Made by a program: the position numbers and the translations under genes
Part shown: positions 1-64,000 of the stretch, piece after piece
Layout: each line of letters opens with the position of its first letter
How positions within the stretch are numbered: position 1 is the stretch's first letter
NCBI RefSeq assembly: GCF_019879105.1
Contig: NZ_CP082249.1
Coordinates: 2,914,001 to 2,978,000 of the forward strand
Origin: Natrinema sp. SYSU A 869
GTDB taxonomy: Archaea; Halobacteriota; Halobacteria; Halobacteriales; Natrialbaceae
Direction of reading: 5' to 3'
DNA: 64,000 bases
Notes under the pieces: model-generated
Databases searched by the model: none
Seen by the model: only the letters and a program-made list of their open reading frames with translations
What the model was told of the DNA's origin: nothing

Positions 1-1
1 G

Positions 2-685
2 GAGGTCAACCTCGACCTGCTCATTCAGGCAATCGAGGAGGAGATCCCCACCCCCGATCGGGACCCCGACGACGATCCCCGAATGCATGTCGCCCGCAGT
101 TTCGACATCAACAAGCCAGGCACGACCGCGAAAGACCTCGCCGGCGGCGTTCTCGGTGGCAGTCTCGTTCAGGGCGAACTCGAGGTCGGCGACGACCTCG
201 AGATCCGGCCCGGCCGTGAAGTCGAGGAAGGCGGGAAGACCGAGTACGTCCCGATTGAGACGTCCATTCGCTCGCTCCAAGCCGGCGGCGAGGCCGCCGA
301 AACCGTCACACCGGGCGGCCTGCTCGGCGTCGGGACCGGACTTGACCCCTCGCTCACCAAGGGCGACGCACTGGCCGGCCGGATGGCCGGTCCGCCGGGC
401 TCGCTCCCGCCGACGTGGAACGAGTTCACCATGGATGTCGACCTGCTCGAGCGGGTTGTCGGTGCGGAGAGCGGCGAGACGGTCGACGAAATCAGCACGG
501 GCGAACCGCTGATGATGACCGTCGGCACAGCGACGACCGTCGGCTCGGTCACCAGCGCCCGCGAGGGCGAGTGTGAGGTCAAACTCAAGCGACCCGTCGC
601 CGCCGATCCAGGGACGAAAATCGCGATCAACCGCCGCATCGGCGCGCGCTGGCGGCTGATCGGTCTGGGAACGCTCACGGACTGA
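2..685 (+). CDS. eif2g: Translation initiation factor aIF2 subunit gamma, C-terminal part (5' truncated by window)
   Basis: This is the GTPase subunit of archaeal IF2, which carries initiator Met-tRNA to the small ribosomal subunit. The frame is open from base 2, so the N-terminal G domain lies outside the window; about 227 residues remain. They correspond to the end of the G domain and the two beta-barrel domains: the motif RSFDINKPGT near residue 30 and the linker GGVLGGSL are typical of aIF2-gamma domain II, and the end KIAINRRIGARWRLIGLGTL matches the family C-terminus. A PIN nuclease, rpo7 and spt4 follow within a few bases, the usual archaeal operon. The true start cannot be seen. Confidence 0.96.
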   Translation, partial: EVNLDLLIQAIEEEIPTPDRDPDDDPRMHVARSFDINKPGTTAKDLAGGVLGGSLVQGELEVGDDLEIRPGREVEEGGKTEYVPIETSIRSLQAGGEAAETVTPGGLLGVGTGLDPSLTKGDALAGRMAGPPGSLPPTWNEFTMDVDLLERVVGAESGETVDEISTGEPLMMTVGTATTVGSVTSAREGECEVKLKRPVAADPGTKIAINRRIGARWRLIGLGTLTD

Positions 686-689
686 GGCA

Positions 690-1082
690 ATGAGCACGCG
701 GACGCGGGTCGCCCTCGATACGAGCGCGCTCATGATGCCGGTCGAACTCGACGTACGGCTGTTCGAGGAACTCGAGCGGCTCTTGGACTCGTTCGAACCG
801 ACGATTCCACAGGCCGTCCTCGAGGAACTCCGGCGACTCTCGGAGAAGGGCGGCCAGGAGGGAATGGCCGCGACCGTCGGCCACGACCTGGCGACCGAAC
901 GCTGTCTCGTCGTCGACACGGAGGCATCGTACGCTGACGACGCTTTGGTCGAACTCGCCCGTGAGGGTGCAGTCGACTACGTCGTCACGAACGACCGCCC
1001 GCTACGCGACCGGGTGCTCGAGGCGAGCAGACCGGTAATTGCATTACGCGGGAGAAACAAGTTAGCGATCACTCAACCATAG
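690..1082 (+). CDS. PIN-domain ribonuclease-like protein
   Basis: This 130-residue protein is a single PIN domain, a metal-dependent RNase fold. Acidic residues sit where the family needs them: Asp in ALDTSALM near residue 9, Glu in VLEELRRL near residue 45, and Asp residues in DYVVTNDRPLRDRV near residue 105. It starts 4 bases after aIF2-gamma stops and ends at the base before the rpo7 start, so it is translated with the translation and transcription genes. Homologues occupy the same slot in many archaea and resemble Fcf1/Utp24-type PIN proteins, which suggests rRNA or other RNA processing. No antitoxin partner is adjacent, so a VapC toxin role is unlikely. The substrate is unknown. Confidence 0.85.
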   Translation: MSTRTRVALDTSALMMPVELDVRLFEELERLLDSFEPTIPQAVLEELRRLSEKGGQEGMAATVGHDLATERCLVVDTEASYADDALVELAREGAVDYVVTNDRPLRDRVLEASRPVIALRGRNKLAITQP

Positions 1083-1652
1083 ATGTACAAACGGGTTAGA
1101 CTGAAGGACACAGTAGAAGTACCGCCGGAAGAGCTCGGCGACGTTTCGCCGGACCGAGTCAAGCGACTGCTCCAGGACAAACTCGAGGGGCGGATGGACG
1201 AAGAGGTCGGGAGCGTCGTCTCCGTCACCAATGTCCACGATATCGGCGAAGGAACGGTGTTGCCAAACCGGCCGGGCGTCTACTACGAGGCCGAGTTCGA
1301 CGCCGTCACCTTCGATCCGGAGATGCAGGAGGTCGTCGACGGCACCGTCGTCGAAGTCGTCGAATTCGGTGCCTTCGTCGGGATCGGCCCCGTCGACGGA
1401 TTGCTGCACGTCTCGCAGATCAGCGACGAATATCTCGCCTTCGATGGCGAGAACCAGCGGCTGGCCTCGAACGAGTCCGCGCGCTCGCTCGGTGTCGAAG
1501 ACGCCGTCCGGGCCCGAATCGTCACCAAGAGCATCGACGAACGCAACCCTCGCGACTCGAAGATCGGGCTCACCGCGAAACAGCCCGGGCTCGGCAAACA
1601 CGGCTGGCTCGAAGAAGAACGCGAAAAGCGCGAAGCGACCGCAGGTGAATAA
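1083..1652 (+). CDS. rpo7: DNA-directed RNA polymerase subunit Rpo7 (RpoE1, subunit E')
   Basis: This is the 189-residue homologue of eukaryotic Rpb7; with Rpo4 it forms the stalk of archaeal RNA polymerase, which binds nascent RNA and helps open-complex formation. The N-terminal part (about 1-80) begins MYKRVRLKDTVEVPPEELG, typical of the RNP-like tip domain. The C-terminal part (about 80-165) is an S1/OB RNA-binding domain with EVVEFGAFVGIGPVDGLLHV. The ATG directly follows the PIN gene and spt4 begins 2 bases after the stop, so the genes are almost certainly co-transcribed. Length and ends match the family. Confidence 0.97.
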   Translation: MYKRVRLKDTVEVPPEELGDVSPDRVKRLLQDKLEGRMDEEVGSVVSVTNVHDIGEGTVLPNRPGVYYEAEFDAVTFDPEMQEVVDGTVVEVVEFGAFVGIGPVDGLLHVSQISDEYLAFDGENQRLASNESARSLGVEDAVRARIVTKSIDERNPRDSKIGLTAKQPGLGKHGWLEEEREKREATAGE

Positions 1653-1654
1653 CC

Positions 1655-1852
1655 ATGGCATCCGACCGCCTCGTCTGTCGCGAGTGTCACCGGGTCAACG
1701 AACCGGACAACGAGACCTGTGACGCCTGTAACTCCTCGTCGCTGACCGAGGACTGGGCGGGCTACGTCATCATCGCCCACCCCGAAGAGAGTCAGATCGC
1801 AACGGAGATGCAGATCACCGAACCGGGCGCGTACGCCCTGAAGGTTCGCTGA
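1655..1852 (+). CDS. spt4: Transcription elongation factor Spt4 (RpoE2, subunit E'')
   Basis: This 65-residue zinc-ribbon protein is archaeal Spt4, which pairs with Spt5 to raise RNA polymerase processivity. Four cysteines in two pairs, CRECHR near residue 8 and CDACNSS near residue 23, form the zinc site. The segment WAGYVIIAHPEESQIA is the family's Spt5-contacting strand region. It lies between rpo7 and the dephospho-CoA kinase gene with gaps of 2 and 5 bases. Size is normal for the family (about 60-65 residues). Confidence 0.96.
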   Translation: MASDRLVCRECHRVNEPDNETCDACNSSSLTEDWAGYVIIAHPEESQIATEMQITEPGAYALKVR

Positions 1853-1857
1853 CTCGC

Positions 1858-2445
1858 GTGACCCGCGACGACAACGAAGAGCCGACGCTCGCCGACGACG
1901 ACCAGCTACTGGTTTTGCCGGACGACCTCCGCCACGAGCTCAAGGAGCCGATGGGCCCGATCGAAACCGACGCAGAACGGCTCCTCGAGACCGTCGACGG
2001 CCCGATCATCGCCGTTGGCGATGTCGTCACCTACCACCTTTTGCAGGCGGGCCGCCGACCGGACGTCGCGCTCGTCGACGGCCGAACCAAACGCAGCGCG
2101 GTCGACGAAGAGATCCGCGACGCGGTCACGTCTGGTGCGAGCATCGAAGTGCGGAACCCGCCCGCCGAACTCTCCGCGCCGGTCGTTCGGGCGCTTCGAC
2201 GTGCGCTCTCGACGGACGAACCCACGACGATCCTGGTCGACGGCGAGGAGGACCTGGTTGCCCTGCCGGCGATCGTTGCTGCGCCCGAGGGCGCGAGCGT
2301 CGTCTACGGCCAGCCCGACGAGGGGATGGTCCACGTGAAAGTTGCCGACGACCACCGGACCGAAATGCGCGACCTGCTCGAGCGCTTCGAGGGCGATACG
2401 GAACGGTTCTGGAACCTGCTCGAGGCCGCCGACGGACGCGAATAG
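1858..2445 (+). CDS. GTP-dependent dephospho-CoA kinase (DUF359 family)
   Basis: This 195-residue protein belongs to the DUF359 family, shown in archaea to phosphorylate dephospho-CoA with GTP in the last step of coenzyme A synthesis. The features seen are DGPIIAVGDVVTYHLLQ near residue 48, PDVALVDGRTKR near residue 70, and VDGEEDLVALPAIVAAPEGASVVYGQPDEGMV near residue 130. The start is GTG, 5 bases after the spt4 stop, with no better downstream start. The position after spt4 is conserved in euryarchaea. The protein is intact; function is assigned from the family. Confidence 0.9.
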   Translation: MTRDDNEEPTLADDDQLLVLPDDLRHELKEPMGPIETDAERLLETVDGPIIAVGDVVTYHLLQAGRRPDVALVDGRTKRSAVDEEIRDAVTSGASIEVRNPPAELSAPVVRALRRALSTDEPTTILVDGEEDLVALPAIVAAPEGASVVYGQPDEGMVHVKVADDHRTEMRDLLERFEGDTERFWNLLEAADGRE

Positions 2446-2573
2446 CGGATATCCTTCCCCGTCACCGAGACGCGGCCGACCGCTCTTATCGGAACGTCCC
2501 GCTGAGCGGGCGGACGTCTCACCCGACGGCTCCCGGGGTGAGTACATATACCGGTGAGCGCGTATCCCATCCG

Positions 2574-3287
2574 ATGGAAGAGAGCATTTCTGGATTCAAA
2601 GTAGTCGGCGATTGGGATACGGTAGTCGAGCACGGCGAACGCATCACGCAGGCACTTCGAGAGCTCGACGAGCCGGCCGATGCCGATTCGTCCAGTTGGT
2701 TCGCGACTGCGCTCGACAAGTGGGACGAGTGGCGACCCAAGGCCCACGAGACCTTCGACCGAGACGTCAAGGAGAAGACCGCCGTCCAAGCGAGCGTGAG
2801 CGAAGGCGAGGCCGAGGAGGTCGGCACCGAGCCGGAGGAGGACCTGTCCGTCGCCGGTGAGAAACTCTCGGAGTCGTACGACGCGCTCGAGGACCGCGAT
2901 ATCGACGAAGCGGTCGAGACGGGAAACGAAGCGCTCGACCACGCCGCTCGAGCGGCCGACGCCGTGAGTCGGAAGGCGATACGAGCCGTCGAGATGAATG
3001 TCTATCAACATGTCATGACACAGCTCTCGCCGTGTTACTTCGACAACGAACTCATCAGCGCCAATATCCAGCAGTCGGTGCAGGAGGCCGACGAGCGGTT
3101 CAGCTTCGAGGTGAATATCAACGACGACGCCCTCAAGGCGGATGTTTCGGACGTGCTCGCTCGGTACGAAGACGAGGTCGATCGCTGGCATGTCGATACC
3201 GAAAAGAACACTGAATCCCTCGAAGCGGTCGAAGGCGCCGAACTGCCGCCAGAACTCGGCGACCAATCGCGTCCGACGACGACCTGA
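2574..3287 (+). CDS. DUF5828 family haloarchaeal protein
   Basis: This acidic soluble protein of 237 residues, beginning MEESISGFKVVGDWD, matches the haloarchaea-restricted DUF5828 family as I recall it. It is rich in Glu and Asp, with helical stretches around the segments AGEKLSESYDALEDRD and RAADAVSRKAIRAVE and a conserved-looking core TQLSPCYFDNELISANIQQ. The frame extends to a GTG at 2538, but family members begin at the MEESISGF methionine, so I chose 2574. No catalytic motif is recognisable and the function is unknown. It is separated from the dephospho-CoA kinase by 128 bases and is probably a separate transcript. Confidence 0.75.
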   Translation: MEESISGFKVVGDWDTVVEHGERITQALRELDEPADADSSSWFATALDKWDEWRPKAHETFDRDVKEKTAVQASVSEGEAEEVGTEPEEDLSVAGEKLSESYDALEDRDIDEAVETGNEALDHAARAADAVSRKAIRAVEMNVYQHVMTQLSPCYFDNELISANIQQSVQEADERFSFEVNINDDALKADVSDVLARYEDEVDRWHVDTEKNTESLEAVEGAELPPELGDQSRPTTT

Positions 3288-3327
3288 CACCGCGCTATTC
3301 GATTCTCGAACCGCTCTCGAGAGCTTG

Positions 3328-4322
3328 TCACTCGACGACGGTATGCTCAAGCGTGCCGATCCCCTCGACTTCGAGTGCGACCGTATCGCCGTCCTCGAGC
3401 CACTGCCCTAACTCCAACCCGCAGCCCTCGCCGACGGTGCCGCTGCCGATGACGTCGCCGGGGTGGAGCGTCTCGGACTGGGAGATGTGTTCGATGATCT
3501 CGGCGAAGGAGTGGTACATTTCGTCGACGGTCCCCTCCGACCAGACCTCGCCGTCGATCCGGGCGGTCATCGGGGCGGAGAGCACGTCGATGTCCTCGCG
3601 CGGGACGACGTAGGGACCCAGCCCGTTCGCGAAGTCCTTCCCCTTGGCCGGCCCGAGCCGGCCCTCCATCTCCTCGCCCTGAATGTCGCGGGCGCTGAAA
3701 TCGTTGAAGACGGTGTAGCCGGCGATGTGGTCCGCGGCGTCCTCGGCCGGGATGTCTCGGCCCCGCTTCCCGATCACGGCCGCGATCTCGAGTTCGTAGT
3801 CCATAATCTCGGAGTAGTCGGGCCACTGGATCGTCTCACCGGGCGCGACCACGCTGTCGGCGTTGCCCTTGTAGTAGACCGGCAGTCTGTACCAGACGTC
3901 CGCGATTTCGCCGTCCATGCTGTTTGCACGTGCTCCTCGATCGCCATGCAGTCTCGCAGCGAGTTGGGTCGCGGCAGCGGTGCGAGCAGCCGGTACTCGC
4001 CGGGTTCGTACCGGAGCGTCGCGCCGCCGGGGCCGCGCTCGGCGTCCGTCTCGGCCGCGTACTCGAGCGCTTCTCTCGCGTCCGCGATTGCCCGATCGCC
4101 GCGCTCGAGGAAGGCGATCATCTCCGGCGGAACGTGTGCGCGGGCCAGATCCGCGGGCGCGGGTTCGCCCTCGGCCTCGAGGGTCGCGCCGTAAGCGGCG
4201 GTGAGGTCCACGAGGGTGGCCTCGCCCGCGGGGCTGTCGTCGGAATCGGTCGCCTCGACGGCGGCCCCGATTCGCTCGACGGGGCCGACGGGGGTGTCGA
4301 CCTCGAACGTCGCGAGCTTCAC
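3328..4322 (-). pseudogene. Fumarylacetoacetate hydrolase (FAH) family protein, frameshifted
   Basis: FAH-fold enzymes hydrolyse or isomerise acyl-pyruvate-type products of aromatic catabolism. The first ~130 residues (GTG start at 4322, MKLATFEVDTPVGPVERIG) are in one frame. The catalytic half is in another frame, with the metal-site region DYELEIAAVIGKRG and the motif GYTVFNDFSARDIQ. The break is at the T-run 3923-3925: restoring one base turns the join into EEHVQNSMDGEIADVWYRLP, the normal family sequence. This looks like a one-base deletion, probably a sequencing error. The GTG start overlaps the cyclase stop by 4 bases, so the pair is translationally coupled. The exact substrate is not evident. 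Confidence 0.85.
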
Positions 4323-5185
4323 GCCGCCTCACCCCCAGTTTCGGCGTCGGTCCCGTCGGTCGCCCTGTCTCCGTTTGCCGTGTCCATCTCGAGCATCGCG
4401 ACCGGCCGCACCCAGCCCGCGCTCCCGTTTTCGATTATGATGGGGAACGCGACCAGCGGGATATCGGTCTTGCACGGCAGTGCGTCGAGGTTGGCCATCT
4501 TCTCGATCTGGCAGTACTCGACCTCCCGGCCCGCGAAATGGGCCGGCCACAACTCGTCCTCGTCGCCCGACTCGACGTACCGTTCGCCCATCGCGGCGAA
4601 CGGCTTGTCGAAGCCGTAGGCGTCCGTCCCGATCACCCTCACCCCCTGCTCGACGAGGAATTTTGTTCCTTCTGCGCTCATCCCGGGAAATTGGGTGAGG
4701 TATTCGGGTTGGCCCCACAGCTCGTCGGCACCCGTCTGGAGTAGGACGATCTCGCCCGGCGAGAGGTCGTGATCGAGGTCTGCCAGCGCGTCCTCGAGAT
4801 CTGCCACGGAAATCTCACTCCCAGGGTCCATCCACCTGAAATCGAGGACGACCGCGTTCCCGCGACACCACTCGAGGGGGATCTCCTCGATCGTCTTCGC
4901 CGGTTCCCCGTCGACCTCTGGGCCGTAGTGCCACGGCGCGTCGAGATGGGTCCCGGCGTGAGGGATGGCCTCGACGTCCTCCCACGCGAGTCCCATCCCA
5001 TCGGGGAAGTCGTCAGGCTCGACGTCATACCCTTGTGCCTGTAGGTTCTCGGCGAGGCGTTTCGCGCCCGCCTCGTGGCCGAACGCGTCGATGCTCGGCG
5101 GCGTGGGTTCGCTCGCGACGCCGTCCTCAAGGCCGATGCTCAGGTCGACTAACGTTGTATTGTCACCTGTCATCAATTCACTCAT
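4319..5185 (-). CDS. Cyclase family protein (kynurenine formamidase-like metal hydrolase)
   Basis: This 288-residue protein belongs to the cyclase/KynB family (PF04199 type). The zinc-binding signature HAGTHLDAPWHYGP lies near residue 80, followed by IEEIPLEWCRGNAVVLDF. Later conserved blocks are LLQTGADELWGQPEYL and GVRVIGTDAYGFDKP. The frame extends upstream to 5413, but that extension is basic and family-unlike; I chose the ATG at 5185 (MSELMTGDNTTLVDLS). The stop overlaps the FAH-family start, so both likely act in one pathway, for example ring-cleavage product or kynurenine-type breakdown. The specific substrate is an inference. Confidence 0.88.
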   Translation of the reverse strand: MSELMTGDNTTLVDLSIGLEDGVASEPTPPSIDAFGHEAGAKRLAENLQAQGYDVEPDDFPDGMGLAWEDVEAIPHAGTHLDAPWHYGPEVDGEPAKTIEEIPLEWCRGNAVVLDFRWMDPGSEISVADLEDALADLDHDLSPGEIVLLQTGADELWGQPEYLTQFPGMSAEGTKFLVEQGVRVIGTDAYGFDKPFAAMGERYVESGDEDELWPAHFAGREVEYCQIEKMANLDALPCKTDIPLVAFPIIIENGSAGWVRPVAMLEMDTANGDRATDGTDAETGGEAA

Positions 5186-5673
5186 AGTAGTCACGATTAT
5201 GGGGAACAACGTAAGGTTGGCCGTCAGGATCGACGTCCGAATCGATCCATGGAGACGAGCTAAGTACCATTCTGGACCAGTAACCGACATGCGGTGGCGC
5301 GCGCTGTCGACTGGCCGAGAGATAACGAGGGTAGTCGACGACAGTATATGAGGGATGAGTGAGCGACTGAAAGGAGCGAGCATTAGCGCGGGACCGACGG
5401 TCCTGCGAACCATCCAAACGGGTGCTTCGCACCCGTGAGGAGAAATCGGTTGGGGTGGACGTGGCCACTCCCTGTTGCCACGATAGTAGGACGCTTCTTT
5501 CCAGTCATTCCCAGTCGAACACCGCGCTCAATAAACAGTAGTACTGGCAGAGCCGACAGCACCGCTAATCCCGGTCGAACCGCTCGAGCCACTGTTCCGG
5601 ATCACCTTCGGTCCCCAGTTACGAGAGACACGTCTCGAGAAACTATTTACCGGCCGGTGTGAACGTGACGAGC
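5186..5673. other. Non-coding stretch with two hairpins
   Basis: No convincing gene is visible in these 488 bases; the open frames here are arginine/serine-rich and look like shadows. Two compact inverted repeats occur: GGACC-GAC-GGTCC near 5392 and ACGGGTGC-TTC-GCACCCGT near 5418-5436. The region also holds the divergent promoters for the cyclase gene (leftward) and the FAD reductase gene (rightward). Confidence 0.5.
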
Positions 5674-6759
5674 ATGTACGATTTCGTCGTCGTCGGCGTC
5701 GGCCCGCCGGGCGCGCGCTTCGCCCGTCGAGCCGCCGAGGAGGGATACGACGTGCTCGCCCTCGAGAAGGGACAGATCGGCGAGCCGCTGGCCTGTTCGG
5801 GCCACGTGAGCACGGATATCTGGGAGTTCACGGATGAGGACGCTCGCGAGGAATTATTCCAGAACGAGATCTACGGCGCGCGGTTCCACGTTGGCGGTCC
5901 CGGGAGCGACTCTTACCCGTTCTACAAGGACGAAGTCGCCTCGAACGTCATCGACCGCGTGGGGCTGGACCACCACCTCGCCGACCTCGCCCGCGAGGCG
6001 GGTGCGGACGTCCGGGAGGAACACACGGTCACTGCGGTCACCGAACATCACGACCGCGTCGATGTCGTCGCCAGCGGGCCCGACGGAACCGTCGAGTTCG
6101 AGGCGAAGATGCTCGCCGGCTGCGACGGTCCGCGCTCAAGAGTGCGGGACGAACTCGACCTCCCTCAGCCCGAGGAGTTGCTCCACGGGGTGCTCGCCTT
6201 CTCCGAGGAAGACGACCATGAGGATTTCGTCGATGTCCATCTCACACCGCCGACCTTCTTCGCGTGGCGGATCCCCCGCGGCGAGGCCGGCGTGGAGTAC
6301 GGCCTCGCGGCTCCCCCGGGTGTCCAGGTGACCAAGCACTTCGAGGAACTGATCGACGGCTACGAGATCGATGTCTCCCATCGTTGCTCGGGAGCGATTC
6401 CGGTCGGTCCGCCGGATCGCGTGACCAGCCGTCGGGCCTTTCTCATCGGCGACGCGGCGGCCCAGACCAAGCCCTTCACCGGCGGCGGCATCCTCTATAG
6501 CATGACCAGCGCTGACCACGCCGCCCGCGAGATCGACCCCGATCGACCGACCACGCTCGCGGCCTACGAACGCGTCTGGCGCGAGGATTTAGCGCGTGAA
6601 CAGGAACTCGGCCGCTGGATCCGGCGGGCGTACTCACTGCCCGAGCCCGTCCAGCGGCTCGGACTGGGGGCGCTGTCGGGCGAGATCGGCGTCCACATGG
6701 ACCGACCGACGTCGTTGGTCTCGCTCGAGCACCTCAAAGCAGTGCTCTCACGGACTTGA
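5674..6759 (+). CDS. Geranylgeranyl reductase family FAD-dependent oxidoreductase
   Basis: This 361-residue flavoprotein belongs to the digeranylgeranylglycerophospholipid reductase family, which saturates isoprenoid double bonds in archaeal lipids or quinones. The N-terminal dinucleotide motif is degenerate, VVGVGPPGARFARRAAEEG (residues 6-24), followed by EPLACSGHVS. The second FAD motif FLIGDAAAQTKPFTGGGI lies near residue 260. The frame reaches a GTG at 5659, but the ATG at 5674 is the natural start. Haloarchaea carry several paralogues, so this need not be the main lipid reductase. The gene is monocistronic here. Confidence 0.85.
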   Translation: MYDFVVVGVGPPGARFARRAAEEGYDVLALEKGQIGEPLACSGHVSTDIWEFTDEDAREELFQNEIYGARFHVGGPGSDSYPFYKDEVASNVIDRVGLDHHLADLAREAGADVREEHTVTAVTEHHDRVDVVASGPDGTVEFEAKMLAGCDGPRSRVRDELDLPQPEELLHGVLAFSEEDDHEDFVDVHLTPPTFFAWRIPRGEAGVEYGLAAPPGVQVTKHFEELIDGYEIDVSHRCSGAIPVGPPDRVTSRRAFLIGDAAAQTKPFTGGGILYSMTSADHAAREIDPDRPTTLAAYERVWREDLAREQELGRWIRRAYSLPEPVQRLGLGALSGEIGVHMDRPTSLVSLEHLKAVLSRT

Positions 6760-6764
6760 TTCGG

Positions 6765-7325
6765 TCATACCACCTCCTCGACGACCGTTCCGACGCCGAT
6801 CATGCCGATCACGAACCCGGCTATCAATCCGATGATGGGGACAATTCCGGTCAGCGCGGAGACGACAGTCGCGACGACCAGAGCGGGGAGCCAGCCGCCG
6901 GCCGCGAGCCGACCGACCGCGAGATAGCCGAATTCACTGGCGACAAGCAGGAAGACGACGTAGACGGCGAGCAACGGAAATGCGATGATGAGCCCGATTC
7001 CCGTCATCGCCAACAGGAACGACGCGCCGATGACGACGACCAGACTCAGGACGCCGTAGACGAGCGCCGGACCGGGCGACTCGAGCGCGCGATCAGTGCG
7101 CCGTCGCGTCCCGTCCGGGCTGACGGCGATCAGGAGCCCGCCGATGACGAGCGTGATCAGGGCGGGGATGACCGCGTCGGCGTACCAGGGGTACTCGCTT
7201 ACCGTCTCGACGCCGGTTCTGATCTCGTCGGTGCCGCGTTGAGCGAGCGCCGTCGACGGACCGGCCGCGAGGAATAGCGCTGCCCCGAGGGCAATCTGGC
7301 GGACAGGGAGGGCTGGCAATCGCAT
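6765..7325 (-). CDS. Secreted-leader, multi-pass membrane protein of unknown function
   Basis: This 186-residue protein starts MRLPALPVRQIALGAALFL with a signal-peptide-like segment ending near TALAQ. It has three to four further hydrophobic helices (for example VIPALITLVIGGLLIAV and IVPIIGLIAGFVIGMIGVGTVV). The frame continues upstream to 7694, but that part is unlike the rest and overlaps the MATE gene, so I chose the ATG at 7325. An AT-rich divergent promoter region separates it from the MATE gene. Families of this shape are common in haloarchaea; no function can be assigned. Confidence 0.75.
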   Translation of the reverse strand: MRLPALPVRQIALGAALFLAAGPSTALAQRGTDEIRTGVETVSEYPWYADAVIPALITLVIGGLLIAVSPDGTRRRTDRALESPGPALVYGVLSLVVVIGASFLLAMTGIGLIIAFPLLAVYVVFLLVASEFGYLAVGRLAAGGWLPALVVATVVSALTGIVPIIGLIAGFVIGMIGVGTVVEEVV

Positions 7326-7437
7326 GTTTCTCTCGGTTCTTGACAGGGATAAATAAGTATAGATTCGTATATGTCTGCGGCCGTCGGCGGTTCGCCGAGC
7401 GACAGACCGAAGGCGTCGGTAGCGGAAGAACGGACAG

Positions 7438-8856
7438 ATGACCGAACGGGGTGCGGCCGTCGCGCGCACGCTTGAGCGCTGTGGCATCATCGACGCCGAG
7501 CGCTTCCGCCCGACCATGGAATTGGCGTGGCCCCGGATCGTCACCGGCTTCGCGATCATGTCCAAGCAGACGGCCGACCTCGCGATGGTCGGGATCGCGG
7601 TCGGAACGGCGGGCACTGCGGGGCTCGCGTTCGCGCTCGGGTACTGGCAGATCGTCACGCTGCTGGGCCTCGGCCTTGCGGGCGGCACCGTCACGCTCGT
7701 CTCACAGAATTACGGGGGCGAGGAGACTGCCCGCGCGTCGCTGGCCGTCAACCAGAGCGTCCTGCTCGCGATCGGATTCTCGCTTCCGATCATGAGTGTC
7801 TTTCTCGCCGTCCCGGACCCACTGATCGGCCTGCTCGGTGCGAGTCCGGACGCGCTTCGTCACGGGAGTGTCTACCTCGTCTACGTCGCGCCGGCCGTGG
7901 TCTTTGAGCTACTCAATCTCATCGCCAGTCGAACGTATACAGGCGTTGGCGACACGTTCACCGAGATGGTCGCCCGCGCCGGCGGTGCAGTCCTCAATAT
8001 CGTTCTCAGCGGCGCGCTCATCTTCGGGTTCGGGATGGGCGCTGCCGGCGCGGCAATCGGGACGACCCTCGCGAGCGGGTTCGTGACCCTCGTCCTCGCG
8101 TGGGGGATGCTCGGCCGATCGTACGGTCGACTCGGGATGGAGCCCAGTCCCGTCCCGATCGCCCGCGGCGGCCCCTGGTTCGAGCCGACGCTGATCCGCC
8201 AACTGATCGAGATTTCGCTCCCGGAGATCGGCCGACGGCTCGCACAGGGCGCGATCGTCTTCCCACTGCTCTGGATCGCCGCCTCGTTCGGCCCCGTCGT
8301 CGTCACGGCCCTCGAGGTCGGCCGACGAGTTCGGGCCCTGATCAACAGCGTCAACTGGGGGCTGTCCCTCGCTGCGAGTTCGCTCGTTGGACAACACCTC
8401 GGTGCCGGCGAGGAAGCGGAGGCAGGGGCCTACGGCGCGGGGATTATTCGGCTCTCGACGGTGATCTACACCGGGCTGACCGTTTTGGTCGTGCTCTTCG
8501 CGCGGCCGATCGCGGGGCTGTTCGTTACCGACCCCGAGGCGCTCGCGCAGGCCGCTGTCTTCGTTGCCGTCGGTGCGGTCAGTTCGATCGGCTACGGCAT
8601 CGACGGGGCCGCTGCGGGGGCGCTGCTGGGGGCCGGCGACACCCGCTGGCCGTTCGTCGCTTCCTTACTCGGCCGCTACGCCTTCGCCCTCCCGGCAGCC
8701 GCGCTCGGGCTGGTCACACCGTTGGGTATCGGCGGGCTCTATCTGGCGCTCTTCCTCGAGACAGCCGTGCCGGGCGGGATCAACTACTGGCTGTTCCGGA
8801 CCGGCCGGTGGAAGGCAGTGAGTCGTCGGTATCGGCCGTCCTCGGATCCCGGCTAA
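7438..8856 (+). CDS. MATE family efflux transporter
   Basis: This 472-residue integral membrane protein has about 12 predicted transmembrane helices in two similar halves, the layout of MATE (NorM/DinF) exporters that extrude cationic drugs or metabolites using Na+ or H+. The N-terminal half contains QTADLAMVGIAVGTAGTAGLAF and LAGGTVTLVSQNYGGEE; the second half contains GLSLAASSLVGQHLGAGEE, the internal counterpart of the same motif. The substrate cannot be told from sequence. The start at 7438 leaves a 25-residue cytoplasmic lead; a later ATG at 7516 is possible. Confidence 0.92.
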   Translation: MTERGAAVARTLERCGIIDAERFRPTMELAWPRIVTGFAIMSKQTADLAMVGIAVGTAGTAGLAFALGYWQIVTLLGLGLAGGTVTLVSQNYGGEETARASLAVNQSVLLAIGFSLPIMSVFLAVPDPLIGLLGASPDALRHGSVYLVYVAPAVVFELLNLIASRTYTGVGDTFTEMVARAGGAVLNIVLSGALIFGFGMGAAGAAIGTTLASGFVTLVLAWGMLGRSYGRLGMEPSPVPIARGGPWFEPTLIRQLIEISLPEIGRRLAQGAIVFPLLWIAASFGPVVVTALEVGRRVRALINSVNWGLSLAASSLVGQHLGAGEEAEAGAYGAGIIRLSTVIYTGLTVLVVLFARPIAGLFVTDPEALAQAAVFVAVGAVSSIGYGIDGAAAGALLGAGDTRWPFVASLLGRYAFALPAAALGLVTPLGIGGLYLALFLETAVPGGINYWLFRTGRWKAVSRRYRPSSDPG

Positions 8857-8937
8857 CTGCGCTCGAGTCGGGCGAACTCGGCCAGCATATCCCCGGCCAA
8901 GGACTATACCCGCCGGCGGTGTCAGTTTCCGCGGATC

Positions 8938-9144
8938 ATGGGCGAAACTGCCAAAGTCATCAAACTGGTCGGTACCTCGACCGAATCCTGGGAAGACGCC
9001 GCCCAGACCGCGCTCAACGACGCGGACGAGACGCTCGAGGGGATCACCGGCATCGAAATCGAGTCCCAGACGGCCGACGTAGAGGACGGCGAAATCGAAA
9101 CGTATACGACGACGATCCACGTCTCGTTCGGACTCCAGCGCTGA
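8938..9144 (+). CDS. Dodecin, flavin-storage protein
   Basis: This 68-residue protein is a dodecin, which assembles into a hollow 12-mer binding riboflavin or FMN and limits flavin photochemistry. Conserved features are KVIKLVGTSTESWEDAAQTAL at the N-terminus, including the flavin-sandwiching Trp, and the C-terminal strand TTIHVSFGLQR. Length matches haloarchaeal dodecins (about 68 residues). A T-run follows the gene at 9173-9177 and may terminate transcription. Confidence 0.95.
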   Translation: MGETAKVIKLVGTSTESWEDAAQTALNDADETLEGITGIEIESQTADVEDGEIETYTTTIHVSFGLQR

Positions 9145-9172
9145 GGTGTCAGCGAGACGGATCGCATCACTG

Positions 9173-9177
9173 TTTTT
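9173..9177 (+). terminator. Possible oligo-T terminator after dodecin
   Basis: A run of five T lies 28 bases after the dodecin stop, with no strong hairpin. Archaeal RNA polymerase terminates at oligo-T tracts, so this is a plausible but weakly supported terminator. Confidence 0.35.
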
Positions 9178-9265
9178 ACTGCATCTGGTTTGAGACGCGA
9201 GTCACTCCGGTCTCCTGCTCGGTTTCCTCACGGAACGAACGGCGTACGGGTCGGCAAAACAGGGG

Positions 9266-9538
9266 TCACGCGGTCGAGGCGGGGTCCGATTCGAGCAGCG
9301 GGATCCCGTTCGACTCGAGGAAGACGAAGAGCCGAACGAGCGCGAGTCCGAGGCCGATCGCGCCGATGGCCGCGAGCGCGATAACGGCGATATCATCGGG
9401 TACTCCCATCGATACCGCCAGCAGCGATGCGGTAAGCGAGAGGAGTGTGATGGTCGTCACCAACTGCAGAGTCGACTGACTCAGTGCGAACCACGTCGAC
9501 TGGGAGACGTATCGGTCTCGTTTTCGAGCGTAGGCCAT
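9266..9538 (-). CDS. Small two-helix membrane protein, haloarchaeal hypothetical
   Basis: This 90-residue protein has a hydrophilic N-terminus (MAYARKRDRYVSQSTWFALS), then two hydrophobic segments around LVTTITLLSLTASLLAVSMG and IAVIALAAIGAIGLGLALVR. It ends with a short acidic tail. It lies immediately upstream of the DUF389 gene's 3' end on the same strand. No family is recognised. Base composition and the hydrophobic pattern support a real gene. Confidence 0.65.
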   Translation of the reverse strand: MAYARKRDRYVSQSTWFALSQSTLQLVTTITLLSLTASLLAVSMGVPDDIAVIALAAIGAIGLGLALVRLFVFLESNGIPLLESDPASTA

Positions 9539-9551
9539 GCAGAGTTGTTAC

Positions 9552-10915
9552 TCATACTACATTATAACTCTTTCCTGGCGGTGTACTTGCGGATCGGCTC
9601 GTCTCCTGCTCGTCGGCGTCGCTCCCTCGCTCTTCGGCGACGACGTACTGGACTTCTACTATCAGCGACTCGTCGCTGTGGGGCCTGATCGCCTCGTAGA
9701 GCCGATCGGCGAGGCCCGGTTCCGGGCCGGGCTCTCGACCGGAGACCGTGACGACAACCCGATCGATCGACTGAATCGGGTAGTCGCCGTCGAGTTCGAC
9801 TTCGACGTCTTCGACCTCGAGTCCGTCGTATCGCGACTCGGCGAGCACCGCGTCGACCTCGTCTTCGGCCGCCGACTCGAGTTCGGTGGTGTGGAAGTCG
9901 AGCAGGGTGACGCCGGCCAGCGGCGCGGCGAGCACCACCAGTCCGATGCCAAAGAGCGCCGCGTAGGTGTAGGTCGGCGTTCGCGTGGGCGAGACTTCGA
10001 ACAGTCCCTGCGGGCGATAGCCGGCGATCCACAGCGTCGCCAGTGCGGCAAGATTGATCGACAGGAGGTTCACGATCACGAGAACGGCGGCACCGATCGC
10101 CGCGCCGGACATCCCCCAGGCGACCGTGATCCCGACCGCAGCAGAGGGAGGAATGAGCGCCGCGGCGATCATGACGCCGACGATGGCCTCCGAGAACCCT
10201 CGTGTAAGACTCAGTATCCCGGCGATCCCGGCACCCAGCGCGACCGCGAGCGAGAAGAGGTTGGGCGCGACCCGCTCCTCGAGTTCGGTGGCGACGACGA
10301 TGTCGACCCCTGCAGGCTCGAGCCCGGCCAGACGGCGAGCGTCGCGAGGGCGATCGAGGCGACGATGACCATCGTCACGCCGACGATCTGATAGGTGAAG
10401 CCGGTCGACTTGAGGCGATCGTCGCCAGTCACGATGCCGACGTTGGCGGCGAGTGCGGGTCCGAGCAGTGGCGCAATAACCATCGCACCGATCACGACCG
10501 CCGGCGAATCAGCTAGTAGCCCGGCGGTGGCGACGACGGCGCTGATCAGCAGCATGACGGAATAGATCGTAAACGGGGGCGTGAGCTCGTCGGCCTTCGT
10601 GCGCAATACCTGTCTCGAGGTGCGTGATCCCGTCTGCCCACCGCGACTGTATCGCTCTCGGAGCGTCGCGAACTGCTCGGAGACGACCGTCTCGGCGTTA
10701 ATCACGACCACGCTGGACTCGTCGCCGATTCCGGCTCGCTGCAATCGGTCGAGCAGGGGCTCGACGGCCTGGGTTGGGACCGGAAACCGAACGACCGCGG
10801 TGTACCCCCTGCCGCTGGTCTCGTCGCTGACGACGTAGTCGATCCCCTCGTCCTCGAGGATGTCGAGAACGGCCCGGCGCTTCCCCTCGGGCACCGCAAT
10901 CTCGAGATAACGCAT
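9552..10915 (-). pseudogene. DUF389 / TIGR00341 family membrane protein, frameshifted
   Basis: The gene encodes a soluble N-terminal domain (MRYLEIAVPEGKRRAVLDIL) followed by several transmembrane helices including VIGAMVIAPLLGPALAANVG, the hallmark of DUF389. The two halves are in different frames. The join is at the C-run 10323-10325: adding one base converts VWPGSS into VWPGLEPAGVDIVVATELEE and restores one ~450-residue reading frame through the helices AAALIPPSAAVGITVAWGM. A one-base deletion, likely technical, is the simplest explanation. Family function is unknown; a role in transport or signalling has been suggested from the mixed soluble and membrane layout. Confidence 0.85.
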
Positions 10916-10972
10916 ACTGGGGGCACACGCGAGCCGGGGATAGTCCTCCGGGCGGCAGTGGACGGGTAGCCG

Positions 10973-11380
10973 TCAGCCGTCGGTGCCGACGATTCCGCAG
11001 GCGATCGCCTCGGGCTCGAGCAGGTCTTCGCCGTCGACGGCGTCGGGGTGCAAGAGGAGGACCGTGTCGTCGGGCATTTCGTCTTCGACCCGAACCCGCC
11101 GACCGAGCACCTCCTCGAGCTCGTCGACGTCGTCGATATCGAACTCCCGCTCGCAGAGGCGTTCGGCGTTGGCCCGTGAGAGGACGAAGACGAGCTCCCC
11201 CGGCTCGAGATGTTCGCTTTCCGCGGCCTCGAGCAGGGTCTCGAGCGAGTCAGAGCGAACGGCCTCGAGCGAGCGGATCGTCACGCGCTCCGTGTCCGAT
11301 CCCGGCGCTTGCTGTGACTGCGTGCGGATGCGGGCGGTCAGTTCCTCGAAGTCGGTCTCGGCGTCGATACGCGAGTTCAT
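10973..11380 (-). CDS. Acidic haloarchaeal hypothetical protein
   Basis: This is a 135-residue, strongly acidic soluble protein without a leader or membrane helix. It is mostly alpha/beta-like, with ERVTIRSLEAVRSDSLETLL in the first half and PGELVFVLSRANAERLCERE and DDTVLLLHPDAVDGEDLLEP later. The codon pattern matches neighbouring genes. I do not recognise the family. It lies 57 bases downstream of the DUF389 start region and faces the same way, with an independent start at 11380. Confidence 0.6.
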   Translation of the reverse strand: MNSRIDAETDFEELTARIRTQSQQAPGSDTERVTIRSLEAVRSDSLETLLEAAESEHLEPGELVFVLSRANAERLCEREFDIDDVDELEEVLGRRVRVEDEMPDDTVLLLHPDAVDGEDLLEPEAIACGIVGTDG

Positions 11381-11513
11381 ACGCCGTGATGGTGATTGTC
11401 ATCCTTGACAGTGTGGCCGGCCAGTTCCGGTATTCGGGTGTGGCAGTGACGAATTTAGGGCGACTACCGCGACAGAGGCTGGTGACGACGAGCGTCCTGA
11501 CCGCTGATTGATA

Positions 11514-11580
11514 CTGTCGGACAGAACTAGTTGACTATCGATCTTTCGCGATTGACTCTGCAGTGACTTCTGTCCGACAG
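11514..11580. promoter_or_regulatory. Pair of CTGTC(G/C)GACAG palindromes, possible operator
   Basis: A perfect 13-base inverted repeat occupies 11514-11526 and 11568-11580. Each arm itself contains the 11-base palindrome CTGTC-G/C-GACAG, and the two centres are 56 bases apart. It lies about 100 bases upstream of the Bat-type regulator gene at 11681, inside an otherwise non-coding 300-base gap, so an operator for that gene (possibly autoregulatory) is plausible. It could instead be the ends of a 67-base miniature element. Confidence 0.45.
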
Positions 11581-11680
11581 GATGTGTCTACGCTGAACAT
11601 CCCTCGAGCAGTATCACCGAATCAGACAGTCAGTCTCGTCATAACTGCGGTTTTTAGGCCACCTCGATGTACGAAGCCTG

Positions 11681-12340
11681 ATGTCGACGATAGCCGACCT
11701 CCGGCTTCCGGCGGCGGAGACAGCCCTGGCGACCACATTCGAGCGCGCGCCGGAGGCCACGTTCGAACTCGAGTCCTCGGTGTTGAAGACGCGGCCGTCG
11801 CTATGGGTATCCGGTGTCGATCCCGAGACGGCCGCTACTGCCTTCGAGGCCGATCCCTCAGTCGAGACGGCCGAACTCCTCGTCGAAACGGGGTCGCGAC
11901 TGCTATACGACGTGACCTTCGCCGCGGGTGCCGGAACGATCCTTCTCTGGGACGACCTGCTTGCCGACGGGGGCTCGCTGCTCGAGGCGCGGGCGAGTGA
12001 CGGCTGGTGGCAAGTGACCGTACGCTACCGCGACCGTGACACGCTCTGTGACGCCTACGATCGGCTTGTTGACCGCGGTGTCAACGCCGATCTGCGGCGC
12101 GTGACCGACGTGACTGATGTCGAGGGCCACAAGACGCGACTGACCCCAGAACAGCAGGAGGCGCTCGAGGCCGCACTCGAGTACGGCTACTTCGAGATTC
12201 CCCGCGGGGTGTCGATGGAGGAACTGGCCGAGGAGTTGGGAATCTCCCATCAGGCGCTCTCCGAACGGTTTCGGCGGGCCTACGAGACCCTGGTCGACGC
12301 CGAACTCCAGCCCGCGGGGGAGGAGTCACGGCTCGACTGA
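11681..12340 (+). CDS. Bacterio-opsin activator (Bat)-type HTH transcriptional regulator
   Basis: This 219-residue protein has an N-terminal sensor-like domain (about 1-150) and a C-terminal Bat-type HTH_10 domain. The latter begins LTPEQQEALEAALEYGYFEIPRGVSMEELAEELGI and ends with the recognition helix ISHQALSERFRRAYETLV. Such proteins are common one-component regulators in haloarchaea, with target and ligand usually unknown. The gene is monocistronic, preceded by a T-rich stretch near 11650 and by the inverted repeats at 11514-11580. Start ATG at 11681. Confidence 0.9.
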   Translation: MSTIADLRLPAAETALATTFERAPEATFELESSVLKTRPSLWVSGVDPETAATAFEADPSVETAELLVETGSRLLYDVTFAAGAGTILLWDDLLADGGSLLEARASDGWWQVTVRYRDRDTLCDAYDRLVDRGVNADLRRVTDVTDVEGHKTRLTPEQQEALEAALEYGYFEIPRGVSMEELAEELGISHQALSERFRRAYETLVDAELQPAGEESRLD

Positions 12341-12432
12341 TCGCCGATCGCGGGACGATCGACCAATAATCGTCCGCGATGGGTCAGGAACGCGGCACAA
12401 TCGTTATTTGATTGGCTTGCGTTCGGCCCCAC

Positions 12433-12714
12433 ATGGCTGACCTACTTTCCGACGAGGAGATCGAGGCGGAACTCCCTGCCGAGTGGGAACGAGACGATGA
12501 CGAGATCGTTCGCGTCTACGAGTTCGACGACTACCTTCGGGGCGTCAACTTCGCCCAGATGGTCGGTGAAATCGCCGAAGCGCAGTTCCACCACCCCGAG
12601 ATCATCATCCGGTACTCCGGCGTCGAGATCCGGCTGACCTCCCACGAGGAGGGCGGTATCACCGGAGACGACATCGAGATGGCGGAGTTGATCGAGTCCG
12701 AGCGCGACGCCTGA
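12433..12714 (+). CDS. 4a-hydroxytetrahydrobiopterin dehydratase (pterin-4a-carbinolamine dehydratase)
   Basis: This 93-residue protein is a PCD/DCoH enzyme, which dehydrates the 4a-carbinolamine formed by pterin-dependent hydroxylases. The catalytic histidine pair is in AEAQFHHPEIIIRY, and VEIRLTSHEEGGITGDD follows, as in the family; ALA motif residues are replaced conservatively. The frame extends to 12412, but the ATG at 12433 (MADLLSDEEIE) fits the family. The TGA stop is the first codon of the 86-base repeat described separately, so the 3' end of its mRNA would carry that hairpin. Confidence 0.9.
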   Translation: MADLLSDEEIEAELPAEWERDDDEIVRVYEFDDYLRGVNFAQMVGEIAEAQFHHPEIIIRYSGVEIRLTSHEEGGITGDDIEMAELIESERDA

Positions 12715-12796
12715 TACGGATTACTGTAACGATTTACCGGCGCAACCCCAGAGCGGACGGGGTTGCGCCGGCAATGACTTACAGTAGACCGTATGA
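12711..12796. repeat. 86-bp palindromic intergenic element, copy A
   Basis: These 86 bases are identical to 62653-62738. The core 12715-12793 folds on itself: an outer arm (TACGG, two mismatches, TACTGTAA), an asymmetric internal loop, then a perfect 13-bp stem CCGGCGCAACCCC / GGGGTTGCGCCGG around a 9-base loop. TGA occurs at both edges, the first one being the stop codon of the pterin dehydratase. The loop bases match those of the different palindrome at 36062-36147. It may be a MITE-like mobile element, a structured 3' end, or both. Confidence 0.85.
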
Positions 12797-12829
12797 CGCC
12801 ATCGACCCGAACACGCGACTAACTTCACG

Positions 12830-13231
12830 ATGGATGCCAGTTACGTCTTCCGCGTCCGGTTCCGTATAGAGCCCACACGGGAGTTCGTCTCCCTCGAGCC
12901 GAGCTCCGCGGAGACGACGGTCACACTCTTTCGCGAGGCTCCAGAGCCGGATACTGAGGGGTGGCTGTTCTTCCGAAACACGTTGTGGCGCGGCGAGGTC
13001 GCCGATCAGGAGTACGGCCGCCGACTCGCGGCGGAATGGCTCGGCGTTCCCGAGCGGACCGTCGAGAGCGTCGACTTCCGCGAACTGCAGACCGATGAGG
13101 AGTACTTCGACACGTTGCAATCGTCAATCGCATCGGACCTGGAGGCGTTCAAGGCCGATGACGTCTCGGACGCCCTCTCGAAGTATCTGGGCTCGAGCGT
13201 TCGCGTGACCGGCACGGACGAGGGCGACTAG
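12830..13231 (+). CDS. LWR-salt protein (haloarchaeal)
   Basis: This 133-residue protein contains FFRNTLWRGEVADQEYGRRLAAEWLG around residues 48-75, the segment after which the haloarchaeal LWR-salt family is named. It is soluble and acidic, with no signal or membrane helix, and starts MDASYVFRVRFRIEPT. Function is unknown. The palindromic repeat copy A separates it from the pterin dehydratase gene, and it converges on the VOC gene. Confidence 0.8.
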   Translation: MDASYVFRVRFRIEPTREFVSLEPSSAETTVTLFREAPEPDTEGWLFFRNTLWRGEVADQEYGRRLAAEWLGVPERTVESVDFRELQTDEEYFDTLQSSIASDLEAFKADDVSDALSKYLGSSVRVTGTDEGD

Positions 13232-13379
13232 CGGACGTATCCCGTCGACGAGTGGGCTCACTGCGGTCGAACCGCGAGCGCTCGACAAACCCGTGTGCGC
13301 GTCTCAGATCGATCGGACGCCGCTGCTCGAGGAGCAGCAGTGAGCGATCGGACTCACGTTCCCTCCTCGAGTCCGGCGC

Positions 13380-13808
13380 TCACTCGACATCGTCGTGCGT
13401 GAGCAACGGCCGCGTTCGCTCGCCCGGAGGGGGTTCGTAGGTGACGACCTCGAGGAGATTCCCGTCGGGGTCGAGGAAGTAGAACCCCTCGAACTCGTCC
13501 CAGTCGTACGGACCCTGTTTTGGAAACTGATCGTCAAATTCATCCATCAGCGCCGCGTAGGCCTCGCGATCGGTCTCGAACGCGAGGTGGGCCTTGTCGA
13601 GGGGATGCTCGAGCCCTCGCTCATCCCAGTTCTCGGCGCGACCCGTTTCGGCCAGCGTCACGACTGTTTCGCCGGCCCGGAACATCGCGTGCTCGCCCTG
13701 AAAATCCGCCGGCGGTCTGACGAGTTCGAGGTCGAGGGCGTCGCGATAGAACTCGTAGCAGGGCTCGAGCGCGTCGACGTCGACGTTGATGTGATCGACG
13801 GCATCCAT
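13380..13808 (-). CDS. VOC superfamily protein (glyoxalase/bleomycin-resistance fold)
   Basis: This 142-residue protein has the paired beta-alpha-beta-beta-beta modules of the vicinal oxygen chelate superfamily. His in MDAVDHINVDVDALEPCYEFY near residue 6 and Glu in FYFLDPDGNLLEVVTYEPP near residue 120 are the likely metal ligands. The frame runs upstream to 14072, but that part overlaps the AOR gene and is arginine-rich; the ATG at 13808 fits the fold. It is divergent from the AOR gene with a 140-base gap. Substrate unknown; isomerase, dioxygenase or lactoylglutathione-lyase-like roles are all possible. Confidence 0.85.
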   Translation of the reverse strand: MDAVDHINVDVDALEPCYEFYRDALDLELVRPPADFQGEHAMFRAGETVVTLAETGRAENWDERGLEHPLDKAHLAFETDREAYAALMDEFDDQFPKQGPYDWDEFEGFYFLDPDGNLLEVVTYEPPPGERTRPLLTHDDVE

Positions 13809-13948
13809 GTGCGATGATACCACGGACGGCTTCAAGAGCCTATCCGTGGCAGCGCCGTCGAGACGAGTTTGAGGACGCGAATCGACGCCGGCACGCGACC
13901 CGGTGGCGGGTTCCAGATTTATGACGTTCGCCGTGGTACGACGACTGA

Positions 13949-15634
13949 ATGCTGACTGGACGAGGTCCACTGCTCTCGATCGACGTCGGCACGCGGTCCG
14001 TCGAGACGGACCGGATCGACGGCGTCCTCTCGAGGTACGTCGGCGGTCGAGGCGTCGGAACGAAACTCGCATACGACCGTCTGCCGTTCAACGTCGATCC
14101 GCTGGGCCCGGACAACGCGCTCCTCTTCAGCGCCGGTCCGTTGCAGACGGCACGGACGAGCTTCACCGGCCGGCTGAACTGTACAGCCGTCTCGCCGCTG
14201 TCCAACGGGCTCGTCTCGTCGAACGCCGGCGGGTTCCTCTCCCAGCCGTTCGCAAACACCGGCTACGGAGCGCTCGAGGTGACTGGCGAGAGCGATCAGC
14301 TGCTCGCGGTTCACGTGACCGACAAGGGCGTCTCGTTCGAGGACGTACCGGAACTGGCCGGCGCGACCGTCCCTGAGGTGACGGCTCACATCGCGGATCG
14401 CCGCGGCTTCGACGACGACGAGGCGGCCTCGCACGTCGCCTGCGTCGGTCCGGCCGGCGAGAACGAGGTGCGGTTCGCCGCGATCGTGACCTCGGGCGGC
14501 CGGGTCTTCGGCCGCGGCGGACTGGGCGCGGTGATGGGATCGAAGAACATCAAGTGCCTCACGTTTGACGGCGACGCTGCTCCCTCGATCGACGTGCCCG
14601 ACGTCGCCGGGGAGATTCACGCTGCGGCCGCCGAGAGCGACCACGTGATGAAACGGCAGGGAACCGCGGGGTTGACCGGGTTCGCCAACGAGATCGAAGC
14701 GCTGCCGACCAGGTACTTCAGCGAGCTCTCGTTCGAGGGGATCGACGGCATTAGCGGCGAGCGCGTCGCCGAGAAGAAGTACAAGCGGGGTACCTGCTCG
14801 AGTTGTGCATTCGCCTGCAAACTGCCCACTAGGGACGACGAATCGGGCCTCGAGACCGAAGGGCCGGAGTTCGAGACGGTGATGGCGTTCGGGTCGAACG
14901 TCGGCGTCGACGATATCGTCGACGTGATGGGCGCGAACGAGCGGTGTGACGCGCTCGGCCTCGATACGATCGAGTGCGGGGCGGCCGTCGCGGCCTACCT
15001 CGCAAGCGAGGACGCCTTCGGCGACGCCGATCTCGTCCACGACCTCGTCGAGAAGATCGCCTCTCGCGAGGGCGTTGGCGACCTGCTCGCCGAGGGGGTC
15101 GCCCGGTGTCACGACGACCTCGGTGTCCCCGACTGGTCGATGAAGGGTGTGGCGTTCCCGGCCCACGACGGGCGGCGGCTCAACGGGCAGGGACTGGCGT
15201 ACGCCACCTCCAATCGCGGTGCGGACCACCTCTACGGCAGCATGTACGTCTACGAGTATCCGATGGTCGATCAGGAGAGGGCCCTCGAGCCGGCGGGACT
15301 CGAGGGGAAGGTCGACCACCTCGTTCGGACCGAGAACAAGAAGGCGGTCCTCGACAGCGCGATCCTCTGCAAATTCTCCCGGACGACGGTCGAGAGCGGG
15401 CAACTCCCCGCGCTGCTCGCGACGACGGACGAGGCCCTCCAGCGACTTGGCGAGCGGATCGTGACCCTCGAGCGCGACTTCAACGCTCGGCGCGGCTTCG
15501 ACCGCGACGACGACGACGATCTGCCGTACGACCTCGAGGGCCTCGAGTCGGCGCTCGATACCTATTACCGCCGTCGGGGCTGGAACCCGGACGGCACCGT
15601 GCCGCCGGATCGGCTCGCCGAACTCGAGCCGTAA
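13949..15634 (+). CDS. Aldehyde:ferredoxin oxidoreductase family protein (tungsten enzyme)
   Basis: This 561-residue protein is a member of the AOR family, which oxidises aldehydes to acids with a tungsten-bispterin centre and one [4Fe-4S] cluster, passing electrons to ferredoxin. The N-terminal domain contains YVGGRGVGTKLAYDRLP, the pterin-proximal segment. The middle has GRGGLGAVMGSKNIKCL, conserved in AORs. Cluster cysteines are in GTCSSCAFACK near residue 292, with the fourth in SAILCKFS near residue 473. Length is slightly below the ~600 typical of hyperthermophilic enzymes. The physiological aldehyde is unknown; cupin and substrate-binding-like genes lie next to it. Confidence 0.92.
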   Translation: MLTGRGPLLSIDVGTRSVETDRIDGVLSRYVGGRGVGTKLAYDRLPFNVDPLGPDNALLFSAGPLQTARTSFTGRLNCTAVSPLSNGLVSSNAGGFLSQPFANTGYGALEVTGESDQLLAVHVTDKGVSFEDVPELAGATVPEVTAHIADRRGFDDDEAASHVACVGPAGENEVRFAAIVTSGGRVFGRGGLGAVMGSKNIKCLTFDGDAAPSIDVPDVAGEIHAAAAESDHVMKRQGTAGLTGFANEIEALPTRYFSELSFEGIDGISGERVAEKKYKRGTCSSCAFACKLPTRDDESGLETEGPEFETVMAFGSNVGVDDIVDVMGANERCDALGLDTIECGAAVAAYLASEDAFGDADLVHDLVEKIASREGVGDLLAEGVARCHDDLGVPDWSMKGVAFPAHDGRRLNGQGLAYATSNRGADHLYGSMYVYEYPMVDQERALEPAGLEGKVDHLVRTENKKAVLDSAILCKFSRTTVESGQLPALLATTDEALQRLGERIVTLERDFNARRGFDRDDDDDLPYDLEGLESALDTYYRRRGWNPDGTVPPDRLAELEP

Positions 15635-15672
15635 GTCGCGGTTCGGAATCGCGACCGAACGCCGATCCCGGC

Positions 15673-16034
15673 TCAGCCCTGTTCGGTCTTGGAGGGTGTC
15701 CGTCGCCAGTCGGGCTCCTCGCGGGGCGGTGCGAGTACCCCGATCCCGACCGCGTCCTCGCTACTCCGATTTTCCGCGCCGTGGCACTCGTTGCTCCGGA
15801 ACATGTACGCGTCGCCGGCCGCGAGCGCGTACTCCTCGCCCTCGACGATTGCGGTGAGTTCCCCTCGAGGACGAACCCGATCTGCTCGTTCGCGTGCGTG
15901 TGGGACGGTAGTGTCGCCCCCGATTCGATCCGCCAGTAGACCATACCGGCCCGCTCTCCTGTCTGAAGGTCCGCGAGGTACACCCCGTCGGCGACTTCCT
16001 CGAACGCCGCGCGGGTCGTCGATAGTCGTTCCAT
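15673..16034 (-). pseudogene. Cupin-domain protein, frameshifted
   Basis: This is a single small cupin of ~120 residues. The first half (MERLSTTRAAFEEVADGVYL, then SGATLPSHTHANEQIGFVLEG with the HxHxxxQ metal motif) is in one frame. The rest (ELTAIVEGEEYALAAGDAYMFRSNECHGAEN, cupin motif 2) is in another. The break is at the C-run 15861-15864; one added base gives VLEGELTAIVEGEEY, exactly the expected fold. A one-base sequencing deletion is likely. It is divergent from the three binding-protein-like genes and may be a small-molecule-responsive or oxygenase-type cupin of the same cluster. Confidence 0.8.
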
Positions 16035-16068
16035 GGGAACAGGAAACACTCCCCACTGCCGCACTGAT

Positions 16069-16089
16069 AAACGTATCATGAAAACGTTT
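16069..16089. promoter_or_regulatory. Inverted repeat AAACGT-N9-ACGTTT in divergent promoter
   Basis: A 6-base inverted repeat sits in the 83-base gap between the cupin gene and the first binding-protein-like gene. It is in the AT-rich part where both promoters must lie, so it may be the operator of a regulator controlling both directions. The evidence is sequence symmetry and position only. Confidence 0.35.
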
Positions 16090-16117
16090 TAAGCCCCTTT
16101 CTGGTGTGGGGTGTCCC

Positions 16118-17011
16118 ATGTTAGCGGACCGATCGATCCGGCTGTTCCACCTCCCGTTCTCGTTCATGCTGCCACAGAAGGTAGCGAGCGAGCGAGGCTA
16201 CTTCCGCGAGGAAGGGCTCGCGGTCGACCTGGTCGAGCGAGACAGGCGCGACGTCGAGGTCAAGTACATCCCCGCGGCGGAGACGCTGACGGGCGAGTAC
16301 GACGTGGACCTCTACCCCATCTGCAAGTGGGAGAGCATCCGCCGGACGTGGACTATGGGCGACGGCCGAATCGTCGCGAACGGCACCTTCGCGAGCCTCC
16401 CGTACACGGTGTTCACACGTCCCGAGTCGGACGTCGAGACGCCGACCGACCTCGCGGACGTTCCGGTCGGCGTCAACCGGCGGACGGGACAGGAGTATAC
16501 CGCACGCAAGGCGCTCGAGGAACACATCCCCGCCGACGAGGTCGACCTCGTCGGCTGCGGAATGCCGACCGACCGGCTGCAGGCGCTCTACGAGGGCCGG
16601 GTCGACGCCGTGACGCTCATCGATCCCCACAGCACGCTCGCCGATCACCTCGGCTTCCGGCGGCTGCTGGAGTACGACAACCACATGGGGATCGTCGGCG
16701 GCGACGCGATCGATCGCGACCTGCTCGAGGCGTTCCTGCGGGCCTACGGCCGCGCTGTCGAGGATATCAACGCCGATCCCGATGCCTTCCGCGGGACGTA
16801 TCTGGAGATGCTCGAGGCTGACGCCGCGGTCGCGCCTGACTTGTTCGACGACGTCGACGTGGACGCCGTCCGCGAGGAGATCACCGTGCCGCAGTACGAA
16901 GTCCCGGAGCCCGTCGACCGCGAGGAACTCGACGAGCACCTCGCCTGGATGCAGGATCGCGGGTTGATCGACGAGAGCGCATCGATCGACGATATCGTCG
17001 CGCCGCTGTGA
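16118..17011 (+). CDS. Leaderless substrate-binding-like protein (periplasmic-binding-protein type II fold), first of three
   Basis: This 297-residue protein has the type II periplasmic-binding fold: FMLPQKVASERGYFREEGLAVDLVE at residues ~15-40, ADVPVGVNRRTGQEYTARKALEEH near residue 115, and LQALYEGRVDAVTLIDPHS near residue 160. It has no signal peptide or lipobox, unlike exported solute receptors, so it probably stays in the cytoplasm. No permease or ATPase gene is nearby. Proteins of this fold include enzymes (THI5-type pyrimidine synthases, 4,5-dihydroxyphthalate decarboxylase). I chose the ATG at 16118 over the GTG at 16106. Confidence 0.8.
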   Translation: MLADRSIRLFHLPFSFMLPQKVASERGYFREEGLAVDLVERDRRDVEVKYIPAAETLTGEYDVDLYPICKWESIRRTWTMGDGRIVANGTFASLPYTVFTRPESDVETPTDLADVPVGVNRRTGQEYTARKALEEHIPADEVDLVGCGMPTDRLQALYEGRVDAVTLIDPHSTLADHLGFRRLLEYDNHMGIVGGDAIDRDLLEAFLRAYGRAVEDINADPDAFRGTYLEMLEADAAVAPDLFDDVDVDAVREEITVPQYEVPEPVDREELDEHLAWMQDRGLIDESASIDDIVAPL

Positions 17012-17049
17012 CCGCCTCTCGAGACCGCCAAAAATACCACAACTCAACT

Positions 17050-18060
17050 ATGACTGACATCGACATCAGTTCCCAGCAGGCCGCAATCGACGAGTTTCAG
17101 GGCGATCCCAGCGACCGGCCCGTTTTACGGGCGCGATTCGAGCATAACGGCAGCCCGCGGTACATGCTCTATACAATCAAGCGCTTTGGCTACGACCACG
17201 ACTACGACTTTCATCTCGACCTGCAACTCGTCTCCGACGAGCTAGACGAGGGCCGCGAGACAGTCGAGGCGAAACTCCAGGAGGGTGACGCTGACCTGAT
17301 CGATATCGACTACATCTCGACGGCCCGCGAGCGCGCCGCGGGCGCGCCGATCGTTGCCTTCCACCCCTATGGGCAGACCGTCGGCGGGCTGGTCGCGCCA
17401 ACCGACTCGCCGATCGAGGGGCTCGCGGACTTGTCGGGCCACCGCATCGGCGTCGTCAGACGGCTCGACAAGAACTGGATCCTCGTCCGGGCGGCCTGCC
17501 GGGAGTTCCACGGCTTCGATCCGGACGAGACGGCGACGCCGGTCGAAGCCGGGTCGAAGGTCGAACTCACCCGCCTGCTCGAGGACGGTGAGGTCGACGC
17601 CATCCTCCAGTTCTGGCAGATCGTTCCGGAGATCGTCGAGACCGGACCCTACCGCGAGGTACTACCGATGTCGCGGCTGGTCGACCGACTCGCCGACACC
17701 GACGGCGATCGCCCGATCCCCGTCTCGACGTTCTTGACGGGCGAGGCGTATCTGGCCGACCGACCCGATGCTATCCGCGGATTCAAGGGTGCCTTTCGGG
17801 ACGCCGTCGAGCGACTACAACGGGACGACGAACTCTGGGACGAGATCGGCGAGCAGCTCATGTACGAGGACGACCCCGAAGTCGTCCACGCCGTGCGCGA
17901 CCGGTGGCGAGAGATGGTCGTCCCCGACTGGGACGAGACCACCGTAGCGGGTATGGAACGGCTGTTCGAACACCTCAGAGCCGTCGCCGGCGCGGAGGCG
18001 CTCGGCATCGACGAACTCCCGGCTGGACTGTTCCGCACGGACCTCGAGGTGGAAGCATGA
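17050..18060 (+). CDS. Leaderless substrate-binding-like protein, second of three
   Basis: This 336-residue protein has the same type II binding fold: RYMLYTIKRFGYDHDYDFHLDLQLV, VEAKLQEGDADLIDIDYISTARER, then IEGLADLSGHRIGVVRRLDKNWILVRAACREF (the hinge-proximal lobe 2 signature) and VELTRLLEDGEVDAILQFWQ. It lacks any leader, starting MTDIDISSQQAAIDEFQ at ATG 17050; an in-frame upstream start at 17008 is less likely. Its last four bases ATGA contain the start of the third gene, so they are translated together. Function is unknown; see the tandem-cluster finding. Confidence 0.8.
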   Translation: MTDIDISSQQAAIDEFQGDPSDRPVLRARFEHNGSPRYMLYTIKRFGYDHDYDFHLDLQLVSDELDEGRETVEAKLQEGDADLIDIDYISTARERAAGAPIVAFHPYGQTVGGLVAPTDSPIEGLADLSGHRIGVVRRLDKNWILVRAACREFHGFDPDETATPVEAGSKVELTRLLEDGEVDAILQFWQIVPEIVETGPYREVLPMSRLVDRLADTDGDRPIPVSTFLTGEAYLADRPDAIRGFKGAFRDAVERLQRDDELWDEIGEQLMYEDDPEVVHAVRDRWREMVVPDWDETTVAGMERLFEHLRAVAGAEALGIDELPAGLFRTDLEVEA

Positions 18061-19040
18061 CCGCGACCGAGCGGATCTCGTTCCAACTCAACTGGGAGCC
18101 CAACGGCTTCCAGTCGCCGTACTTCCTCGCCCGCGAAGAGGGGTTCTACACGGAGGAGGGCCTCGAGATCGAGTTCGTCGAGGGCCACGGCTCGCCGTAC
18201 GCGGCCGAACGCGCCGCCCGTGGCGACGCCGATATCGCGCTTGCCGGTGCAAGCGCCGTGCTGGCGGTACAGAGCGAGGGGTTCGAGCCGCTCGCGGTCG
18301 CCGCGGTAACCCAGAAGACGCCGGCGGCCGTCTACACGTTGCGGGATGTCTTCGGCGAGCCCCTCTCCGAGCCTGAGCAGCTTGCAGGCCGAACCGTCGC
18401 GCCCTCCGCGACGAAGACGCGGATCCTGACCGCCCAGTTGCTCGAGAACGCGGGCATCCGTGACAAGGTCGACCTCCTTGAGGTCGATCCGCACACGCAC
18501 CACCGCGTCCAGCACAAGGTGATCGACGGGACGGTCGACGCGGCGGTCGGCGTGGTCACCAACGGAATCGAGATCGGCCGGGAACACGACCGGACGCCCG
18601 ACGAGCTCCCGATCGGCGAGTATCTCGATATCTACGGGATGACGCTCGTCACCGGTCCCGAGTTCGCGGACGAGCGGCCGGAGGCGATTCGGTCGTTCCT
18701 CCGCGCGACTGCCCGCGGCTGGGCCGCCGCGACGCGCGATCCAGAACGAGCTATCGACGTGCTCGTCGACCGCAACGCCACGCTCGAGCGCAACCGTGAG
18801 ATCGAGCGGCTGAAGTTCAAAACCGCCGCCCACCGACTGCAGTTCACGCCGTACGTCCGAGATCACGGGTGGGGCGCGCAGGATCCGGCCCGCTGGCAGC
18901 GACTCGGCGAGACGCTCTCCGAGACGGCGCTGCTTGAGGGCGAGATCGATCCGGACGCGGTGTGGACCGAGACGTTCCGCCCCGACGGTGAGCCGATCGT
19001 CGACGACTACGCCGACCGGGTCCGACCGACGGCGGAGTGA
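18057..19040 (+). CDS. NMT1/THI5-like ABC-type substrate-binding protein, leaderless, third of three
   Basis: This 327-residue protein is the clearest NMT1/THI5-like member: ISFQLNWEPNGFQSPYFLAREEGFYTEEGLEIEFVEG at the N-terminus, then ERAARGDADIALAGASAVLAVQSEGFEPLAVAAV and LAGRTVAPSATKTRILTAQLLENAG. It begins at the ATG overlapping the previous stop, directly with the first fold strand and no signal peptide. Relatives are annotated as thiamine-precursor or sulfonate/nitrate receptors, but with no leader, ATPase or permease here a transport role is doubtful. An enzymatic or cytoplasmic sensing role is an inference. Confidence 0.82.
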   Translation: MTATERISFQLNWEPNGFQSPYFLAREEGFYTEEGLEIEFVEGHGSPYAAERAARGDADIALAGASAVLAVQSEGFEPLAVAAVTQKTPAAVYTLRDVFGEPLSEPEQLAGRTVAPSATKTRILTAQLLENAGIRDKVDLLEVDPHTHHRVQHKVIDGTVDAAVGVVTNGIEIGREHDRTPDELPIGEYLDIYGMTLVTGPEFADERPEAIRSFLRATARGWAAATRDPERAIDVLVDRNATLERNREIERLKFKTAAHRLQFTPYVRDHGWGAQDPARWQRLGETLSETALLEGEIDPDAVWTETFRPDGEPIVDDYADRVRPTAE

Positions 19041-19169
19041 CTGACCGTCGAACCGACTCTACCGATCACGCGAGACGCCCTGTCCGATCCGGAATTCGAG
19101 ACTGAACGCGCTCTCCGTCCGGCGATCGGCGATAGACATTTACTCGAGAACCCCGTATCCCTGTGTCCA

Positions 19170-19805
19170 ATGGACCTCGAGCGCGAGTACGATTTCTGGC
19201 TGCTCGACCTTGACGGCACGCTTGTCGACGTTGAGTGGTCCTACACTCGTGAGGTGTTCGACCGGGTCGGCGACCGTCTCGGCCGCGAGTTCACCGATCG
19301 GGAAGCCGAAATCCTCTGGAACGGTCTGACCGGCTCCCGTGACCGCCAGCTCACGGAGTGGGGGGTCGACCCGACGTCGTTCTGGGCGGTCTTCCACGAG
19401 GAGGAAGACCCCCTAGTCCGGGCCGAGCAGACCTATCTCCACGAGGACGCCGCGTTCGTCGCCGACCTCAAGGTACCAGTCGGGCTGGTGACCCACTGTC
19501 AGGAGTTCCTCTGTGAACCCGTCCTCGACGAGGTGGGGATCCGCGACTGGTTCGACACGCGGCTGTGCTGTACCGAGGAGACGGGCTGGAAGCCTGACCC
19601 GGGACCGGTCGAGTCCGTCATGGCTGACCTCGGAGTCGGCTACAACGGCCATCAGGGCGTGCTCGCGGGTGACGGTGCGAACGACATCGGCGCGGCCTGG
19701 AACGCCGGCCTCGACGCGATTCACGTCGAACGAGTCGGCCACGAACGCCGGGGGCAGTGCGTGCTCGGCGACTATCGCGTCCACTCGTTCGACGAACTGT
19801 ACTGA
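19170..19805 (+). CDS. HAD-superfamily phosphatase
   Basis: This 211-residue protein is a haloacid dehalogenase-type hydrolase. Motif I is WLLDLDGTLVDVEWSYT near residue 10, with the nucleophile Asp12 or equivalent. Motif II is around VPVGLVTHCQEF, motif III Lys in GWKPDPGPVESVM, and motif IV LAGDGANDIGAAWNAGLDAI. This layout is that of phosphoglycolate-phosphatase-like enzymes acting on small phosphoesters. It follows the three binding-protein-like genes by 129 bases on the same strand and may or may not belong to that transcript. Confidence 0.88.
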   Translation: MDLEREYDFWLLDLDGTLVDVEWSYTREVFDRVGDRLGREFTDREAEILWNGLTGSRDRQLTEWGVDPTSFWAVFHEEEDPLVRAEQTYLHEDAAFVADLKVPVGLVTHCQEFLCEPVLDEVGIRDWFDTRLCCTEETGWKPDPGPVESVMADLGVGYNGHQGVLAGDGANDIGAAWNAGLDAIHVERVGHERRGQCVLGDYRVHSFDELY

Positions 19806-19865
19806 CCCGCCGCCGAACGACAATTCAGGGGAAGTCCCCTTTCTGATGGAGGGCGAAGGGAGACC

Positions 19866-20348
19866 ATGGACATCGACGACACGGATTACGCGATTTTGTA
19901 TCTTCTGCAGGCGGAGACCCAGGCGGGGTTCACCCACGACGAGATCGCCGAGCAACTCGATGTTTCCTCAAGTACAGTCAGTAATCGCATTCAACGTCTG
20001 AAGGACGAGGGCGTTCTCGAGAAGTTCGATCCGGTGATCGACTACGAAGCAGCGGGTGCGCCCCACCACATCCTGTTCGTCTGTACGGCACCGATCGCCG
20101 ACCGCAAGTCTCTCTGTGAGCGGGTCGTCGAGGTCCCGAACGTGGTTAACACTCGCGAACTGTTGACAGGATCCCAGAACCTGCACGTTGAGGTTGTCGG
20201 GATGAATTCGGAAGATATCGAGACCGTCGCCGAGGAACTGGACGCCCTCGGCCTTGAGATGAACACTCCAAGATGCTTCGCACGGAGTACAGCCGCCCGT
20301 TCGATCACTTCGGCTCCGAAGTCGTGAGCGAATCTGGATCGGAGTGAG
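19866..20348 (+). CDS. Lrp/AsnC family transcriptional regulator, 3' end frameshifted
   Basis: This is an Lrp/AsnC regulator of ~160 residues: an N-terminal HTH (MDIDDTDYAILYLLQ, then HDEIAEQLDVSSSTVSNRIQRLKDEGVL) and a C-terminal RAM ligand-sensing domain (VPNVVNTRELLTGSQNLHVEVVG). The sequence as given ends in an odd tail (SITSAPKS) at 20327. One added base at about 20269-20271 restores KMLRTEYSRPFDHFGSEVVSE, ending at TGA 20346-20348, a typical family C-terminus. This is another apparent single-base deletion. It may regulate the neighbouring cluster, but the ligand is unknown. Confidence 0.87.
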
Positions 20349-20460
20349 GGCTCCACTTCCTCCTTTTATTCGCCGCTTGCAATTGATTGTGCCTTCATTT
20401 CATAGAGGACATACAGAATAAATGTTTCCTGCTGGCAATATATAATGACACATACCACCA

Positions 20461-20467
20461 TACTTAT
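20461..20467 (+). promoter_or_regulatory. TATA box of the HalOD1 gene (leaderless promoter)
   Basis: The sequence TACTTATACA lies about 27-30 bases before the ATG at 20493, the spacing at which archaeal TATA boxes direct transcription to start at or next to the start codon. The surrounding 100 bases are markedly AT-rich. Confidence 0.5.
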
Positions 20468-20492
20468 ACATCTGACCGGCATTACTCGGATA

Positions 20493-20807
20493 ATGGATTC
20501 TCAGGTATCGACCCAGTCCTCCCCGGGTGCCCAAACCCCGGTTTCGATCCGCGTCGTCGAAGCAGTCGCAGCACGGGAAGGAATCGATCCACTCGAGGTG
20601 TCGCCGCCGCTTCATGACGTCCTCGATCCGACCGCGCTGGACGAACTCTTCGAACCGACGGGAACCAGTCAGCGACCGGACGGCACCGTCTCGTTTACGT
20701 ATCACGGCCACCGCGTACGCGTCGACAGTGACGGCCGAGTCACACTCGAGGACGACCCTAAGACCCAAAGGGATGCCCGAACACAGGCAGGGATGGAATC
20801 ACAATGA
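20493..20807 (+). CDS. HalOD1 output-domain protein
   Basis: This 104-residue protein is a stand-alone HalOD1 domain, known from haloarchaeal signalling proteins as the output module. Conserved elements are SIRVVEAVAAREGIDPLEVSPPLHDVLDPTALDELF and the C-terminal strands GTVSFTYHGHRVRVDSDGRVTL. The frame begins at 20445, but the ATG at 20493 follows a TATA box at leaderless distance, so I chose it. The stop overlaps the start of the next small gene (ATGA), so the two are translationally coupled. Confidence 0.85.
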   Translation: MDSQVSTQSSPGAQTPVSIRVVEAVAAREGIDPLEVSPPLHDVLDPTALDELFEPTGTSQRPDGTVSFTYHGHRVRVDSDGRVTLEDDPKTQRDARTQAGMESQ

Positions 20808-21001
20808 AGTACTGTCTCGACTGCGACTGGAGCGAAACCACCGCCAACGAACCGTCTCAGCAGGACCGCTCTCAAGCGGCGATCGAACACCACGTCGAAA
20901 CAGGACATACGATCGACTCGCGCGAGTCCGAGATTCCGCCGCTGACGCCCGACATCGCGGGCGACGTGTTCGTTCGCGACCTCGTTCCCTCGAGCGACTG
21001 A
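20804..21001 (+). CDS. Small C2H2-like zinc-finger protein
   Basis: This 65-residue protein begins MKYCLDCDWSETT and continues with QAAIEHHVETGHTIDS; the spacing C-x2-C ... H-x4/5-H resembles a single C2H2 zinc finger. The C-terminal half is acidic and Pro-rich (EIPPLTPDIAGDVFVRD). Its ATG overlaps the HalOD1 stop, so the pair is co-expressed. This finger type is common among small haloarchaeal proteins, where its role is mostly unknown. Confidence 0.7.
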   Translation: MKYCLDCDWSETTANEPSQQDRSQAAIEHHVETGHTIDSRESEIPPLTPDIAGDVFVRDLVPSSD

Positions 21002-21243
21002 GTCGCGGTGACCGCCGGGTACTCGAGGGCGTCACCGCGGAGAATTGACGGCGAGTTTCGGGCGCGAGAACGAAGAGTCGAGTCAGCCGGTTCCGAGTAC
21101 CGACCGGCGGGACCCAATCGGGCGCGACTGGCTCGTCCTATCATATCGCCGAGTGGATTTAGATGGATGTTTGCCGGCTCCGCTACGGTCGGCCGTTGCC
21201 GGCTCGGCTACCAGTACCGCGATTTCCGTTCCCTCTGTTTCTG

Positions 21244-21375
21244 TTATCTGTTACCGTTACCTCGGTTTCTGTTACCGCGATTTCTGTCACCACGATCTCT
21301 GTTACCGCGGTTTCCATTACTGCGTCCTCTGCGACCGCGACCGCTGTTACCGCGGTCTCTGTCGCCTCGATTTCC
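21244..21375 (-). repeat. Degenerate Asn-Arg-Gly-coding repeat at GH31 3' end
   Basis: The last ~43 codons of the GH31 gene consist of short repeats coding RGN, RGD and NR units, seen on the + strand as recurring ctgttaccgcg-like segments. They give a strongly basic tail, unlike the acidic rest of the protein. Confidence 0.8.
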
Positions 21376-24246
21376 GTTGAAGAACAGCTTTACCGGGTTG
21401 TCCTCGTCGGCGGGGACGTGTATGAGGACGGCATCGGCCGTTTCGCTATAGGTGAACGTTTCGGGCGTGTCCTCGACCGTTTCTGCGTCGCTGACTGCCT
21501 CGTACCTTCTGGAGGCTGCTTGGACCTTCCGCGGTGCTTCCGACCGGTCGAGTTTCAACAGATACGACGAAATCTGCGAGTCCGCGTAGTTTTGGACGAC
21601 CGTCTCGCGTTCGAAGGTGACCACGCCGCCGGGAGTGGCTGAGACAGTAAAGTCGGTCACGTTGTACGCTCCGTCTTGGTAGGATCGACTCTCGCCGTCG
21701 TCCTCGTAGAAGGAGTACGACGTTTCCTCGTCCACGTACGTGTCGAGGACGAGCATCGTCAGCGACTGCTCACCGGTATACTGCTGGACCTCCCGCATCG
21801 GGATGATGGTGTCGTTCCGAACGAAGACCGGGAGGTGATCGAGCGGGGCATCGACCGTGAGCGTCTGCCCGCCGTCGTACTCCTTGCCAGTCCAGTAGTC
21901 GATCCACTGCTCCCCCTCGGGTAGGTAGACCTCGCGGGAGGTCGCGCCTTCCTCGAGCACCGGTGCGACCATCATGTCGTCGCCGAACATGAACTGGTCG
22001 GCAATATCGTGGGTTTGCTCGTCGTCTTGGAAGTGGAACACCAGCGGCTGCTGGACGGGTTTTCCGGTCTCGGTGGCGTCCCGGAACTCGTTGTAGAGGT
22101 ACGGGAGCAGCCGATAGCGCAGTCGAAGGAACTTCTTGCTAATCGCTTCGACCTCGTCACCGAACGTCCAGGGATGTTGGTTCCGTGGCTCTCCGTCGTC
22201 GACCTTGTCGTGGCTGTCCGCGTGGTTCCGGCAGTAGGGGACGAACGCTCCGAGTTCCATCCACCGGGCGAACAGTTCCGGATCGGGTCGACCGACGAAG
22301 CCGCCGATGTCGTGGCCGACGAACGCCAATCCCGATAGCCCTAGGTTCAGGTGCATCGGGATTGACTTTTGCAGGTGCTCCCACGAGCTCACGTTGTCAC
22401 CAGTCCAGAGCGCCGCGTACCGCTGTCCCCCCGCGTAGAGGTTCCGGTTCAACAGGAACGGTCGCTTATCGGGCTTATAGACATCGTAGGCTTGGTTGGC
22501 TGCTCTGGCCATGTCGAAGCCGTACATGTTGTGATACTCCTCGTGGAGCATCGTGTCTTCGCCCGTCCCGTGGATGTTGTCGACCGGCATCGTCCAGTCG
22601 TACTTCTCGTTCTCCTGGAACACCGCCGGCTCGGCCATATCGTTTTTGATCCCATCGATACCGACGTCGAATAGTGCGTCGTGTTGCCCGGCCCACCACG
22701 AACGGACGTCCGAACGAGAGAAGTCGGGCCAGACCGTCTCAGGCGGCCAGACCTCGCCGACGAAAGTATCGCCATTCGCGTCTTTCACCCAGTAGTCGTT
22801 TTCCGTCCCCTCGAGATAGACGTCGTAGGGTGTGCCGTCGCCGGATGGGTTATCGTCGGCTGGGCCATCATCGGCTGGTCCGTCGTCAGACGGGCCCTCA
22901 TAGGGTGTGCTATCGCCGGCTGTGTCGTCGTCGGGACCATTGTCAAACGTGCTGTCACCGGACGTGCCGTCGTCAGACGTACCGTCCCCGGACGTACTGT
23001 CGTCGGATGGACCGTCGTAGGGTGTGCCATCGATGGCTGTGCCGTCGTCAGACGTGCCGCCGTTGGACTGGTCGTCAGTGGACGGACCGCCGTCGGAGGG
23101 GTCGTTGTCGTCGGACGTGCTGTCGTAGGACTCCACAGCCGCGACGCCGGGATCGTTGACGGCGACCGTTCTGATCCCCGGGATAGACTCGACTTGCCGG
23201 AGCGTCTCGAGGTAGTCGTCGTCCCAAGTGAACACGCGAAACTCGTTCATGTAGTCGATGTCGAAGTGCATCGCGTCTAGGGGAATCCCCTTTTCGCGGT
23301 AGGTTTCGGCGGTCTCGACGATCTCGTTCGGGGTGTATTGCCACCTGCTCTGGTGGTATCCCAGTCCCCACTTCGGCGGGAGTTCCATCGTCCCGGTCAG
23401 CTCCGTATACCGATTGAGGACCTGCTCGATCTCGGGGCCGTACGCGAAATAGTAGGTCAACTGGCCGCCGTCAGCGAGGAAGTAGTAGTAGTCGTCCGAC
23501 TCGGTCGCCATCTCGAACACGGAGTGATATGGGTCGTCGAAGAAGATCCCGTAGGCACCGACGTCTTTCAGGCCGACGAAGAACGGAATCGACGTATAGA
23601 CGTAGTCGCTGTCCGAGTCGTATGCGTACTGGTCCGTGTTCCACTGCTCGAGTTTCTCACCCCGTTTGTTGAATTCTTGACCGGGCTGTTCACCGAACCC
23701 GTAGAAGGCCTCGTTCTCGTCGGTCTTCTTGTACGCGTAGGGTTTGTCGTCCTCGTAGCCCGGCGACCCCTTCTCTAAGTAGTCTTCGTTGACGACGTTT
23801 CCGTCTTCGTCGAGGAACTTGACGCCGAAGCGTCCGTTATTGATCTCGACGGTGATCGTCTCCGTCTCGAGAGCGATCCGGTCTTCGTTCTCGTCGACAC
23901 TGAAACTCGGCGTCTCCCATTCCGCTCTTCCCGTTGCAATACCGCGGGACTCGTACTCCTCCTCACCGGGTTCGACGATCGAGACCCGCGCCATGTCGTC
24001 GGCGAACAGGCGGACGTATCCCTCGTACTCGCCGAGGTTGATTTTCACCCCATCCTCGAGGACATCGTAATCCCGAACGGATAACGTCTGTAAGTTGTCA
24101 TCGTCGAGTTCCGGTTCGTAATGGATTTTCGAGTCATAATGGTCGGCCCGTGCAGTCGAAGATGCGAGTGCACCGCCTGCCAGCAGCGCGGCCGATGCTT
24201 GCAAGAGCGTACGTCGGGTTGTGAGCCGTGGTGACCTATTAGCCAT
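21244..24246 (-). CDS. Secreted glycoside hydrolase family 31 enzyme (alpha-glucosidase/xylosidase-like)
   Basis: This 1000-residue protein has a Tat signal (RRTLLQASAALLAGGALAS, residues 11-29). The N-terminal beta-sandwich (about 40-280) is followed by a (beta/alpha)8 barrel with WGLGYHQSRWQYT, the nucleophile Asp536 in IKNDMAEP and the general acid Asp617 in WTGDNVSSW. C-terminal beta domains follow. It should hydrolyse alpha-linked oligosaccharides outside the cell. Two oddities: residues ~374-475, inserted in the barrel between VNDPGVAAVES and YDVYLEGTENDYW, are a pentapeptide repeat rich in Asp, Gly, Ser, Thr and Pro; and residues ~958-1000 form a basic tail of Asn-Arg-Gly repeats. Substrate specificity cannot be told. 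Confidence 0.95.
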   Translation of the reverse strand: MANRSPRLTTRRTLLQASAALLAGGALASSTARADHYDSKIHYEPELDDDNLQTLSVRDYDVLEDGVKINLGEYEGYVRLFADDMARVSIVEPGEEEYESRGIATGRAEWETPSFSVDENEDRIALETETITVEINNGRFGVKFLDEDGNVVNEDYLEKGSPGYEDDKPYAYKKTDENEAFYGFGEQPGQEFNKRGEKLEQWNTDQYAYDSDSDYVYTSIPFFVGLKDVGAYGIFFDDPYHSVFEMATESDDYYYFLADGGQLTYYFAYGPEIEQVLNRYTELTGTMELPPKWGLGYHQSRWQYTPNEIVETAETYREKGIPLDAMHFDIDYMNEFRVFTWDDDYLETLRQVESIPGIRTVAVNDPGVAAVESYDSTSDDNDPSDGGPSTDDQSNGGTSDDGTAIDGTPYDGPSDDSTSGDGTSDDGTSGDSTFDNGPDDDTAGDSTPYEGPSDDGPADDGPADDNPSGDGTPYDVYLEGTENDYWVKDANGDTFVGEVWPPETVWPDFSRSDVRSWWAGQHDALFDVGIDGIKNDMAEPAVFQENEKYDWTMPVDNIHGTGEDTMLHEEYHNMYGFDMARAANQAYDVYKPDKRPFLLNRNLYAGGQRYAALWTGDNVSSWEHLQKSIPMHLNLGLSGLAFVGHDIGGFVGRPDPELFARWMELGAFVPYCRNHADSHDKVDDGEPRNQHPWTFGDEVEAISKKFLRLRYRLLPYLYNEFRDATETGKPVQQPLVFHFQDDEQTHDIADQFMFGDDMMVAPVLEEGATSREVYLPEGEQWIDYWTGKEYDGGQTLTVDAPLDHLPVFVRNDTIIPMREVQQYTGEQSLTMLVLDTYVDEETSYSFYEDDGESRSYQDGAYNVTDFTVSATPGGVVTFERETVVQNYADSQISSYLLKLDRSEAPRKVQAASRRYEAVSDAETVEDTPETFTYSETADAVLIHVPADEDNPVKLFFNGNRGDRDRGNSGRGRRGRSNGNRGNRDRGDRNRGNRNRGNGNR
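22822..23127 (-). repeat. 15-bp tandem repeat coding a pentapeptide array inside GH31
   Basis: About twenty degenerate 15-base units encode pentapeptides of consensus D-G-(T/P)-(S/A/Y)-(D/G), for example DGTSD, DGTSG, GPSDD and GPADD. They keep the GH31 frame open and lie within the catalytic barrel coding region, corresponding to residues ~374-475. Confidence 0.85.
23893..23931. repeat. 39-bp direct repeat, copy inside GH31
   Basis: This stretch of the GH31 gene is repeated exactly at 24435-24473, upstream of the same gene and in the same orientation. The sequences flanking the two copies are unrelated. Confidence 0.9.
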
Positions 24247-24249
24247 CTA

Positions 24250-24290
24250 CACAGAAATTAACTACAATATGTATTAAAAATTTTTCTGTG
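24250..24290. promoter_or_regulatory. GH31 promoter region with inverted repeat CACAGAAA / TTTCTGTG
   Basis: An 8-base inverted repeat (24250-24257 and 24283-24290) brackets a very AT-rich segment just upstream of the GH31 start at 24246; a TATATAAAG-type box lies at about 24291-24299 on the minus strand. The arms overlap the expected transcription start, a plausible operator position. Confidence 0.45.
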
Positions 24291-24434
24291 CTTTATATAT
24301 CATAATAAAAATACACCATGATTGGGGCAGGGCCCATTTAATATAATAAATTCGATAGTGAACGATTGGTCCAATTCACTCTCAAACCCGCGGTCTCTCG
24401 CTCACTGGGCTAGCAGCCTGGAGCCGCTCACAAT

Positions 24435-24473
24435 GTCGACACTGAAACTCGGCGTCTCCCATTCCGCTCTTCC
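24435..24473. repeat. 39-bp direct repeat, intergenic copy
   Basis: This is an exact copy of GH31 positions 23893-23931, lying about 190 bases upstream of the GH31 start codon. There is no flanking CRISPR repeat and no further similarity on either side. Confidence 0.9.
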
Positions 24474-24573
24474 TTTCCGACCAACTTGCTTGCGGGAATT
24501 GCACTTGCATTCACGGTATCTTACCATTTTTTCGACAGGAAAGCTTATGCCGGGATACTGGACTTATCGAAGC

Positions 24574-24906
24574 ATGACACGCGATACACCGATGCAGAAT
24601 CGAACCGACGCGGCTGCAAACGATAGTCAACTTCCGAACCTCGTAACAATCGTCGGGCGCGGCGTCCCGTCGAACTACGAGATCGCTGTTGACGGCGACC
24701 TCGAGATGCTTGCGGACGATCCGGTCGCCGAGGGGACGGTCGTCGCCGGCGGCGTCGCCGAGGGTGCGATCGATGTCGGCGTCCAGCGGTTCCGGTTCTC
24801 TGGTCAGATGGCGAACGTCCGTCTCGTCGACTGGAACGGCAACGAAGCGCCTAACTCCCCGAGCGTCCCGACGGTCCACGTGGAGTACGGCGCACCGAAC
24901 CGATAA
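24574..24906 (+). CDS. Conserved haloarchaeal hypothetical protein
   Basis: This 110-residue protein has a beta-rich core: NLVTIVGRGVPSNYEIAVDGDLEML, then DPVAEGTVVAGGVAEGAIDVGVQRFRFSG, MANVRLVDWNGNEAP, and TVHVEYG. I recall similar haloarchaeal proteins without known function. The open frame reaches 24322, but that part carries the 39-base GH31 copy and is not protein-like, so I chose the ATG at 24574; an ATG at 24592 is also possible. No leader, motif or obvious partner gene is present. Confidence 0.7.
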   Translation: MTRDTPMQNRTDAAANDSQLPNLVTIVGRGVPSNYEIAVDGDLEMLADDPVAEGTVVAGGVAEGAIDVGVQRFRFSGQMANVRLVDWNGNEAPNSPSVPTVHVEYGAPNR

Positions 24907-25057
24907 CGCGTCGCCGAGACGGTCGAGTAAGGGTGGGATTCGGGGAGCGGTCGGATCGATTCCGATGCATAGCACATCGGCAGCGCCTAGCACTGCCTAT
25001 TGTAGAGTACGTGCTCGAGTCGACTCGAGCCGAAAACGAATCTGGGGGCGGCCGCTC

Positions 25058-26401
25058 TCAGTCGTCGTCCGTTGCGCCGATTCCCGGTTCGACGTTCGCG
25101 GTGTCGATCGATGGCGGTGCGAGCGTGCCGTCGTCCGCATCGAACTCTGGATTGAATAGTTGCAATGCGGTGTGAATCGTACTCCAGTCGTCTTCAGCCG
25201 CCGCCTCGCGGAGGCTCTTGGTCGGCGGCGCGAGCAACTGGTTGACCAGCGAGTCGGCCATCGCCTCGACGACCTCTCGTTGGCCCTCGGTGATCTCGCC
25301 TTCGAGGTGGGAGAGCGCGGTCTCGACCTCCCGTTCCTTGATCCGCTCGGCGGATTCGTACATCGCCGCGATCGCCTCGTCGGCCCGGGCTCGTTTGTAC
25401 TGCTCCGTGAGCAGGTCGTACTCGCGGTCGATCATCGTCTCGACCTCCCGGGCCGCGTCGGCCCGCTGCTCGCGGGTCTCCTCGGTGACCGACTCGAGAT
25501 CATCCAGATCGAACACTCGTACTGACGGCAACGCGTCTGCTGTCGGGGCGACATCCCGTGGCTGGCCGAGATCGACGATCACCTGCTCGGTCTCGCTCGC
25601 GTCGGTATCGCTCTCGCCGTCGAGATGACGGGGTCTGAGCACCGGCTCGTCGCTGCCGGTCGCTGTCACCACGACATCGGCACGGACCGCGACGGTGTCG
25701 AGCGCCTCAAGCGGCGCAGCTCTCGAATCGGTTTCGACTTCCAGATCGGCGACGAGATGGTCGGCGTGGGCGACGGTCCGGTTGGCGACGACGAGTTCAT
25801 CCACGCCGCTGGCCGCGAGGTTGCGAGCGGCGAGCTGTCCCATCTCGCCGGCTCCGACAACTAGCGCGGTCGTACCCTCGAGGGGGAGCTCCTTGGCGGC
25901 CCGCCGTGTCGCGGCCGACCCGAGCGAGACGACCCCCTCGTTGATCGCGGTCTCGGTGCGCGCGCGTTCGCCGACGTGAATGGCCTTCGTGACGGCGGCC
26001 TCGAGCATCGAGTCGATTCCGCCGGCGTTCCGGGCGTCCTCGTAGGCGGTTCGGACCTGCCCGATAATCTGGTCCTCGCCGAGAATGACCGACTCGAGAC
26101 CCGCGGCGACCCGCAGCAGGTGCCGCAGACTCTCGTCGTGGTCCGTCGTGACGATGGCCTCATCGTCGATTGCAGCGAAAAGTTCCTCGAGCGCGGCCCT
26201 GCCGACGGCGTGGTCGGCACCGACGACGTAGGCCTCGACCCGATTACACGTCGAGAGGACGTACGCCTCCTCGATATCGGGAACGGTCAATAGCTCCGTA
26301 ACGGCGCTCTCCTGACTCTCAGGACTGGCAGCGGCCAGCTGGTCGACACTCCCGCTCTCGTGAGTTACCCGCGCGGCAGTTACGACGCCGGTTGACATCA
26401 T
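25058..26401 (-). CDS. hemA: Glutamyl-tRNA reductase
   Basis: HemA reduces glutamyl-tRNA(Glu) to glutamate-1-semialdehyde with NADPH, the first committed step of tetrapyrrole synthesis. The 447-residue protein shows the catalytic cysteine in VLSTCNRVEAYVVG (near residue 52), SVILGEDQIIGQVRTAY, the nucleotide-binding segment ALVVGAGEMGQLAARNLAASG, and the C-terminal dimerisation helix region. Its ATG overlaps the stop of the precorrin-2 dehydrogenase gene by 4 bases, so the two are coupled and share an operon with ahbAB. The C-terminus is extended by an acidic tail, usual for haloarchaea. Confidence 0.97.
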   Translation of the reverse strand: MMSTGVVTAARVTHESGSVDQLAAASPESQESAVTELLTVPDIEEAYVLSTCNRVEAYVVGADHAVGRAALEELFAAIDDEAIVTTDHDESLRHLLRVAAGLESVILGEDQIIGQVRTAYEDARNAGGIDSMLEAAVTKAIHVGERARTETAINEGVVSLGSAATRRAAKELPLEGTTALVVGAGEMGQLAARNLAASGVDELVVANRTVAHADHLVADLEVETDSRAAPLEALDTVAVRADVVVTATGSDEPVLRPRHLDGESDTDASETEQVIVDLGQPRDVAPTADALPSVRVFDLDDLESVTEETREQRADAAREVETMIDREYDLLTEQYKRARADEAIAAMYESAERIKEREVETALSHLEGEITEGQREVVEAMADSLVNQLLAPPTKSLREAAAEDDWSTIHTALQLFNPEFDADDGTLAPPSIDTANVEPGIGATDDD

Positions 26402-27054
26402 GGCCGTTTCCCCCCAGTTGACAGTTCCTCGCCGAGCACGTCCTCAATCACTTGCGCACAGTTGGAAGTACCCGTACGTAAAGCTGTCCAAACATCCGGA
26501 GAATTGACGACATCTGTGACGATCTCTCGTCGTCGATCCACTGATACGTCACGCGTCTTGAGTTCCTCACGCAACCCTGCACAGACCCGAGCCATCTCAT
26601 CGGCCCCGTCGAGCGTTTCCTCGAGGTCCTGTCGGAGGTACTTGCTCAGCGCGGGTGCAGTCCCGCCAGTCGCGATCGCGACGGTTACCGGCTCCTCACG
26701 GACGGTCGCGGGAACGACGACGCTCCTGGACTCGCGCTCCCCCGACCGGTCCGCTCGATTGACGAGGATTCCCCGCTCGCGGGCCGCGTCGGCGACGGCC
26801 TCGTTGATCGCCTCGTCGTCCGTCGCCGCGACGACCAGCGCCGGCGTGGCTCGCTCGAGCCAGCCCGAAATCTCTTCGGGAGCGGGCGCGGCCCGGATCA
26901 GTTCGGCACCGCCGAAGTCGCGATCGGCGAAGGCCGGACTGACGACGAGCACCCGTGCCTCGCGGTCGAACCGCCGGGCCTTTCGGGCACCGACCGGACC
27001 GCCGCCGACGACGAGCACCGTCTCATTCGTGAAATCGTGCAAAAGCGGAATCAT
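26398..27054 (-). CDS. Precorrin-2 dehydrogenase / sirohydrochlorin ferrochelatase-type protein
   Basis: This 218-residue protein corresponds to Met8/SirC or the CysG N-terminal part. The NAD-binding motif VLVVGGGPVGARKARRF is near residue 14, followed by LVVAATDDEAINEAVADAARERGILVNRAD and the conserved VAIATGGTAPALSKYLRQ. It oxidises precorrin-2 to sirohydrochlorin on the way to siroheme and, in haloarchaea, haem. It sits between ahbAB and hemA with a 29-base gap and a 4-base overlap. Whether it also chelates iron cannot be told. Confidence 0.93.
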   Translation of the reverse strand: MIPLLHDFTNETVLVVGGGPVGARKARRFDREARVLVVSPAFADRDFGGAELIRAAPAPEEISGWLERATPALVVAATDDEAINEAVADAARERGILVNRADRSGERESRSVVVPATVREEPVTVAIATGGTAPALSKYLRQDLEETLDGADEMARVCAGLREELKTRDVSVDRRREIVTDVVNSPDVWTALRTGTSNCAQVIEDVLGEELSTGGKRP

Positions 27055-27083
27055 TGTAGATGAGATGGGTCAGACGTGCGGTG

Positions 27084-28166
27084 TTACTGCTCTCTAGTAT
27101 TCGCATCGGCGCGCTCCCCCATCCGTATACCGGTCTTCTTCAATATTTGCGTCGAAAACAGGGAGTCCCAGTCATCGTCAGACACGTCCCAGTGCTCGCT
27201 CATGACTTCGCGGACCCGTTCGATGCGCTGTTGACTCTCAGCCTCGCTGCGACCGTGAGTCATCGCGAAGAAGTTGTACGGCCAGACCCCTTCGTGGCGC
27301 GGGCGTCGGTAACAGTGGGTGACGAACGGTAGCGAGGCGACTTCCGGGCCGACTTCGGAGACGACCTCGTCGGGCACGTTCCAGACCGTCATCCCGTTTT
27401 CCGTGTAGCCCAGCGCGTAGTGGTTCGGTACGACGCCGATCCGCCGGATCTTCCCCTCGCGCTCGAACCGTTTGATTGTCTCGAGGACCCATTCGACGTT
27501 CTGGCTGGTCGCGTCGGCGATGTCCCTGTAGGGTGTCTCAGTCAGCGGGAAGCCATCCTGAATCTCGAGGACGAGGTCCCGTTCGGCCGGCGAGAGCGCG
27601 GCGTCGTCGCTGGGCGCGACTGCGGGGCCGAGATCCGAACAGTCGACCCCGGTGGCCTCGACGTCTCCGTCGCCGTCGAGCGGGCCGTCGACGTAGAACT
27701 TGGCCTCGACGCGGAACTCCTCCCGTTTCGGCAGGTTGTACGTCTCCTGGCCCGTTTCGTCCTCGATCTCGGCAAGTACTTCCTCGACGCGGTCCTCGTT
27801 GGCGACGCTCACGACGAACCAGACATTCAGGTGGGGATGCTCACGCTCGTAGTTGTGGGCTACCTCGCGGTGATCGTTGACTGCCTCGACGATCTCGTCG
27901 AACCGGTCCTCGGGGGCGTGCATGGCCACCAGCGTTGCCGCGCCGCCGATCTCCTGGGCGTTGACGAGGGCCCCGAACCGCGAGAGAACGCCCCGCTCGT
28001 CGAGGTCGCGAATCGTTGCGAGCAGCGCCGCCGCGTCGATGTCGACCCCGTGGTCGTGCATGGCGGCCGCGGCGGCCTCGAACGGCCGTTCCACGACGGG
28101 GAACCCGCCCTGAAAGGCGTTGACGACCGCCCGCTCGTCGTCCGTGAGGTCGACGTCCGTAGTCAT
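27084..28166 (-). CDS. ahbAB: Siroheme decarboxylase, fused AhbA-AhbB (two Lrp-like halves)
   Basis: This 360-residue protein holds two Lrp/AsnC-like units: residues ~10-165 (DDERAVVNAFQGGFPVVERPF ... FGALVNAQEIGG ... HPHLNVWFVVSVANEDRV) and ~195-345 (PAERDLVLEIQDGFPLTETPYRDIA ... RRIGVVPNHYALGYTENGMTVWNV). The paired GFP(V/L)xExP(F/Y) motifs and His-containing C-terminal segments match AhbA and AhbB, which decarboxylate siroheme to didecarboxysiroheme in the alternative haem pathway. The operon with precorrin-2 dehydrogenase and hemA supports this over a regulator role. Start ATG at 28166, with an in-frame ATG 9 bases upstream. Confidence 0.88.
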   Translation of the reverse strand: MTTDVDLTDDERAVVNAFQGGFPVVERPFEAAAAAMHDHGVDIDAAALLATIRDLDERGVLSRFGALVNAQEIGGAATLVAMHAPEDRFDEIVEAVNDHREVAHNYEREHPHLNVWFVVSVANEDRVEEVLAEIEDETGQETYNLPKREEFRVEAKFYVDGPLDGDGDVEATGVDCSDLGPAVAPSDDAALSPAERDLVLEIQDGFPLTETPYRDIADATSQNVEWVLETIKRFEREGKIRRIGVVPNHYALGYTENGMTVWNVPDEVVSEVGPEVASLPFVTHCYRRPRHEGVWPYNFFAMTHGRSEAESQQRIERVREVMSEHWDVSDDDWDSLFSTQILKKTGIRMGERADANTREQ

Positions 28167-28297
28167 ACGCGTCACTCACGGCTGGCAGTGTATAAGCGGA
28201 TTGGAACGCCGACTCGAGGGCGAATAGAGGGTGTGGTCTCCGAACCGTCAGACCGACGCTTCCACGTGCGGCGGCGCGCCGTGCCGCGGCGAACGAC

Positions 28298-28351
28298 GTG
28301 TACGTCCAGTAGCAGTTGTACGTCCAGTAGCAGGTGTACGTCCGGTAGCAC
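28298..28351. repeat. Three tandem 18-bp repeats
   Basis: Three units of 18 bases (28298-28315, 28316-28333, 28334-28351) share the core TGTACGTCC(A/G)GTAGCA with one to three changes. They lie in the 233-base gap between the ahbAB start and the 3' end of the DUF5778 gene, upstream of the haem operon. Confidence 0.85.
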
Positions 28352-28399
28352 TCCGAGAGTGCTGTCCGTTAGCGACCCCGGAATCGGGATCCGATGCGG

Positions 28400-28816
28400 T
28401 TACTCCCCTTCGACGCCCGTCACGTCGAAGCCGAGTTCCTCGATGTCCTCGAGGATCGCCTCGTGGTCCGCGCTCGCCTCGTAGTAGATGACGATGTCGA
28501 AACTGCCCTCACGCAGCAGTTGCTGGCACTCCCAGACGAACGCTTCGTCCTCGAGGGTCAGTCCCTGGTGCTGGTTCGAGGAGAAGTCGGGGTCGTCGTT
28601 GCCTGAGTGGACGTAACAGTCCTGCGGGTCGTACCCCGAGTGCTCGGCGATGATGTCGCCGACGTCGATCGTCGCCTGCATCATCTTGACGTCCTCCTGT
28701 CCGTCGTAGTCGGTGTGGACGATCGCTCCGTTGAGTTCGACCTCGCCGGGCTCGAGCAGTGCTTTGGTCCGCTGGTAGAGGTCCTCGTCAAGCGCGTCGG
28801 AGTTCGTGTTTGCCAT
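28400..28816 (-). CDS. DUF5778 family haloarchaeal protein
   Basis: This 138-residue acidic protein starts MANTNSDALDEDLYQRTKALLEPGEVELNGAIVHTDY. Conserved-looking blocks are MMQATIDVGDIIAEHSGYDPQDCYVHSGNDDPDFSSNQHQGLTL and the C-terminal ADHEAILEDIEELGFDVTGVEG. It fits the haloarchaea-restricted DUF5778 family as I recall it; no function is known. The gene is divergent from uppS and stands alone as a transcript. Confidence 0.78.
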   Translation of the reverse strand: MANTNSDALDEDLYQRTKALLEPGEVELNGAIVHTDYDGQEDVKMMQATIDVGDIIAEHSGYDPQDCYVHSGNDDPDFSSNQHQGLTLEDEAFVWECQQLLREGSFDIVIYYEASADHEAILEDIEELGFDVTGVEGE

Positions 28817-28993
28817 TGTCAGGTTCGAGCGGGGCCGGACTGATAGCCATCACGATTCCGACGGCGTGAGCGCCCCGTCGTTCGACGGGAATTCATGGGA
28901 TCACGACGCCGCGGACCGTGAGTGTGTCGCTCCTTCTCGATGGCAGAACCTCACACACAAGACACATAGTCATCGCTGACTTTTATTCGAACA

Positions 28994-29926
28994 ATGAAGC
29001 GGTGGTTCCGTCAGCGCATTGACGCGGCATACGAGCGGCTGCTCTCCAGAGAGGTCTCCGGTGCGCCGACCCACGTTGCGGTGATTCAGGACGGAAACCG
29101 ACGGTACGCCCGCAGCCAGGGCGGCGACGCCCACGAGGGCCACCGTGCGGGTGCCGAAACGACCGAACGCGTCCTCGAGTGGTGTCAGGATATCGGCGTC
29201 GAGGAACTGACGTTGTACACGTTCTCGACGGAGAACTTCGAGCGTCCTGCGGAAGAAAACGAGGCGTTATTCGACCTCCTCTGCGAGAAGCTCAGGGAGT
29301 TCGCGGAGGCCGACCGCGTCCACGAGAACGAGGTCTGTATCCGCGCGATCGGCGAGACGGAACTGCTCCCCGATCGGGTCCGAGACGCCATCGACTACGC
29401 CGAACGACGCACTTGCGACTACGACAGTTTCGTGCTCAATATCGCACTCGCGTATGGCGGCCGCTCGCGGCTGCTCAACGCGACCCGTGGCGTCGCCGAG
29501 GGTGTCGAAGCGGGCGACCTTGACCCCGACGAGATCGGCGTCGAGGACATCGAGCGTCGGCTGTACGACCAGCCGGTACGAGACGTCGACCTCATCATCC
29601 GGCCCGGCGGCGAAGAGCGGACGTCAAACTTCCTGCCCTGGCACGCGAACGGCAACGAGGCCGCGGTCTTCTTCTGTACGCCCTACTGGCCGGAGTTCTC
29701 GAAGGCCGACTTCCTGCGCGGAATCCGAACGTACGAACATCGAGCGGAATCCTGGCGACGGACTCGCGCGCGCCGCGCACTGGCACTGCTCGGGGCGATC
29801 AGCGAACCCGAACTCGCCGAGGCCCGCTCGATCGTCGATCGGTTCCGCGACTCGCTGCCCTCGAGCGAGCAGCCCGACGCGGAGACGCTCGAGGCGAGTG
29901 ACTCGGACGGTCGAACCGCCGACTGA
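28994..29926 (+). CDS. uppS: Cis-prenyltransferase (undecaprenyl/dolichyl diphosphate synthase family), catalytic
   Basis: This 310-residue enzyme adds isopentenyl units in cis to make the long polyprenyl diphosphate that carries sugars for protein N-glycosylation. The catalytic Asp is in VAVIQDGNRRYARSQGGDAHEGH near residue 34. Further conserved parts are LTLYTFSTENFERP and VDLIIRPGGEERTSNFLPWHAN near residue 200, with the C-terminal YWPEFSKADFLRGI. Length is above the bacterial ~250 because of an acidic C-terminal extension. A second, degenerate homologue lies at 31834-32466, suggesting a two-subunit arrangement (inference). Confidence 0.93.
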   Translation: MKRWFRQRIDAAYERLLSREVSGAPTHVAVIQDGNRRYARSQGGDAHEGHRAGAETTERVLEWCQDIGVEELTLYTFSTENFERPAEENEALFDLLCEKLREFAEADRVHENEVCIRAIGETELLPDRVRDAIDYAERRTCDYDSFVLNIALAYGGRSRLLNATRGVAEGVEAGDLDPDEIGVEDIERRLYDQPVRDVDLIIRPGGEERTSNFLPWHANGNEAAVFFCTPYWPEFSKADFLRGIRTYEHRAESWRRTRARRALALLGAISEPELAEARSIVDRFRDSLPSSEQPDAETLEASDSDGRTAD

Positions 29927-29978
29927 TTTCGGGGCGAAAAACACAGCATTCTAATCTGTTCGGTGCGGTGACTGGTAT

Positions 29979-31394
29979 ATGCGCCGCTTCCTCCTCTGTA
30001 CCCTGTTCGGTGTCGTGCTTCTCTGTGGAGCCGCCGCCGCGTTCCCTGCGAGTGCGACCGCCACCGCTGACACCTCCGACGGAAATGTTACGCTGTACCG
30101 TGCAGACGATGCCGACCTCGAGAGCGTCTCCGACATACGAGCGGGAATCGAGAACGGAACGATCGAGAACGCCTCGGGGCTGCTGATAAACGAAACGCTG
30201 GTGGTCGAAATCAAGTCCAACCAATTAGCCGCCGAACTCGAGGCGGAAAACGCCTCTTCGACGGAGGCCTTCTTCGGTTCGAGCGAGGTAGGTGCCACCG
30301 ACCGGGATCTCATGCTCTCAGCAGAGATCACTGCACCAGGAATGGCACCAGTTGACATCCCGCTTGGATCCGAGAATACAACCGTTCGTCGGAGCGGAAA
30401 CGTGAGCTACGTGATCGTCGATAGCCACGCTGTCGATCCGGAGCACGGTTCGCTTTCCGATGTTTACAACCGATACATCTATTCGCTTCGAGTGGACACT
30501 GAAGCGGTGACAATCGACTCGGACGAACCCTCCGTTCGGTTTCACCGATCGGAACTGGAGGTGGCGTATTTGGACGATGGCGAGCCGCTTCCGGCCGAAC
30601 CGATTCGGCGACACGTCGACGTGAATATCGGCACGACCGACCAATTCGAGGCCCACCTCAAACTCGAGGGCGGCGAGACACGGACTACCATTATCGAACT
30701 GGACGAGGAGGGAAGTTTCTCGTTCGATCTCAGCGACGTCGATCACGGAACGGCGTACACACTGGAGTTCCGCCGCGGTGATGAGACGGTGCAGACCGTC
30801 CGGGGAGAGGTGCTGGAACCGTACGCCAGACTCGAGGTACGAGACGCGAACGCGACGACTAACGAGTCCTATCGAAACGCTTCGAAAGCAGTCAATATGA
30901 CAGCCACGCTCTCTCACGGTGGGAAGATCAGGATACTGAACCCAACCAACGATTCAACCTACGACAGGAAAGCTGTCAGTCCAAACGAGATGTACAACGG
31001 GACGCTTTCGTTAGTCACGTATGATGATGTGGTCAGTCCTACTACTGAGGAGGAATTTCACGTGTATTTCGATCGCGGACCGGCGGCGCTCGAAACGTAC
31101 TATCCGAACGGATCACCGGCCGCAGTCATCCACGAGAACGGATCGGTGACGCGGTACGCTGCCGATTTCGAGACACCGACTGCGGACATCGTCGACGATC
31201 CGCCGGAAACTAAGAACGGATCCACGGCCGAGACCGGCGCGACTGACGGATCGACGGAGCCCGAGAATACGGTCGCGAGCGACGACGAATCCGCCGACGA
31301 ACCGTCGACCGGAGACGATATCCCCGGCTTCACTACGGTCGCGACTGTGGTAGCCCTCTTCCTCGTCGCGAAACGGATCGGCCGCCGAACGTAA
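29979..31394 (+). CDS. Secreted surface protein with PGF-CTERM-like anchor (DUF7827/BGTF-like)
   Basis: This 471-residue protein has a Sec signal peptide (MRRFLLCTLFGVVLLCGAAAAF), then a beta-rich ectodomain beginning near NVTLYRADDADLESVSDI with many N-glycosylation sequons (for example NGT, NAS, NVS). A Thr/Glu/Asp-rich stalk follows (about 410-445), and the tail GDDIPGFTTVATVVALFLVAKRIGRR reads as PGF motif, membrane helix, basic end, the pattern of archaeosortase-processed S-layer-associated proteins. The opening domain resembles those of haloarchaeal BGTF-type surface proteins. It lies between the two cis-prenyltransferase homologues, whose product may carry its glycans. Confidence 0.75.
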   Translation: MRRFLLCTLFGVVLLCGAAAAFPASATATADTSDGNVTLYRADDADLESVSDIRAGIENGTIENASGLLINETLVVEIKSNQLAAELEAENASSTEAFFGSSEVGATDRDLMLSAEITAPGMAPVDIPLGSENTTVRRSGNVSYVIVDSHAVDPEHGSLSDVYNRYIYSLRVDTEAVTIDSDEPSVRFHRSELEVAYLDDGEPLPAEPIRRHVDVNIGTTDQFEAHLKLEGGETRTTIIELDEEGSFSFDLSDVDHGTAYTLEFRRGDETVQTVRGEVLEPYARLEVRDANATTNESYRNASKAVNMTATLSHGGKIRILNPTNDSTYDRKAVSPNEMYNGTLSLVTYDDVVSPTTEEEFHVYFDRGPAALETYYPNGSPAAVIHENGSVTRYAADFETPTADIVDDPPETKNGSTAETGATDGSTEPENTVASDDESADEPSTGDDIPGFTTVATVVALFLVAKRIGRRT

Positions 31395-31441
31395 TCCTCA
31401 CCCAAAGACATTTATTTATCATTAGTACAACGATATGTACG

Positions 31442-31837
31442 ATGTCGGCACTGAACAGCGCTCCCGTCGTCGACGTCGAGCGGTTCGTTCGCCTTACGGA
31501 CGTTCCTCTCGATGAGGCGTATGCGCTCCTTGCGAACCCCCGAACGCGTCTCACGCTCCACGTCCTCTCGACGTGTGAATCACCGCTCTCGCTCGAGTGT
31601 CTGACCGACGCCGTAGCCACTCGAGATGACGCCGACGAACACGCCGTCCGGACCGCACTGAGCCACGTCGTCCTTCCGAAACTCGAGTCACATGACGTCC
31701 TCGAGTACGACCGCGACGCCGGGACGGTCCAGTTGGATCGACCGGTCGTCGCCGCCGCCGACCCGGTCGCGGCGCTCGTCGATCACCCCGAATCGACGGG
31801 CTCGAGTCCCTCGCCGCCGCGTGACTCGGCCGGTTAA
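31442..31837 (+). CDS. DUF7344-type winged-helix protein
   Basis: This 131-residue protein has the haloarchaeal DUF7344 pattern: LTDVPLDEAYALLANPRTRLTLHVLSTCESPLSLECLTDAVA, then RTALSHVVLPKLESHDVLEYDRDAGTVQL, a winged-helix-like DNA-binding fold. A TTTATTTA box lies about 28 bases upstream, so the mRNA is probably leaderless. The last codons overlap the stop of the convergent cis-prenyltransferase-like gene. A paralogue, frameshifted, is at 46509-46858. Target genes unknown. Confidence 0.8.
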   Translation: MSALNSAPVVDVERFVRLTDVPLDEAYALLANPRTRLTLHVLSTCESPLSLECLTDAVATRDDADEHAVRTALSHVVLPKLESHDVLEYDRDAGTVQLDRPVVAAADPVAALVDHPESTGSSPSPPRDSAG

Positions 31838-32466
31838 CGACCGAAGCGGCGAGACCGATTGCAGTACTCGAGAACAGCCCGCAGGAAGTCCCGCTTGCGG
31901 AAGTCCCGCCAGTTCACGTCGGTGAAGTATAGCTCGGAGTAGACCGACTGCCAGATCATGAAATCCGAGAGTCGCTCCGCACCGGTCTTGATCACCAAGT
32001 CCGGCTCCGACGGGAAGACGAGATGGTCTTCGACGTGTTCGTCGTCGATCTCATCGGGCTCGAGGTCGCCCGCATCGACGCGCTCGGCGAGCGTCCGGAC
32101 AGCGCTGGTGAACTCGTGTTTGCCACCGAGGCCGATCCCGATCCGGATCGGTGCGTCGGCCTGCGCTCTGTCTTCCGGGCCCCGCACTGCGATCGGCCGC
32201 GGCGCATCGATCGTCTCGAGTTCGCGCTGTAAGGCCGGCACCGCCGCTGCATCGAGGACACTCACGTAGACCGTTATCTGCGAGGCGTACTCGACAGCCC
32301 ACTCGAAGAAGTCTGTGAGCGTTTCGTACGCACCGCGCTCTAACAGGTCGCGTTCGGTGATCACGAGTGCAACGTGATCGGGTGGCTCGGCCTCGTGGCG
32401 GCGGATTCGGAGCGCCAGATACCGTTCGTACAGTCCCACGGTCGCGACTTTCACGGCCGATGCCAT
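31834..32466 (-). CDS. Degenerate cis-prenyltransferase homologue (non-catalytic subunit-like)
   Basis: This 210-residue protein has the cis-prenyltransferase fold but lacks the catalytic Asp-Gly-Asn-Arg motif: the equivalent strand reads HVALVITERDLLERGAYETLTDF. The C-terminal half is well conserved, DLVIKTGAERLSDFMIWQSVYSELYFTDVNWRDF, closely resembling the dimer and substrate region of bacterial UppS. This is the pattern of accessory subunits such as NgBR in two-part enzymes. I chose the ATG at 32466; an in-frame ATG at 32511 is also possible. It is divergent from the DUF92 gene, 137 bases away. Confidence 0.82.
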   Translation of the reverse strand: MASAVKVATVGLYERYLALRIRRHEAEPPDHVALVITERDLLERGAYETLTDFFEWAVEYASQITVYVSVLDAAAVPALQRELETIDAPRPIAVRGPEDRAQADAPIRIGIGLGGKHEFTSAVRTLAERVDAGDLEPDEIDDEHVEDHLVFPSEPDLVIKTGAERLSDFMIWQSVYSELYFTDVNWRDFRKRDFLRAVLEYCNRSRRFGR

Positions 32467-32603
32467 ACGGGTTACGGGTTTCGTTCGCCTGACGACCGGT
32501 CTGAGATCCATATCTACCCTTCCAGGCGGCTGAGGGCACCGAAAACCGTCTCGAGCCGGGTTCACGAACCTTCAAGTGAACGCCACAGAAAGAGATCGAT
32601 ATC

Positions 32604-33928
32604 GTGACAGCACCCGTTCGGCGAGCCGGCGTGTTCGCGGTCCTCTGTACGCTCTCGCTTGCCGTTCCGCTTTTCGGTCCGCGAGCGGGGGCCGCCGTCG
32701 CCGGTGTCGTCCTGCTGGGGGCGTACGTCGTTCCCGACGGTCCGCTCTTCGATCTGCTCGCCTATCCGGGTGATTACGAGGATTCACGCCTCTACGGACT
32801 CATTACGTTCGTCCTCGCTGGGGTCGCGCTCGGACTCATGGCGACCACGGCGTCGATGCCGGTCGCCGTCTTCGTCGGGACGATCCTGCTCGTCGGCTAC
32901 GGGAACCTCGGCGAGCAACTCGTCAGACTGCGAACGGAGGATTCGGTCGTCCGTGTCGCCAGTTTCTGTGTCACGGCCATCGCGGCCGCCGTCGTCGGAC
33001 AGGCAATCGTCTACTCGCTTGCCGGCGACACTGTCGTATCGATACTGCCGATACTCATCTTTTTGGCCGCCAGCGGTACCCTTCTGGCTGCCCTCCTCCG
33101 TGACGTATTGCTGCGTTCGGACGACCCGATCGTCGTCCTCTCGGTCGGCCTCCTACTCTGGCTGCTCGCGGAGCTCAACCCGACCATCGGTCTCGGAGGG
33201 ATCATCGGTGCGCTCGCGGTCACGGTCGCCTTCGGGTACGCCTCCTACGCGCTCGAGACCGCCTCCATCGCGGGAATGCTCACCGGAGTGTTACTGGGGC
33301 TGCTGACGATCGTCCTCGGCGATTACGGCTGGTTCGCCGTCCTCATCTCCTTTTCGCCATCGGCGGGCTCTCGACGAAGTTTCGCTACGACCGAAAGCAG
33401 GCCCTCGGCGTCGCCGAGGATAACAACGGCGCACGCGGTAGCGGCAACGTCCTCGGTAATGCCGCCGTCGCGCTCGCTGCCGTCCTTGGCTACGCCGCCA
33501 GCGATGCAGGTCTCCTGCCTCGCGAACCCGAACTGTTCCTCTTCGCCTTCGCCGGCTCCATCGCGACCGCAATGAGTGACACGCTCTCGAGCGAGATCGG
33601 CAGTGTCTTCGAGCGGCCGCGGCTGATCACGACCCTCAAGCCGGTCGATCCCGGGACCGACGGCGGCGTCACCTGGCAGGGGGAACTCGCGGGTATCGTC
33701 GGCGCGGCCGTCGTCGCCGGCATCACCTACGGACTCTTTCCCGAGGTCGGGGTCCTCGGTGCGGCGATCATCACCGCTGCCGGTATCGCCGGCATGACCG
33801 TCGACAGTCTGCTCGGCGCGACGCTCGAGGGAACAATCTTGGGCAATCAGGGCGTGAACTTCCTGGCGACGCTGTCGGGTGCGCTCGTGTGTGCGTTTCT
33901 GGTGCTGTCGTTCGCCGTGCTCGGTTGA
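32604..33928 (+). pseudogene. DUF92 family membrane protein (polyprenyl/phytyl phosphate kinase-like), frameshifted
   Basis: The ~440-residue product has about ten membrane helices. The C-terminal DUF92 region contains KFRYDRKQALGVAEDNNGARGSGNVLGN, SIATAMSDTLSSEIG and VFERPRLITTLKPVDPGTDGGVTWQGE, characteristic of the family. The frame breaks at the T-run 33351-33354; one added T turns LISFSPS into LISFFAIGGLSTKFRYD and joins both parts, so a one-base deletion is inferred. Plant VTE6, a phytyl-phosphate kinase, belongs to this family. The divergent neighbour is a cis-prenyltransferase homologue, so a role with polyprenyl phosphates is plausible. Start GTG at 32604. Confidence 0.85.
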
Positions 33929-34073
33929 GCGGTGGATCACGCGAGACAGCTCTCGTTGGACTCAGTTACATCGTACATCGGAATCAACGACTAACTCAGC
34001 ACCGCCTGTGACGCCGCTATCGAGGTGTATTGGACTGTTCGAGAGAATCGATATCGATGCAGTCGCCGGCGGT

Positions 34074-34286
34074 TCAGTCGTCCCCAGCGTGGAACGAACG
34101 ATTCGAGTCGATACCATCACGTTGGTCGCGCTGTGATTTGGAGCCAGTACGCTCGGATTGGCCATCGGCTTGTGACTGGGCTGTCGCGGCAGTGGTCGTC
34201 GCCCAGACCATCATGAGGGCCCAGATACCGAGCAACGCGACCGCGGCCATGACTGGTGGGGTCATTACGAGTCGGTCGGCGCTCAC
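34074..34286 (-). CDS. Small single-helix membrane protein, hypothetical
   Basis: This 70-residue frame has one hydrophobic segment, VMAAVALLGIWALMMVWATTTAA, followed by a hydrophilic tail rich in Gln, Ser, Arg and Asp. It begins 43 bases after the dnaG stop on the same strand. The ATG at 34286 or one at 34265 could start it. No family is recognised; support comes from the helix and position only. Confidence 0.45.
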   Translation of the reverse strand: MSADRLVMTPPVMAAVALLGIWALMMVWATTTAATAQSQADGQSERTGSKSQRDQRDGIDSNRSFHAGDD

Positions 34287-34328
34287 AGCATATCAACGAC
34301 TCGGCGGCAACCAGTGACTGGGAATCGG

Positions 34329-35834
34329 TCAGCGCCGCTCGGCGTCCGGCGGCCGCTTGGCGATATCGTCGACCGCATGGATCTGGACATCGGTCGGGCG
34401 CTTGGTGAACTGTCCGAGCGAGCGTGCGATGATCCGTTCGACGCCGCGATCGGCCGCCAGATCCAGCAGTTGCTGGCCGAGAATCTCGTCGAGGACGACT
34501 GTTGTCGGCACCGTCTCGAGTTCCTCGAGGGCGGTGTAGGCGTCGCACGCGTCGACCTCATCGATCGTCTCGCTGTCGGCGTCGAGGAATCGAACGCGGT
34601 CGGTTCCCGAACGGATGACGGCGGTCGCGTGGCCGTAGACGGTTTCGGGACTGCCAGTCGCGTCGGTCGTGACGTCGGGCTCCACCCCGTCGTCGGCCTC
34701 CTTATCGACCGATTCGCTCTCGATCTCGTCGGCATGCCGTGCCGGGGGCTGGGACCCGCTCGGTGTCGGCTCCGCGCCCGCCCGTTCCGTTTTCGCTCTC
34801 GCCACCGACTCCTCCGTCGCTTCGGTCGTCGAACTGGTGACATTCGAGTCGGCCGCTGTGGATGACTCGCTCGCGTCGGTAGATGGCTCTGCCTGACCGT
34901 TCGAATCGCTGTCGGACCTGTTCGGTCCCTCATCGATGGTCTTCGGCGACGCGGTCGCGGGTTCTGTCGGCCGCGGTGCGGGCGACGCACTGCCGTCCGT
35001 TGCGGCGACCGCTTCCCGGGGTTCGTTCAGCTCCGAGACGGTCTCATAGGGGACCTTGTTCCGAAGCGCGGCGAACAGTTCGTGGTGGTCGAGATCCTCG
35101 ACGGAGTTGTCAGCAGGGGCGAAGGCGACGTAATCGATGTCGCCGACCTGAGCGAGTTCCTCGAGGATCAGATCGCCGCCGCGGTCGCCGTCGAGGAACG
35201 CCGTGACCGTGCGGTGGCAGGTGAGTTCGGCTACGGAGTCGGGAATGTTCGTCCCCTCCACCGCGATCGCGTTTTTGATGCCGTACTTGAGCAGGGTGAG
35301 CACGTCGGAGCGACCCTCGACGACGATAATGGCGTCGCTATCCGTAACGTGGGGGCCAGCGGGCAGCTCCTCGTACTCGGTGATGTCCTCGACGCGGACG
35401 TGCTGGCGGACCTCTGCGAGGATCTCTTCGGAGGACATGATCGTGTCGTCGAAGCCCGTTCGGAGCAGTTCCTTCGCGCGGTCGACGACTTCCTTTCGCT
35501 TCGCCGCGCGCACGTCCTCGATTTCGCGTACCTCGAGGTCGGCCCGACAGGGGCCGACTCGGGTGATCGTCTCGAGGGAGGCGGCGAGGGTGGCAGTTTC
35601 GACTTTGTCGAGGCTGGTAGCGATCGTCACCTGACCGTGGGACTGACCCCCGGTACTCGCGATTTCGGCGTCGATCCGGCCGACTTTGCCGGACTGCCGG
35701 AGATCGCGGAGGTCGAGGTCGTCGCCGAGCAGGCCTTCAGTTTGCCCGAAAATCGCGCCGACGACGTCGCTGCGCTCGACGACCCCGTCAGCCGTGACGT
35801 CCGCGTGAATGAGGTATTTCGAAGTGTCTTCCAT
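34329..35834 (-). CDS. dnaG: Archaeal DnaG, primase-like Toprim protein
   Basis: This 501-residue protein is archaeal DnaG, which in archaea associates with the exosome and may also prime DNA. The N-terminal domain (MEDTSKYLIHADVTADGVVERSDVVGAIFGQTEGLLG) precedes the Toprim domain with DAIIVVEGRSDVLTLLKYG near residue 167 and VTAFLDGDRGGD near residue 210. After ~280 comes a low-complexity acidic Pro/Ser/Thr/Glu-rich linker and a conserved C-terminal domain (VVLDEILGQQLLDLAADRGVERIIARSLGQFTKRP). A TATATAAA box at 35888-35895 implies a leader of about 27 nt. Confidence 0.95.
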   Translation of the reverse strand: MEDTSKYLIHADVTADGVVERSDVVGAIFGQTEGLLGDDLDLRDLRQSGKVGRIDAEIASTGGQSHGQVTIATSLDKVETATLAASLETITRVGPCRADLEVREIEDVRAAKRKEVVDRAKELLRTGFDDTIMSSEEILAEVRQHVRVEDITEYEELPAGPHVTDSDAIIVVEGRSDVLTLLKYGIKNAIAVEGTNIPDSVAELTCHRTVTAFLDGDRGGDLILEELAQVGDIDYVAFAPADNSVEDLDHHELFAALRNKVPYETVSELNEPREAVAATDGSASPAPRPTEPATASPKTIDEGPNRSDSDSNGQAEPSTDASESSTAADSNVTSSTTEATEESVARAKTERAGAEPTPSGSQPPARHADEIESESVDKEADDGVEPDVTTDATGSPETVYGHATAVIRSGTDRVRFLDADSETIDEVDACDAYTALEELETVPTTVVLDEILGQQLLDLAADRGVERIIARSLGQFTKRPTDVQIHAVDDIAKRPPDAERR

Positions 35835-35887
35835 TGGAGATCTGTCCCCGCGAGGGGCGATGACGCGGGAATCGCGTCGGAGACCGA

Positions 35888-35895
35888 TTTATATA
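35888..35895 (-). promoter_or_regulatory. TATA box of dnaG
   Basis: TATATAAA on the minus strand lies 54 bases before the dnaG ATG; with the usual ~25-base spacing, transcription would start near 35862. A short GC hairpin (CCCCTCGCGGGG) falls in the predicted leader. Confidence 0.55.
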
Positions 35896-36061
35896 GGATT
35901 TCGTTCGTGAGAGGCAAATAGCTGTTGACCTCCGGAGCCGTCGGTCGCGATCGGTTCGCCGACGATCCGCACGCTCCATCGGTCGGCGTCTCAGCGGAGT
36001 CGGCTGGATCGTCGTGGTTCCGCGAACCCGATATGCGATGGGTGGTCGCTACGACTGTGAA

Positions 36062-36147
36062 CTATAGTAGCCGCTGAAAGTCAATGCACACCTGATCGAA
36101 TGACAGCTGTGCGATCAGTGTGTAAATCGTTTCAGCGGCTACTATAG
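36062..36147. repeat. 86-bp palindromic intergenic element of a second sequence type
   Basis: A perfect 18-bp inverted repeat (36062-36079 and 36130-36147, CTATAGTAGCCGCTGAAA and its complement) encloses an internal loop and an inner stem (CACAC, bulged C, TGATCG). It shares the loop bases AAGTCA(A/T)TG and TAAATCGTT with the repeat at 12711 and 62653, although its stems differ. It lies between the dnaG promoter and the 3' end of the SnoaL gene. Confidence 0.85.
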
Positions 36148-36195
36148 CCGCAACGGGCCGAAAACACGACGGCGTCGAAAAGCGGAGCGCGGCGG

Positions 36196-36615
36196 TCACT
36201 CGTCGACGAGTCCAAGTTGCTCGAGGAACTCGTACCGGTCGAAGAACGCCCGTTCTTCCTGAAGTTTGCCGTCTTCGACAACGAACCTCGCCATGTCCCG
36301 AAGTTCGAGTGTCTCGTGGGTCGGCTCGATGCCGTCGAACGCTCCCTCGTGAGTCCCCGAGAGCGTCCCTTCGGCCATGACGAGGGTCTCGTCGGCGAGC
36401 ATTTCGTGGACGGTTATCTCAAAGTCAGGAAACCCCGCTACAACGTCGCGGGCGTACGCTTCGACGTTCTCGCGGCCCTCTATCGTCCCCGTGGTTGGCG
36501 ACGTGAACGTAAATGACTCGGCGACGACGTCGGAGAGCCTCGAGAACTCCTGATCGTTCCAAATCTCTACATACTGGCTGACGAGCTGTTCGGCGTCTAG
36601 TGTTGTTTTGGCCAC
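36196..36615 (-). CDS. SnoaL-like / ester cyclase family protein
   Basis: This 139-residue protein has the NTF2-like cone fold of SnoaL polyketide cyclases and related ester cyclases: LVSQYVEIWNDQEFSRLSDVVAESFTFTSPTTGTIEG, YARDVVAGFPDFEITVHEMLADETLVMAEGTLSGTHEG, and LRDMARFVVEDGKLQEERAFFDRYEFLEQLGL. Many relatives have no known reaction. I chose the GTG at 36615 (VAKTTLDAEQL), because the upstream extension to 36759 is unlike the family. No operon partner is seen. Confidence 0.82.
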   Translation of the reverse strand: MAKTTLDAEQLVSQYVEIWNDQEFSRLSDVVAESFTFTSPTTGTIEGRENVEAYARDVVAGFPDFEITVHEMLADETLVMAEGTLSGTHEGAFDGIEPTHETLELRDMARFVVEDGKLQEERAFFDRYEFLEQLGLVDE

Positions 36616-36755
36616 TGTCTCCCACCCCAAGACTCCGTATGCTATATGGTAGCATAATGCATCGCCTTGAGCATACACGGTGATATGGCTCGAGCAGTCG
36701 GTAGCGATCGATTGACGGGTGCTGGCGTCGCAGTACGAACCGCGTCGTCCGTCTC

Positions 36756-37646
36756 TCAATACGTCGGCCGATACCAGTACCAGTAGATCGCGATCGCGAG
36801 AAGAACGACCAGTCCGCCGAGGAAGAAGAGCAGTCCCGGCGGGACGGTTCCGAACACCGTGTCTATCGCCTCCGCGCCGCCGTTGGTAGCGTTCTGGATC
36901 GTCTCGTTGTCAGGGTCCAACGTTGGATCCGTCGTCCCCGGATCACCGGTCGGGTCCGCCGCCCCCGCATCGCCGCCACTGGCACCGTCAGCTGAGCCGT
37001 GGTCCGGCGTTTCGGCGTCCGCAGCACCGATATCGTCGCTCCCGCCTTGTTCGGTCAAGTCCGAGCTCGAGCCGTCCTCCGCTGCGTCGTCGGTCCTCTG
37101 AAGCGTCTCGCTGTCATGTTCATCGTCCGGTTCTGTCGGTTGCGGTCCGCTCTCTGACCCAGTTGGCTGCGCGCCGCCGTTCGCCGTCGCTTCCGTTCCG
37201 GTCGGCGCGAGCCACTGCGTCATCGCGTACTGGACCAGCAGACTGCCGCCGGCCAACACGCCGATCCCGCCGATCAACCGCGAGAGCGCCTCCTTCAGCT
37301 GGGTCGCCCGCGACTCGTTGCTCGTCACGATCAGCGGCCCGTCGGTCGTCGCGTAGACGCTCATCTCGTTGCCACGCGAGGAGTACCAGGTGTCGACGAC
37401 CTCGACGAGGCCGGCGTCCTCAAGGTTCTTTAGGTGATATCGGACGTTCTGGATCGAGGAGTCGATCGCATCGGCGATGTCACTGGGCGTGCCGGGTTCG
37501 TCGTCGAGATACGAGTAGATCTCCCGAGCCGTCGTCGAGGAGAGCGCGCCGAACACCGCGTCAGCGTCCTCGCCCTCGAGGTCGACGACACGGGGTTGGC
37601 CCTCTTTGGCGGCCGTGTCGGAGCGAAAGGGGAAGAGACGGGCCAT
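36756..37646 (-). CDS. ArsR-type HTH regulator with C-terminal membrane anchor
   Basis: This 296-residue protein has an N-terminal winged helix (residues ~28-100: VFGALSSTTAREIYSYLDDEPGTPSDIADAIDSSIQNVRYHLKNLEDAGLVEVVDTWYSSRGNEMSVYA), then a hydrophobic segment near ALSRLIGGIGVLAGGSLLVQYA. A long Asp/Gly/Thr/Pro-rich linker (~150-260) leads to a terminal helix, PPGLLFFLGGLVVLLAIAIYWYWYR. A DNA-binding domain tied to the membrane suggests sensing of envelope or external signals. Such proteins recur in haloarchaea; ligand and targets unknown. Confidence 0.83.
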   Translation of the reverse strand: MARLFPFRSDTAAKEGQPRVVDLEGEDADAVFGALSSTTAREIYSYLDDEPGTPSDIADAIDSSIQNVRYHLKNLEDAGLVEVVDTWYSSRGNEMSVYATTDGPLIVTSNESRATQLKEALSRLIGGIGVLAGGSLLVQYAMTQWLAPTGTEATANGGAQPTGSESGPQPTEPDDEHDSETLQRTDDAAEDGSSSDLTEQGGSDDIGAADAETPDHGSADGASGGDAGAADPTGDPGTTDPTLDPDNETIQNATNGGAEAIDTVFGTVPPGLLFFLGGLVVLLAIAIYWYWYRPTY

Positions 37647-37823
37647 ATCGAGGTTCTATTCGTATTCGATGTCAAACACATATACTCTTTTTCCTCGGTG
37701 AAAGAGCGATTTTAGCTATCGAAAACCGCCGGATGAGGGCGGGGAGCCAGATTGATGAATAATCCTCTTCGATATCGGTGTTCGAACAGTAAGAATTACC
37801 CACATCGGGACAAAGGGTCACAC

Positions 37824-38111
37824 ATGCGCCGAAACGAATTGGGGCTCTGGACCGTCGTCGGACTCGTCCTCGCTGGACTCGCGATTCCGTGGTTCTTATG
37901 GGGGTCGTCGACCGTCGTCGCCGGACTTCCGGTCTGGCTGTGGTGGCACGTCGGCTGGATGGGTCTCGCATCGATCGTCTTTTGGCTGTTCACGCAGCGC
38001 GCCTGGGGGATCGGCATCGAGCCCGATGAGAGTGATGGCAGCCCACGCGACCGGGGAGCGGTTCGACCCGAGCACACTCGAGACGGACGACCCGGAGGTG
38101 ACTCGCCGTGA
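37824..38111 (+). CDS. DUF3311 small membrane subunit
   Basis: This 95-residue protein has two hydrophobic helices (TVVGLVLAGLAIPWFLWG and VWLWWHVGWMGLASIVFWLF) and an Asp/Arg-rich tail. DUF3311 proteins are typically encoded next to sodium:solute symporters, as here: its stop overlaps the GTG start of the symporter. It may stabilise or regulate the carrier. The ATG at 37824 was chosen over upstream in-frame starts, which add a non-family sequence. Confidence 0.85.
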   Translation: MRRNELGLWTVVGLVLAGLAIPWFLWGSSTVVAGLPVWLWWHVGWMGLASIVFWLFTQRAWGIGIEPDESDGSPRDRGAVRPEHTRDGRPGGDSP

Positions 38112-39586
38112 GGGCGGTCACGCTCCAACTCTCGATTATCGTCGGCTACCTCCTGATCGCCCTCGCGGTCGGGCTGGTCGCCTACCGGCTGACTGACCGC
38201 ACGGCCGAGGACTTCTACCTCGCGAGCCGAACGCTCGGCACGGTCGTCCTCCTCTTTACCACCTTCGCGACGCTGCTATCGGCGTTTACCTTCTTCGCCG
38301 GGCCGAACATCGCCTACGCGCGGGGGCCCGAGTGGATCCTGGTCATGGGGCTGATGGACGGCATTATCTTCGCCGTCCTCTGGTACGTCATCGGCTACAA
38401 ACAGTGGCTCCTCGGCCAACAGTACGGGTACGTGACCCTCGGCGAGATGCTGGGCGACCGCTTCGGCTCGCGGTGGCTCCGCGGGCTCATCGCCGGCGTC
38501 AGCCTCTTGTGGCTCTTCCCATACGTCATGCTCCAGCAGGTCGGAGCCGGCACCGCTCTCGAGGCCCTGACTGCGGGCGCTGTTCCCTACGCCGCCGGAG
38601 CCGGGCTGATCACCGCGTTCATGATCCTCTACGTCGTCGTCGCCGGGATGCGCGGGATCGCCTGGACTGACACGCTGCAGGGCGCGTTCATGCTCATCAC
38701 GACCTGGGTCGCCGTGCTGTGGGTGCTTGCGGCCGTTGGCGGGCCCGGCGCTGCGACGGACGCCCTCGCGTCGAACCCCGAAACCGGCGGCTTCCTCTCG
38801 CTAGGGAGTGACTACTACACGGTCCCGTGGATGCTCTCGACGGCGATCACGATCGGCTTCGGCGTCGCGATGTTCCCGCAGGTCAACCAGCGCTTCTTCG
38901 TTGCAGGCTCGAAAACGGTTCTCAAGCGCTCCTTCGCCCTCTGGCCGATCCTCTGTGTCCTGCTGTTCGTCCCCTCGTTCATGCTCGGCGCGTGGGCGGC
39001 CGGCCTCGAGGTCGCGGTTCCAGAGGGAGCGAACGTCCTCCCGCTGGTCCTCGCGGAGTACACGCCGACCTGGTTCGCCGCACTCGTCATCGCCGGCGCG
39101 ATGGCCGCGATGATGTCCTCTTCGGACTCGATGCTGCTGTCAGGCTCGTCGTACTTCACGCGAGATATCTATCGTCCGTTTATCGAGCAGGACCTCTCCG
39201 ACCGCCGAGAGGATCTGCTGGCCCGTGGCGGGGTCGTGATCTTCGCCACTGCTGCGTTCATCGTCAGTCTGTTCCAGCCCGCGACACTGTTCGATATCGG
39301 CAACGCGGCCTTCAGCGGCTTCGCTCAGCTCGCGTTGCCGGTCCTGCTCGCGCTCTACTGGCGCACGATTACGCGAGCGGGAATCACTGCAGGGGTACTG
39401 GTGAGCCAAACCTTCTATCTCTCGAGTCTCTTCCTCGCTATCGTCCCGGACTCCTACGCCGGCTGGTCGGCCGGCCTCGTCGGGATGGGACTCGGGCTCG
39501 TCATCACCGTCGCCGTCTCACTGGTGACCTCGCCGGCGGCCGCCGAGCGGCGCGCGATCTACTTTGACCGGCTTGGCGCTGATTGA
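38108..39586 (+). CDS. Sodium:solute symporter family protein
   Basis: This 492-residue carrier has about 13 membrane helices and belongs to the SSS family of Na+-coupled uptake systems (PutP/PanF type). It opens LSIIVGYLLIALAVGLVAYRLTDRTAEDFYLASRTLGTVV, the family's first-helix signature, and has FAALVIAGAMAAMMSSSDSMLLSGSSYFTRDIY near residue 325, the SSS core signature. GTG start overlapping the DUF3311 stop by 4 bases. The substrate (for example pantothenate, proline or an organic acid) cannot be told. Confidence 0.93.
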   Translation: MRAVTLQLSIIVGYLLIALAVGLVAYRLTDRTAEDFYLASRTLGTVVLLFTTFATLLSAFTFFAGPNIAYARGPEWILVMGLMDGIIFAVLWYVIGYKQWLLGQQYGYVTLGEMLGDRFGSRWLRGLIAGVSLLWLFPYVMLQQVGAGTALEALTAGAVPYAAGAGLITAFMILYVVVAGMRGIAWTDTLQGAFMLITTWVAVLWVLAAVGGPGAATDALASNPETGGFLSLGSDYYTVPWMLSTAITIGFGVAMFPQVNQRFFVAGSKTVLKRSFALWPILCVLLFVPSFMLGAWAAGLEVAVPEGANVLPLVLAEYTPTWFAALVIAGAMAAMMSSSDSMLLSGSSYFTRDIYRPFIEQDLSDRREDLLARGGVVIFATAAFIVSLFQPATLFDIGNAAFSGFAQLALPVLLALYWRTITRAGITAGVLVSQTFYLSSLFLAIVPDSYAGWSAGLVGMGLGLVITVAVSLVTSPAAAERRAIYFDRLGAD

Positions 39587-39637
39587 CGGCTTTCGAACCG
39601 CCACGCTGAACGGCCCCGGTCGCATACGCGCTGACGA

Positions 39638-40282
39638 ATGACTATCGACCTGCCGCCCGCGGTCGCTGACGACTGGCGTCGTCTCGGTAGCCGAACCGAC
39701 GAACGCAGCCTCTCGCTGGCAACGGTCACTGCTGAGACGACCGTCTTCGAACACCGACCGACCGCCGACGCACTCGAGCGACTCCGCGCGGACGGCGACA
39801 TCCCAGCGCGGTCGCTATTTACTGTCGACCTCGATATCAGTCCCTCCCTGTCGACGATCGGTCTGTCATCGGCCGACGCACTCGAGATGGCGGCTCCGAA
39901 AGCGCGCGAACAGTTCGTCGACACAGTCGAGGACGACGGTATCGAGGTCGGCGCGGAACGCGCGAACGAATACATCGACCGACCCGACGGCTCCGTCGGG
40001 CATCTCTCCGTCCTCGAGGTCGCGTATCCGACCGACTCGGGTGCGGCGGCCGACGGCGGTGAGGGACCCGATGGCGAGCCCGAGACGATCGACGCCGAAG
40101 CCCACGTCGCCGTCTGGCCCGCCGCCGACACGTACGTAATGGCTGGCGGGATCCTCCCGCTCGAGGCTCCCGACGACGCGGACCTGCTGGCGGCTGCCCT
40201 CGACGTCGATCCGGCCCGCGATCGGGAAGCGATCGTGGACGTGTTCCGGGGGCTCGAACTCGAGGACGCGGCCGACGACTGA
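39638..40282 (+). CDS. Conserved haloarchaeal hypothetical protein
   Basis: This 214-residue soluble, acidic protein starts MTIDLPPAVADDWRRLGSRTDERSLSLATVTAETTVFEHRP. Alternating strands and helices are suggested by SLFTVDLDISPSLSTIGLSSADALEMAAPKAREQFVDTVEDDGI and VGHLSVLEVAYPTD. An acidic Gly-rich insert (~135-150) precedes EAHVAVWPAADTYVMAGGILPLEAP. I do not recognise the family. It follows the symporter gene by 51 bases on the same strand but is probably transcribed on its own. Confidence 0.65.
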   Translation: MTIDLPPAVADDWRRLGSRTDERSLSLATVTAETTVFEHRPTADALERLRADGDIPARSLFTVDLDISPSLSTIGLSSADALEMAAPKAREQFVDTVEDDGIEVGAERANEYIDRPDGSVGHLSVLEVAYPTDSGAAADGGEGPDGEPETIDAEAHVAVWPAADTYVMAGGILPLEAPDDADLLAAALDVDPARDREAIVDVFRGLELEDAADD

Positions 40283-40330
40283 TCCGGCTTCCGTCGAAAT
40301 AGTTAATTGATCGAGTATCGATTTTCCGAT

Positions 40331-40558
40331 ATGGCACACTATAGTGGCCACGATTACCCGAAGATGGCGAAAACGGGGTTCTTCCTCGGGCTCACCCTCT
40401 TCGTCATCGGGGCAGGAAGCGAACTGGTCGGGCACGCGGTGTTCGGATCGCTCCCGCAGTGGGAGAACACACTCTTTTTCGCACTGACGATGATCGGCTT
40501 TGCCATCGGTTTCACCTCCCCGTTCGTGTTTGGTATCCTCATGCCGCTGACCGAGTAA
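40331..40558 (+). CDS. Small two-helix membrane protein (possibly DUF7860)
   Basis: This 75-residue protein starts MAHYSGHDYPKMAKTGFFLG and has two hydrophobic helices (GFFLGLTLFVIGAGSELVG and LFFALTMIGFAIGFTSPFVFG). Similar small membrane proteins with the MAHY(S/G)..DYP opening are common in haloarchaea; the family name is a recollection. Start ATG at 40331, just after an AT-rich stretch. Function unknown. Confidence 0.65.
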   Translation: MAHYSGHDYPKMAKTGFFLGLTLFVIGAGSELVGHAVFGSLPQWENTLFFALTMIGFAIGFTSPFVFGILMPLTE

Positions 40559-40701
40559 CGCGACTGACGATTCGAACCGCCCGTCGAACACAGAACCGAG
40601 CAGTTCGTTGTTCGTTCCTGGATTTCCGTTGCGGTATTCGTCCGTCACCGACTTCGAGACGGTCCGGTCACGTGTCGACAACAGTCCCGAAACTGGTGTT
40701 T

Positions 40702-40710
40702 TTTATAAAT
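40702..40710 (+). promoter_or_regulatory. TATA box of the HFX_2341-type regulator gene
   Basis: TTTATAAAT, preceded by a further T-run, lies 20-28 bases before the ATG at 40730, the distance expected for a leaderless archaeal transcript. Confidence 0.6.
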
Positions 40711-40729
40711 ACCGGCCCACGTATCGGAT

Positions 40730-41635
40730 ATGCAAACCCACATCGTCCCGGTCGGCTTCGACTACGACCGGCTGATCGCACCCCTGGTACGCGATCAGAT
40801 CGACGTTGACAGCGTCATCTTACTCGAGGGCGCGGTCGGCAGTGAGGCCAACGTCGAGTACTCCCGGCATCTCTCGAAGAAACTCGAGACGGACTTCAAG
40901 AACCTGTTGGGGGCCGAGACCGAGCGGTTCGTTCTCGAGGATGTCTACGACTATGACGACGCCTTCGAGCAGGCCTATGAACTCATCACCGCAGAACTCG
41001 ACGCCGGCAACGAGGTCTGGGTCAACGTCGCCGCGATGCCCCGGACCGTGAGCTTCGCCTTCGCCAACGCCGCCCACTCGCTGATGGTCGAACGGCAGGA
41101 GGACCGCGAGGGGATCCACACCTACTACACCGCCCCCGAGAAGTACTTAGAGACCGAACTCGCGGAGGAACTACGCGAACAGATCGCCCTGCTCGAGGAC
41201 CTCCGCGGTGGGGACGACGGGACCGACGACGGCCGCCTCGAGAGCCGTCTGGAGACCGCTCGCGACCTATTAGCCGAGTTCGACGAGCGGGGGACGACTA
41301 TCGGTGCGAAGGAAATTGACGGCAAGCATATCGTCGAGTTGCCGGTCGCTTCCTTCTCGAACGTCAAGCCCTTCGAGGAGCTGATTCTCTACAAACTCGG
41401 CGAGGACGGCGAATTCGATTCCGTCTCGGAACTCGCCGAGTCGTTGGCCCGCGAGTTGAACGAGGAGTACACCGACAGTTTCCGCTCGAAGGTTATCTAC
41501 AACGTCGATCGGCTGGGCCCCGGCGGGAAGGGCTACATCGAGCGCGAGGAACACGGTAAGTCCTACCGAACCCGACTCTCGCGAATCGGCGAACTGTGGG
41601 TGCGGGCCCACTCGGATAACGAGACCGGCGACTAG
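40730..41635 (+). CDS. HFX_2341/DUF6293 family regulator: CARF-like domain plus winged helix
   Basis: This 301-residue protein joins an N-terminal Rossmann-like domain (MQTHIVPVGFDYDRLIAPLVRDQIDVDSVILLEG ... EVWVNVAAMPRTVSFAFANAAHSLM) with a C-terminal winged helix (FEELILYKLGEDGEFDSVSELAESLARELNEEYTDSFRSKVIYNVDRLGPGGKGYIER). The first domain resembles the CARF fold of Csa3-type CRISPR regulators, which bind cyclic oligonucleotides, but there are no cas genes in the window. The family name is from memory; ligand and targets are unknown. Confidence 0.78.
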   Translation: MQTHIVPVGFDYDRLIAPLVRDQIDVDSVILLEGAVGSEANVEYSRHLSKKLETDFKNLLGAETERFVLEDVYDYDDAFEQAYELITAELDAGNEVWVNVAAMPRTVSFAFANAAHSLMVERQEDREGIHTYYTAPEKYLETELAEELREQIALLEDLRGGDDGTDDGRLESRLETARDLLAEFDERGTTIGAKEIDGKHIVELPVASFSNVKPFEELILYKLGEDGEFDSVSELAESLARELNEEYTDSFRSKVIYNVDRLGPGGKGYIEREEHGKSYRTRLSRIGELWVRAHSDNETGD

Positions 41636-41705
41636 TCGACAGGACACGACGGCGACGATAGACTCTCTGTCTTGAACACGGCGGAGTGCCCGCTGTGGAG
41701 ACCCC

Positions 41706-41770
41706 CGACAAGCAGTGCCGGACATACGCTTACAACGTCGACGAGCAGTGCCGGACGTACGCTTACAACG
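41706..41770. repeat. Two tandem ~33-bp repeats upstream of the flavodoxin gene
   Basis: Copies at 41706-41737 and 41739-41770 are 32 bases each with two A/G differences. Each contains TACGCTTACAACG, whose TTACAA could serve as a weak TATA-like box 24-60 bases before the ATG at 41795. Confidence 0.8.
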
Positions 41771-41794
41771 GTTCGTCTGGAACCCGAATTCGAA

Positions 41795-42577
41795 ATGAAC
41801 GTGTTGGTCGTTCTGGGCCATCCCAGAACCGACAGCTTCTGCGGAGGGTTGGCTGACGCGTATCAGGAGGGGGCCCGCGAGGCGGGCGTCGACGTCTGCC
41901 GGCTCGACCTCGCCGCCCTCGAGTTCGATCCCCACGTTCGAACCGAGAGTCCTGAGGACCAGCCGCTCGAGGACGACCTCGTCGACGCCCAGCGGCGGAT
42001 CGAGTGGGCGGACCACCTCGTATTCGTCTATCCGAACTGGTGGGGAACGATGCCCGCGCTGCTCAAGGGGTTTTTCGACCGCACCTTTACCCCCGGATTC
42101 GCGTTCTCGTTTTACGAGGAGGGCGAGGGTGCAGGCCGCCGGAAACTGCTGAACGACACGACCGCCGAGTTGATCGTGACCATGGACGTGCCACCGGTGG
42201 TCTATCGGTGGATACTCAGACGACCCGGTACCAACGCGATCAAGCGTGCGACGCTGGGATACGCTGGCATCCGGACCACGCGCGTCACGAACCTGGGTCC
42301 GATCGAGGACTCGAGCCCGTCGAAACGCGAGGCGTGGCTCGAGAAAGTGACGCGGCTGGGCCGCAGTCTTGCTGACGGCCCGGAGCCGCCGGCGACGCGA
42401 ACAAAACGCAGACTCATGACATGGCTCAAAGCGCTCCGACTCCAGTTCTATCCGATGGCGTGGGTCGCCTACACTGTTGGCGCGCTGGCGGCAACCAGCT
42501 CGAGCGACGTGTTCTCCTCGGCGGTCTACTGGTTCGGGTTTGCTTCCTGTTCGGCCTCGAGGCGGCGACGGTGTTGA
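41795..42577 (+). CDS. NAD(P)H dehydrogenase (quinone), flavodoxin-like fold; continues in frame into a UbiA domain
   Basis: Residues 1-205 form a flavodoxin-fold NAD(P)H:quinone oxidoreductase (KefF/MdaB/NQO1 type): MNVLVVLGHPRTDSFCGGLADAYQ (phosphate-binding loop), ADHLVFVYPNWWGTMPALLKGFFDRTFTPGFAF (flavin site). From residue ~208 the same frame continues without a stop as MTWLKALRLQFYPMAWVAYTVGALAA, the first helix region of a UbiA prenyltransferase. It then breaks at the GGGTTT near 42536-42541. So this is either a natural two-domain fusion interrupted by a one-base deletion, or two genes whose separating stop is missing. A direct duplication lies just upstream. Confidence 0.85.
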   Translation: MNVLVVLGHPRTDSFCGGLADAYQEGAREAGVDVCRLDLAALEFDPHVRTESPEDQPLEDDLVDAQRRIEWADHLVFVYPNWWGTMPALLKGFFDRTFTPGFAFSFYEEGEGAGRRKLLNDTTAELIVTMDVPPVVYRWILRRPGTNAIKRATLGYAGIRTTRVTNLGPIEDSSPSKREAWLEKVTRLGRSLADGPEPPATRTKRRLMTWLKALRLQFYPMAWVAYTVGALAATSSSDVFSSAVYWFGFASCSASRRRRC

Positions 42578-43317
42578 GCAACGAGTACTTCGATTACGAG
42601 ACGGATCGACGGAATACGTTCGCAGGCCCGTTTACGGGCGGCTCTCGAGTGCTCGTCGACGGCGAAATCGATCGATCGACCCTTCGAGGCGGCGTTCGGA
42701 ACGCCCTCGTACTCGCTGCAGTCGCTGCCCTCGCCGTCCTCGTGTTCGGTGCCGGCTCGTTGCTCGCGATGGCCACCGCAATTGGTATTCTTGCAGTGCT
42801 GGCGCTTGGGTACACAGTGCCGCCCTTGCAACTCTCCTATCGCACGCTTGGAGAACTCGACGTGGCCATCACCCACAGTCTCGGCGTCTTGCTCTGCGGC
42901 TTCGTCTTTCTCGGCGGTTCGTGGCGCGACCCGGAGCCGTGGCTGCTAGGGGTGCCGTTTTGCCTGTCAATTCTTCCGTCGATCACCCTCGCAGGAGTCC
43001 CGGACGTCGAAGCCGACCGCGCTGTCGGCAAGGCGACGCTGGCTGTCCGGTTCGGCATCAACACCGTTGCGACGGTGGCGACCGCAACTGCGCTGCTCGC
43101 TGCAACGACGAGCGTCCTTCTGTACGCGCTCGAGGTGCTCCCCCGGGCCTACGGCCCCCTCGTCGCTCTCAGCGTCCCTCACGCGGTCGCGATCGGCTGG
43201 CTGGTACGCGATCGTCTCAAGGCCGCTGCGATGCCGGGTCGCATCGACGCACTGATGGCCGCGTCGCTGGCCTATATCGTCTGGTTCGGCGTCGTGCCGC
43301 TGATGGAACTGCTGTGA
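42416..43317 (+). pseudogene. UbiA family prenyltransferase domain, frameshifted, probably fused to the upstream flavodoxin domain
   Basis: The ~300-residue domain has nine membrane helices. After the frame break near 42540 it continues LFGLEAATVLSNEYFDYETDRRNTFAGPFTGGSRVL, with the first Asp-rich prenyl-diphosphate motif (N-x2-F-D-x2-T-D), and later SITLAGVPDVEADRAVGKATLAVRFG, the second motif (D-x3-D). UbiA enzymes attach isoprenoid chains to aromatic acceptors such as quinone precursors. One added base at the GGGTTT run restores YWFGF-xFLFGLEAATV. Fusion with a quinone-reductase-like domain suggests a quinone-related or redox-coupled prenylation, which is an inference. Confidence 0.83.
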
Positions 43318-43616
43318 TCTCGTTTCTCTTGAGCAGCCGTCAGTTGTCCGGTCACGCCCGCTGAGACGCGAAACATCTAACACGGTCGCTATCCGAATTC
43401 GAACGTATGAGCCAGTACGTCGCGGTGACGGCCGACCCGTTCGATGGCCCGCGCGACACTGTTTTCGTAGGGGCTCTCTAGCCCCCAATTCCCACCCCGT
43501 TTCGACGGATGTATTGTCGCCGACCAGCATTCACCGAGCAACGACCGCTCTATGGACGATAGCCAACTGCACAGCCGGACGACGCATCGACGACGCCCGC
43601 GACGGGCGGTGATAGC

Positions 43617-46274
43617 ATGAGCATGGATACCCCAGAACAGGACGACGAACCTAGCCTCGAGGGCGGCTACGACCCCGAAGCGGTCGAGTCGCGCTGGCAG
43701 CAGCGCTGGATCGACGCGGACGTCTACGCCTACGACGGCGACGAAAAGCAGGATCTGAACACCGTCTATTCGATCGACACCCCACCACCGACGGTCTCGG
43801 GTAGCCTGCACATGGGCCATCTCTACGGTTCGACCCTGCAGGATTTCGCCGCGCGCTTCCAGCGAATGCACGATGGCGACGTGCTCTTTCCCTTTGGCTA
43901 CGACGACAACGGGATCGCGAGCGAGCGCCTGACCGAGTCGGAACTCGACATCCGGCATCAGGACTACGAGCGCCGCGAGTTCCAGGAACTCTGCCGCGAG
44001 GTCTGTGCGGAATACGAGGCTGAGTTTACGGAGAAGATGCAGAATCTCGGGACCTCGATCGACTGGAACAACACCTACAAGACGATCGAACCGCGAGTCC
44101 AGCGGGTCTCGCAGCTCTCCTTCCTCGACCTCTACGAGAAGGGACGCGAATATCGGAAGAAGGCACCAGCGATCTGGTGTCCGGAGTGCGAAACGGCCAT
44201 CTCGCAGGTTGAGATGGAGGACGACGAGCGCGGCTCACACTTCAACGACATCGCGTTCGAATTGGTCGGAGCAGATGCGCCACGCGAGGAGTTCATCATC
44301 TCGACGACGCGACCGGAACTCATTCCGGCCTGCGTCTCCGTCTTCGTTCACCCCGACGACGAGGAGAACCAGGACCTTGTCGGCGAGACCGCCCGTATCC
44401 CGATCTTCGGCCACGAGGTGCCGATCATCGAGGACGAGCGCGTCGACATGGAGAAGGGCAGCGGCGTCGTGATGTGCTGTACCTTCGGTGACCAGAACGA
44501 CATCGAGTGGTACCAGGCCCACGACCTCCCGCTTCGCGTGGCCATCGACGAGTCCGCGACAATGACCGACCTCGCCGGCGACTACGAGGGCATGTCCACC
44601 GAGGAGGCCCGCGAGGCCATCGTCGAGGACCTCAAGGACGAGGGCTCCCTGCGCGACCGCTGGGAGATATCCCACGCGGTCCAGGTCCACGAACGGTGTG
44701 ACACCGCCGTCGAGTATCGCGTCTCCAAGCAGTGGTACGTCGAAATTCTCGATCACAAGGAGGAGTACCTCGAGGCCGGCCAGGAGATGGACTGGTACCC
44801 CGAGAAGATGTTCACCCGCTACGAGCATTGGATCGAGGGCCTCGAGTGGGACTGGCTGATCTCGCGCCAGCGCGACTCGGGGATTCCGTTCCCGGTCTGG
44901 TACTGTGCGGACTGCGACCATCCGGTGATGGCCGAGCGAGAGGATCTGCCAGTCGATCCCCTCAGCGACGAGCCACCGGTCTCCGCCTGTCCCGAGTGCG
45001 GTCACGACGAGTTCGAGGCCGAGGAGGACGTCTTCGACACGTGGGCGACCTCCTCGTTGACTCCGCTCATCAACGCCGGCTGGGACTGGGACACCGACGC
45101 GGAGGCGTTCACGATGGACAACCCCGAACTGTACCCCTTCGATCTCCGGCCCCAGGGCCACGACATCATCTCGTTCTGGCTGTTCCACACCATCGTCAAG
45201 TGCTACGAGCACACCGGCGAGGTGCCCTTCGACGCGACGATGATCAACGGCCACGTGCTCGACGAGAACCGCGAGAAGATGTCCAAGTCACGAGGCAACG
45301 TCGTCGAACCCGACGAGGTACTGTCCGAGTATCCCGTCGACGCCGTTCGGTTCTGGGCCGCCAGCGCCGCCGTCGGCGACGACTTCCCGTATCAGGAGAA
45401 GGACCTCACCGCGGGCGAGAAGCTCCTGCGCAAGCTCTGGAACGCCTCGAAGCTCGTCGACACGCTCGCGCCAGCTGACCCTGCCGAGCCCGAAGACCTC
45501 GAGGCGATCGACTGCTGGCTCCTCGCGGAACTTGACGACGCCGTCGACGACCTCACGGCCCACCTTGAGGACTACGAGTTCGCGAAGGCCCGCGACCGGC
45601 TGCGGACCTTCTTCTGGAACACGTTCTGTGACGACTACCTCGAGATCGCCAAGACCCGCGAGGACGAGCCCTCGACCCAGTACGCGCTGCGGACCGCGCA
45701 TCGAACCTTCCTCGAGCTGTGGGCACCGTTCCTGCCCCATACGACGGAGGAAATCTGGCAGGCAGTGTACGCGGATCGCGAGGGCGAACTCGATAGCATC
45801 CACACCCGCGACTGGCCCGCCCCGCAGGGCTACGAGGCCGACCTCGAGGCCGGCGAGACCGCGATGGAAGTTATCTCCGCCCTGCGACGCTACAAGAGCG
45901 AACACCAGTTGCCGCTGAACGCCGACCTCGAGTCGGTGGCCGTCTACGGTCCCATCGACGGCTTCGAAGGCGCGATCCAGCACGTGATGCACGTACAGGA
46001 CCTCACGGCGCTCGAGGAACCGCCGGAGATCACGACCGAGGTCGCCGAAATCGACCTCGACTACTCGACGCTCGGCCCGAAGTTCGGGTCGAAGGTCGGT
46101 GAGATCGATGCCGGAATCGAGAGCGGCGAGTACGAGATCGACGAGGATGCGGGTGTGCTTCGGGTCGCCGGCGAGGAACTCGAGGACGAACTCTTCGACG
46201 TCGAACTCGAACGCACCTACTCGGGCGACGGCGAGATGATCGAGACCGAGTCGGCGGTCGTCATCCTCAAATAG
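43617..46274 (+). CDS. valS: Valyl-tRNA synthetase
   Basis: This class I synthetase of 885 residues charges tRNA(Val). The HIGH motif appears as TPPPTVSGSLHMGHLYGSTLQ near residue 60 and the KMSKS motif as REKMSKSRGNVVEPDEVL near residue 555. The CP1 editing domain lies between (for example FIISTTRPELIPACVSVFVHPDD), and zinc-type CPEC and CADC knuckles are present. The C-terminal anticodon-binding region and acidic end are complete. Start ATG at 43617, with a second ATG two codons later. It is a single transcript. Confidence 0.97.
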   Translation: MSMDTPEQDDEPSLEGGYDPEAVESRWQQRWIDADVYAYDGDEKQDLNTVYSIDTPPPTVSGSLHMGHLYGSTLQDFAARFQRMHDGDVLFPFGYDDNGIASERLTESELDIRHQDYERREFQELCREVCAEYEAEFTEKMQNLGTSIDWNNTYKTIEPRVQRVSQLSFLDLYEKGREYRKKAPAIWCPECETAISQVEMEDDERGSHFNDIAFELVGADAPREEFIISTTRPELIPACVSVFVHPDDEENQDLVGETARIPIFGHEVPIIEDERVDMEKGSGVVMCCTFGDQNDIEWYQAHDLPLRVAIDESATMTDLAGDYEGMSTEEAREAIVEDLKDEGSLRDRWEISHAVQVHERCDTAVEYRVSKQWYVEILDHKEEYLEAGQEMDWYPEKMFTRYEHWIEGLEWDWLISRQRDSGIPFPVWYCADCDHPVMAEREDLPVDPLSDEPPVSACPECGHDEFEAEEDVFDTWATSSLTPLINAGWDWDTDAEAFTMDNPELYPFDLRPQGHDIISFWLFHTIVKCYEHTGEVPFDATMINGHVLDENREKMSKSRGNVVEPDEVLSEYPVDAVRFWAASAAVGDDFPYQEKDLTAGEKLLRKLWNASKLVDTLAPADPAEPEDLEAIDCWLLAELDDAVDDLTAHLEDYEFAKARDRLRTFFWNTFCDDYLEIAKTREDEPSTQYALRTAHRTFLELWAPFLPHTTEEIWQAVYADREGELDSIHTRDWPAPQGYEADLEAGETAMEVISALRRYKSEHQLPLNADLESVAVYGPIDGFEGAIQHVMHVQDLTALEEPPEITTEVAEIDLDYSTLGPKFGSKVGEIDAGIESGEYEIDEDAGVLRVAGEELEDELFDVELERTYSGDGEMIETESAVVILK

Positions 46275-46508
46275 GGGTCTCATCCTCGAGTCGCTGGATG
46301 ACGACGTATCTCTCGACCGAGTGGTGATATGTTGACTGTCTTCTCCTAATTTGTATCTGTATTTCCATACTCTATTGGAATATGGTTGAAAATAACAGCA
46401 GTAACGGAATAGCTATACCATCATCGGACAATCGTGAAACGTGCTCTGCTGAAGTTGATCAGAGCCGATGCGTCGTTTGCCGCCGCGTAAGCCGAGTACA
46501 GAGCACCC

Positions 46509-46858
46509 ATGAAGACAGATATCTCGGACGCGAAATCCGCGGACACCGACCAGATCCTTCCCTCGAACACGATCTTCGAACTCTTGCTCGCGGAACAGCG
46601 CCGGTACGCGTTGTACTACCTCTCCCGAAAGGTGGGGCAGTCAGCCTCGAGGACCTCGTTGATCGGATCGCAGATCACGAGGCAGCCGACCCCGAACGGC
46701 TCGAACAGATCGCCGTCGAGTTCCACCACAATCACTTGCGGAAGCTAGTCGACTCGGATGTCTTGCGGTACGACGCGGACGCAGGGACGGTCGAGCGCCG
46801 AGCCGCGGCCCGCTCGTTGGATCCATACCTCGAACTCGCGTACGTCAACGACCTGTAG
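46509..46858 (+). pseudogene. DUF7344-type winged-helix protein, frameshifted
   Basis: The first ~41 residues (MKTDISDAKSADTDQILPSNTIFELLLAEQRRYALYYLSRK) and the rest (AVSLEDLVDRIADHEAADPERLEQIAVEFHHNHLRKLVDSDVLRYDADAGTVERR) are in different frames. Both together are a normal DUF7344 protein of ~115 residues. The break is at the G-run 46634-46637; adding one G gives SRKVGAVSLEDL. A single-base deletion is inferred. A related gene is at 31442-31837. The 230 bases upstream are AT-rich, with GTGCTCTG / CAGAGCAC arms about 60 bases apart. Confidence 0.8.
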
Positions 46859-46887
46859 GAGACGAATACTGCCACTCGAGTCAGTCG

Positions 46888-47592
46888 CTACGGCCGACTC
46901 CGGGCAGCTTCGCACTTTTTGACCCGGATCGCGAGCGCGAGAAACAGCGCTAGAAGGACGAATGTCACCTCGCCGGCAGCGATCACGCCGAGTGCGTCGG
47001 CCTCGAGGAACAGAGCCGTTTCTCGCCCGACGGGGATGATCGTGTGGTGGGGCTCGCCGACGATGGGAACGAAGTAGTCGACGATCAGGTTGCTCCAGTA
47101 CCAGACGGCGGCGACGGCGACTGCCCACACCGGAAAGTCGCTGATTCGGTGGAGGACCAGAGCTTGGACGACCATCGCGAGGTGGCTCCAGAAGAGGAAG
47201 TGGTACATCAGCGGGTGGAGGTAGGTGTAGGAGTCAGCGAAGGCAAGCAACGTCAATGGCGTCCAGAGGCCCAGCACGATGTTGCCGAAGAAGGCCATTG
47301 CCGTGAGCCACGGCTGTTCGCGGCCGAGCTTCCAGCAGGCGATCGCCAGCGCGACGAACAGCGTCGCGAGCGGGCTGTCCGGCACCCAAGGCCAGAGGAC
47401 GGCCGTGGTCTCGGCGAACTGTCCGGAGTAGTACCAGAAGCCAAAGGCCGTCCCCGCGAGGTTGATCGCCACGACGAGCCACGCGAATCGTAGCCCGAGG
47501 TCCTCGAGGGTCGTCGGAACCGGCGCGAGAGACGACGGTAGCGACTTGCCGTCGGCTCGATCGTGATCCGCCATCCGAGTCGACGCGGTCAT
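46888..47592 (-). CDS. DUF1405 family membrane protein
   Basis: This 234-residue protein has six to seven membrane helices: LRFAWLVVAINLAGTAFGFWYYSGQ, WPWVPDSPLATLFVALAIACWKL, MAFFGNIVLGLWTPLTLLAF and YLHPLMYHFLFWSHLAMVVQALVLHR among others. These match DUF1405, whose function is unknown. The ATG at 47592 gives an 18-base longer N-terminus than a second ATG at 47574 (MADHDRADG), either of which may be used. It is divergent from the acetoacetate-decarboxylase-family gene. Confidence 0.85.
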   Translation of the reverse strand: MTASTRMADHDRADGKSLPSSLAPVPTTLEDLGLRFAWLVVAINLAGTAFGFWYYSGQFAETTAVLWPWVPDSPLATLFVALAIACWKLGREQPWLTAMAFFGNIVLGLWTPLTLLAFADSYTYLHPLMYHFLFWSHLAMVVQALVLHRISDFPVWAVAVAAVWYWSNLIVDYFVPIVGEPHHTIIPVGRETALFLEADALGVIAAGEVTFVLLALFLALAIRVKKCEAARSRP

Positions 47593-47690
47593 TGTCCGGC
47601 GCGACGGCCGGAACCCGCAAAACAGTAGCGGTTGTCACTCCGACATCAGCGACCCGTACTTCTACGATCACGCCCGCAGTAGCCCCAGCT

Positions 47691-48446
47691 ATGACGACGG
47701 CCGACGAACGACCACGAACCCAACTCTCGACCGGACATACGGTCGAACTCCCGCTCGAACTCTCGTTCGCGATGGGTGGCGTCACCGTTCCCGCGCGTCG
47801 CAGCCGGCTCGAGGCGGTCCTGCCGGACGACCTCTCCGCGCTCGCAATCGCGCCCGGTATCGGCTGTGTGACGGTCGTCGGAATCCAGTACCACCGGGTC
47901 GGCGGGGGTCGAGACGGCACGGGGCTCGAGCCCTACGACGAGTTCGCAGTCATCGTTCCGGCGGTCTACGGGAGTCGAACAACCCTCCCTCTCGCACAGC
48001 TCGCAGGGAGCGAACTCGGCGGCTACGTCCACTGGCTCCCGGTGACAACCGAGCCGTCAGTCGCGCTCGGGCGCGAGATCTGGGGCTATCCCAAGGAACG
48101 AGCCGACATCACGGTGACTGACGGCCCGGACGGCGTCCGTATCGTCGTCGAGGGCGGCCGCTATGGAGACGACTCCGTCCGACTCGAGGCTGCCCGGCCC
48201 CGACTCGAGCCGCGAGCACGCGACTGGACGATGGCCAGCTACACGCGGAAAGACGGAAATCTCCTGCGGACGCCGGCCCGAATCCGGGGCGAGATGGCTA
48301 TCGGCCTCGGGCCGTCGATCGGCACCCACCTCGAGGTCCCATCGGAACTGGCCCGCGAACTCGGACTGTGGCAACAGCCGCTCGCACGGCTGTACGGGTC
48401 GGCCGTTCGAGCGTGCCTGTTCGAGGGCGAGCGGCTAGACGGGTGA
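47691..48446 (+). CDS. Acetoacetate decarboxylase family protein
   Basis: This 251-residue protein has the acetoacetate decarboxylase fold. The conserved block is VALGREIWGYPKERADITV (near residue 125), including the Glu and the Lys region of the family; earlier comes GGYVHWLPVTTEPS. Family members include true decarboxylases forming a Schiff base with Lys and enzymes with other aldolase-dehydratase activity, so the reaction is not certain. The ATG at 47691 was chosen because the frame upstream overlaps the divergent DUF1405 start. Confidence 0.82.
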   Translation: MTTADERPRTQLSTGHTVELPLELSFAMGGVTVPARRSRLEAVLPDDLSALAIAPGIGCVTVVGIQYHRVGGGRDGTGLEPYDEFAVIVPAVYGSRTTLPLAQLAGSELGGYVHWLPVTTEPSVALGREIWGYPKERADITVTDGPDGVRIVVEGGRYGDDSVRLEAARPRLEPRARDWTMASYTRKDGNLLRTPARIRGEMAIGLGPSIGTHLEVPSELARELGLWQQPLARLYGSAVRACLFEGERLDG

Positions 48447-48568
48447 CGCGGCTGGAACGGGCGGGCGATCGCGATCCGGTAGTAGGTAGCTACCGAACGG
48501 TTTCGACTCTCGCGGCTGAATCATCCCCAAAGAACACGCGTAAGTGCCGGGGCTCCTAACCGCGGCGT

Positions 48569-49477
48569 ATGGCCGAAAACACCGATCTCGAGGAACTGCG
48601 TCGCGGGACCGATCTCGTCAAGCGCGGGTTCGCACGGATGCAGAAGGGCGGCGTCATCATGGACGTCGTCGACCCCGAACAGGCCCGCATCGCCGAGGAG
48701 GCCGGCGCTGTCGCCGTAATGGCACTCGAAGCCGTCCCCGCAGACATCCGCAAGCGCGGTGGCGTCGCCCGGATGGCCGACCCCGCCGATGTCGCGGAGA
48801 TCGTCGACTCAGTCTCGATCCCCGTCATGGGTAAATCCCGCATCGGACACACGAAGGAGGCCCAGATCCTCGAGGCCGTCGGCGTCGATATGATCGACGA
48901 GAGCGAGGTGCTCACCCCGGCGGACGACGCCTACCACATCGACAAGCGTGACTTCACCGCGCCGTTCGTCTGTGGCGCGCGCGACCTCGGCGAGGCGCTG
49001 CGCCGGATCGACGAAGGCGCGGCGATGATCCGAACGAAGGGCGAGGCAGGCACCGGCGACGTCAATCAGGCTGTCCACCACCAGCGCACGATCAAGGGCG
49101 CGATTCGGAAACTCGAGGGCATGAGCCACGAGGAACGAGAGGCCTTCGCCCGCGATATCGAAGCGCCCGCGGAACTGGTCCACGAGACCGCCGAGATGGG
49201 ACGACTTCCGGTCGTCAACTTCGCCGCAGGCGGCATCGCAACACCGGCCGACGCCGCACTCATGATGCACCACGAGTGCGACGGTATCTTCGTGGGCAGC
49301 GGCATCTTCGGCGCAGAGAACCCGCCCGAGATGGCCGAAGCGATCGTCGAAGCGACGAACAATTGGGACGATCCCGAGACGCTCGCGGAGATCTCGAAGA
49401 ACCTCGGCAAGAGCATGAAAGGCGATGCCAACGCCGATCTCCCCGAAGAAGAGAAGATGCAGGGTCGCGGCGTCTAA
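48569..49477 (+). CDS. pdxS: Pyridoxal 5'-phosphate synthase lyase subunit PdxS
   Basis: PdxS condenses ribose 5-phosphate, glyceraldehyde 3-phosphate and ammonia (from PdxT) into PLP. This 302-residue protein is complete: [37 protein letters not shown], the catalytic region [35 protein letters not shown], and the phosphate-binding [26 protein letters not shown]. Length and ends match the family. PdxT is not in the window. No operon partner; the next gene faces away. Confidence 0.97.
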
Positions 49478-49768
49478 CAGCCTGCGGATCGGACCTGTAT
49501 TCGTTTTCTGACGCTCCGGAACGACGACTGATCGGTAAGCACGCCCGTTTTGTGCGTCTGCAGCGTCCCGACTGTATGAGTTAGACAATAACCTCAACCA
49601 GCGTCGAGCAACTCGCCGACCGAATTACAGCAGGCACCGAGCAGTTGAGCGTCTCCACGAGAGTGTCGACCGTCCCGACCAACGTTCGACACGCGACGGT
49701 CGATGCCCTCCCGCGGATCTACGGCCGTCGCTGGAAGACAGCCACTCGCCCGAAGTGGGCCATAAGCG
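49478..49768. other. Intergenic region without a clear gene
   Basis: This 291-base gap lies between pdxS and a convergent membrane-protein gene. A stretch from about 49585 to 49768 reads as ~55 codons (SVEQLADRITAGTEQLSVST ...) with coding-like composition but no start codon. It may be a gene remnant or chance. Confidence 0.35.
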
Positions 49769-50131
49769 TCACGCGTCCGACTCCCACCACGTCTCGAGCG
49801 GCGGGACGACGCCCGTTCGGAGGAGCGCGAGAAAAACTAGATAGGTTATCGTCGCGCCACAGCACAGTGACAGTACCGGCACCGGCGCGATTCGAGCACC
49901 GATGGCAGCTCCACTGATCGCCACCGCGAGCGATGCGAGTTGGACGGTCCGTCGTTCCCAGTAGTACCGAACGAGTGACGGGTCTCGAGCAGCGAGCAGT
50001 TCGAAGGTAATCGTCGCGATACCGCCGACGAGCAGGAAACGCAGCGAGAGCGATGCATTGGCGAGGATGGCGAGACCCAGGAACGCGGCGAGCGCGATTC
50101 CTGCGAGGATGCCATCGGTTCTCGTTCCCAT
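49769..50131 (-). CDS. Haloarchaeal membrane protein of unknown function
   Basis: This 120-residue protein has four hydrophobic helices (GILAGIALAAFLGLAILA, LRFLLVGGIATITFELLAA, LASLAVAISGAAIGARIAP, LSLCCGATITYLVFLALL) with a loop DPSLVRYYWERRTVQ. It ends 6 bases before the thrB stop codon's far side and is read in the same direction, directly downstream of thrB, so both may be on one mRNA. The family is not recognised. Confidence 0.7.
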   Translation of the reverse strand: MGTRTDGILAGIALAAFLGLAILANASLSLRFLLVGGIATITFELLAARDPSLVRYYWERRTVQLASLAVAISGAAIGARIAPVPVLSLCCGATITYLVFLALLRTGVVPPLETWWESDA

Positions 50132-50137
50132 CCGTGG

Positions 50138-51025
50138 CTACGAGTCGTTCCGGTACAGCGTAGCACCCTGCCCGACGGCGGTCTGATACGCACGGCTCTC
50201 GACGCCGGCCGCGTCGAAGGCATCGACCATTGTCGAGGCGATCGCCCGCTGGTCGTGGCGGTGACAGACCGCGAGGATTCCCGGGCCGGCACCGCTGACG
50301 GTGACGCCGGTCGCGCCCGCCTCGAGGGCGGCTTCGCGAACGCTCTCGTAGCTGTCGATCAGTTTGGTGCGTTCGGGCGTGACGATTTCGTCGTTCATTC
50401 CCCTGCCGACGAGGTCTGGATCGTCTCGCGTCATGCCGACGGTCAGCGTGGCGGCGTTGCCGACTGTGTCGACAACGTCGTCCATCGAGGCCGAGTCGGG
50501 GACGACGCCGCGAGCGTCGCGCGTGGAAACGGAGATATCCGGCAGGCAGGCGACGACGGGGACTGACGCGTCGATCCGCGTGACGCCGTCGTCGGTGACG
50601 ACGGTGAAGCCGCCGAGCAGCGAGGGCGCGACATTGTCTGCGTGTGCTTCCCCGGAGACGAGCGCCTCACCTTCGGCGGCGACGGGGACGAGTTCCTCTC
50701 GAGAGTGACCCCGATCGTAGAGTTCGTTCAGTGCGACGGCGGCGGCGGCCGCGCTCGCGGCCGACGATCCCAGTCCCGAAGACGGCCGAACGCCCTTGTC
50801 GATCCGGATACGGGCGGGGGCATCCAGCGCCTCCGCGACCGCGCCGACCGTGTTCTTGGCGGGGTCTTCCGGGATATACTCGCTACCGGCACCGGTAACC
50901 GTGATCGTCGTTTGTGAGGCGCGCTCAACCCGAACCACGTCGGCGGGCGTTCCGAGAGCGACGCCGAAGACGTCGAAGCCACTCCCGAGGTTCGCACTCG
51001 TCGCGGGTGCCCGCACGGTAAGCAT
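50138..51025 (-). CDS. thrB: Homoserine kinase
   Basis: ThrB phosphorylates homoserine in threonine synthesis. The 295-residue protein is a GHMP kinase: MLTVRAPATSANLGSGFDVFGVAL at the N-terminus, the ATP loop RPSSGLGSSAASAAAAAVALN near residue 82, and the C-terminal motif VTVSGAGPGILAVCH near residue 250. The frame extends upstream to 51052, but the family begins at MLTVRAPATSANLG, so the ATG at 51025 is chosen. Confidence 0.95.
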   Translation of the reverse strand: MLTVRAPATSANLGSGFDVFGVALGTPADVVRVERASQTTITVTGAGSEYIPEDPAKNTVGAVAEALDAPARIRIDKGVRPSSGLGSSAASAAAAAVALNELYDRGHSREELVPVAAEGEALVSGEAHADNVAPSLLGGFTVVTDDGVTRIDASVPVVACLPDISVSTRDARGVVPDSASMDDVVDTVGNAATLTVGMTRDDPDLVGRGMNDEIVTPERTKLIDSYESVREAALEAGATGVTVSGAGPGILAVCHRHDQRAIASTMVDAFDAAGVESRAYQTAVGQGATLYRNDS

Positions 51026-51157
51026 GCCGATTCCTTCCCAGACGGCAGTCAAAAGGTAGCGAACAACATCGACGATACCTGCGAACGATTATTCCGTAAT
51101 TTGAACCGAATCGTGTCGGGCGCGGCAACGACTGACTACCCGAAACTGATTACGGGG

Positions 51158-54046
51158 TTACTCCTCGTCTGTCGCACCGAACGTGAACACGTCATCGTCG
51201 TCCTCCTCACCCTCGTCCATGTTGTCTCCGTCGTCGGCCGTCGCTTCGTCGGTCTCGAAGCCGGTATCTGCTGCATCCGACTCGGTGTCGGCGCTTTCCG
51301 AACTGACGCCATCATTGACCGGCTCGAGCGGCTCAGCGCCCGTTTCATCCGTATCATCGTCGCTCCCTTCGATTCCGAGGATTTCTTCGGCACCGATCTC
51401 CTCGGTCTCGTTGCCATTGCCGGCCTCACTGCCGGTTGCCGGTCCGTCGCCGGCATGAGCAGCCGGGTCGGCGGTCGGCGTCTCGGCATCGGACGGCTCG
51501 GCCTCGAGCGTGGTATTGGTCGACTGGCCGCCATCGGCGGTGTCTGCGTCCAGACTGTCCTCGTCTCCGTCGTCGAACGTGAGAGTTTCGTCGGATTCGC
51601 CTTGCTCGCCCGCGGCGTCGGCATCAAACGTGATCCCCTGTTCCTGCTCGGTCGCTTCGCCGCTGGCCGCATCGGAATCGACGTTCGCTGCGGGTGCATC
51701 CAGTTCCGCGTCCACGTCGAACGTCGATTCGAAGTCGACGTCCGCGTGGTCGATGTCGGTGTCGAACCGGTCGAGCGCTCCGGAGAGCTGGGAGGCCTGT
51801 TCGGAGAGGCTCGAGGCAGACTTCGTGACCTCGGTCAGTGCAGTCGTCTGCTCTTCGGCCGCGGCGGCGACATTCTCGGCTTCCGAGGTCGTCTCCTCGG
51901 AGATCGTCGCCGCGTCGTCGACCATCGCGACGACTTCCTGCGTCGAGGCCGCCTGCTCTTCGGTCGCTGCGGAGATCTCCTGAACGCCCACGTTGGTCTC
52001 CTGAGCGAGTTCGGCGATCTCTTCAAGCGCGTTGACCGCTTCCTCGACCTGCTCGCTGGCGTTTTCGATGTCGGAACTCGTGCCCTCGACCTCAGCAGCG
52101 GAGGTCTCGGTCCGCTTACGGATCGCCTCGAGTCGGTCTTCGGCCTCGTCGGCCGCGTCGGCGACGTCCTCGGAGAGTGCCTTGACCTCCTTCGCGACGA
52201 CGGAGAACCCTTCGTCATCGCTGCCACTCGCGGAGCGGGAGGCCTCGATGTTGGCGTTCAGTGCCAGCATGTTGGTCTGGCGGGCAATCTCGGAAATCGT
52301 GTTGATCAGTTCGTCGATCTGCTGGACCTCCTCCTCGAGCCGTCGGATCTCGGTGACGGCGTCGCCGGCCTCGTTCTCGATCCCGTCCATGGCAGTGATC
52401 GCCGCCTGGGCGGCTTCCTGCCCTTCATGTCCGGTATCAACGGTCCGTTCGGCGATGTCGGCCACCTCGTTCGAGGATGCAGCGATCTCTTCGGTCGTCG
52501 TCGAGAGGCCGCTCATCTCCTGGTTGACCGACTGGAGCGACTCGTTCTGTCGATCCGCACCGTCCGAAATCTCCTGAATCGACTCGGTGACCTGTTGCGA
52601 AGCGGATCGAACCTCCTCGCTTGAGGCGGTCACCTGCTCGGACGCGGTCGCGACGTCGGTCGCGAACCGATTGAGCTCGGCGATGGTCTGCTCGATTTCG
52701 TCGAGCATTTCGTTGAAGTCTTTGGCAATTTCGGCCATCGCCTCGTTGTTGCCGTCGGCCTCCATCCGAGCGGTCAGGTTGCCGTCGGCGGCCGCTTCCA
52801 TCACGTCGCTGTACTCGGCGGCCTTCTCCTCGAGGTGTCCGTTGATCTCCTGGACGCGTTCGCGTTCGCGTTCAGCCTCCTTACGGGCGGCTTCGGCTTC
52901 CTGGATCTGCTCGCGCAACGCCTCGCGCATCGAGTCGAAGCCGTTGTAGAGTCGACCGATGTTGTCGATCCGTTTGGTCTCGAGGTCGACGTTGAGATTG
53001 CCTTCCTCCATCTCGCTTGCCTTATCGGTGAGCCGATCGATCGAGACGGCAGTGTTCCGGCCGAGGACCGCACCGACCGCGCCGATCATGAGGACGCCGA
53101 GGATCGTCGCGACGAGTCCCCACTGGTTGACGTTGTTGACGAATCCGAGTGCCTGGTCGGTGGGTTCGACGGTCAGGACGACCCAGTCGGTCCCGAACAC
53201 GCGAGCGGAACTGGCGACGTAGTCGTCCGTGTTATCCTCACCGAGGCCGTAGGCGTAGTTATCGAACGAGAGCAACGAGCCGGAGACCTGTTGGGTGTTC
53301 GCACCCTCGGTCCGTGCTCTCTGTACGAGATTGCTGTCGTCACTGTAGGTGTAGCCGAGCGTCTCGTGATTCTTGCCGTAGCCAGCGTTGTCGAGCATGA
53401 CATTATTGTCGCCGTCGAGGACCACCGTCGTGACTCCCTCCTCGTCCTGCAGCTGGTTGGCATATGCCTCGAGATCAGCGGTATAGACGATTGCCCGGTT
53501 TTCGTTTTCGGCGGAGCGCTGGACGTATGTGACCACGGTGGTGTTCTGGCCGAACTCGCCATCGGCGAGATAGGCATCCGAGACCCAGGGGACGGTTTCC
53601 GTGGCGTCCTCGTAGGCTCCGCTCGGGACGTTATTGATGTCGGTCGCCGACGCCCCCTGGTATGCATCGTTGGTACTCGCCGTCACGGTCTCGTTATTGA
53701 GGTTGACGTAGGAGATATCGAACGTGTCGGCGTCTAAATGTTCCTCCCAGTCGAGGAAGCGCCCTTCGATCGCGGTCGAATCGTCACTGGCGACGACGTC
53801 CGATCGGGCGATCATCCCGATCGTGTGCTCGTTCTGTTCGTTCCACATCTGCATACTCTGGGCTTCCTGCCCAGCAGCGGAAGCGTGATCGCTCTGCACT
53901 CGATCCTCCACTTGATTAGCGATTGTCCCTGTTGCAACGAAACCGATCAGTCCGACAGATAAGCCGAGTATGAGCAACGCGATCCCGAACTTGACCGCGT
54001 ACCTGCGTCGGATAGCTGTCGGCACCAACCGTCGAGCGAAATCCAT
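51158..54046 (-). CDS. Methyl-accepting chemotaxis transducer (Htr type)
   Basis: This 962-residue transducer has a first membrane helix at ~20-42, an extracellular Cache-like sensor (~45-305), a second helix at ~309-329 and a HAMP domain (~330-385). A long methylation and signalling region follows, whose hairpin tip EIARQTNMLALNANIEASRSASGSDDEGFSVVAKEVKALSED is near residue 640. The last ~160 residues are a very acidic low-complexity tail ending DDDVFTFGATDEE. The frame reaches 54307, but the ATG at 54046 (MDFARRLVPTAIRRRYAVKFG) is 25-35 bases from a TATA-like TTTATG. A binding lipoprotein is divergently encoded and may be its ligand receptor. Confidence 0.94.
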   Translation of the reverse strand: MDFARRLVPTAIRRRYAVKFGIALLILGLSVGLIGFVATGTIANQVEDRVQSDHASAAGQEAQSMQMWNEQNEHTIGMIARSDVVASDDSTAIEGRFLDWEEHLDADTFDISYVNLNNETVTASTNDAYQGASATDINNVPSGAYEDATETVPWVSDAYLADGEFGQNTTVVTYVQRSAENENRAIVYTADLEAYANQLQDEEGVTTVVLDGDNNVMLDNAGYGKNHETLGYTYSDDSNLVQRARTEGANTQQVSGSLLSFDNYAYGLGEDNTDDYVASSARVFGTDWVVLTVEPTDQALGFVNNVNQWGLVATILGVLMIGAVGAVLGRNTAVSIDRLTDKASEMEEGNLNVDLETKRIDNIGRLYNGFDSMREALREQIQEAEAARKEAERERERVQEINGHLEEKAAEYSDVMEAAADGNLTARMEADGNNEAMAEIAKDFNEMLDEIEQTIAELNRFATDVATASEQVTASSEEVRSASQQVTESIQEISDGADRQNESLQSVNQEMSGLSTTTEEIAASSNEVADIAERTVDTGHEGQEAAQAAITAMDGIENEAGDAVTEIRRLEEEVQQIDELINTISEIARQTNMLALNANIEASRSASGSDDEGFSVVAKEVKALSEDVADAADEAEDRLEAIRKRTETSAAEVEGTSSDIENASEQVEEAVNALEEIAELAQETNVGVQEISAATEEQAASTQEVVAMVDDAATISEETTSEAENVAAAAEEQTTALTEVTKSASSLSEQASQLSGALDRFDTDIDHADVDFESTFDVDAELDAPAANVDSDAASGEATEQEQGITFDADAAGEQGESDETLTFDDGDEDSLDADTADGGQSTNTTLEAEPSDAETPTADPAAHAGDGPATGSEAGNGNETEEIGAEEILGIEGSDDDTDETGAEPLEPVNDGVSSESADTESDAADTGFETDEATADDGDNMDEGEEDDDDVFTFGATDEE

Positions 54047-54773
54047 AGATAGAGAACGCCTGAGTTCGCCACTACATAAATGGTGTTCCGTGATTATCGG
54101 AGCTGATAACTGGCTTCGAGTGGCGTTTGTTTCCCAAATCACTAATTCATTCGTATAATGTCCATCAATATCCGCAGAGAATGTAAAAACCAATACCCAA
54201 TACTGTATGTCTGTCATAGTGTCGAAAGACCTTCGTCGTTCAATTACCCTCTCAACACGTTTTGATCGCCTGATGAGAGCCGTTTCGAGTGATTGCCAAC
54301 GGCGCACAAATTAGGTTTGTGATACGTGAACATGTACAGTCCGAGATTGACTCGAGGGCGAGCGCTGATCACGGGGAGAGTGGGTTCGGCCCGAAGCGAC
54401 AGTACCTCTTGACTGCGACCGGTAGCGCGGTCAGTCTGCCGGTTGCCGATTGTCTCCAGCTGGGGACGATTGACTACTCTGATCGAAATCCCCAACATCC
54501 TCATCCCTCAGATACTGAGCCGACGACAACCTTCATCCAGTGCCAGGAAACGGCGACGGCGAGGGGCTCGGGAAGTGATCCGGATCGAGCAGCACGCGAC
54601 CGTTGCGTATCGGACACCACCGTGGCTCTGAGCGTTGCCCGACTCTCACGACGATTGCAGATTGAGATGACACAGTCTGCGAAATTTCACTTTCCGAAAT
54701 TGATTAGATATGAATCTGCACGCTGGTAGTTATCCACAAATACTAAGCAAGTCAGGACGAAAAGACTGTCAAG
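54047..54773. other. 727-base divergent intergenic region, no gene supported
   Basis: This gap lies between the transducer and the binding lipoprotein. Its open frames lack protein-like character. It is AT-rich at 54060-54240 and 54660-54760, where the two promoters must be; a direct repeat CGAAATT occurs twice near 54680-54700, upstream of the lipoprotein gene. Confidence 0.5.
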
Positions 54774-56120
54774 ATGTCTGACGACAGCTATCTAGATACA
54801 GACCCGAGGGATGGGGAAACGACCGGCCCTCGGACCGTGGATCGACGGCGGCTCCTGAAAACGACGGGTGGGGTTGCGGCCGGGACGGCGTTCGCCGGCT
54901 GTCTCGAGACGGCCGGGTCGGTCGTCGGTAGTAGCGACGGCGCGGATCCGGTCAAGATCGGGTTGTTGGCACCGGACCCGGACAGCGACATGATCGGTCG
55001 GTCGATGTACCGATCCGCAGAGCTCGCGGTCAAGGAACTCAACGAGAACAACCGTCTCGACGGCCGACAGGTCGAACTGGTTCTGGGAGATACGAATTCG
55101 AGCCCGCAGGAGGCCCGCCGACAGTACCAACGGCTGATTCTTGACGAGAATGTCGACGTGACGACCGGCGTGTTCGCGAGCGAGGCGCTGTTGGGTATTA
55201 TCGACGACATCGCCGAACAGCAGACGATTCATCTGACCACCGGTGCGGCGACGACCAAAGTGAGTCAGATGGTCCGAGAGCAGTACGAGGACTACAAGTA
55301 CCACTTCCGTGTTGGCCCGAACAACGACGTCGACCTCGGACGGATGCAGATCGACTTCCTGAAGGATATGGCGGGTGAGGTCGGCTGGGACTCGATCGCA
55401 CTCCTCGCCGAAGACTACGAGTGGACGGAAAAACCGTGGGAGGTCTATCAGAGCCGGATCGAGGAGACCGGCGTCGATGTCGCGCTCGAGGAGCGATATC
55501 CGCCGGCGATAGACAGCTTCGAGAGTCGGTACGATGAGGTCGAGGCGGCAGACGCCGATGCGATATTCATCACGACCGCCCATACCGGGACCAGTGCGCT
55601 GCTGGACTGGGGGGTGCCTGAGCGCGAGTTTGACTTCGGCGGGATCCACGTGCCGATGCAGCTCCCGGCGTACTACGATCTGGTCGGCGGGAAGTGTCAG
55701 TACGGGATCGGCCAGACCAGCGCTACGGCGACCAGTGAGATCACAGACAAAACTCAGGACTTCGTTAATGCATATAAGGGGATGCACGGGGGATCGAATC
55801 CCGTCTACACCGGCTACCACACCTACGACGCGATCAAGCTGTTCGCACACACAATCGAACAGGAGGGGACGTTCGACCACGAGCAACTCGTTCCCGCACT
55901 CGAGGACGTCTCGTTCACCGGTAGCGCCGGTACGGCCGAGTTCTACGATCAGGGGACCGACGTCGAGGGAACGCCGGTCGACCACGACCTCGTCTACAGG
56001 AAAGAGGAGACGATCTACTTCCAGTGGCAGGAGACTGACGACGGTGAGGGAAGACAGGAAGTCATCTGGCCGCCGGAGGAGGCGACCGCGGACTACGTGA
56101 CGCCGTCGTGGCTCGCGTAA
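54774..56120 (+). CDS. Branched-chain amino acid/urea-type ABC substrate-binding lipoprotein (orphan)
   Basis: This 448-residue receptor has a Tat motif with lipobox (DRRRLLKTTGGVAAGTAFAGCLE, residues 23-45), so it is exported folded and lipid-anchored. The body is a type I binding fold of the LivJ/AmiC class: VKIGLLAPDPDSDMIGRSMYRSAELAVKELNENN, then VDVTTGVFASEALLGIIDD and GYHTYDAIKLFAHTIEQ. No permease or ATPase genes are adjacent. In Halobacterium the similar lipoprotein BasB works with the transducer BasT in chemotaxis; the divergent transducer here makes the same role plausible. Confidence 0.9.
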   Translation: MSDDSYLDTDPRDGETTGPRTVDRRRLLKTTGGVAAGTAFAGCLETAGSVVGSSDGADPVKIGLLAPDPDSDMIGRSMYRSAELAVKELNENNRLDGRQVELVLGDTNSSPQEARRQYQRLILDENVDVTTGVFASEALLGIIDDIAEQQTIHLTTGAATTKVSQMVREQYEDYKYHFRVGPNNDVDLGRMQIDFLKDMAGEVGWDSIALLAEDYEWTEKPWEVYQSRIEETGVDVALEERYPPAIDSFESRYDEVEAADADAIFITTAHTGTSALLDWGVPEREFDFGGIHVPMQLPAYYDLVGGKCQYGIGQTSATATSEITDKTQDFVNAYKGMHGGSNPVYTGYHTYDAIKLFAHTIEQEGTFDHEQLVPALEDVSFTGSAGTAEFYDQGTDVEGTPVDHDLVYRKEETIYFQWQETDDGEGRQEVIWPPEEATADYVTPSWLA

Positions 56121-56198
56121 ACAACATCGGTCGCAGAACGGACGCATATTGATCGTTCGACGGTTTCGTTTTCGATACTCGCTTCGTGCAGATATCTC

Positions 56199-57470
56199 TC
56201 AGTCGTCTGCGTTCGCGTTAACGGAGCGGTCGGTATCGATGAATCGATCGAGGCCAGCGAGCAGTGCCACCGAGATCAGGGCCCCGGTAATCGCAACGGC
56301 CGCAATCATCCCGAAAAACGCCGTCAGTGACCATTCACCGAGGACGAAGCCACCGATAGCGATACTCGCCGATCCGAGGCCGAACTCCCCGAGATAAGTG
56401 TACCCATAGGAGAGCCCTCGGGTATCCGCCGGCGTGTACACTGCGACGGCGTTCTGGTAGAACGGCTGAATCGCGAAGAGGAAAAAGCCGAAGACGCCAC
56501 AGAGGACGGCGATAGCGGCAAGTCCCATCCCGGTGACCGGGACGAAGGCGAGTGCGAGCACCGCGAGGACGGCGAAGATCGCGAGCAGCCCGCGTGCCGG
56601 CGCGATCCGATCGGTCAGTTTCCCGCCGACATACTGGCCGCCCATCCCGACGACCAACAGTCCGACGTAGATGTAGTCGGCGGGTTCGATCCCCTCGAGG
56701 CCGGCGGGAACGACCAGCCCCTCGATCGCTGCGAGTCCGTGCAGAATCTCGGGGAGATAGGTAAGCATTCCGCGGTAGTACAGCCCCTCGACGGCGACGA
56801 TGAGGAAGATGACCGCGAAGGCGCTCGCAAAGAGTGCCCGCGAGTTCGAGACGAACTCCGACAATGACAGCGCCTCGTCGGGGCCGGCGTCGACGTCTTC
56901 CTCGACGGCCGCGGTGGGATTGAACTCCGCGCTGAGACCGTAGAGGACGGCGATGACCCCAGGAACGGCGAGGACGGCCGCGACGAGCGACCACTCGAGG
57001 AAGATCAGCAGCGTCGCGGCGACGAAGGGGCCGAGCGCAATGCCAGCGTTGCCGGCGATGCCGTGCCAGGCGAAGACGGTCCCACGTTCCTCGACGCCGG
57101 TACTGATGAGTGCCAGCCCGGCAGGGTGGTAGACGCTGGCGGCGGCCCCCCATAGGACGAGTCCGATGGCGATTGCGTAGATCGAGGTTGCGAGCGAGAG
57201 AACGAGGAAGGCGGCGCTCATCCCGCCCAGACAGAGGACGATGAGCCGCTTCGTGCCGTACCGATCCGCGAGGATCCCGCCCGGGAGTGCGCCGATCCCG
57301 AAGGGCGCGTAGCCGAGCGCGACGACGATCCCAAACAGCGCGACCCCCACGTCGAACTCGGCCAGCCAGACGACCAGAAAGATCGGGATCGAGGTCTCGA
57401 ACCAGTGGACGAGCGCGTGGCCCGCCATGGTAAAGCTCGCGATCGCGCGATCGTTCGCGTTCAGCCCCAT
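56199..57470 (-). CDS. Major facilitator superfamily transporter
   Basis: This 423-residue protein has 12 predicted membrane helices. The MFS loop signature between helices 2 and 3 is GGILADRYGTKRLIVLCLGGMSA near residue 65, and the counterpart in the second half is GGKLTDRIAPARGLLAIFAVLA. An acidic central loop (AVEEDVDAGPDEALSL) separates the halves. The protein is complete; substrate unknown. The gene lies between the binding lipoprotein (convergent) and the deacetylase (same strand). Confidence 0.9.
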   Translation of the reverse strand: MGLNANDRAIASFTMAGHALVHWFETSIPIFLVVWLAEFDVGVALFGIVVALGYAPFGIGALPGGILADRYGTKRLIVLCLGGMSAAFLVLSLATSIYAIAIGLVLWGAAASVYHPAGLALISTGVEERGTVFAWHGIAGNAGIALGPFVAATLLIFLEWSLVAAVLAVPGVIAVLYGLSAEFNPTAAVEEDVDAGPDEALSLSEFVSNSRALFASAFAVIFLIVAVEGLYYRGMLTYLPEILHGLAAIEGLVVPAGLEGIEPADYIYVGLLVVGMGGQYVGGKLTDRIAPARGLLAIFAVLAVLALAFVPVTGMGLAAIAVLCGVFGFFLFAIQPFYQNAVAVYTPADTRGLSYGYTYLGEFGLGSASIAIGGFVLGEWSLTAFFGMIAAVAITGALISVALLAGLDRFIDTDRSVNANADD

Positions 57471-57542
57471 TGCGTTACCCGAACGCGGACCCTCCGCACA
57501 CTTAGCCGCTTGGGAACCGGCGTCGACCGCTCTCGAGACGCA

Positions 57543-58823
57543 TTAAAACCCGAACCGGAACTCCCGCTTGAGGTCCGCCGGCAGGATCACGTCGAGTTCG
57601 CCGGCGGACTCGTACTCGCTGATCGCGTCGACCATCGCCTTGAAGGCGGCGAGGGAATCGCCCTCGAGGCGGTGGAAGAACAGCGAGGTGATCCCGCGCA
57701 TCGACGCCGTGCGCTCGACGGCCGTCCGCGCTCGCTCGGCGCTGGGTTCGCCGATCCGGGACGTCTGCCGCGGGTTCACGGCGTATCCCTGAACGGGTCG
57801 GCCGCCCGCGAAAGCGATGTCGTGGTATTGCTCGACGAGGTCAAGCGTTCGGTCGTCGTAATCTCCATGCGGGTATGCGAAGTACTGGGCACCCTCCCCG
57901 AACCCCTCCGCCTCGAGCCAGGCTTTCCCTTTCTTGATCTCCGTTTCCTGCGTCTCCGTCTCGAGTTCCGATAGGTGAGGGTGGGAGTAGCAGTGGTTGC
58001 CGATGACCCAGCCGGCGTCGTGGAGTTCGTGGACCTGATCGACCGTGAGCCGGGGGGAGCCGCCGGGGTCGTCGGCACCGCGGGTCTCCGCTTCGATCCG
58101 AGCCGGATTGACGAACGACACCGCGGGATAACCGTGCTTCTCGAGGATCGGGAGGGCTCTCGTGTAGTCGGTGACGTGGGCGTCGTCGAACTGGATCATC
58201 ACTTTCCCGGTCTCGGGGCGCGGCACGAGATGCAGGTCGTCGATCCAAACCGTTTGCGTCTCGCCGTCGCCCGTCCTGACGAGGACGTACACCTCGCGAA
58301 CGGCGGTCGGATCGAACCCCGTCGTGATTTCCTCGACGCCGAAGTTGTACCGGACGAGGGGGAGGCCGCCTTTGATTCCACGACGGTAGTCGATCTCCAC
58401 TCCGTCGTCGTCGACCAATCGGAGCCAAGGGACGACGAGGCTGTCCGATGCGACGGCGAGACCCGGAACGACGTCGGCGAGATCCTGCGGTTCCGAGAAC
58501 GCCGTCACGATGCCGCCAGTCCGTTCGGCCGCTGGTATCTCGAGGCGAGCGCTCTGGGTGCCCACGAGGGACCGACTCGAGTCGGCCGAGAGCGTTCCGC
58601 CGAACGCCTTCCACGAGTCGAGCGTCTCGAAATCGTCGATTGTCCCGGCCAGTGCTGGGTCGTCCGTCGCCGGTTGCTCGCCGAATTCGGTCTGCGGTGG
58701 TGGGTCGGGATCTCTGCTCGCATTCGAATCGGAATCAGTCGGTGACGAATCGGATGATCTCGAGGTGAGACAGCCGGCGAGACAGAACGCCGATGTCGCT
58801 GCGAGATAGTGCCGTCGTTGCAT
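57543..58823 (-). CDS. Secreted polysaccharide deacetylase lipoprotein
   Basis: This 426-residue protein has a lipoprotein signal (MQRRHYLAATSAFCLAGCLTS, lipobox Cys near residue 18) and a Ser/Asp-rich linker. A beta-sandwich-like region (~60-205, IDDFETLDSWKAFGGTLSADSS ...) is probably carbohydrate-binding. The NodB-type CE4 domain (~210-400) has KVMIQFDDAHVTDYTRALPILEKHG (catalytic Asp pair) and the metal histidines in VIGNHCYSHPHLSELE. It should deacetylate an amino-sugar polymer at the cell surface. It follows the MFS gene's start on the same strand. Confidence 0.9.
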   Translation of the reverse strand: MQRRHYLAATSAFCLAGCLTSRSSDSSPTDSDSNASRDPDPPPQTEFGEQPATDDPALAGTIDDFETLDSWKAFGGTLSADSSRSLVGTQSARLEIPAAERTGGIVTAFSEPQDLADVVPGLAVASDSLVVPWLRLVDDDGVEIDYRRGIKGGLPLVRYNFGVEEITTGFDPTAVREVYVLVRTGDGETQTVWIDDLHLVPRPETGKVMIQFDDAHVTDYTRALPILEKHGYPAVSFVNPARIEAETRGADDPGGSPRLTVDQVHELHDAGWVIGNHCYSHPHLSELETETQETEIKKGKAWLEAEGFGEGAQYFAYPHGDYDDRTLDLVEQYHDIAFAGGRPVQGYAVNPRQTSRIGEPSAERARTAVERTASMRGITSLFFHRLEGDSLAAFKAMVDAISEYESAGELDVILPADLKREFRFGF

Positions 58824-58956
58824 TCACGACGGAACATATCGAACGGGGATATTGTTACGAGCCCGTTACTGTCGCCGTTGCGGACGTAATCAGACGCTAT
58901 ATCGCATTCAGACCGCGAGATCGTTTCTGACCGCGAGAGCCGCGCCCCGATGACGT

Positions 58957-59511
58957 TCAGCGGTCGTCGTCCTCGGCCGATTCGCGACCGCCGACGACGA
59001 GTTCACCGTCGTCGGTCTCGACGTAGACGTCGTCGGCGAAGCCACCCTCCGCGTGAGGGTGCTCGGGATCCTCGAGTCTCTCGGGCGTCGACGGTGCCTC
59101 GGGGAGTCCCTCCGGCGGCGCGAACTGGCCGAGCGGTTCGTCGATCGTGACGTCCCACCGTTCGAAGAACTGCCGGTAGCGGTCGTAATGGGCCTCAAGT
59201 TCGTCGATAGGAAACTCCATCATCTCGGTCCAGCCGTGATTGTAGAAGTCGAAGTTGGCCTGAATGTGGGTGATCTCGCGGGCCTCGGCTTCGGAGTAGC
59301 CCTCCTGCAGCGCGCGCAGGTAGGCGTCTATCGTCGCGTCGAAGAGTCCGTCGAGGTGGGCGTTTCGCTCCTCAGCGTGGGCGGGATCGGCCTTGCCGCT
59401 GAAGATCTTGGTATGGAGTCTGACGAGTCCCGACTTAGTGACTGATCGAATCCCCGGGGTCTCGAGTGACTTCCGATACGCGAAGTGTTTCGCGTTCTGG
59501 CGGAGTTTCAT
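58957..59511 (-). CDS. DUF6149 family haloarchaeal protein
   Basis: This 184-residue acidic protein starts MKLRQNAKHFAYRKSLETPGIRSVTKSGLVRLHTKIFSGKAD. The centre is AHLDGLFDATIDAYLRALQEGYSEAEAREITHIQANFDFYNHGWTEMMEFP, and an acidic Pro-rich tail follows. It resembles the haloarchaeal DUF6149 family as I recall it. The frame extends to 59709, but the ATG at 59511 matches the family start. Function unknown; it is divergent from the FAD oxidoreductase with a 309-base gap in which I see no gene. Confidence 0.78.
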   Translation of the reverse strand: MKLRQNAKHFAYRKSLETPGIRSVTKSGLVRLHTKIFSGKADPAHAEERNAHLDGLFDATIDAYLRALQEGYSEAEAREITHIQANFDFYNHGWTEMMEFPIDELEAHYDRYRQFFERWDVTIDEPLGQFAPPEGLPEAPSTPERLEDPEHPHAEGGFADDVYVETDDGELVVGGRESAEDDDR

Positions 59512-59820
59512 GCACTCGTTTTGGGCAGGAGTCCTAAAGAACGGTTCGGACAACAATGTTCGATCCCACCGACCGATCGACATCCCACGTTTCTTGCCGC
59601 CACTCCGGTCGAACGGACCGGCCATCGATGACGGAGTAACCGTCGTCAGAGATGGCAGCAAACCTTGCTCTCTCGAGAAATGGTGCCGAAATAGTCGCAT
59701 TGGGAGCACGTTGGTGAATATATTCGGTCACTAGTTTACGATTGTTGTGCCACACTCTCCCGTCTGGTAAAATAGACGAGATAGCAACCCACTTTAACCC
59801 GCATTACGAACGTTCCGGAT

Positions 59821-61056
59821 ATGACTCAGTACGTCATCATCGGTGACGGGATCTCGGGTAGTTCGGCCGCCGAGACCCTCCGGGAGGAAGACCCGGACGC
59901 GAAGATTACCGTTATCACCGATGAGGGGGAGCCGCTGTATAATCGGATTCTCATCAAGGAACACGCGAAAGGCAAACTCCCCGAAGCCCCCATTTCGATC
60001 CACGACGAGGATTGGTATCAGGAACGTGACATTGACCTCTCATTGAACACCCATGTCACGAGCGTCGACACCGACGCGAAGATCATCTCTACCCACGACA
60101 GCGGCGAAATACCGTACGACAAGCTGCTCGTGGCGACCGGCGGGACACCAACACAGCTGCCCGTCGAGAACAGCGATGCCGACGGGATCCACCACTTCTG
60201 GACCTTCGAGGACGCCCGTGGCATCCGCGAACATGCCGAAAACGCCGACAAGGGCGTCATCGTCGGTGCCGGATTACTCGGCATCGACTTCGCTGCGGTC
60301 TGTGGTGCACAGGGTATCGAGGCCGACTACCTGATGCGCGGCGACCGCTGGTGGCGCTACGCGCTCTCGGGCGATGGCGCGGAGATAATGCACGAGGGCA
60401 TGCGAGAGGTCGGCGTCGAGCCGGCCTTCGACAGCGGCGTCGATCACTTCGAAACCGACGACGGTCGCGTCACCGCCGCGGTCGACCCTAACGGCGACCG
60501 CTACAAGTGTGACTTCGTTGGAGCCGCCATCGGGCTCAACTTCAACACGGAATTCCTTCGCGGATCCGGGATCGAACAGGACAACGGGATCATCGTCGAC
60601 GAGTACATGCAGACCAACGTCGACGATGTCTACGCTGCGGGCGACCTCACCAAGTTTTACGACGTCCTGCTCGGTGAGCGGGGCCAGAACGGCTCGTGGG
60701 GCTCGGCCAAGGAGCAGGGCCGCGTCGCCGCGATCAACATGGCCGCCGACGAGGAAGCCGAAGGGTTCCAGTGGGTCTCTTCGTACTCCATCACGCACTT
60801 CGACTTCCCGTTCCTCTCCTTCGGTCACCCGACGCTGGGCGACGAATACGCCGAGCGCCGCTACAGCGACACGGAGTGGCGACGTGTCGCCTTCAAGGAC
60901 GGCCGGATCGTCGGTGGCGTCCTCATCGGTGACCTCTCGCCCCAGAGCAAGTTCAAACAGCTGATGCGTGAACAGCGCGTCGTCGCCGACCAGGCCGACG
61001 TGCTCCTCAAACAGTCCGTCGATCTGGACGAACTCGCTGCACCCCAGGAACAGTAA
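59821..61056 (+). CDS. NAD(P)/FAD-dependent oxidoreductase (rubredoxin/nitrite reductase-like)
   Basis: This 411-residue flavoprotein has two dinucleotide-binding motifs: YVIIGDGISGSSAAETLREED at the N-terminus (FAD) and DKGVIVGAGLLGIDFAAVCGAQG near residue 145 (NAD(P)H). The FAD-ribityl motif MQTNVDDVYAAGDLTKF is near residue 265. It belongs to the pyridine nucleotide-disulfide oxidoreductase group related to NirB N-termini and rubredoxin reductases. Electron acceptor unknown. A CTTTAAC box lies about 30 bases before the ATG. Confidence 0.9.
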   Translation: MTQYVIIGDGISGSSAAETLREEDPDAKITVITDEGEPLYNRILIKEHAKGKLPEAPISIHDEDWYQERDIDLSLNTHVTSVDTDAKIISTHDSGEIPYDKLLVATGGTPTQLPVENSDADGIHHFWTFEDARGIREHAENADKGVIVGAGLLGIDFAAVCGAQGIEADYLMRGDRWWRYALSGDGAEIMHEGMREVGVEPAFDSGVDHFETDDGRVTAAVDPNGDRYKCDFVGAAIGLNFNTEFLRGSGIEQDNGIIVDEYMQTNVDDVYAAGDLTKFYDVLLGERGQNGSWGSAKEQGRVAAINMAADEEAEGFQWVSSYSITHFDFPFLSFGHPTLGDEYAERRYSDTEWRRVAFKDGRIVGGVLIGDLSPQSKFKQLMREQRVVADQADVLLKQSVDLDELAAPQEQ

Positions 61057-61234
61057 TTCGAACCGTTCCGTTCACGCTGTCCGTTTTTCCCCTCTCGAGG
61101 CGCTTACTGCGTTGTATCGTTACAGCCAGTTTCGATCCATATGCAGACTGATGCGACCATTCTATCGCCTCGATCCGGAGACCATCCACCCCACGAGCCG
61201 GAACTATTAAGTCTAAGCAAGCTATTTGGTAACA

Positions 61235-61483
61235 ATGAACATGGCTGCCAGTGAACTTCGCCGTCGATCAGCCCGCCTCGAACACGCCGACGTTCGACTC
61301 GAGCGCGTCGAGTCGGTCACGACGAACGCGACAGTTCGTCATATTGATCAATTCGATTCGGAGACACTGGGGGCCGTCTATCGCGCCGTTTCGGAGGACA
61401 GACCCGTTTCGACTGCTGAGACCGATCTCGAGCCGGGCGAGGTGATCGTCTTTACGGACTACTACCGCGTCGAACGCGTCTGA
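61235..61483 (+). CDS. Small conserved haloarchaeal protein
   Basis: This 82-residue protein starts MNMAASELRRRSARLEHADVRLERVESVTTNATVRH; the rest is TLGAVYRAVSEDRPVSTAETDLEPGEVIVFTDYYRVERV, a compact alpha/beta pattern. Starts at 61226 (TTG), 61235 or 61241 (ATG) are possible; an AT-rich box TATTAAG lies about 28 bases upstream. Function unknown. Confidence 0.65.
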   Translation: MNMAASELRRRSARLEHADVRLERVESVTTNATVRHIDQFDSETLGAVYRAVSEDRPVSTAETDLEPGEVIVFTDYYRVERV

Positions 61484-61568
61484 GTGGGCCAATGGAGTCG
61501 CGAGCCAGACCCCTCGTCCAGTGGGTGGTATCGAAGTCGTTTTCCCGTGTGCGCGCCTTCGATGACGC

Positions 61569-61979
61569 ATGAACGGCGACAGCGACATGACACTGGCGTT
61601 CGAACTCGAGGCGCTCAAGGAACTCGCCTCGCCCGAGCGCGTGTTCGAAGACGCCAGAGGGTGGACCGAGTACATCGGCGTCGTCTCCGAGAAACCGACC
61701 TACGTCGTGACGAACTTCACGCGGAAGAATCGCATTCGACAGGACTTCTTCTCCGGCCCCCGCGGGAAAGCGGAGAGCCTCGAGGGCGTCAAAGACCAGT
61801 TCGACACTGACCGCTACGTTTACGTCGGTGCGAACGACGAGGACGAGCAACTGGCCGACGAGGTCGGCTGGGAGTACCTCGACGTCCACGACGCCGCCGA
61901 CGCGGCGGACTGGGTACCGGCAACACATGCCGATGACGAGGACGACGAGGCGGAACAGGTCCGCGACGATTGGCCATAG
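61569..61979 (+). CDS. DUF7124-like haloarchaeal protein
   Basis: This 136-residue acidic protein begins MNGDSDMTLAFELEALKELASPERVFEDARGWTEYIGVVSEKPTYVVTNFTRKNRIRQDFFSG, with the second half DQFDTDRYVYVGANDEDEQLADEVGWEYLDVHDAADAADW. Proteins opening MTLAFELEALKELASP are widespread in haloarchaea; the family number is from memory. A start at the second ATG (MTLAF, 61587) is equally likely. Function unknown. Confidence 0.7.
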   Translation: MNGDSDMTLAFELEALKELASPERVFEDARGWTEYIGVVSEKPTYVVTNFTRKNRIRQDFFSGPRGKAESLEGVKDQFDTDRYVYVGANDEDEQLADEVGWEYLDVHDAADAADWVPATHADDEDDEAEQVRDDWP

Positions 61980-62119
61980 CTCCGCCGTCGGCGTTCTCCC
62001 CGAAACGGTCGAGTCGTACTCCTCGGACCGTTCTCGTCCCCTGAGCTGCAGCGAGACGAGTCTCCCGTTTTTCTCCGCGAGTCGTCGCCCTTATGCCGAC
62101 TCCAGCCGAAGCGCTGCCA

Positions 62120-62656
62120 ATGGCAGACTCCGGCGTCCCGGGTTCCGACAGCGGTGATCGGCTCGAGCTTCCCTGCGGGGAGAGCGTCGACCCCCACGAA
62201 ATCGATCTGGGGATGCGCGAGTATACCTGTCCCTGCGGCGACGCCCACGCCGTCGTGACCGACGTCCATCCGCCCTCGCGTTTCTTCCCGGAGTCGCTCG
62301 TGGCCGTCCTCCAGGAAACGATCGACACTGATGACGAGTTCGAGGAGTTCGGGACGCCCCACCTGCTGGGCGTCGTCTTGGAGGAGTTCCCCGAGGAGGT
62401 CGTCGTCTACGACGCGAGCGACGACGGTGCCGTCGGCTACACGCTGTTGTGGATGACCGACTTCGACGCCCGTCGACTCCACGAGATCGTCGTCGAACTC
62501 GTCGTCGAACTCATGGAACACGCGATCAGCCACGCCGAGAACGACGACGCCGTCACCGAGTTCGAGTCCCAGATGCTCGAGTTCGACGTCGCGGAGTTCG
62601 TCGATCAGTATCGCCGACAGCGCGAATTCGAGAGCGAACACGACCAGCCCCTCTGA
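62120..62656 (+). CDS. DUF5815 family haloarchaeal protein
   Basis: This 178-residue acidic protein contains RLELPCGESVDPHEIDLGMREYTCPCGDAHAVVTDVHPPSRFFPESLVAVLQET, with Cys and His residues (CGE, CPCGDAH) suggesting a small zinc site. It is followed by LWMTDFDARRLHEIVVELVVELMEHAISHAE. It matches the haloarchaeal DUF5815 family as I recall it. I chose the ATG at 62120 (MADSGVPG); an in-frame ATG at 62093 exists. The stop TGA is part of the 86-base repeat copy B, as at the pterin dehydratase gene. Confidence 0.78.
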   Translation: MADSGVPGSDSGDRLELPCGESVDPHEIDLGMREYTCPCGDAHAVVTDVHPPSRFFPESLVAVLQETIDTDDEFEEFGTPHLLGVVLEEFPEEVVVYDASDDGAVGYTLLWMTDFDARRLHEIVVELVVELMEHAISHAENDDAVTEFESQMLEFDVAEFVDQYRRQREFESEHDQPL

Positions 62657-62738
62657 TACGGATTACTGTAACGATTTACCGGCGCAACCCCAGAGCGGAC
62701 GGGGTTGCGCCGGCAATGACTTACAGTAGACCGTATGA
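62653..62738. repeat. 86-bp palindromic intergenic element, copy B
   Basis: Identical over all 86 bases to 12711-12796, in the same orientation, and likewise beginning with the stop codon of a rightward gene. The palindromic core is 62657-62735, with the inner perfect 13-bp stem and 9-base loop described for copy A. Confidence 0.88.
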
Positions 62739-62920
62739 GACGCGACCCACGTGAGACGCGTCAATGGGTAGCGCAGAGCGTCTCGAGCGGCCTGCAATCG
62801 TCGATTCCCGTGATCTGATCCATCGAGCAGGTTGGCGGTGATGGTTTTGCAAGGACGGTTCCACACTGCATTCCCACGACGAGACGTAGGATCTCCTTCG
62901 GGTGGAAACGATGTGTGACC

Positions 62921-63121
62921 TCACGGTCGCGTCGCGAGAAATATCCCATACGCAAATAGACTGATGCCTATCATGAGAGAGACGATTCCGGGGAGGCTCC
63001 ACGTAATAACGTCCATCTTTCGAGCGACGCCGTATGCGAGCAGCGCACTACCGAGGCCGAGTTGGAGAACGAGCCGGGCCTGGTGAAGCGTCCTCCCGTT
63101 CGACTCATCCGATGCAGTCAT
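62921..63121 (-). CDS. Small two-helix membrane protein
   Basis: This 66-residue protein has a hydrophilic start (MTASDESNGRTLHQARLVLQ) and two hydrophobic segments (LGLGSALLAYGVARKM and PGIVSLMIGISLFAYGIFLA). A TATATTTG box on the minus strand at 63145-63152 lies about 27 bases before the ATG, in a markedly AT-rich stretch, so it should be a leaderless transcript. An overlapping 64-codon frame (62761-62955) follows but is doubtful. Family not recognised. Confidence 0.65.
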   Translation of the reverse strand: MTASDESNGRTLHQARLVLQLGLGSALLAYGVARKMDVITWSLPGIVSLMIGISLFAYGIFLATRP

Positions 63122-63144
63122 TATATATAATAAAATAGTATCTA

Positions 63145-63152
63145 CAAATATA
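63145..63152 (-). promoter_or_regulatory. TATA box for the small membrane protein at 62921-63121
   Basis: TATATTTG on the minus strand, about 25-30 bases before the start codon; the 40 bases around it are nearly all A and T. Confidence 0.5.
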
Positions 63153-63219
63153 ACTTCGGGGCTCCGCGATACGAGTGTGACGATCGATCTCTGTGGAGAG
63201 TACTGCAGAGTCGATATCG

Positions 63220-64000
63220 CTACGTTGCGAACGAAACGGCCAGTCGAAGCCCGCCCGCCTCGCTCTCGCCGACGGCGATCGACCAGCCGTGGGCCTCGAC
63301 GACCTCGGAGACGATCGCCAGTCCGAAGCCGGTCCCGTCCGTGGCGGTACTGTATCCGGATTCGAGAATCTTCTCACGTTCGCGCGACGGGATTCCGGGG
63401 CCGTCGTCACCGATGGCGAACCCGTCGTCAGTCGGCTCGACCGTAATCGTCACGTCAGTCCCGACGTGGTCGTGTGCGTTTCGGAAGACGTTCTCGAAAA
63501 GCACGAGCAGCCGCTCTTCGTCGGCTTCGACAGTGGGTAACGCCCCCTCCTGGATGACGGTCAGTTCGGGGCCGACCGTCCGATGGGCCTGCTCGATGAT
63601 GTCGTCGAGGTCGACGGGTTCCGTCTCCGTCAGTCGCTGGCCGCTCCGGGCGAGCGTGAGGACGTTCTCGATGAGGGCATCCATCCGGTCGACCGCCCAC
63701 TCGATCTCCTCGCGGTATCGCTCGCCTTCGGCATCGAGGTGAGACTCGAGGTTATCGAGGTGGCCCGCTGCGAGTGTGAGCGGGGTCCGGAGGTCGTGGG
63801 AGACGGTGCTCGCAAAGGCGTCCAACCGGTCGTTCTGGCGCTCGAGTTCGGTCGTTCGCACGGCGAGTTCGTCCTCGCGGCAGGCCCGCTCGAGTGCGGC
63901 TTCGACGTTGGCCCCGAGGATGCGTGCGAGCGTGATCGTCTCCGGATCGAAGTCGTTCGTCGCCGTCGAACTGGCGATGAAGATCCCCGCCTCGCCGAGC
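63220..64000 (-). CDS. Sensor histidine kinase, C-terminal part (GAF end-HisKA-HATPase; cut by window end)
   Basis: The frame is open to the right edge, so the N-terminus is outside. The visible 259 residues start with the end of a GAF domain (GIFIASSTATNDFDPETITLARILGANVEAAL). A short coiled linker and the HisKA dimer with the phosphorylated His in FASTVSHDLRTPLTL follow. The ATPase has the N box ENVFRNAHDHV, G1 AIGDDGPGIP and G2 GTGFGLAIVSEVVEAHGW. This is the common haloarchaeal soluble or GAF/PAS-sensing kinase type. No response regulator lies within the visible part. Confidence 0.93.
   Translation of the reverse strand, partial: LGEAGIFIASSTATNDFDPETITLARILGANVEAALERACREDELAVRTTELERQNDRLDAFASTVSHDLRTPLTLAAGHLDNLESHLDAEGERYREEIEWAVDRMDALIENVLTLARSGQRLTETEPVDLDDIIEQAHRTVGPELTVIQEGALPTVEADEERLLVLFENVFRNAHDHVGTDVTITVEPTDDGFAIGDDGPGIPSREREKILESGYSTATDGTGFGLAIVSEVVEAHGWSIAVGESEAGGLRLAVSFAT

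Follow-up and report, generated by a model that had tools for sequence, protein, structure and literature searches.

A species-variable acidic repeat insertion, predicted to be disordered, in the catalytic domain of a haloarchaeal GH31 enzyme

The catalytic barrel of a putatively exported GH31 enzyme of Natrinema sp. SYSU A 869 is interrupted by a long, acidic insert encoded by degenerate 15-base repeats, and among the five related proteins that carry such an insert this copy is the longest and most periodic form. The gene lies in a 64,000-nucleotide stretch of DNA, hereafter the window. By analogy with acidic insertions described in other haloarchaeal enzymes, we read the segment as a disordered halophilic peptide insertion that would have grown by gain and loss of repeat units and would serve solubility or flexibility at high salt, an explanation in which we place about half of our confidence.

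Results

Identity of the enzyme and its export signal

Domain models, the catalytic Asp pair and the fold all place the window protein in family GH31. The protein matches four Pfam models above the curated cut-offs (PF01055, 355 bits; PF21365, 115; PF13802, 98; PF17137, 41.6), which represent the N-terminal, catalytic barrel and C-terminal domains of GH31 and DUF5110; the insert splits the match to the barrel into two stretches. The best NCBIfam match is the MalA equivalog NF040948, whose 406.5 bits fall below the curated cut-off of 800, so that we give the protein no specific substrate name; GH31 alpha-glucosidase-like enzyme is a fair name judging by its sequence. Asp536 and Asp617, which we take from what is known of GH31 to be the nucleophile and the acid/base, respectively, are invariant in 34 of 34 rows, and the first-pass annotation of this DNA was right to call them retained. 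In each of the ten pairwise comparisons among the five long-insert genes, Nei-Gojobori dN/dS outside the loop and the C-terminal tail is 0.12–0.17; the core of the enzyme, catalytic residues intact, is under purifying selection.

In the nucleophile motif of the window protein (GIKNDMAEP, region of 22639) a Lys precedes NDM, a difference from human GAA, MGAM and the dextranase FjDex31A. KNDM is shared with other haloarchaeal rows of this GH31 group, and the Bacillota relatives have Trp at that position (WNDMNEP).

A twin-arginine motif, R11 R12 T L L, can be read near the N terminus. The Pfam TAT model gives no match to the window protein at E 0.001, and TAT_signal matches occur in relatives only and are weak. 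Of the Tat signal previously assigned to this protein, the arginine pair is present in the sequence.

Table 1 Features of the GH31 gene in window coordinates
Feature	Position	Strand	Basis
GH31 enzyme CDS, predicted alpha-glucosidase-like, putatively exported	21244..24246	(-)	1000 aa; open frame 24246 to 21244 of 1000 codons, Pfam and fold
N-terminal putative export signal, residues 1–35, twin arginine 11–12	24142..24246	(-)	read from translation
Insert relative to short-loop relatives, residues 369–473, 105 aa	22828..23142	(-)	alignment
Low-confidence (predicted disordered) part of insert, residues 378–469	22840..23115	(-)	AlphaFold pLDDT
Catalytic nucleophile (presumed) Asp536 codon	22639..22641	(-)	invariant in 34/34 rows
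Acid/base (presumed) Asp617 codon	22396..22398	(-)	invariant in 34/34 rows
Arg/Gly/Asn-rich tail, residues 959–1000, 15 R, 4 D, second 15-base array	21247..21372	(-)	alignment, periodicity, pLDDT
Tail tandem array, ~10 copies of 15 bases	21215..21362 (array region about 21198–21375)	(-)	Tandem Repeats Finder

Composition and periodicity of the insert

Flanked by PGV368 and Y474, the insert contains 29 D, 18 G, 16 S, 12 T and 11 P among its 105 residues, with 31 D plus E and not one K or R; it contains no N-x-S/T sequon for N-glycosylation. Its boundaries lie close to those given by the first-pass annotation (22822–23127), which had recognized a pentapeptide repeat inside the GH31 barrel. Base identity at a lag of 15 is 0.60 compared with 0.36 expected, a value that none of 5000 codon shuffles reached, and lags 30 and 45 behave like lag 15 in such shuffles. 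Reading the 15-base slices by eye gives ~18–19 degenerate units, roughly the "about twenty" counted before; a strict pattern catches 14, and one 12-base unit breaks the 15-base register. The segment thus consists of head-to-tail units above chance, as a variable-number tandem repeat does. Tandem Repeats Finder catches its middle in parts (22942–23016, period 30; 22959–23068, period 15) and returns 19 rows for the window, where the sole two with more than five copies both fall within the GH31 gene.

Same-residue codons spaced five apart in the insert are identical in 22 of 39 cases, hardly above the 19.5 expected. Synonymous codon identity so near expectation gives no sign of very recent duplication among the units, and recent duplication at synonymous sites was rejected as an account of the array; the units are apparently old or strongly diverged. 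A donor array elsewhere in the genome was likewise rejected, as the matches besides the insert itself are short (14 listed, the best with E 0.07 over 21 bases).

Distribution and length among homologues

We measured the length of the segment at the insert site in an alignment of 35 full-length rows (A1). The alignment omits four proteins with doubtful starts (L014, L027, L029, L038), all of which have a short loop, three that the reading-frame filter did not pick up (L033, L037, L039), the cut-off frames L004 and L046–L052, and the duplicates L005, L007, L041, L045 and L054; L051 and L052 (also L091 and L086), outside A1, have a 16-residue loop. The segment spans 5–16 residues in 30 of the 35 rows, matching the earlier statement that GH31 enzymes have a few residues here: 10–16 in ten other haloarchaeal rows and 5–7 in the 20 remaining, non-haloarchaeal rows. 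The long segments measure 105 residues in the window protein, 75 and 70 in two Natrinema-type genomes (proteins identical to those of N. altunense AJ2 and N. ejinorense JCM 13890), 70 in Halopiger djelfimassiliensis and 78 in L040, and each of the five inserts has 22–31 acidic and 0–3 basic residues. With one genome per species in the comparison, these are differences between species. Such an extra acidic segment (70–105 residues, five rows) is absent from the non-halophile homologues, as is the case for halophilic insertions, and neither the halophilic Bacillota Halobacillus and Pontibacillus nor the ten other haloarchaeal rows have a long insert. Comparison of unit number among orthologues, which the first-pass annotation had proposed, thus uncovered an insert that is neither universal nor fixed in length, rather than the same fixed-length insert in all haloarchaeal GH31 enzymes.

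In a tree built without the loop and the tail, the five insert-bearing proteins form one clade with support 100/99, and this single clade of long-insert rows indicates that the insert arose once. The window protein has a longer terminal branch (0.073) than the two further Natrinema proteins (0.028 and 0.027). The sister group of the haloarchaeal enzymes consists of Bacillota enzymes, from salt-loving members and others (Halobacillus, Pontibacillus, Bacillus), which hints at transfer between domains.

A search with PF01055 detected GH31 in 21 of 125 family genomes, and the split barrel match is gapped at this site in the five insert-bearing genomes. The gene is patchily distributed: at a threshold of E 1e-50 it was found in 3 of 29 genomes of the genus, and at a threshold of E 1e-100 in 9 of 125 genomes of the family and 3 of 146 taken from the order (the window's genome counted in each), with haloarchaea beyond the family represented by separately found loci and plasmid matches. 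Fourteen further GH31 proteins of family genomes were set aside as members of other subfamilies; judged by eye their segments contain no acidic repeat, and the automatic segment value of "23" assigned to these paralogues is a misalignment. The three Natrinema copies have both flanks in common and share the same gene neighbourhood, and the flanks of the Halopiger and L040 copies gave no match to the window flanks.

The inserts of the four relatives are also 15-base periodic, though more weakly (lag-15 identity 0.46–0.49 vs 0.35–0.37 expected; no more than 6 of 2000 shuffles attain this). They end in a common non-repetitive block, EDGVS ... HT[RP]YDVY, which the window insert does not have, its repeats reaching the YDVY anchor directly. 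From this alignment the window loop appears to be longer by gain of units, minus the part that is common to its relatives.

Predicted structure and position of the insert

The AlphaFold model of the window protein (input of 34 rows; mean pLDDT 79.9, pTM 0.80) is a confident GH31 fold apart from residues 1–40, 378–469 and 959–1000, where pLDDT is below 50. The low pLDDT, as indirect evidence, predicts that the loop is disordered, and together with the composition given above it supports the earlier description of a disordered acidic loop; in a model of the N. ejinorense protein the loop is likewise of low pLDDT (gap 374–437). Short strands at 373–375 and 471–473 border the gap in the window model and may form a hairpin stem; they are absent from the N. 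ejinorense model. In TIM barrels the beta-alpha loops lie on the catalytic side. Structure modelling, which had been suggested as a way to see where the loop projects, puts the low-confidence segment after strand 359–364, a beta-alpha site that would face the catalytic side. Among solved structures, human lysosomal alpha-glucosidase (5nn3) and its kin come closest to the model (Z 44.9, rmsd 2.2, 748 aligned), and the GH31 dextranase FjDex31A (6jr6) aligns with Z 41.3. GH31 enzymes have a known variable segment, "insert 1", which joins beta3 to the following helix and was reported to be flexible in one cryo-EM study (PMC9061262); in terms of the model, the insert site is insert 1.

A second array of 15-base units at the gene's 3' end

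The Arg-rich tail is itself encoded by 15-base repeats, a second array in this gene that the first-pass annotation missed. Its lag-15 base identity is 0.68, which none of 5000 shuffles reached. The array continues beyond the stop codon (21244–21246), where another frame reads on in like style and resembles the C terminus of the protein from N. ejinorense; the N. altunense and window proteins stop at the same aligned position. The tail measures 42 residues in the window protein, 62 and 68 in its two Natrinema relatives, and 13 in the proteins of Halopiger and L040. For an exported protein of a haloarchaeon, a basic tail is unusual. A common origin of the two arrays was considered and rejected, as 27 of 200 codon shuffles reach the score of 12 of their DNA alignment; in sequence, insert and tail arrays look independent though both have a 15-base period. 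That the acidic loop and the basic tail always occur together was also rejected, two of the five insert-bearing rows having tails of 13 residues.

Other repeats in the window include a 39-base segment from within the GH31 coding sequence (23893–23931) that recurs exactly at 24435–24473, ~190 bases 5' of the start codon and within a region that gave no alignment to the N. altunense locus, and short tandem repeats at 41706–41770 (33 bases x 2.0, 93% matches) and 28298–28350 (18 bases x 2.9, 91%).

Discussion

Human GAA (5nn3), MGAM and FjDex31A (6jr6, from Flavobacterium johnsoniae) share with the window enzyme the fold, the domains, the catalytic Asp pair and a variable insert 1 after beta3, but insert 1 of the window enzyme is ~90–100 residues longer, acidic and built of repeats. 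Acidic low-complexity linkers are a familiar feature of haloarchaeal exported proteins, and like the insert they are rich in D, G, S, T and P; outside the GH31 gene, none of the arrays that Tandem Repeats Finder reports for the window exceeds five copies. Acidic insertions in haloarchaeal enzymes are described in a review: in H. salinarum CysRS, a 20-residue insertion close to the active site raises turnover, and H. marismortui SerRS and ferredoxin extensions similarly provide an acidic extra segment, as here (PMC3787623). Compared with CysRS-type insertions, the present one is long (70–105 residues), based on tandem repeats, variable between species and carried by a secreted enzyme, and any role for it is putative. 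Given that the site is the known variable insert 1 (PMC9061262) and that acidic haloarchaeal insertions are on record (PMC3787623), the first-pass annotation overstated the case in calling the loop unusual. What is less usual is the repeat-built, species-variable form of 70–105 residues within a catalytic domain, beside a second array of opposite charge. In the open-access library searched, we found no description of a disordered tandem-repeat insertion in a haloarchaeal catalytic domain and no paper on a Natrinema GH31 glycoside hydrolase. MalH of Haloquadratum walsbyi, also a GH31 enzyme of a halophilic archaeon, is described as YicI-like, and in that source an insertion, a loop and a signal peptide go unmentioned (PMC5745559).

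We propose that an ancestral short Asp/Gly-rich loop at insert 1 was the seed for the Asp/Gly repeats. Six short-loop haloarchaeal rows (L009, L010, L011, L042, L043 and L053) have DxDxDGxxE exactly at the insert site, and judging by these sequences a short loop of this kind is a plausible seed. The long loop would have arisen once, in the common ancestor of the enzyme lineage now present in Natrinema, Halopiger and one further genus (L040), and its length would then have shifted by gain and loss of 15-base units, probably through replication slippage. Lying on the catalytic side of the barrel without a part in catalysis, it would act as a negatively charged and highly hydrated bristle, in the manner of halophilic insertions, contributing solubility and loop flexibility at high salt, with weak selection on its composition and not on its exact sequence. 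The absence of Lys and Arg from the window insert and the 15-base periodicity of all five inserts speak for this explanation; the near-expected synonymous codon identity between units and the lack of a long insert in the halophilic Bacillota and in ten other haloarchaeal rows speak against it.

The main rival is that replication slippage simply enlarged a loop on the surface where any sequence will do so long as it is acidic and soluble, the result being functionless and filtered only against harm; we regard this as a real though lesser possibility. D/G/S/T/P-rich stretches with at least 12 D plus E per 60 residues occur in five other frames of the seven listed in the window, and so similar a composition elsewhere means that the insert may be merely tolerated. 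Its sequence also evolves faster than the core (dN 0.31–0.45 vs 0.05–0.09 in the four pairs with the window), its units, length and conserved 3' block change freely among relatives, most family genomes do without the gene altogether, and a second array within this gene runs just as freely, all as expected of a neutral loop. Against neutrality, an insert of at least 70 residues has been kept in all five members over three genera with its strongly acidic composition, and dN/dS within the insert is below 1 (0.23–0.43, on ~50 synonymous sites and a doubtful alignment). The best reading is of a halophilic insertion that selection favours, or that is no more than tolerated, on a secreted enzyme.

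Two further explanations assign the loop a binding partner. The acidic loop and the Arg-rich tail might bind each other or a common partner (for the tail, a polyanionic cell surface) and so tune active-site access or anchoring, which would fit the repeat-built nature, 15-base period and opposite charge of both segments in the window protein and the two Natrinema relatives. Yet the insert of two other members is accompanied by only the short, 13-residue tail, screening in molar salt generally weakens charge pairing, and neither loop nor tail is ordered in the models, so we consider such pairing unlikely. It is similarly improbable that two slippage-driven disordered arrays of opposite charge in one gene jointly adjust solubility, surface attachment or substrate access with salinity. 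Binding of Ca2+ or of a polymer, raised in the first-pass annotation, would draw on descent from the DxDxDGxxE loop present in 6 of the 10 short-loop haloarchaeal rows, a motif that resembles an EF-hand loop. The EF-hand-like motif D-x-[DN]-x-[DN]-G, however, occurs in none of the five inserts in strict or loose form, and no ordered element is predicted within the insert; the Ca2+ proposal is not supported here, and a binding loop seems to us very improbable.

The homologues provide a graded series at one site (5–7, 10–16, 70–78 and 105 residues); on such closely related enzymes one could measure what a disordered acidic insertion costs or brings at high salt. The comparison of these sequences also suggests that turnover of tandem repeats is able to create such an insertion within a catalytic domain, with constraint maintained on the remainder of the enzyme.
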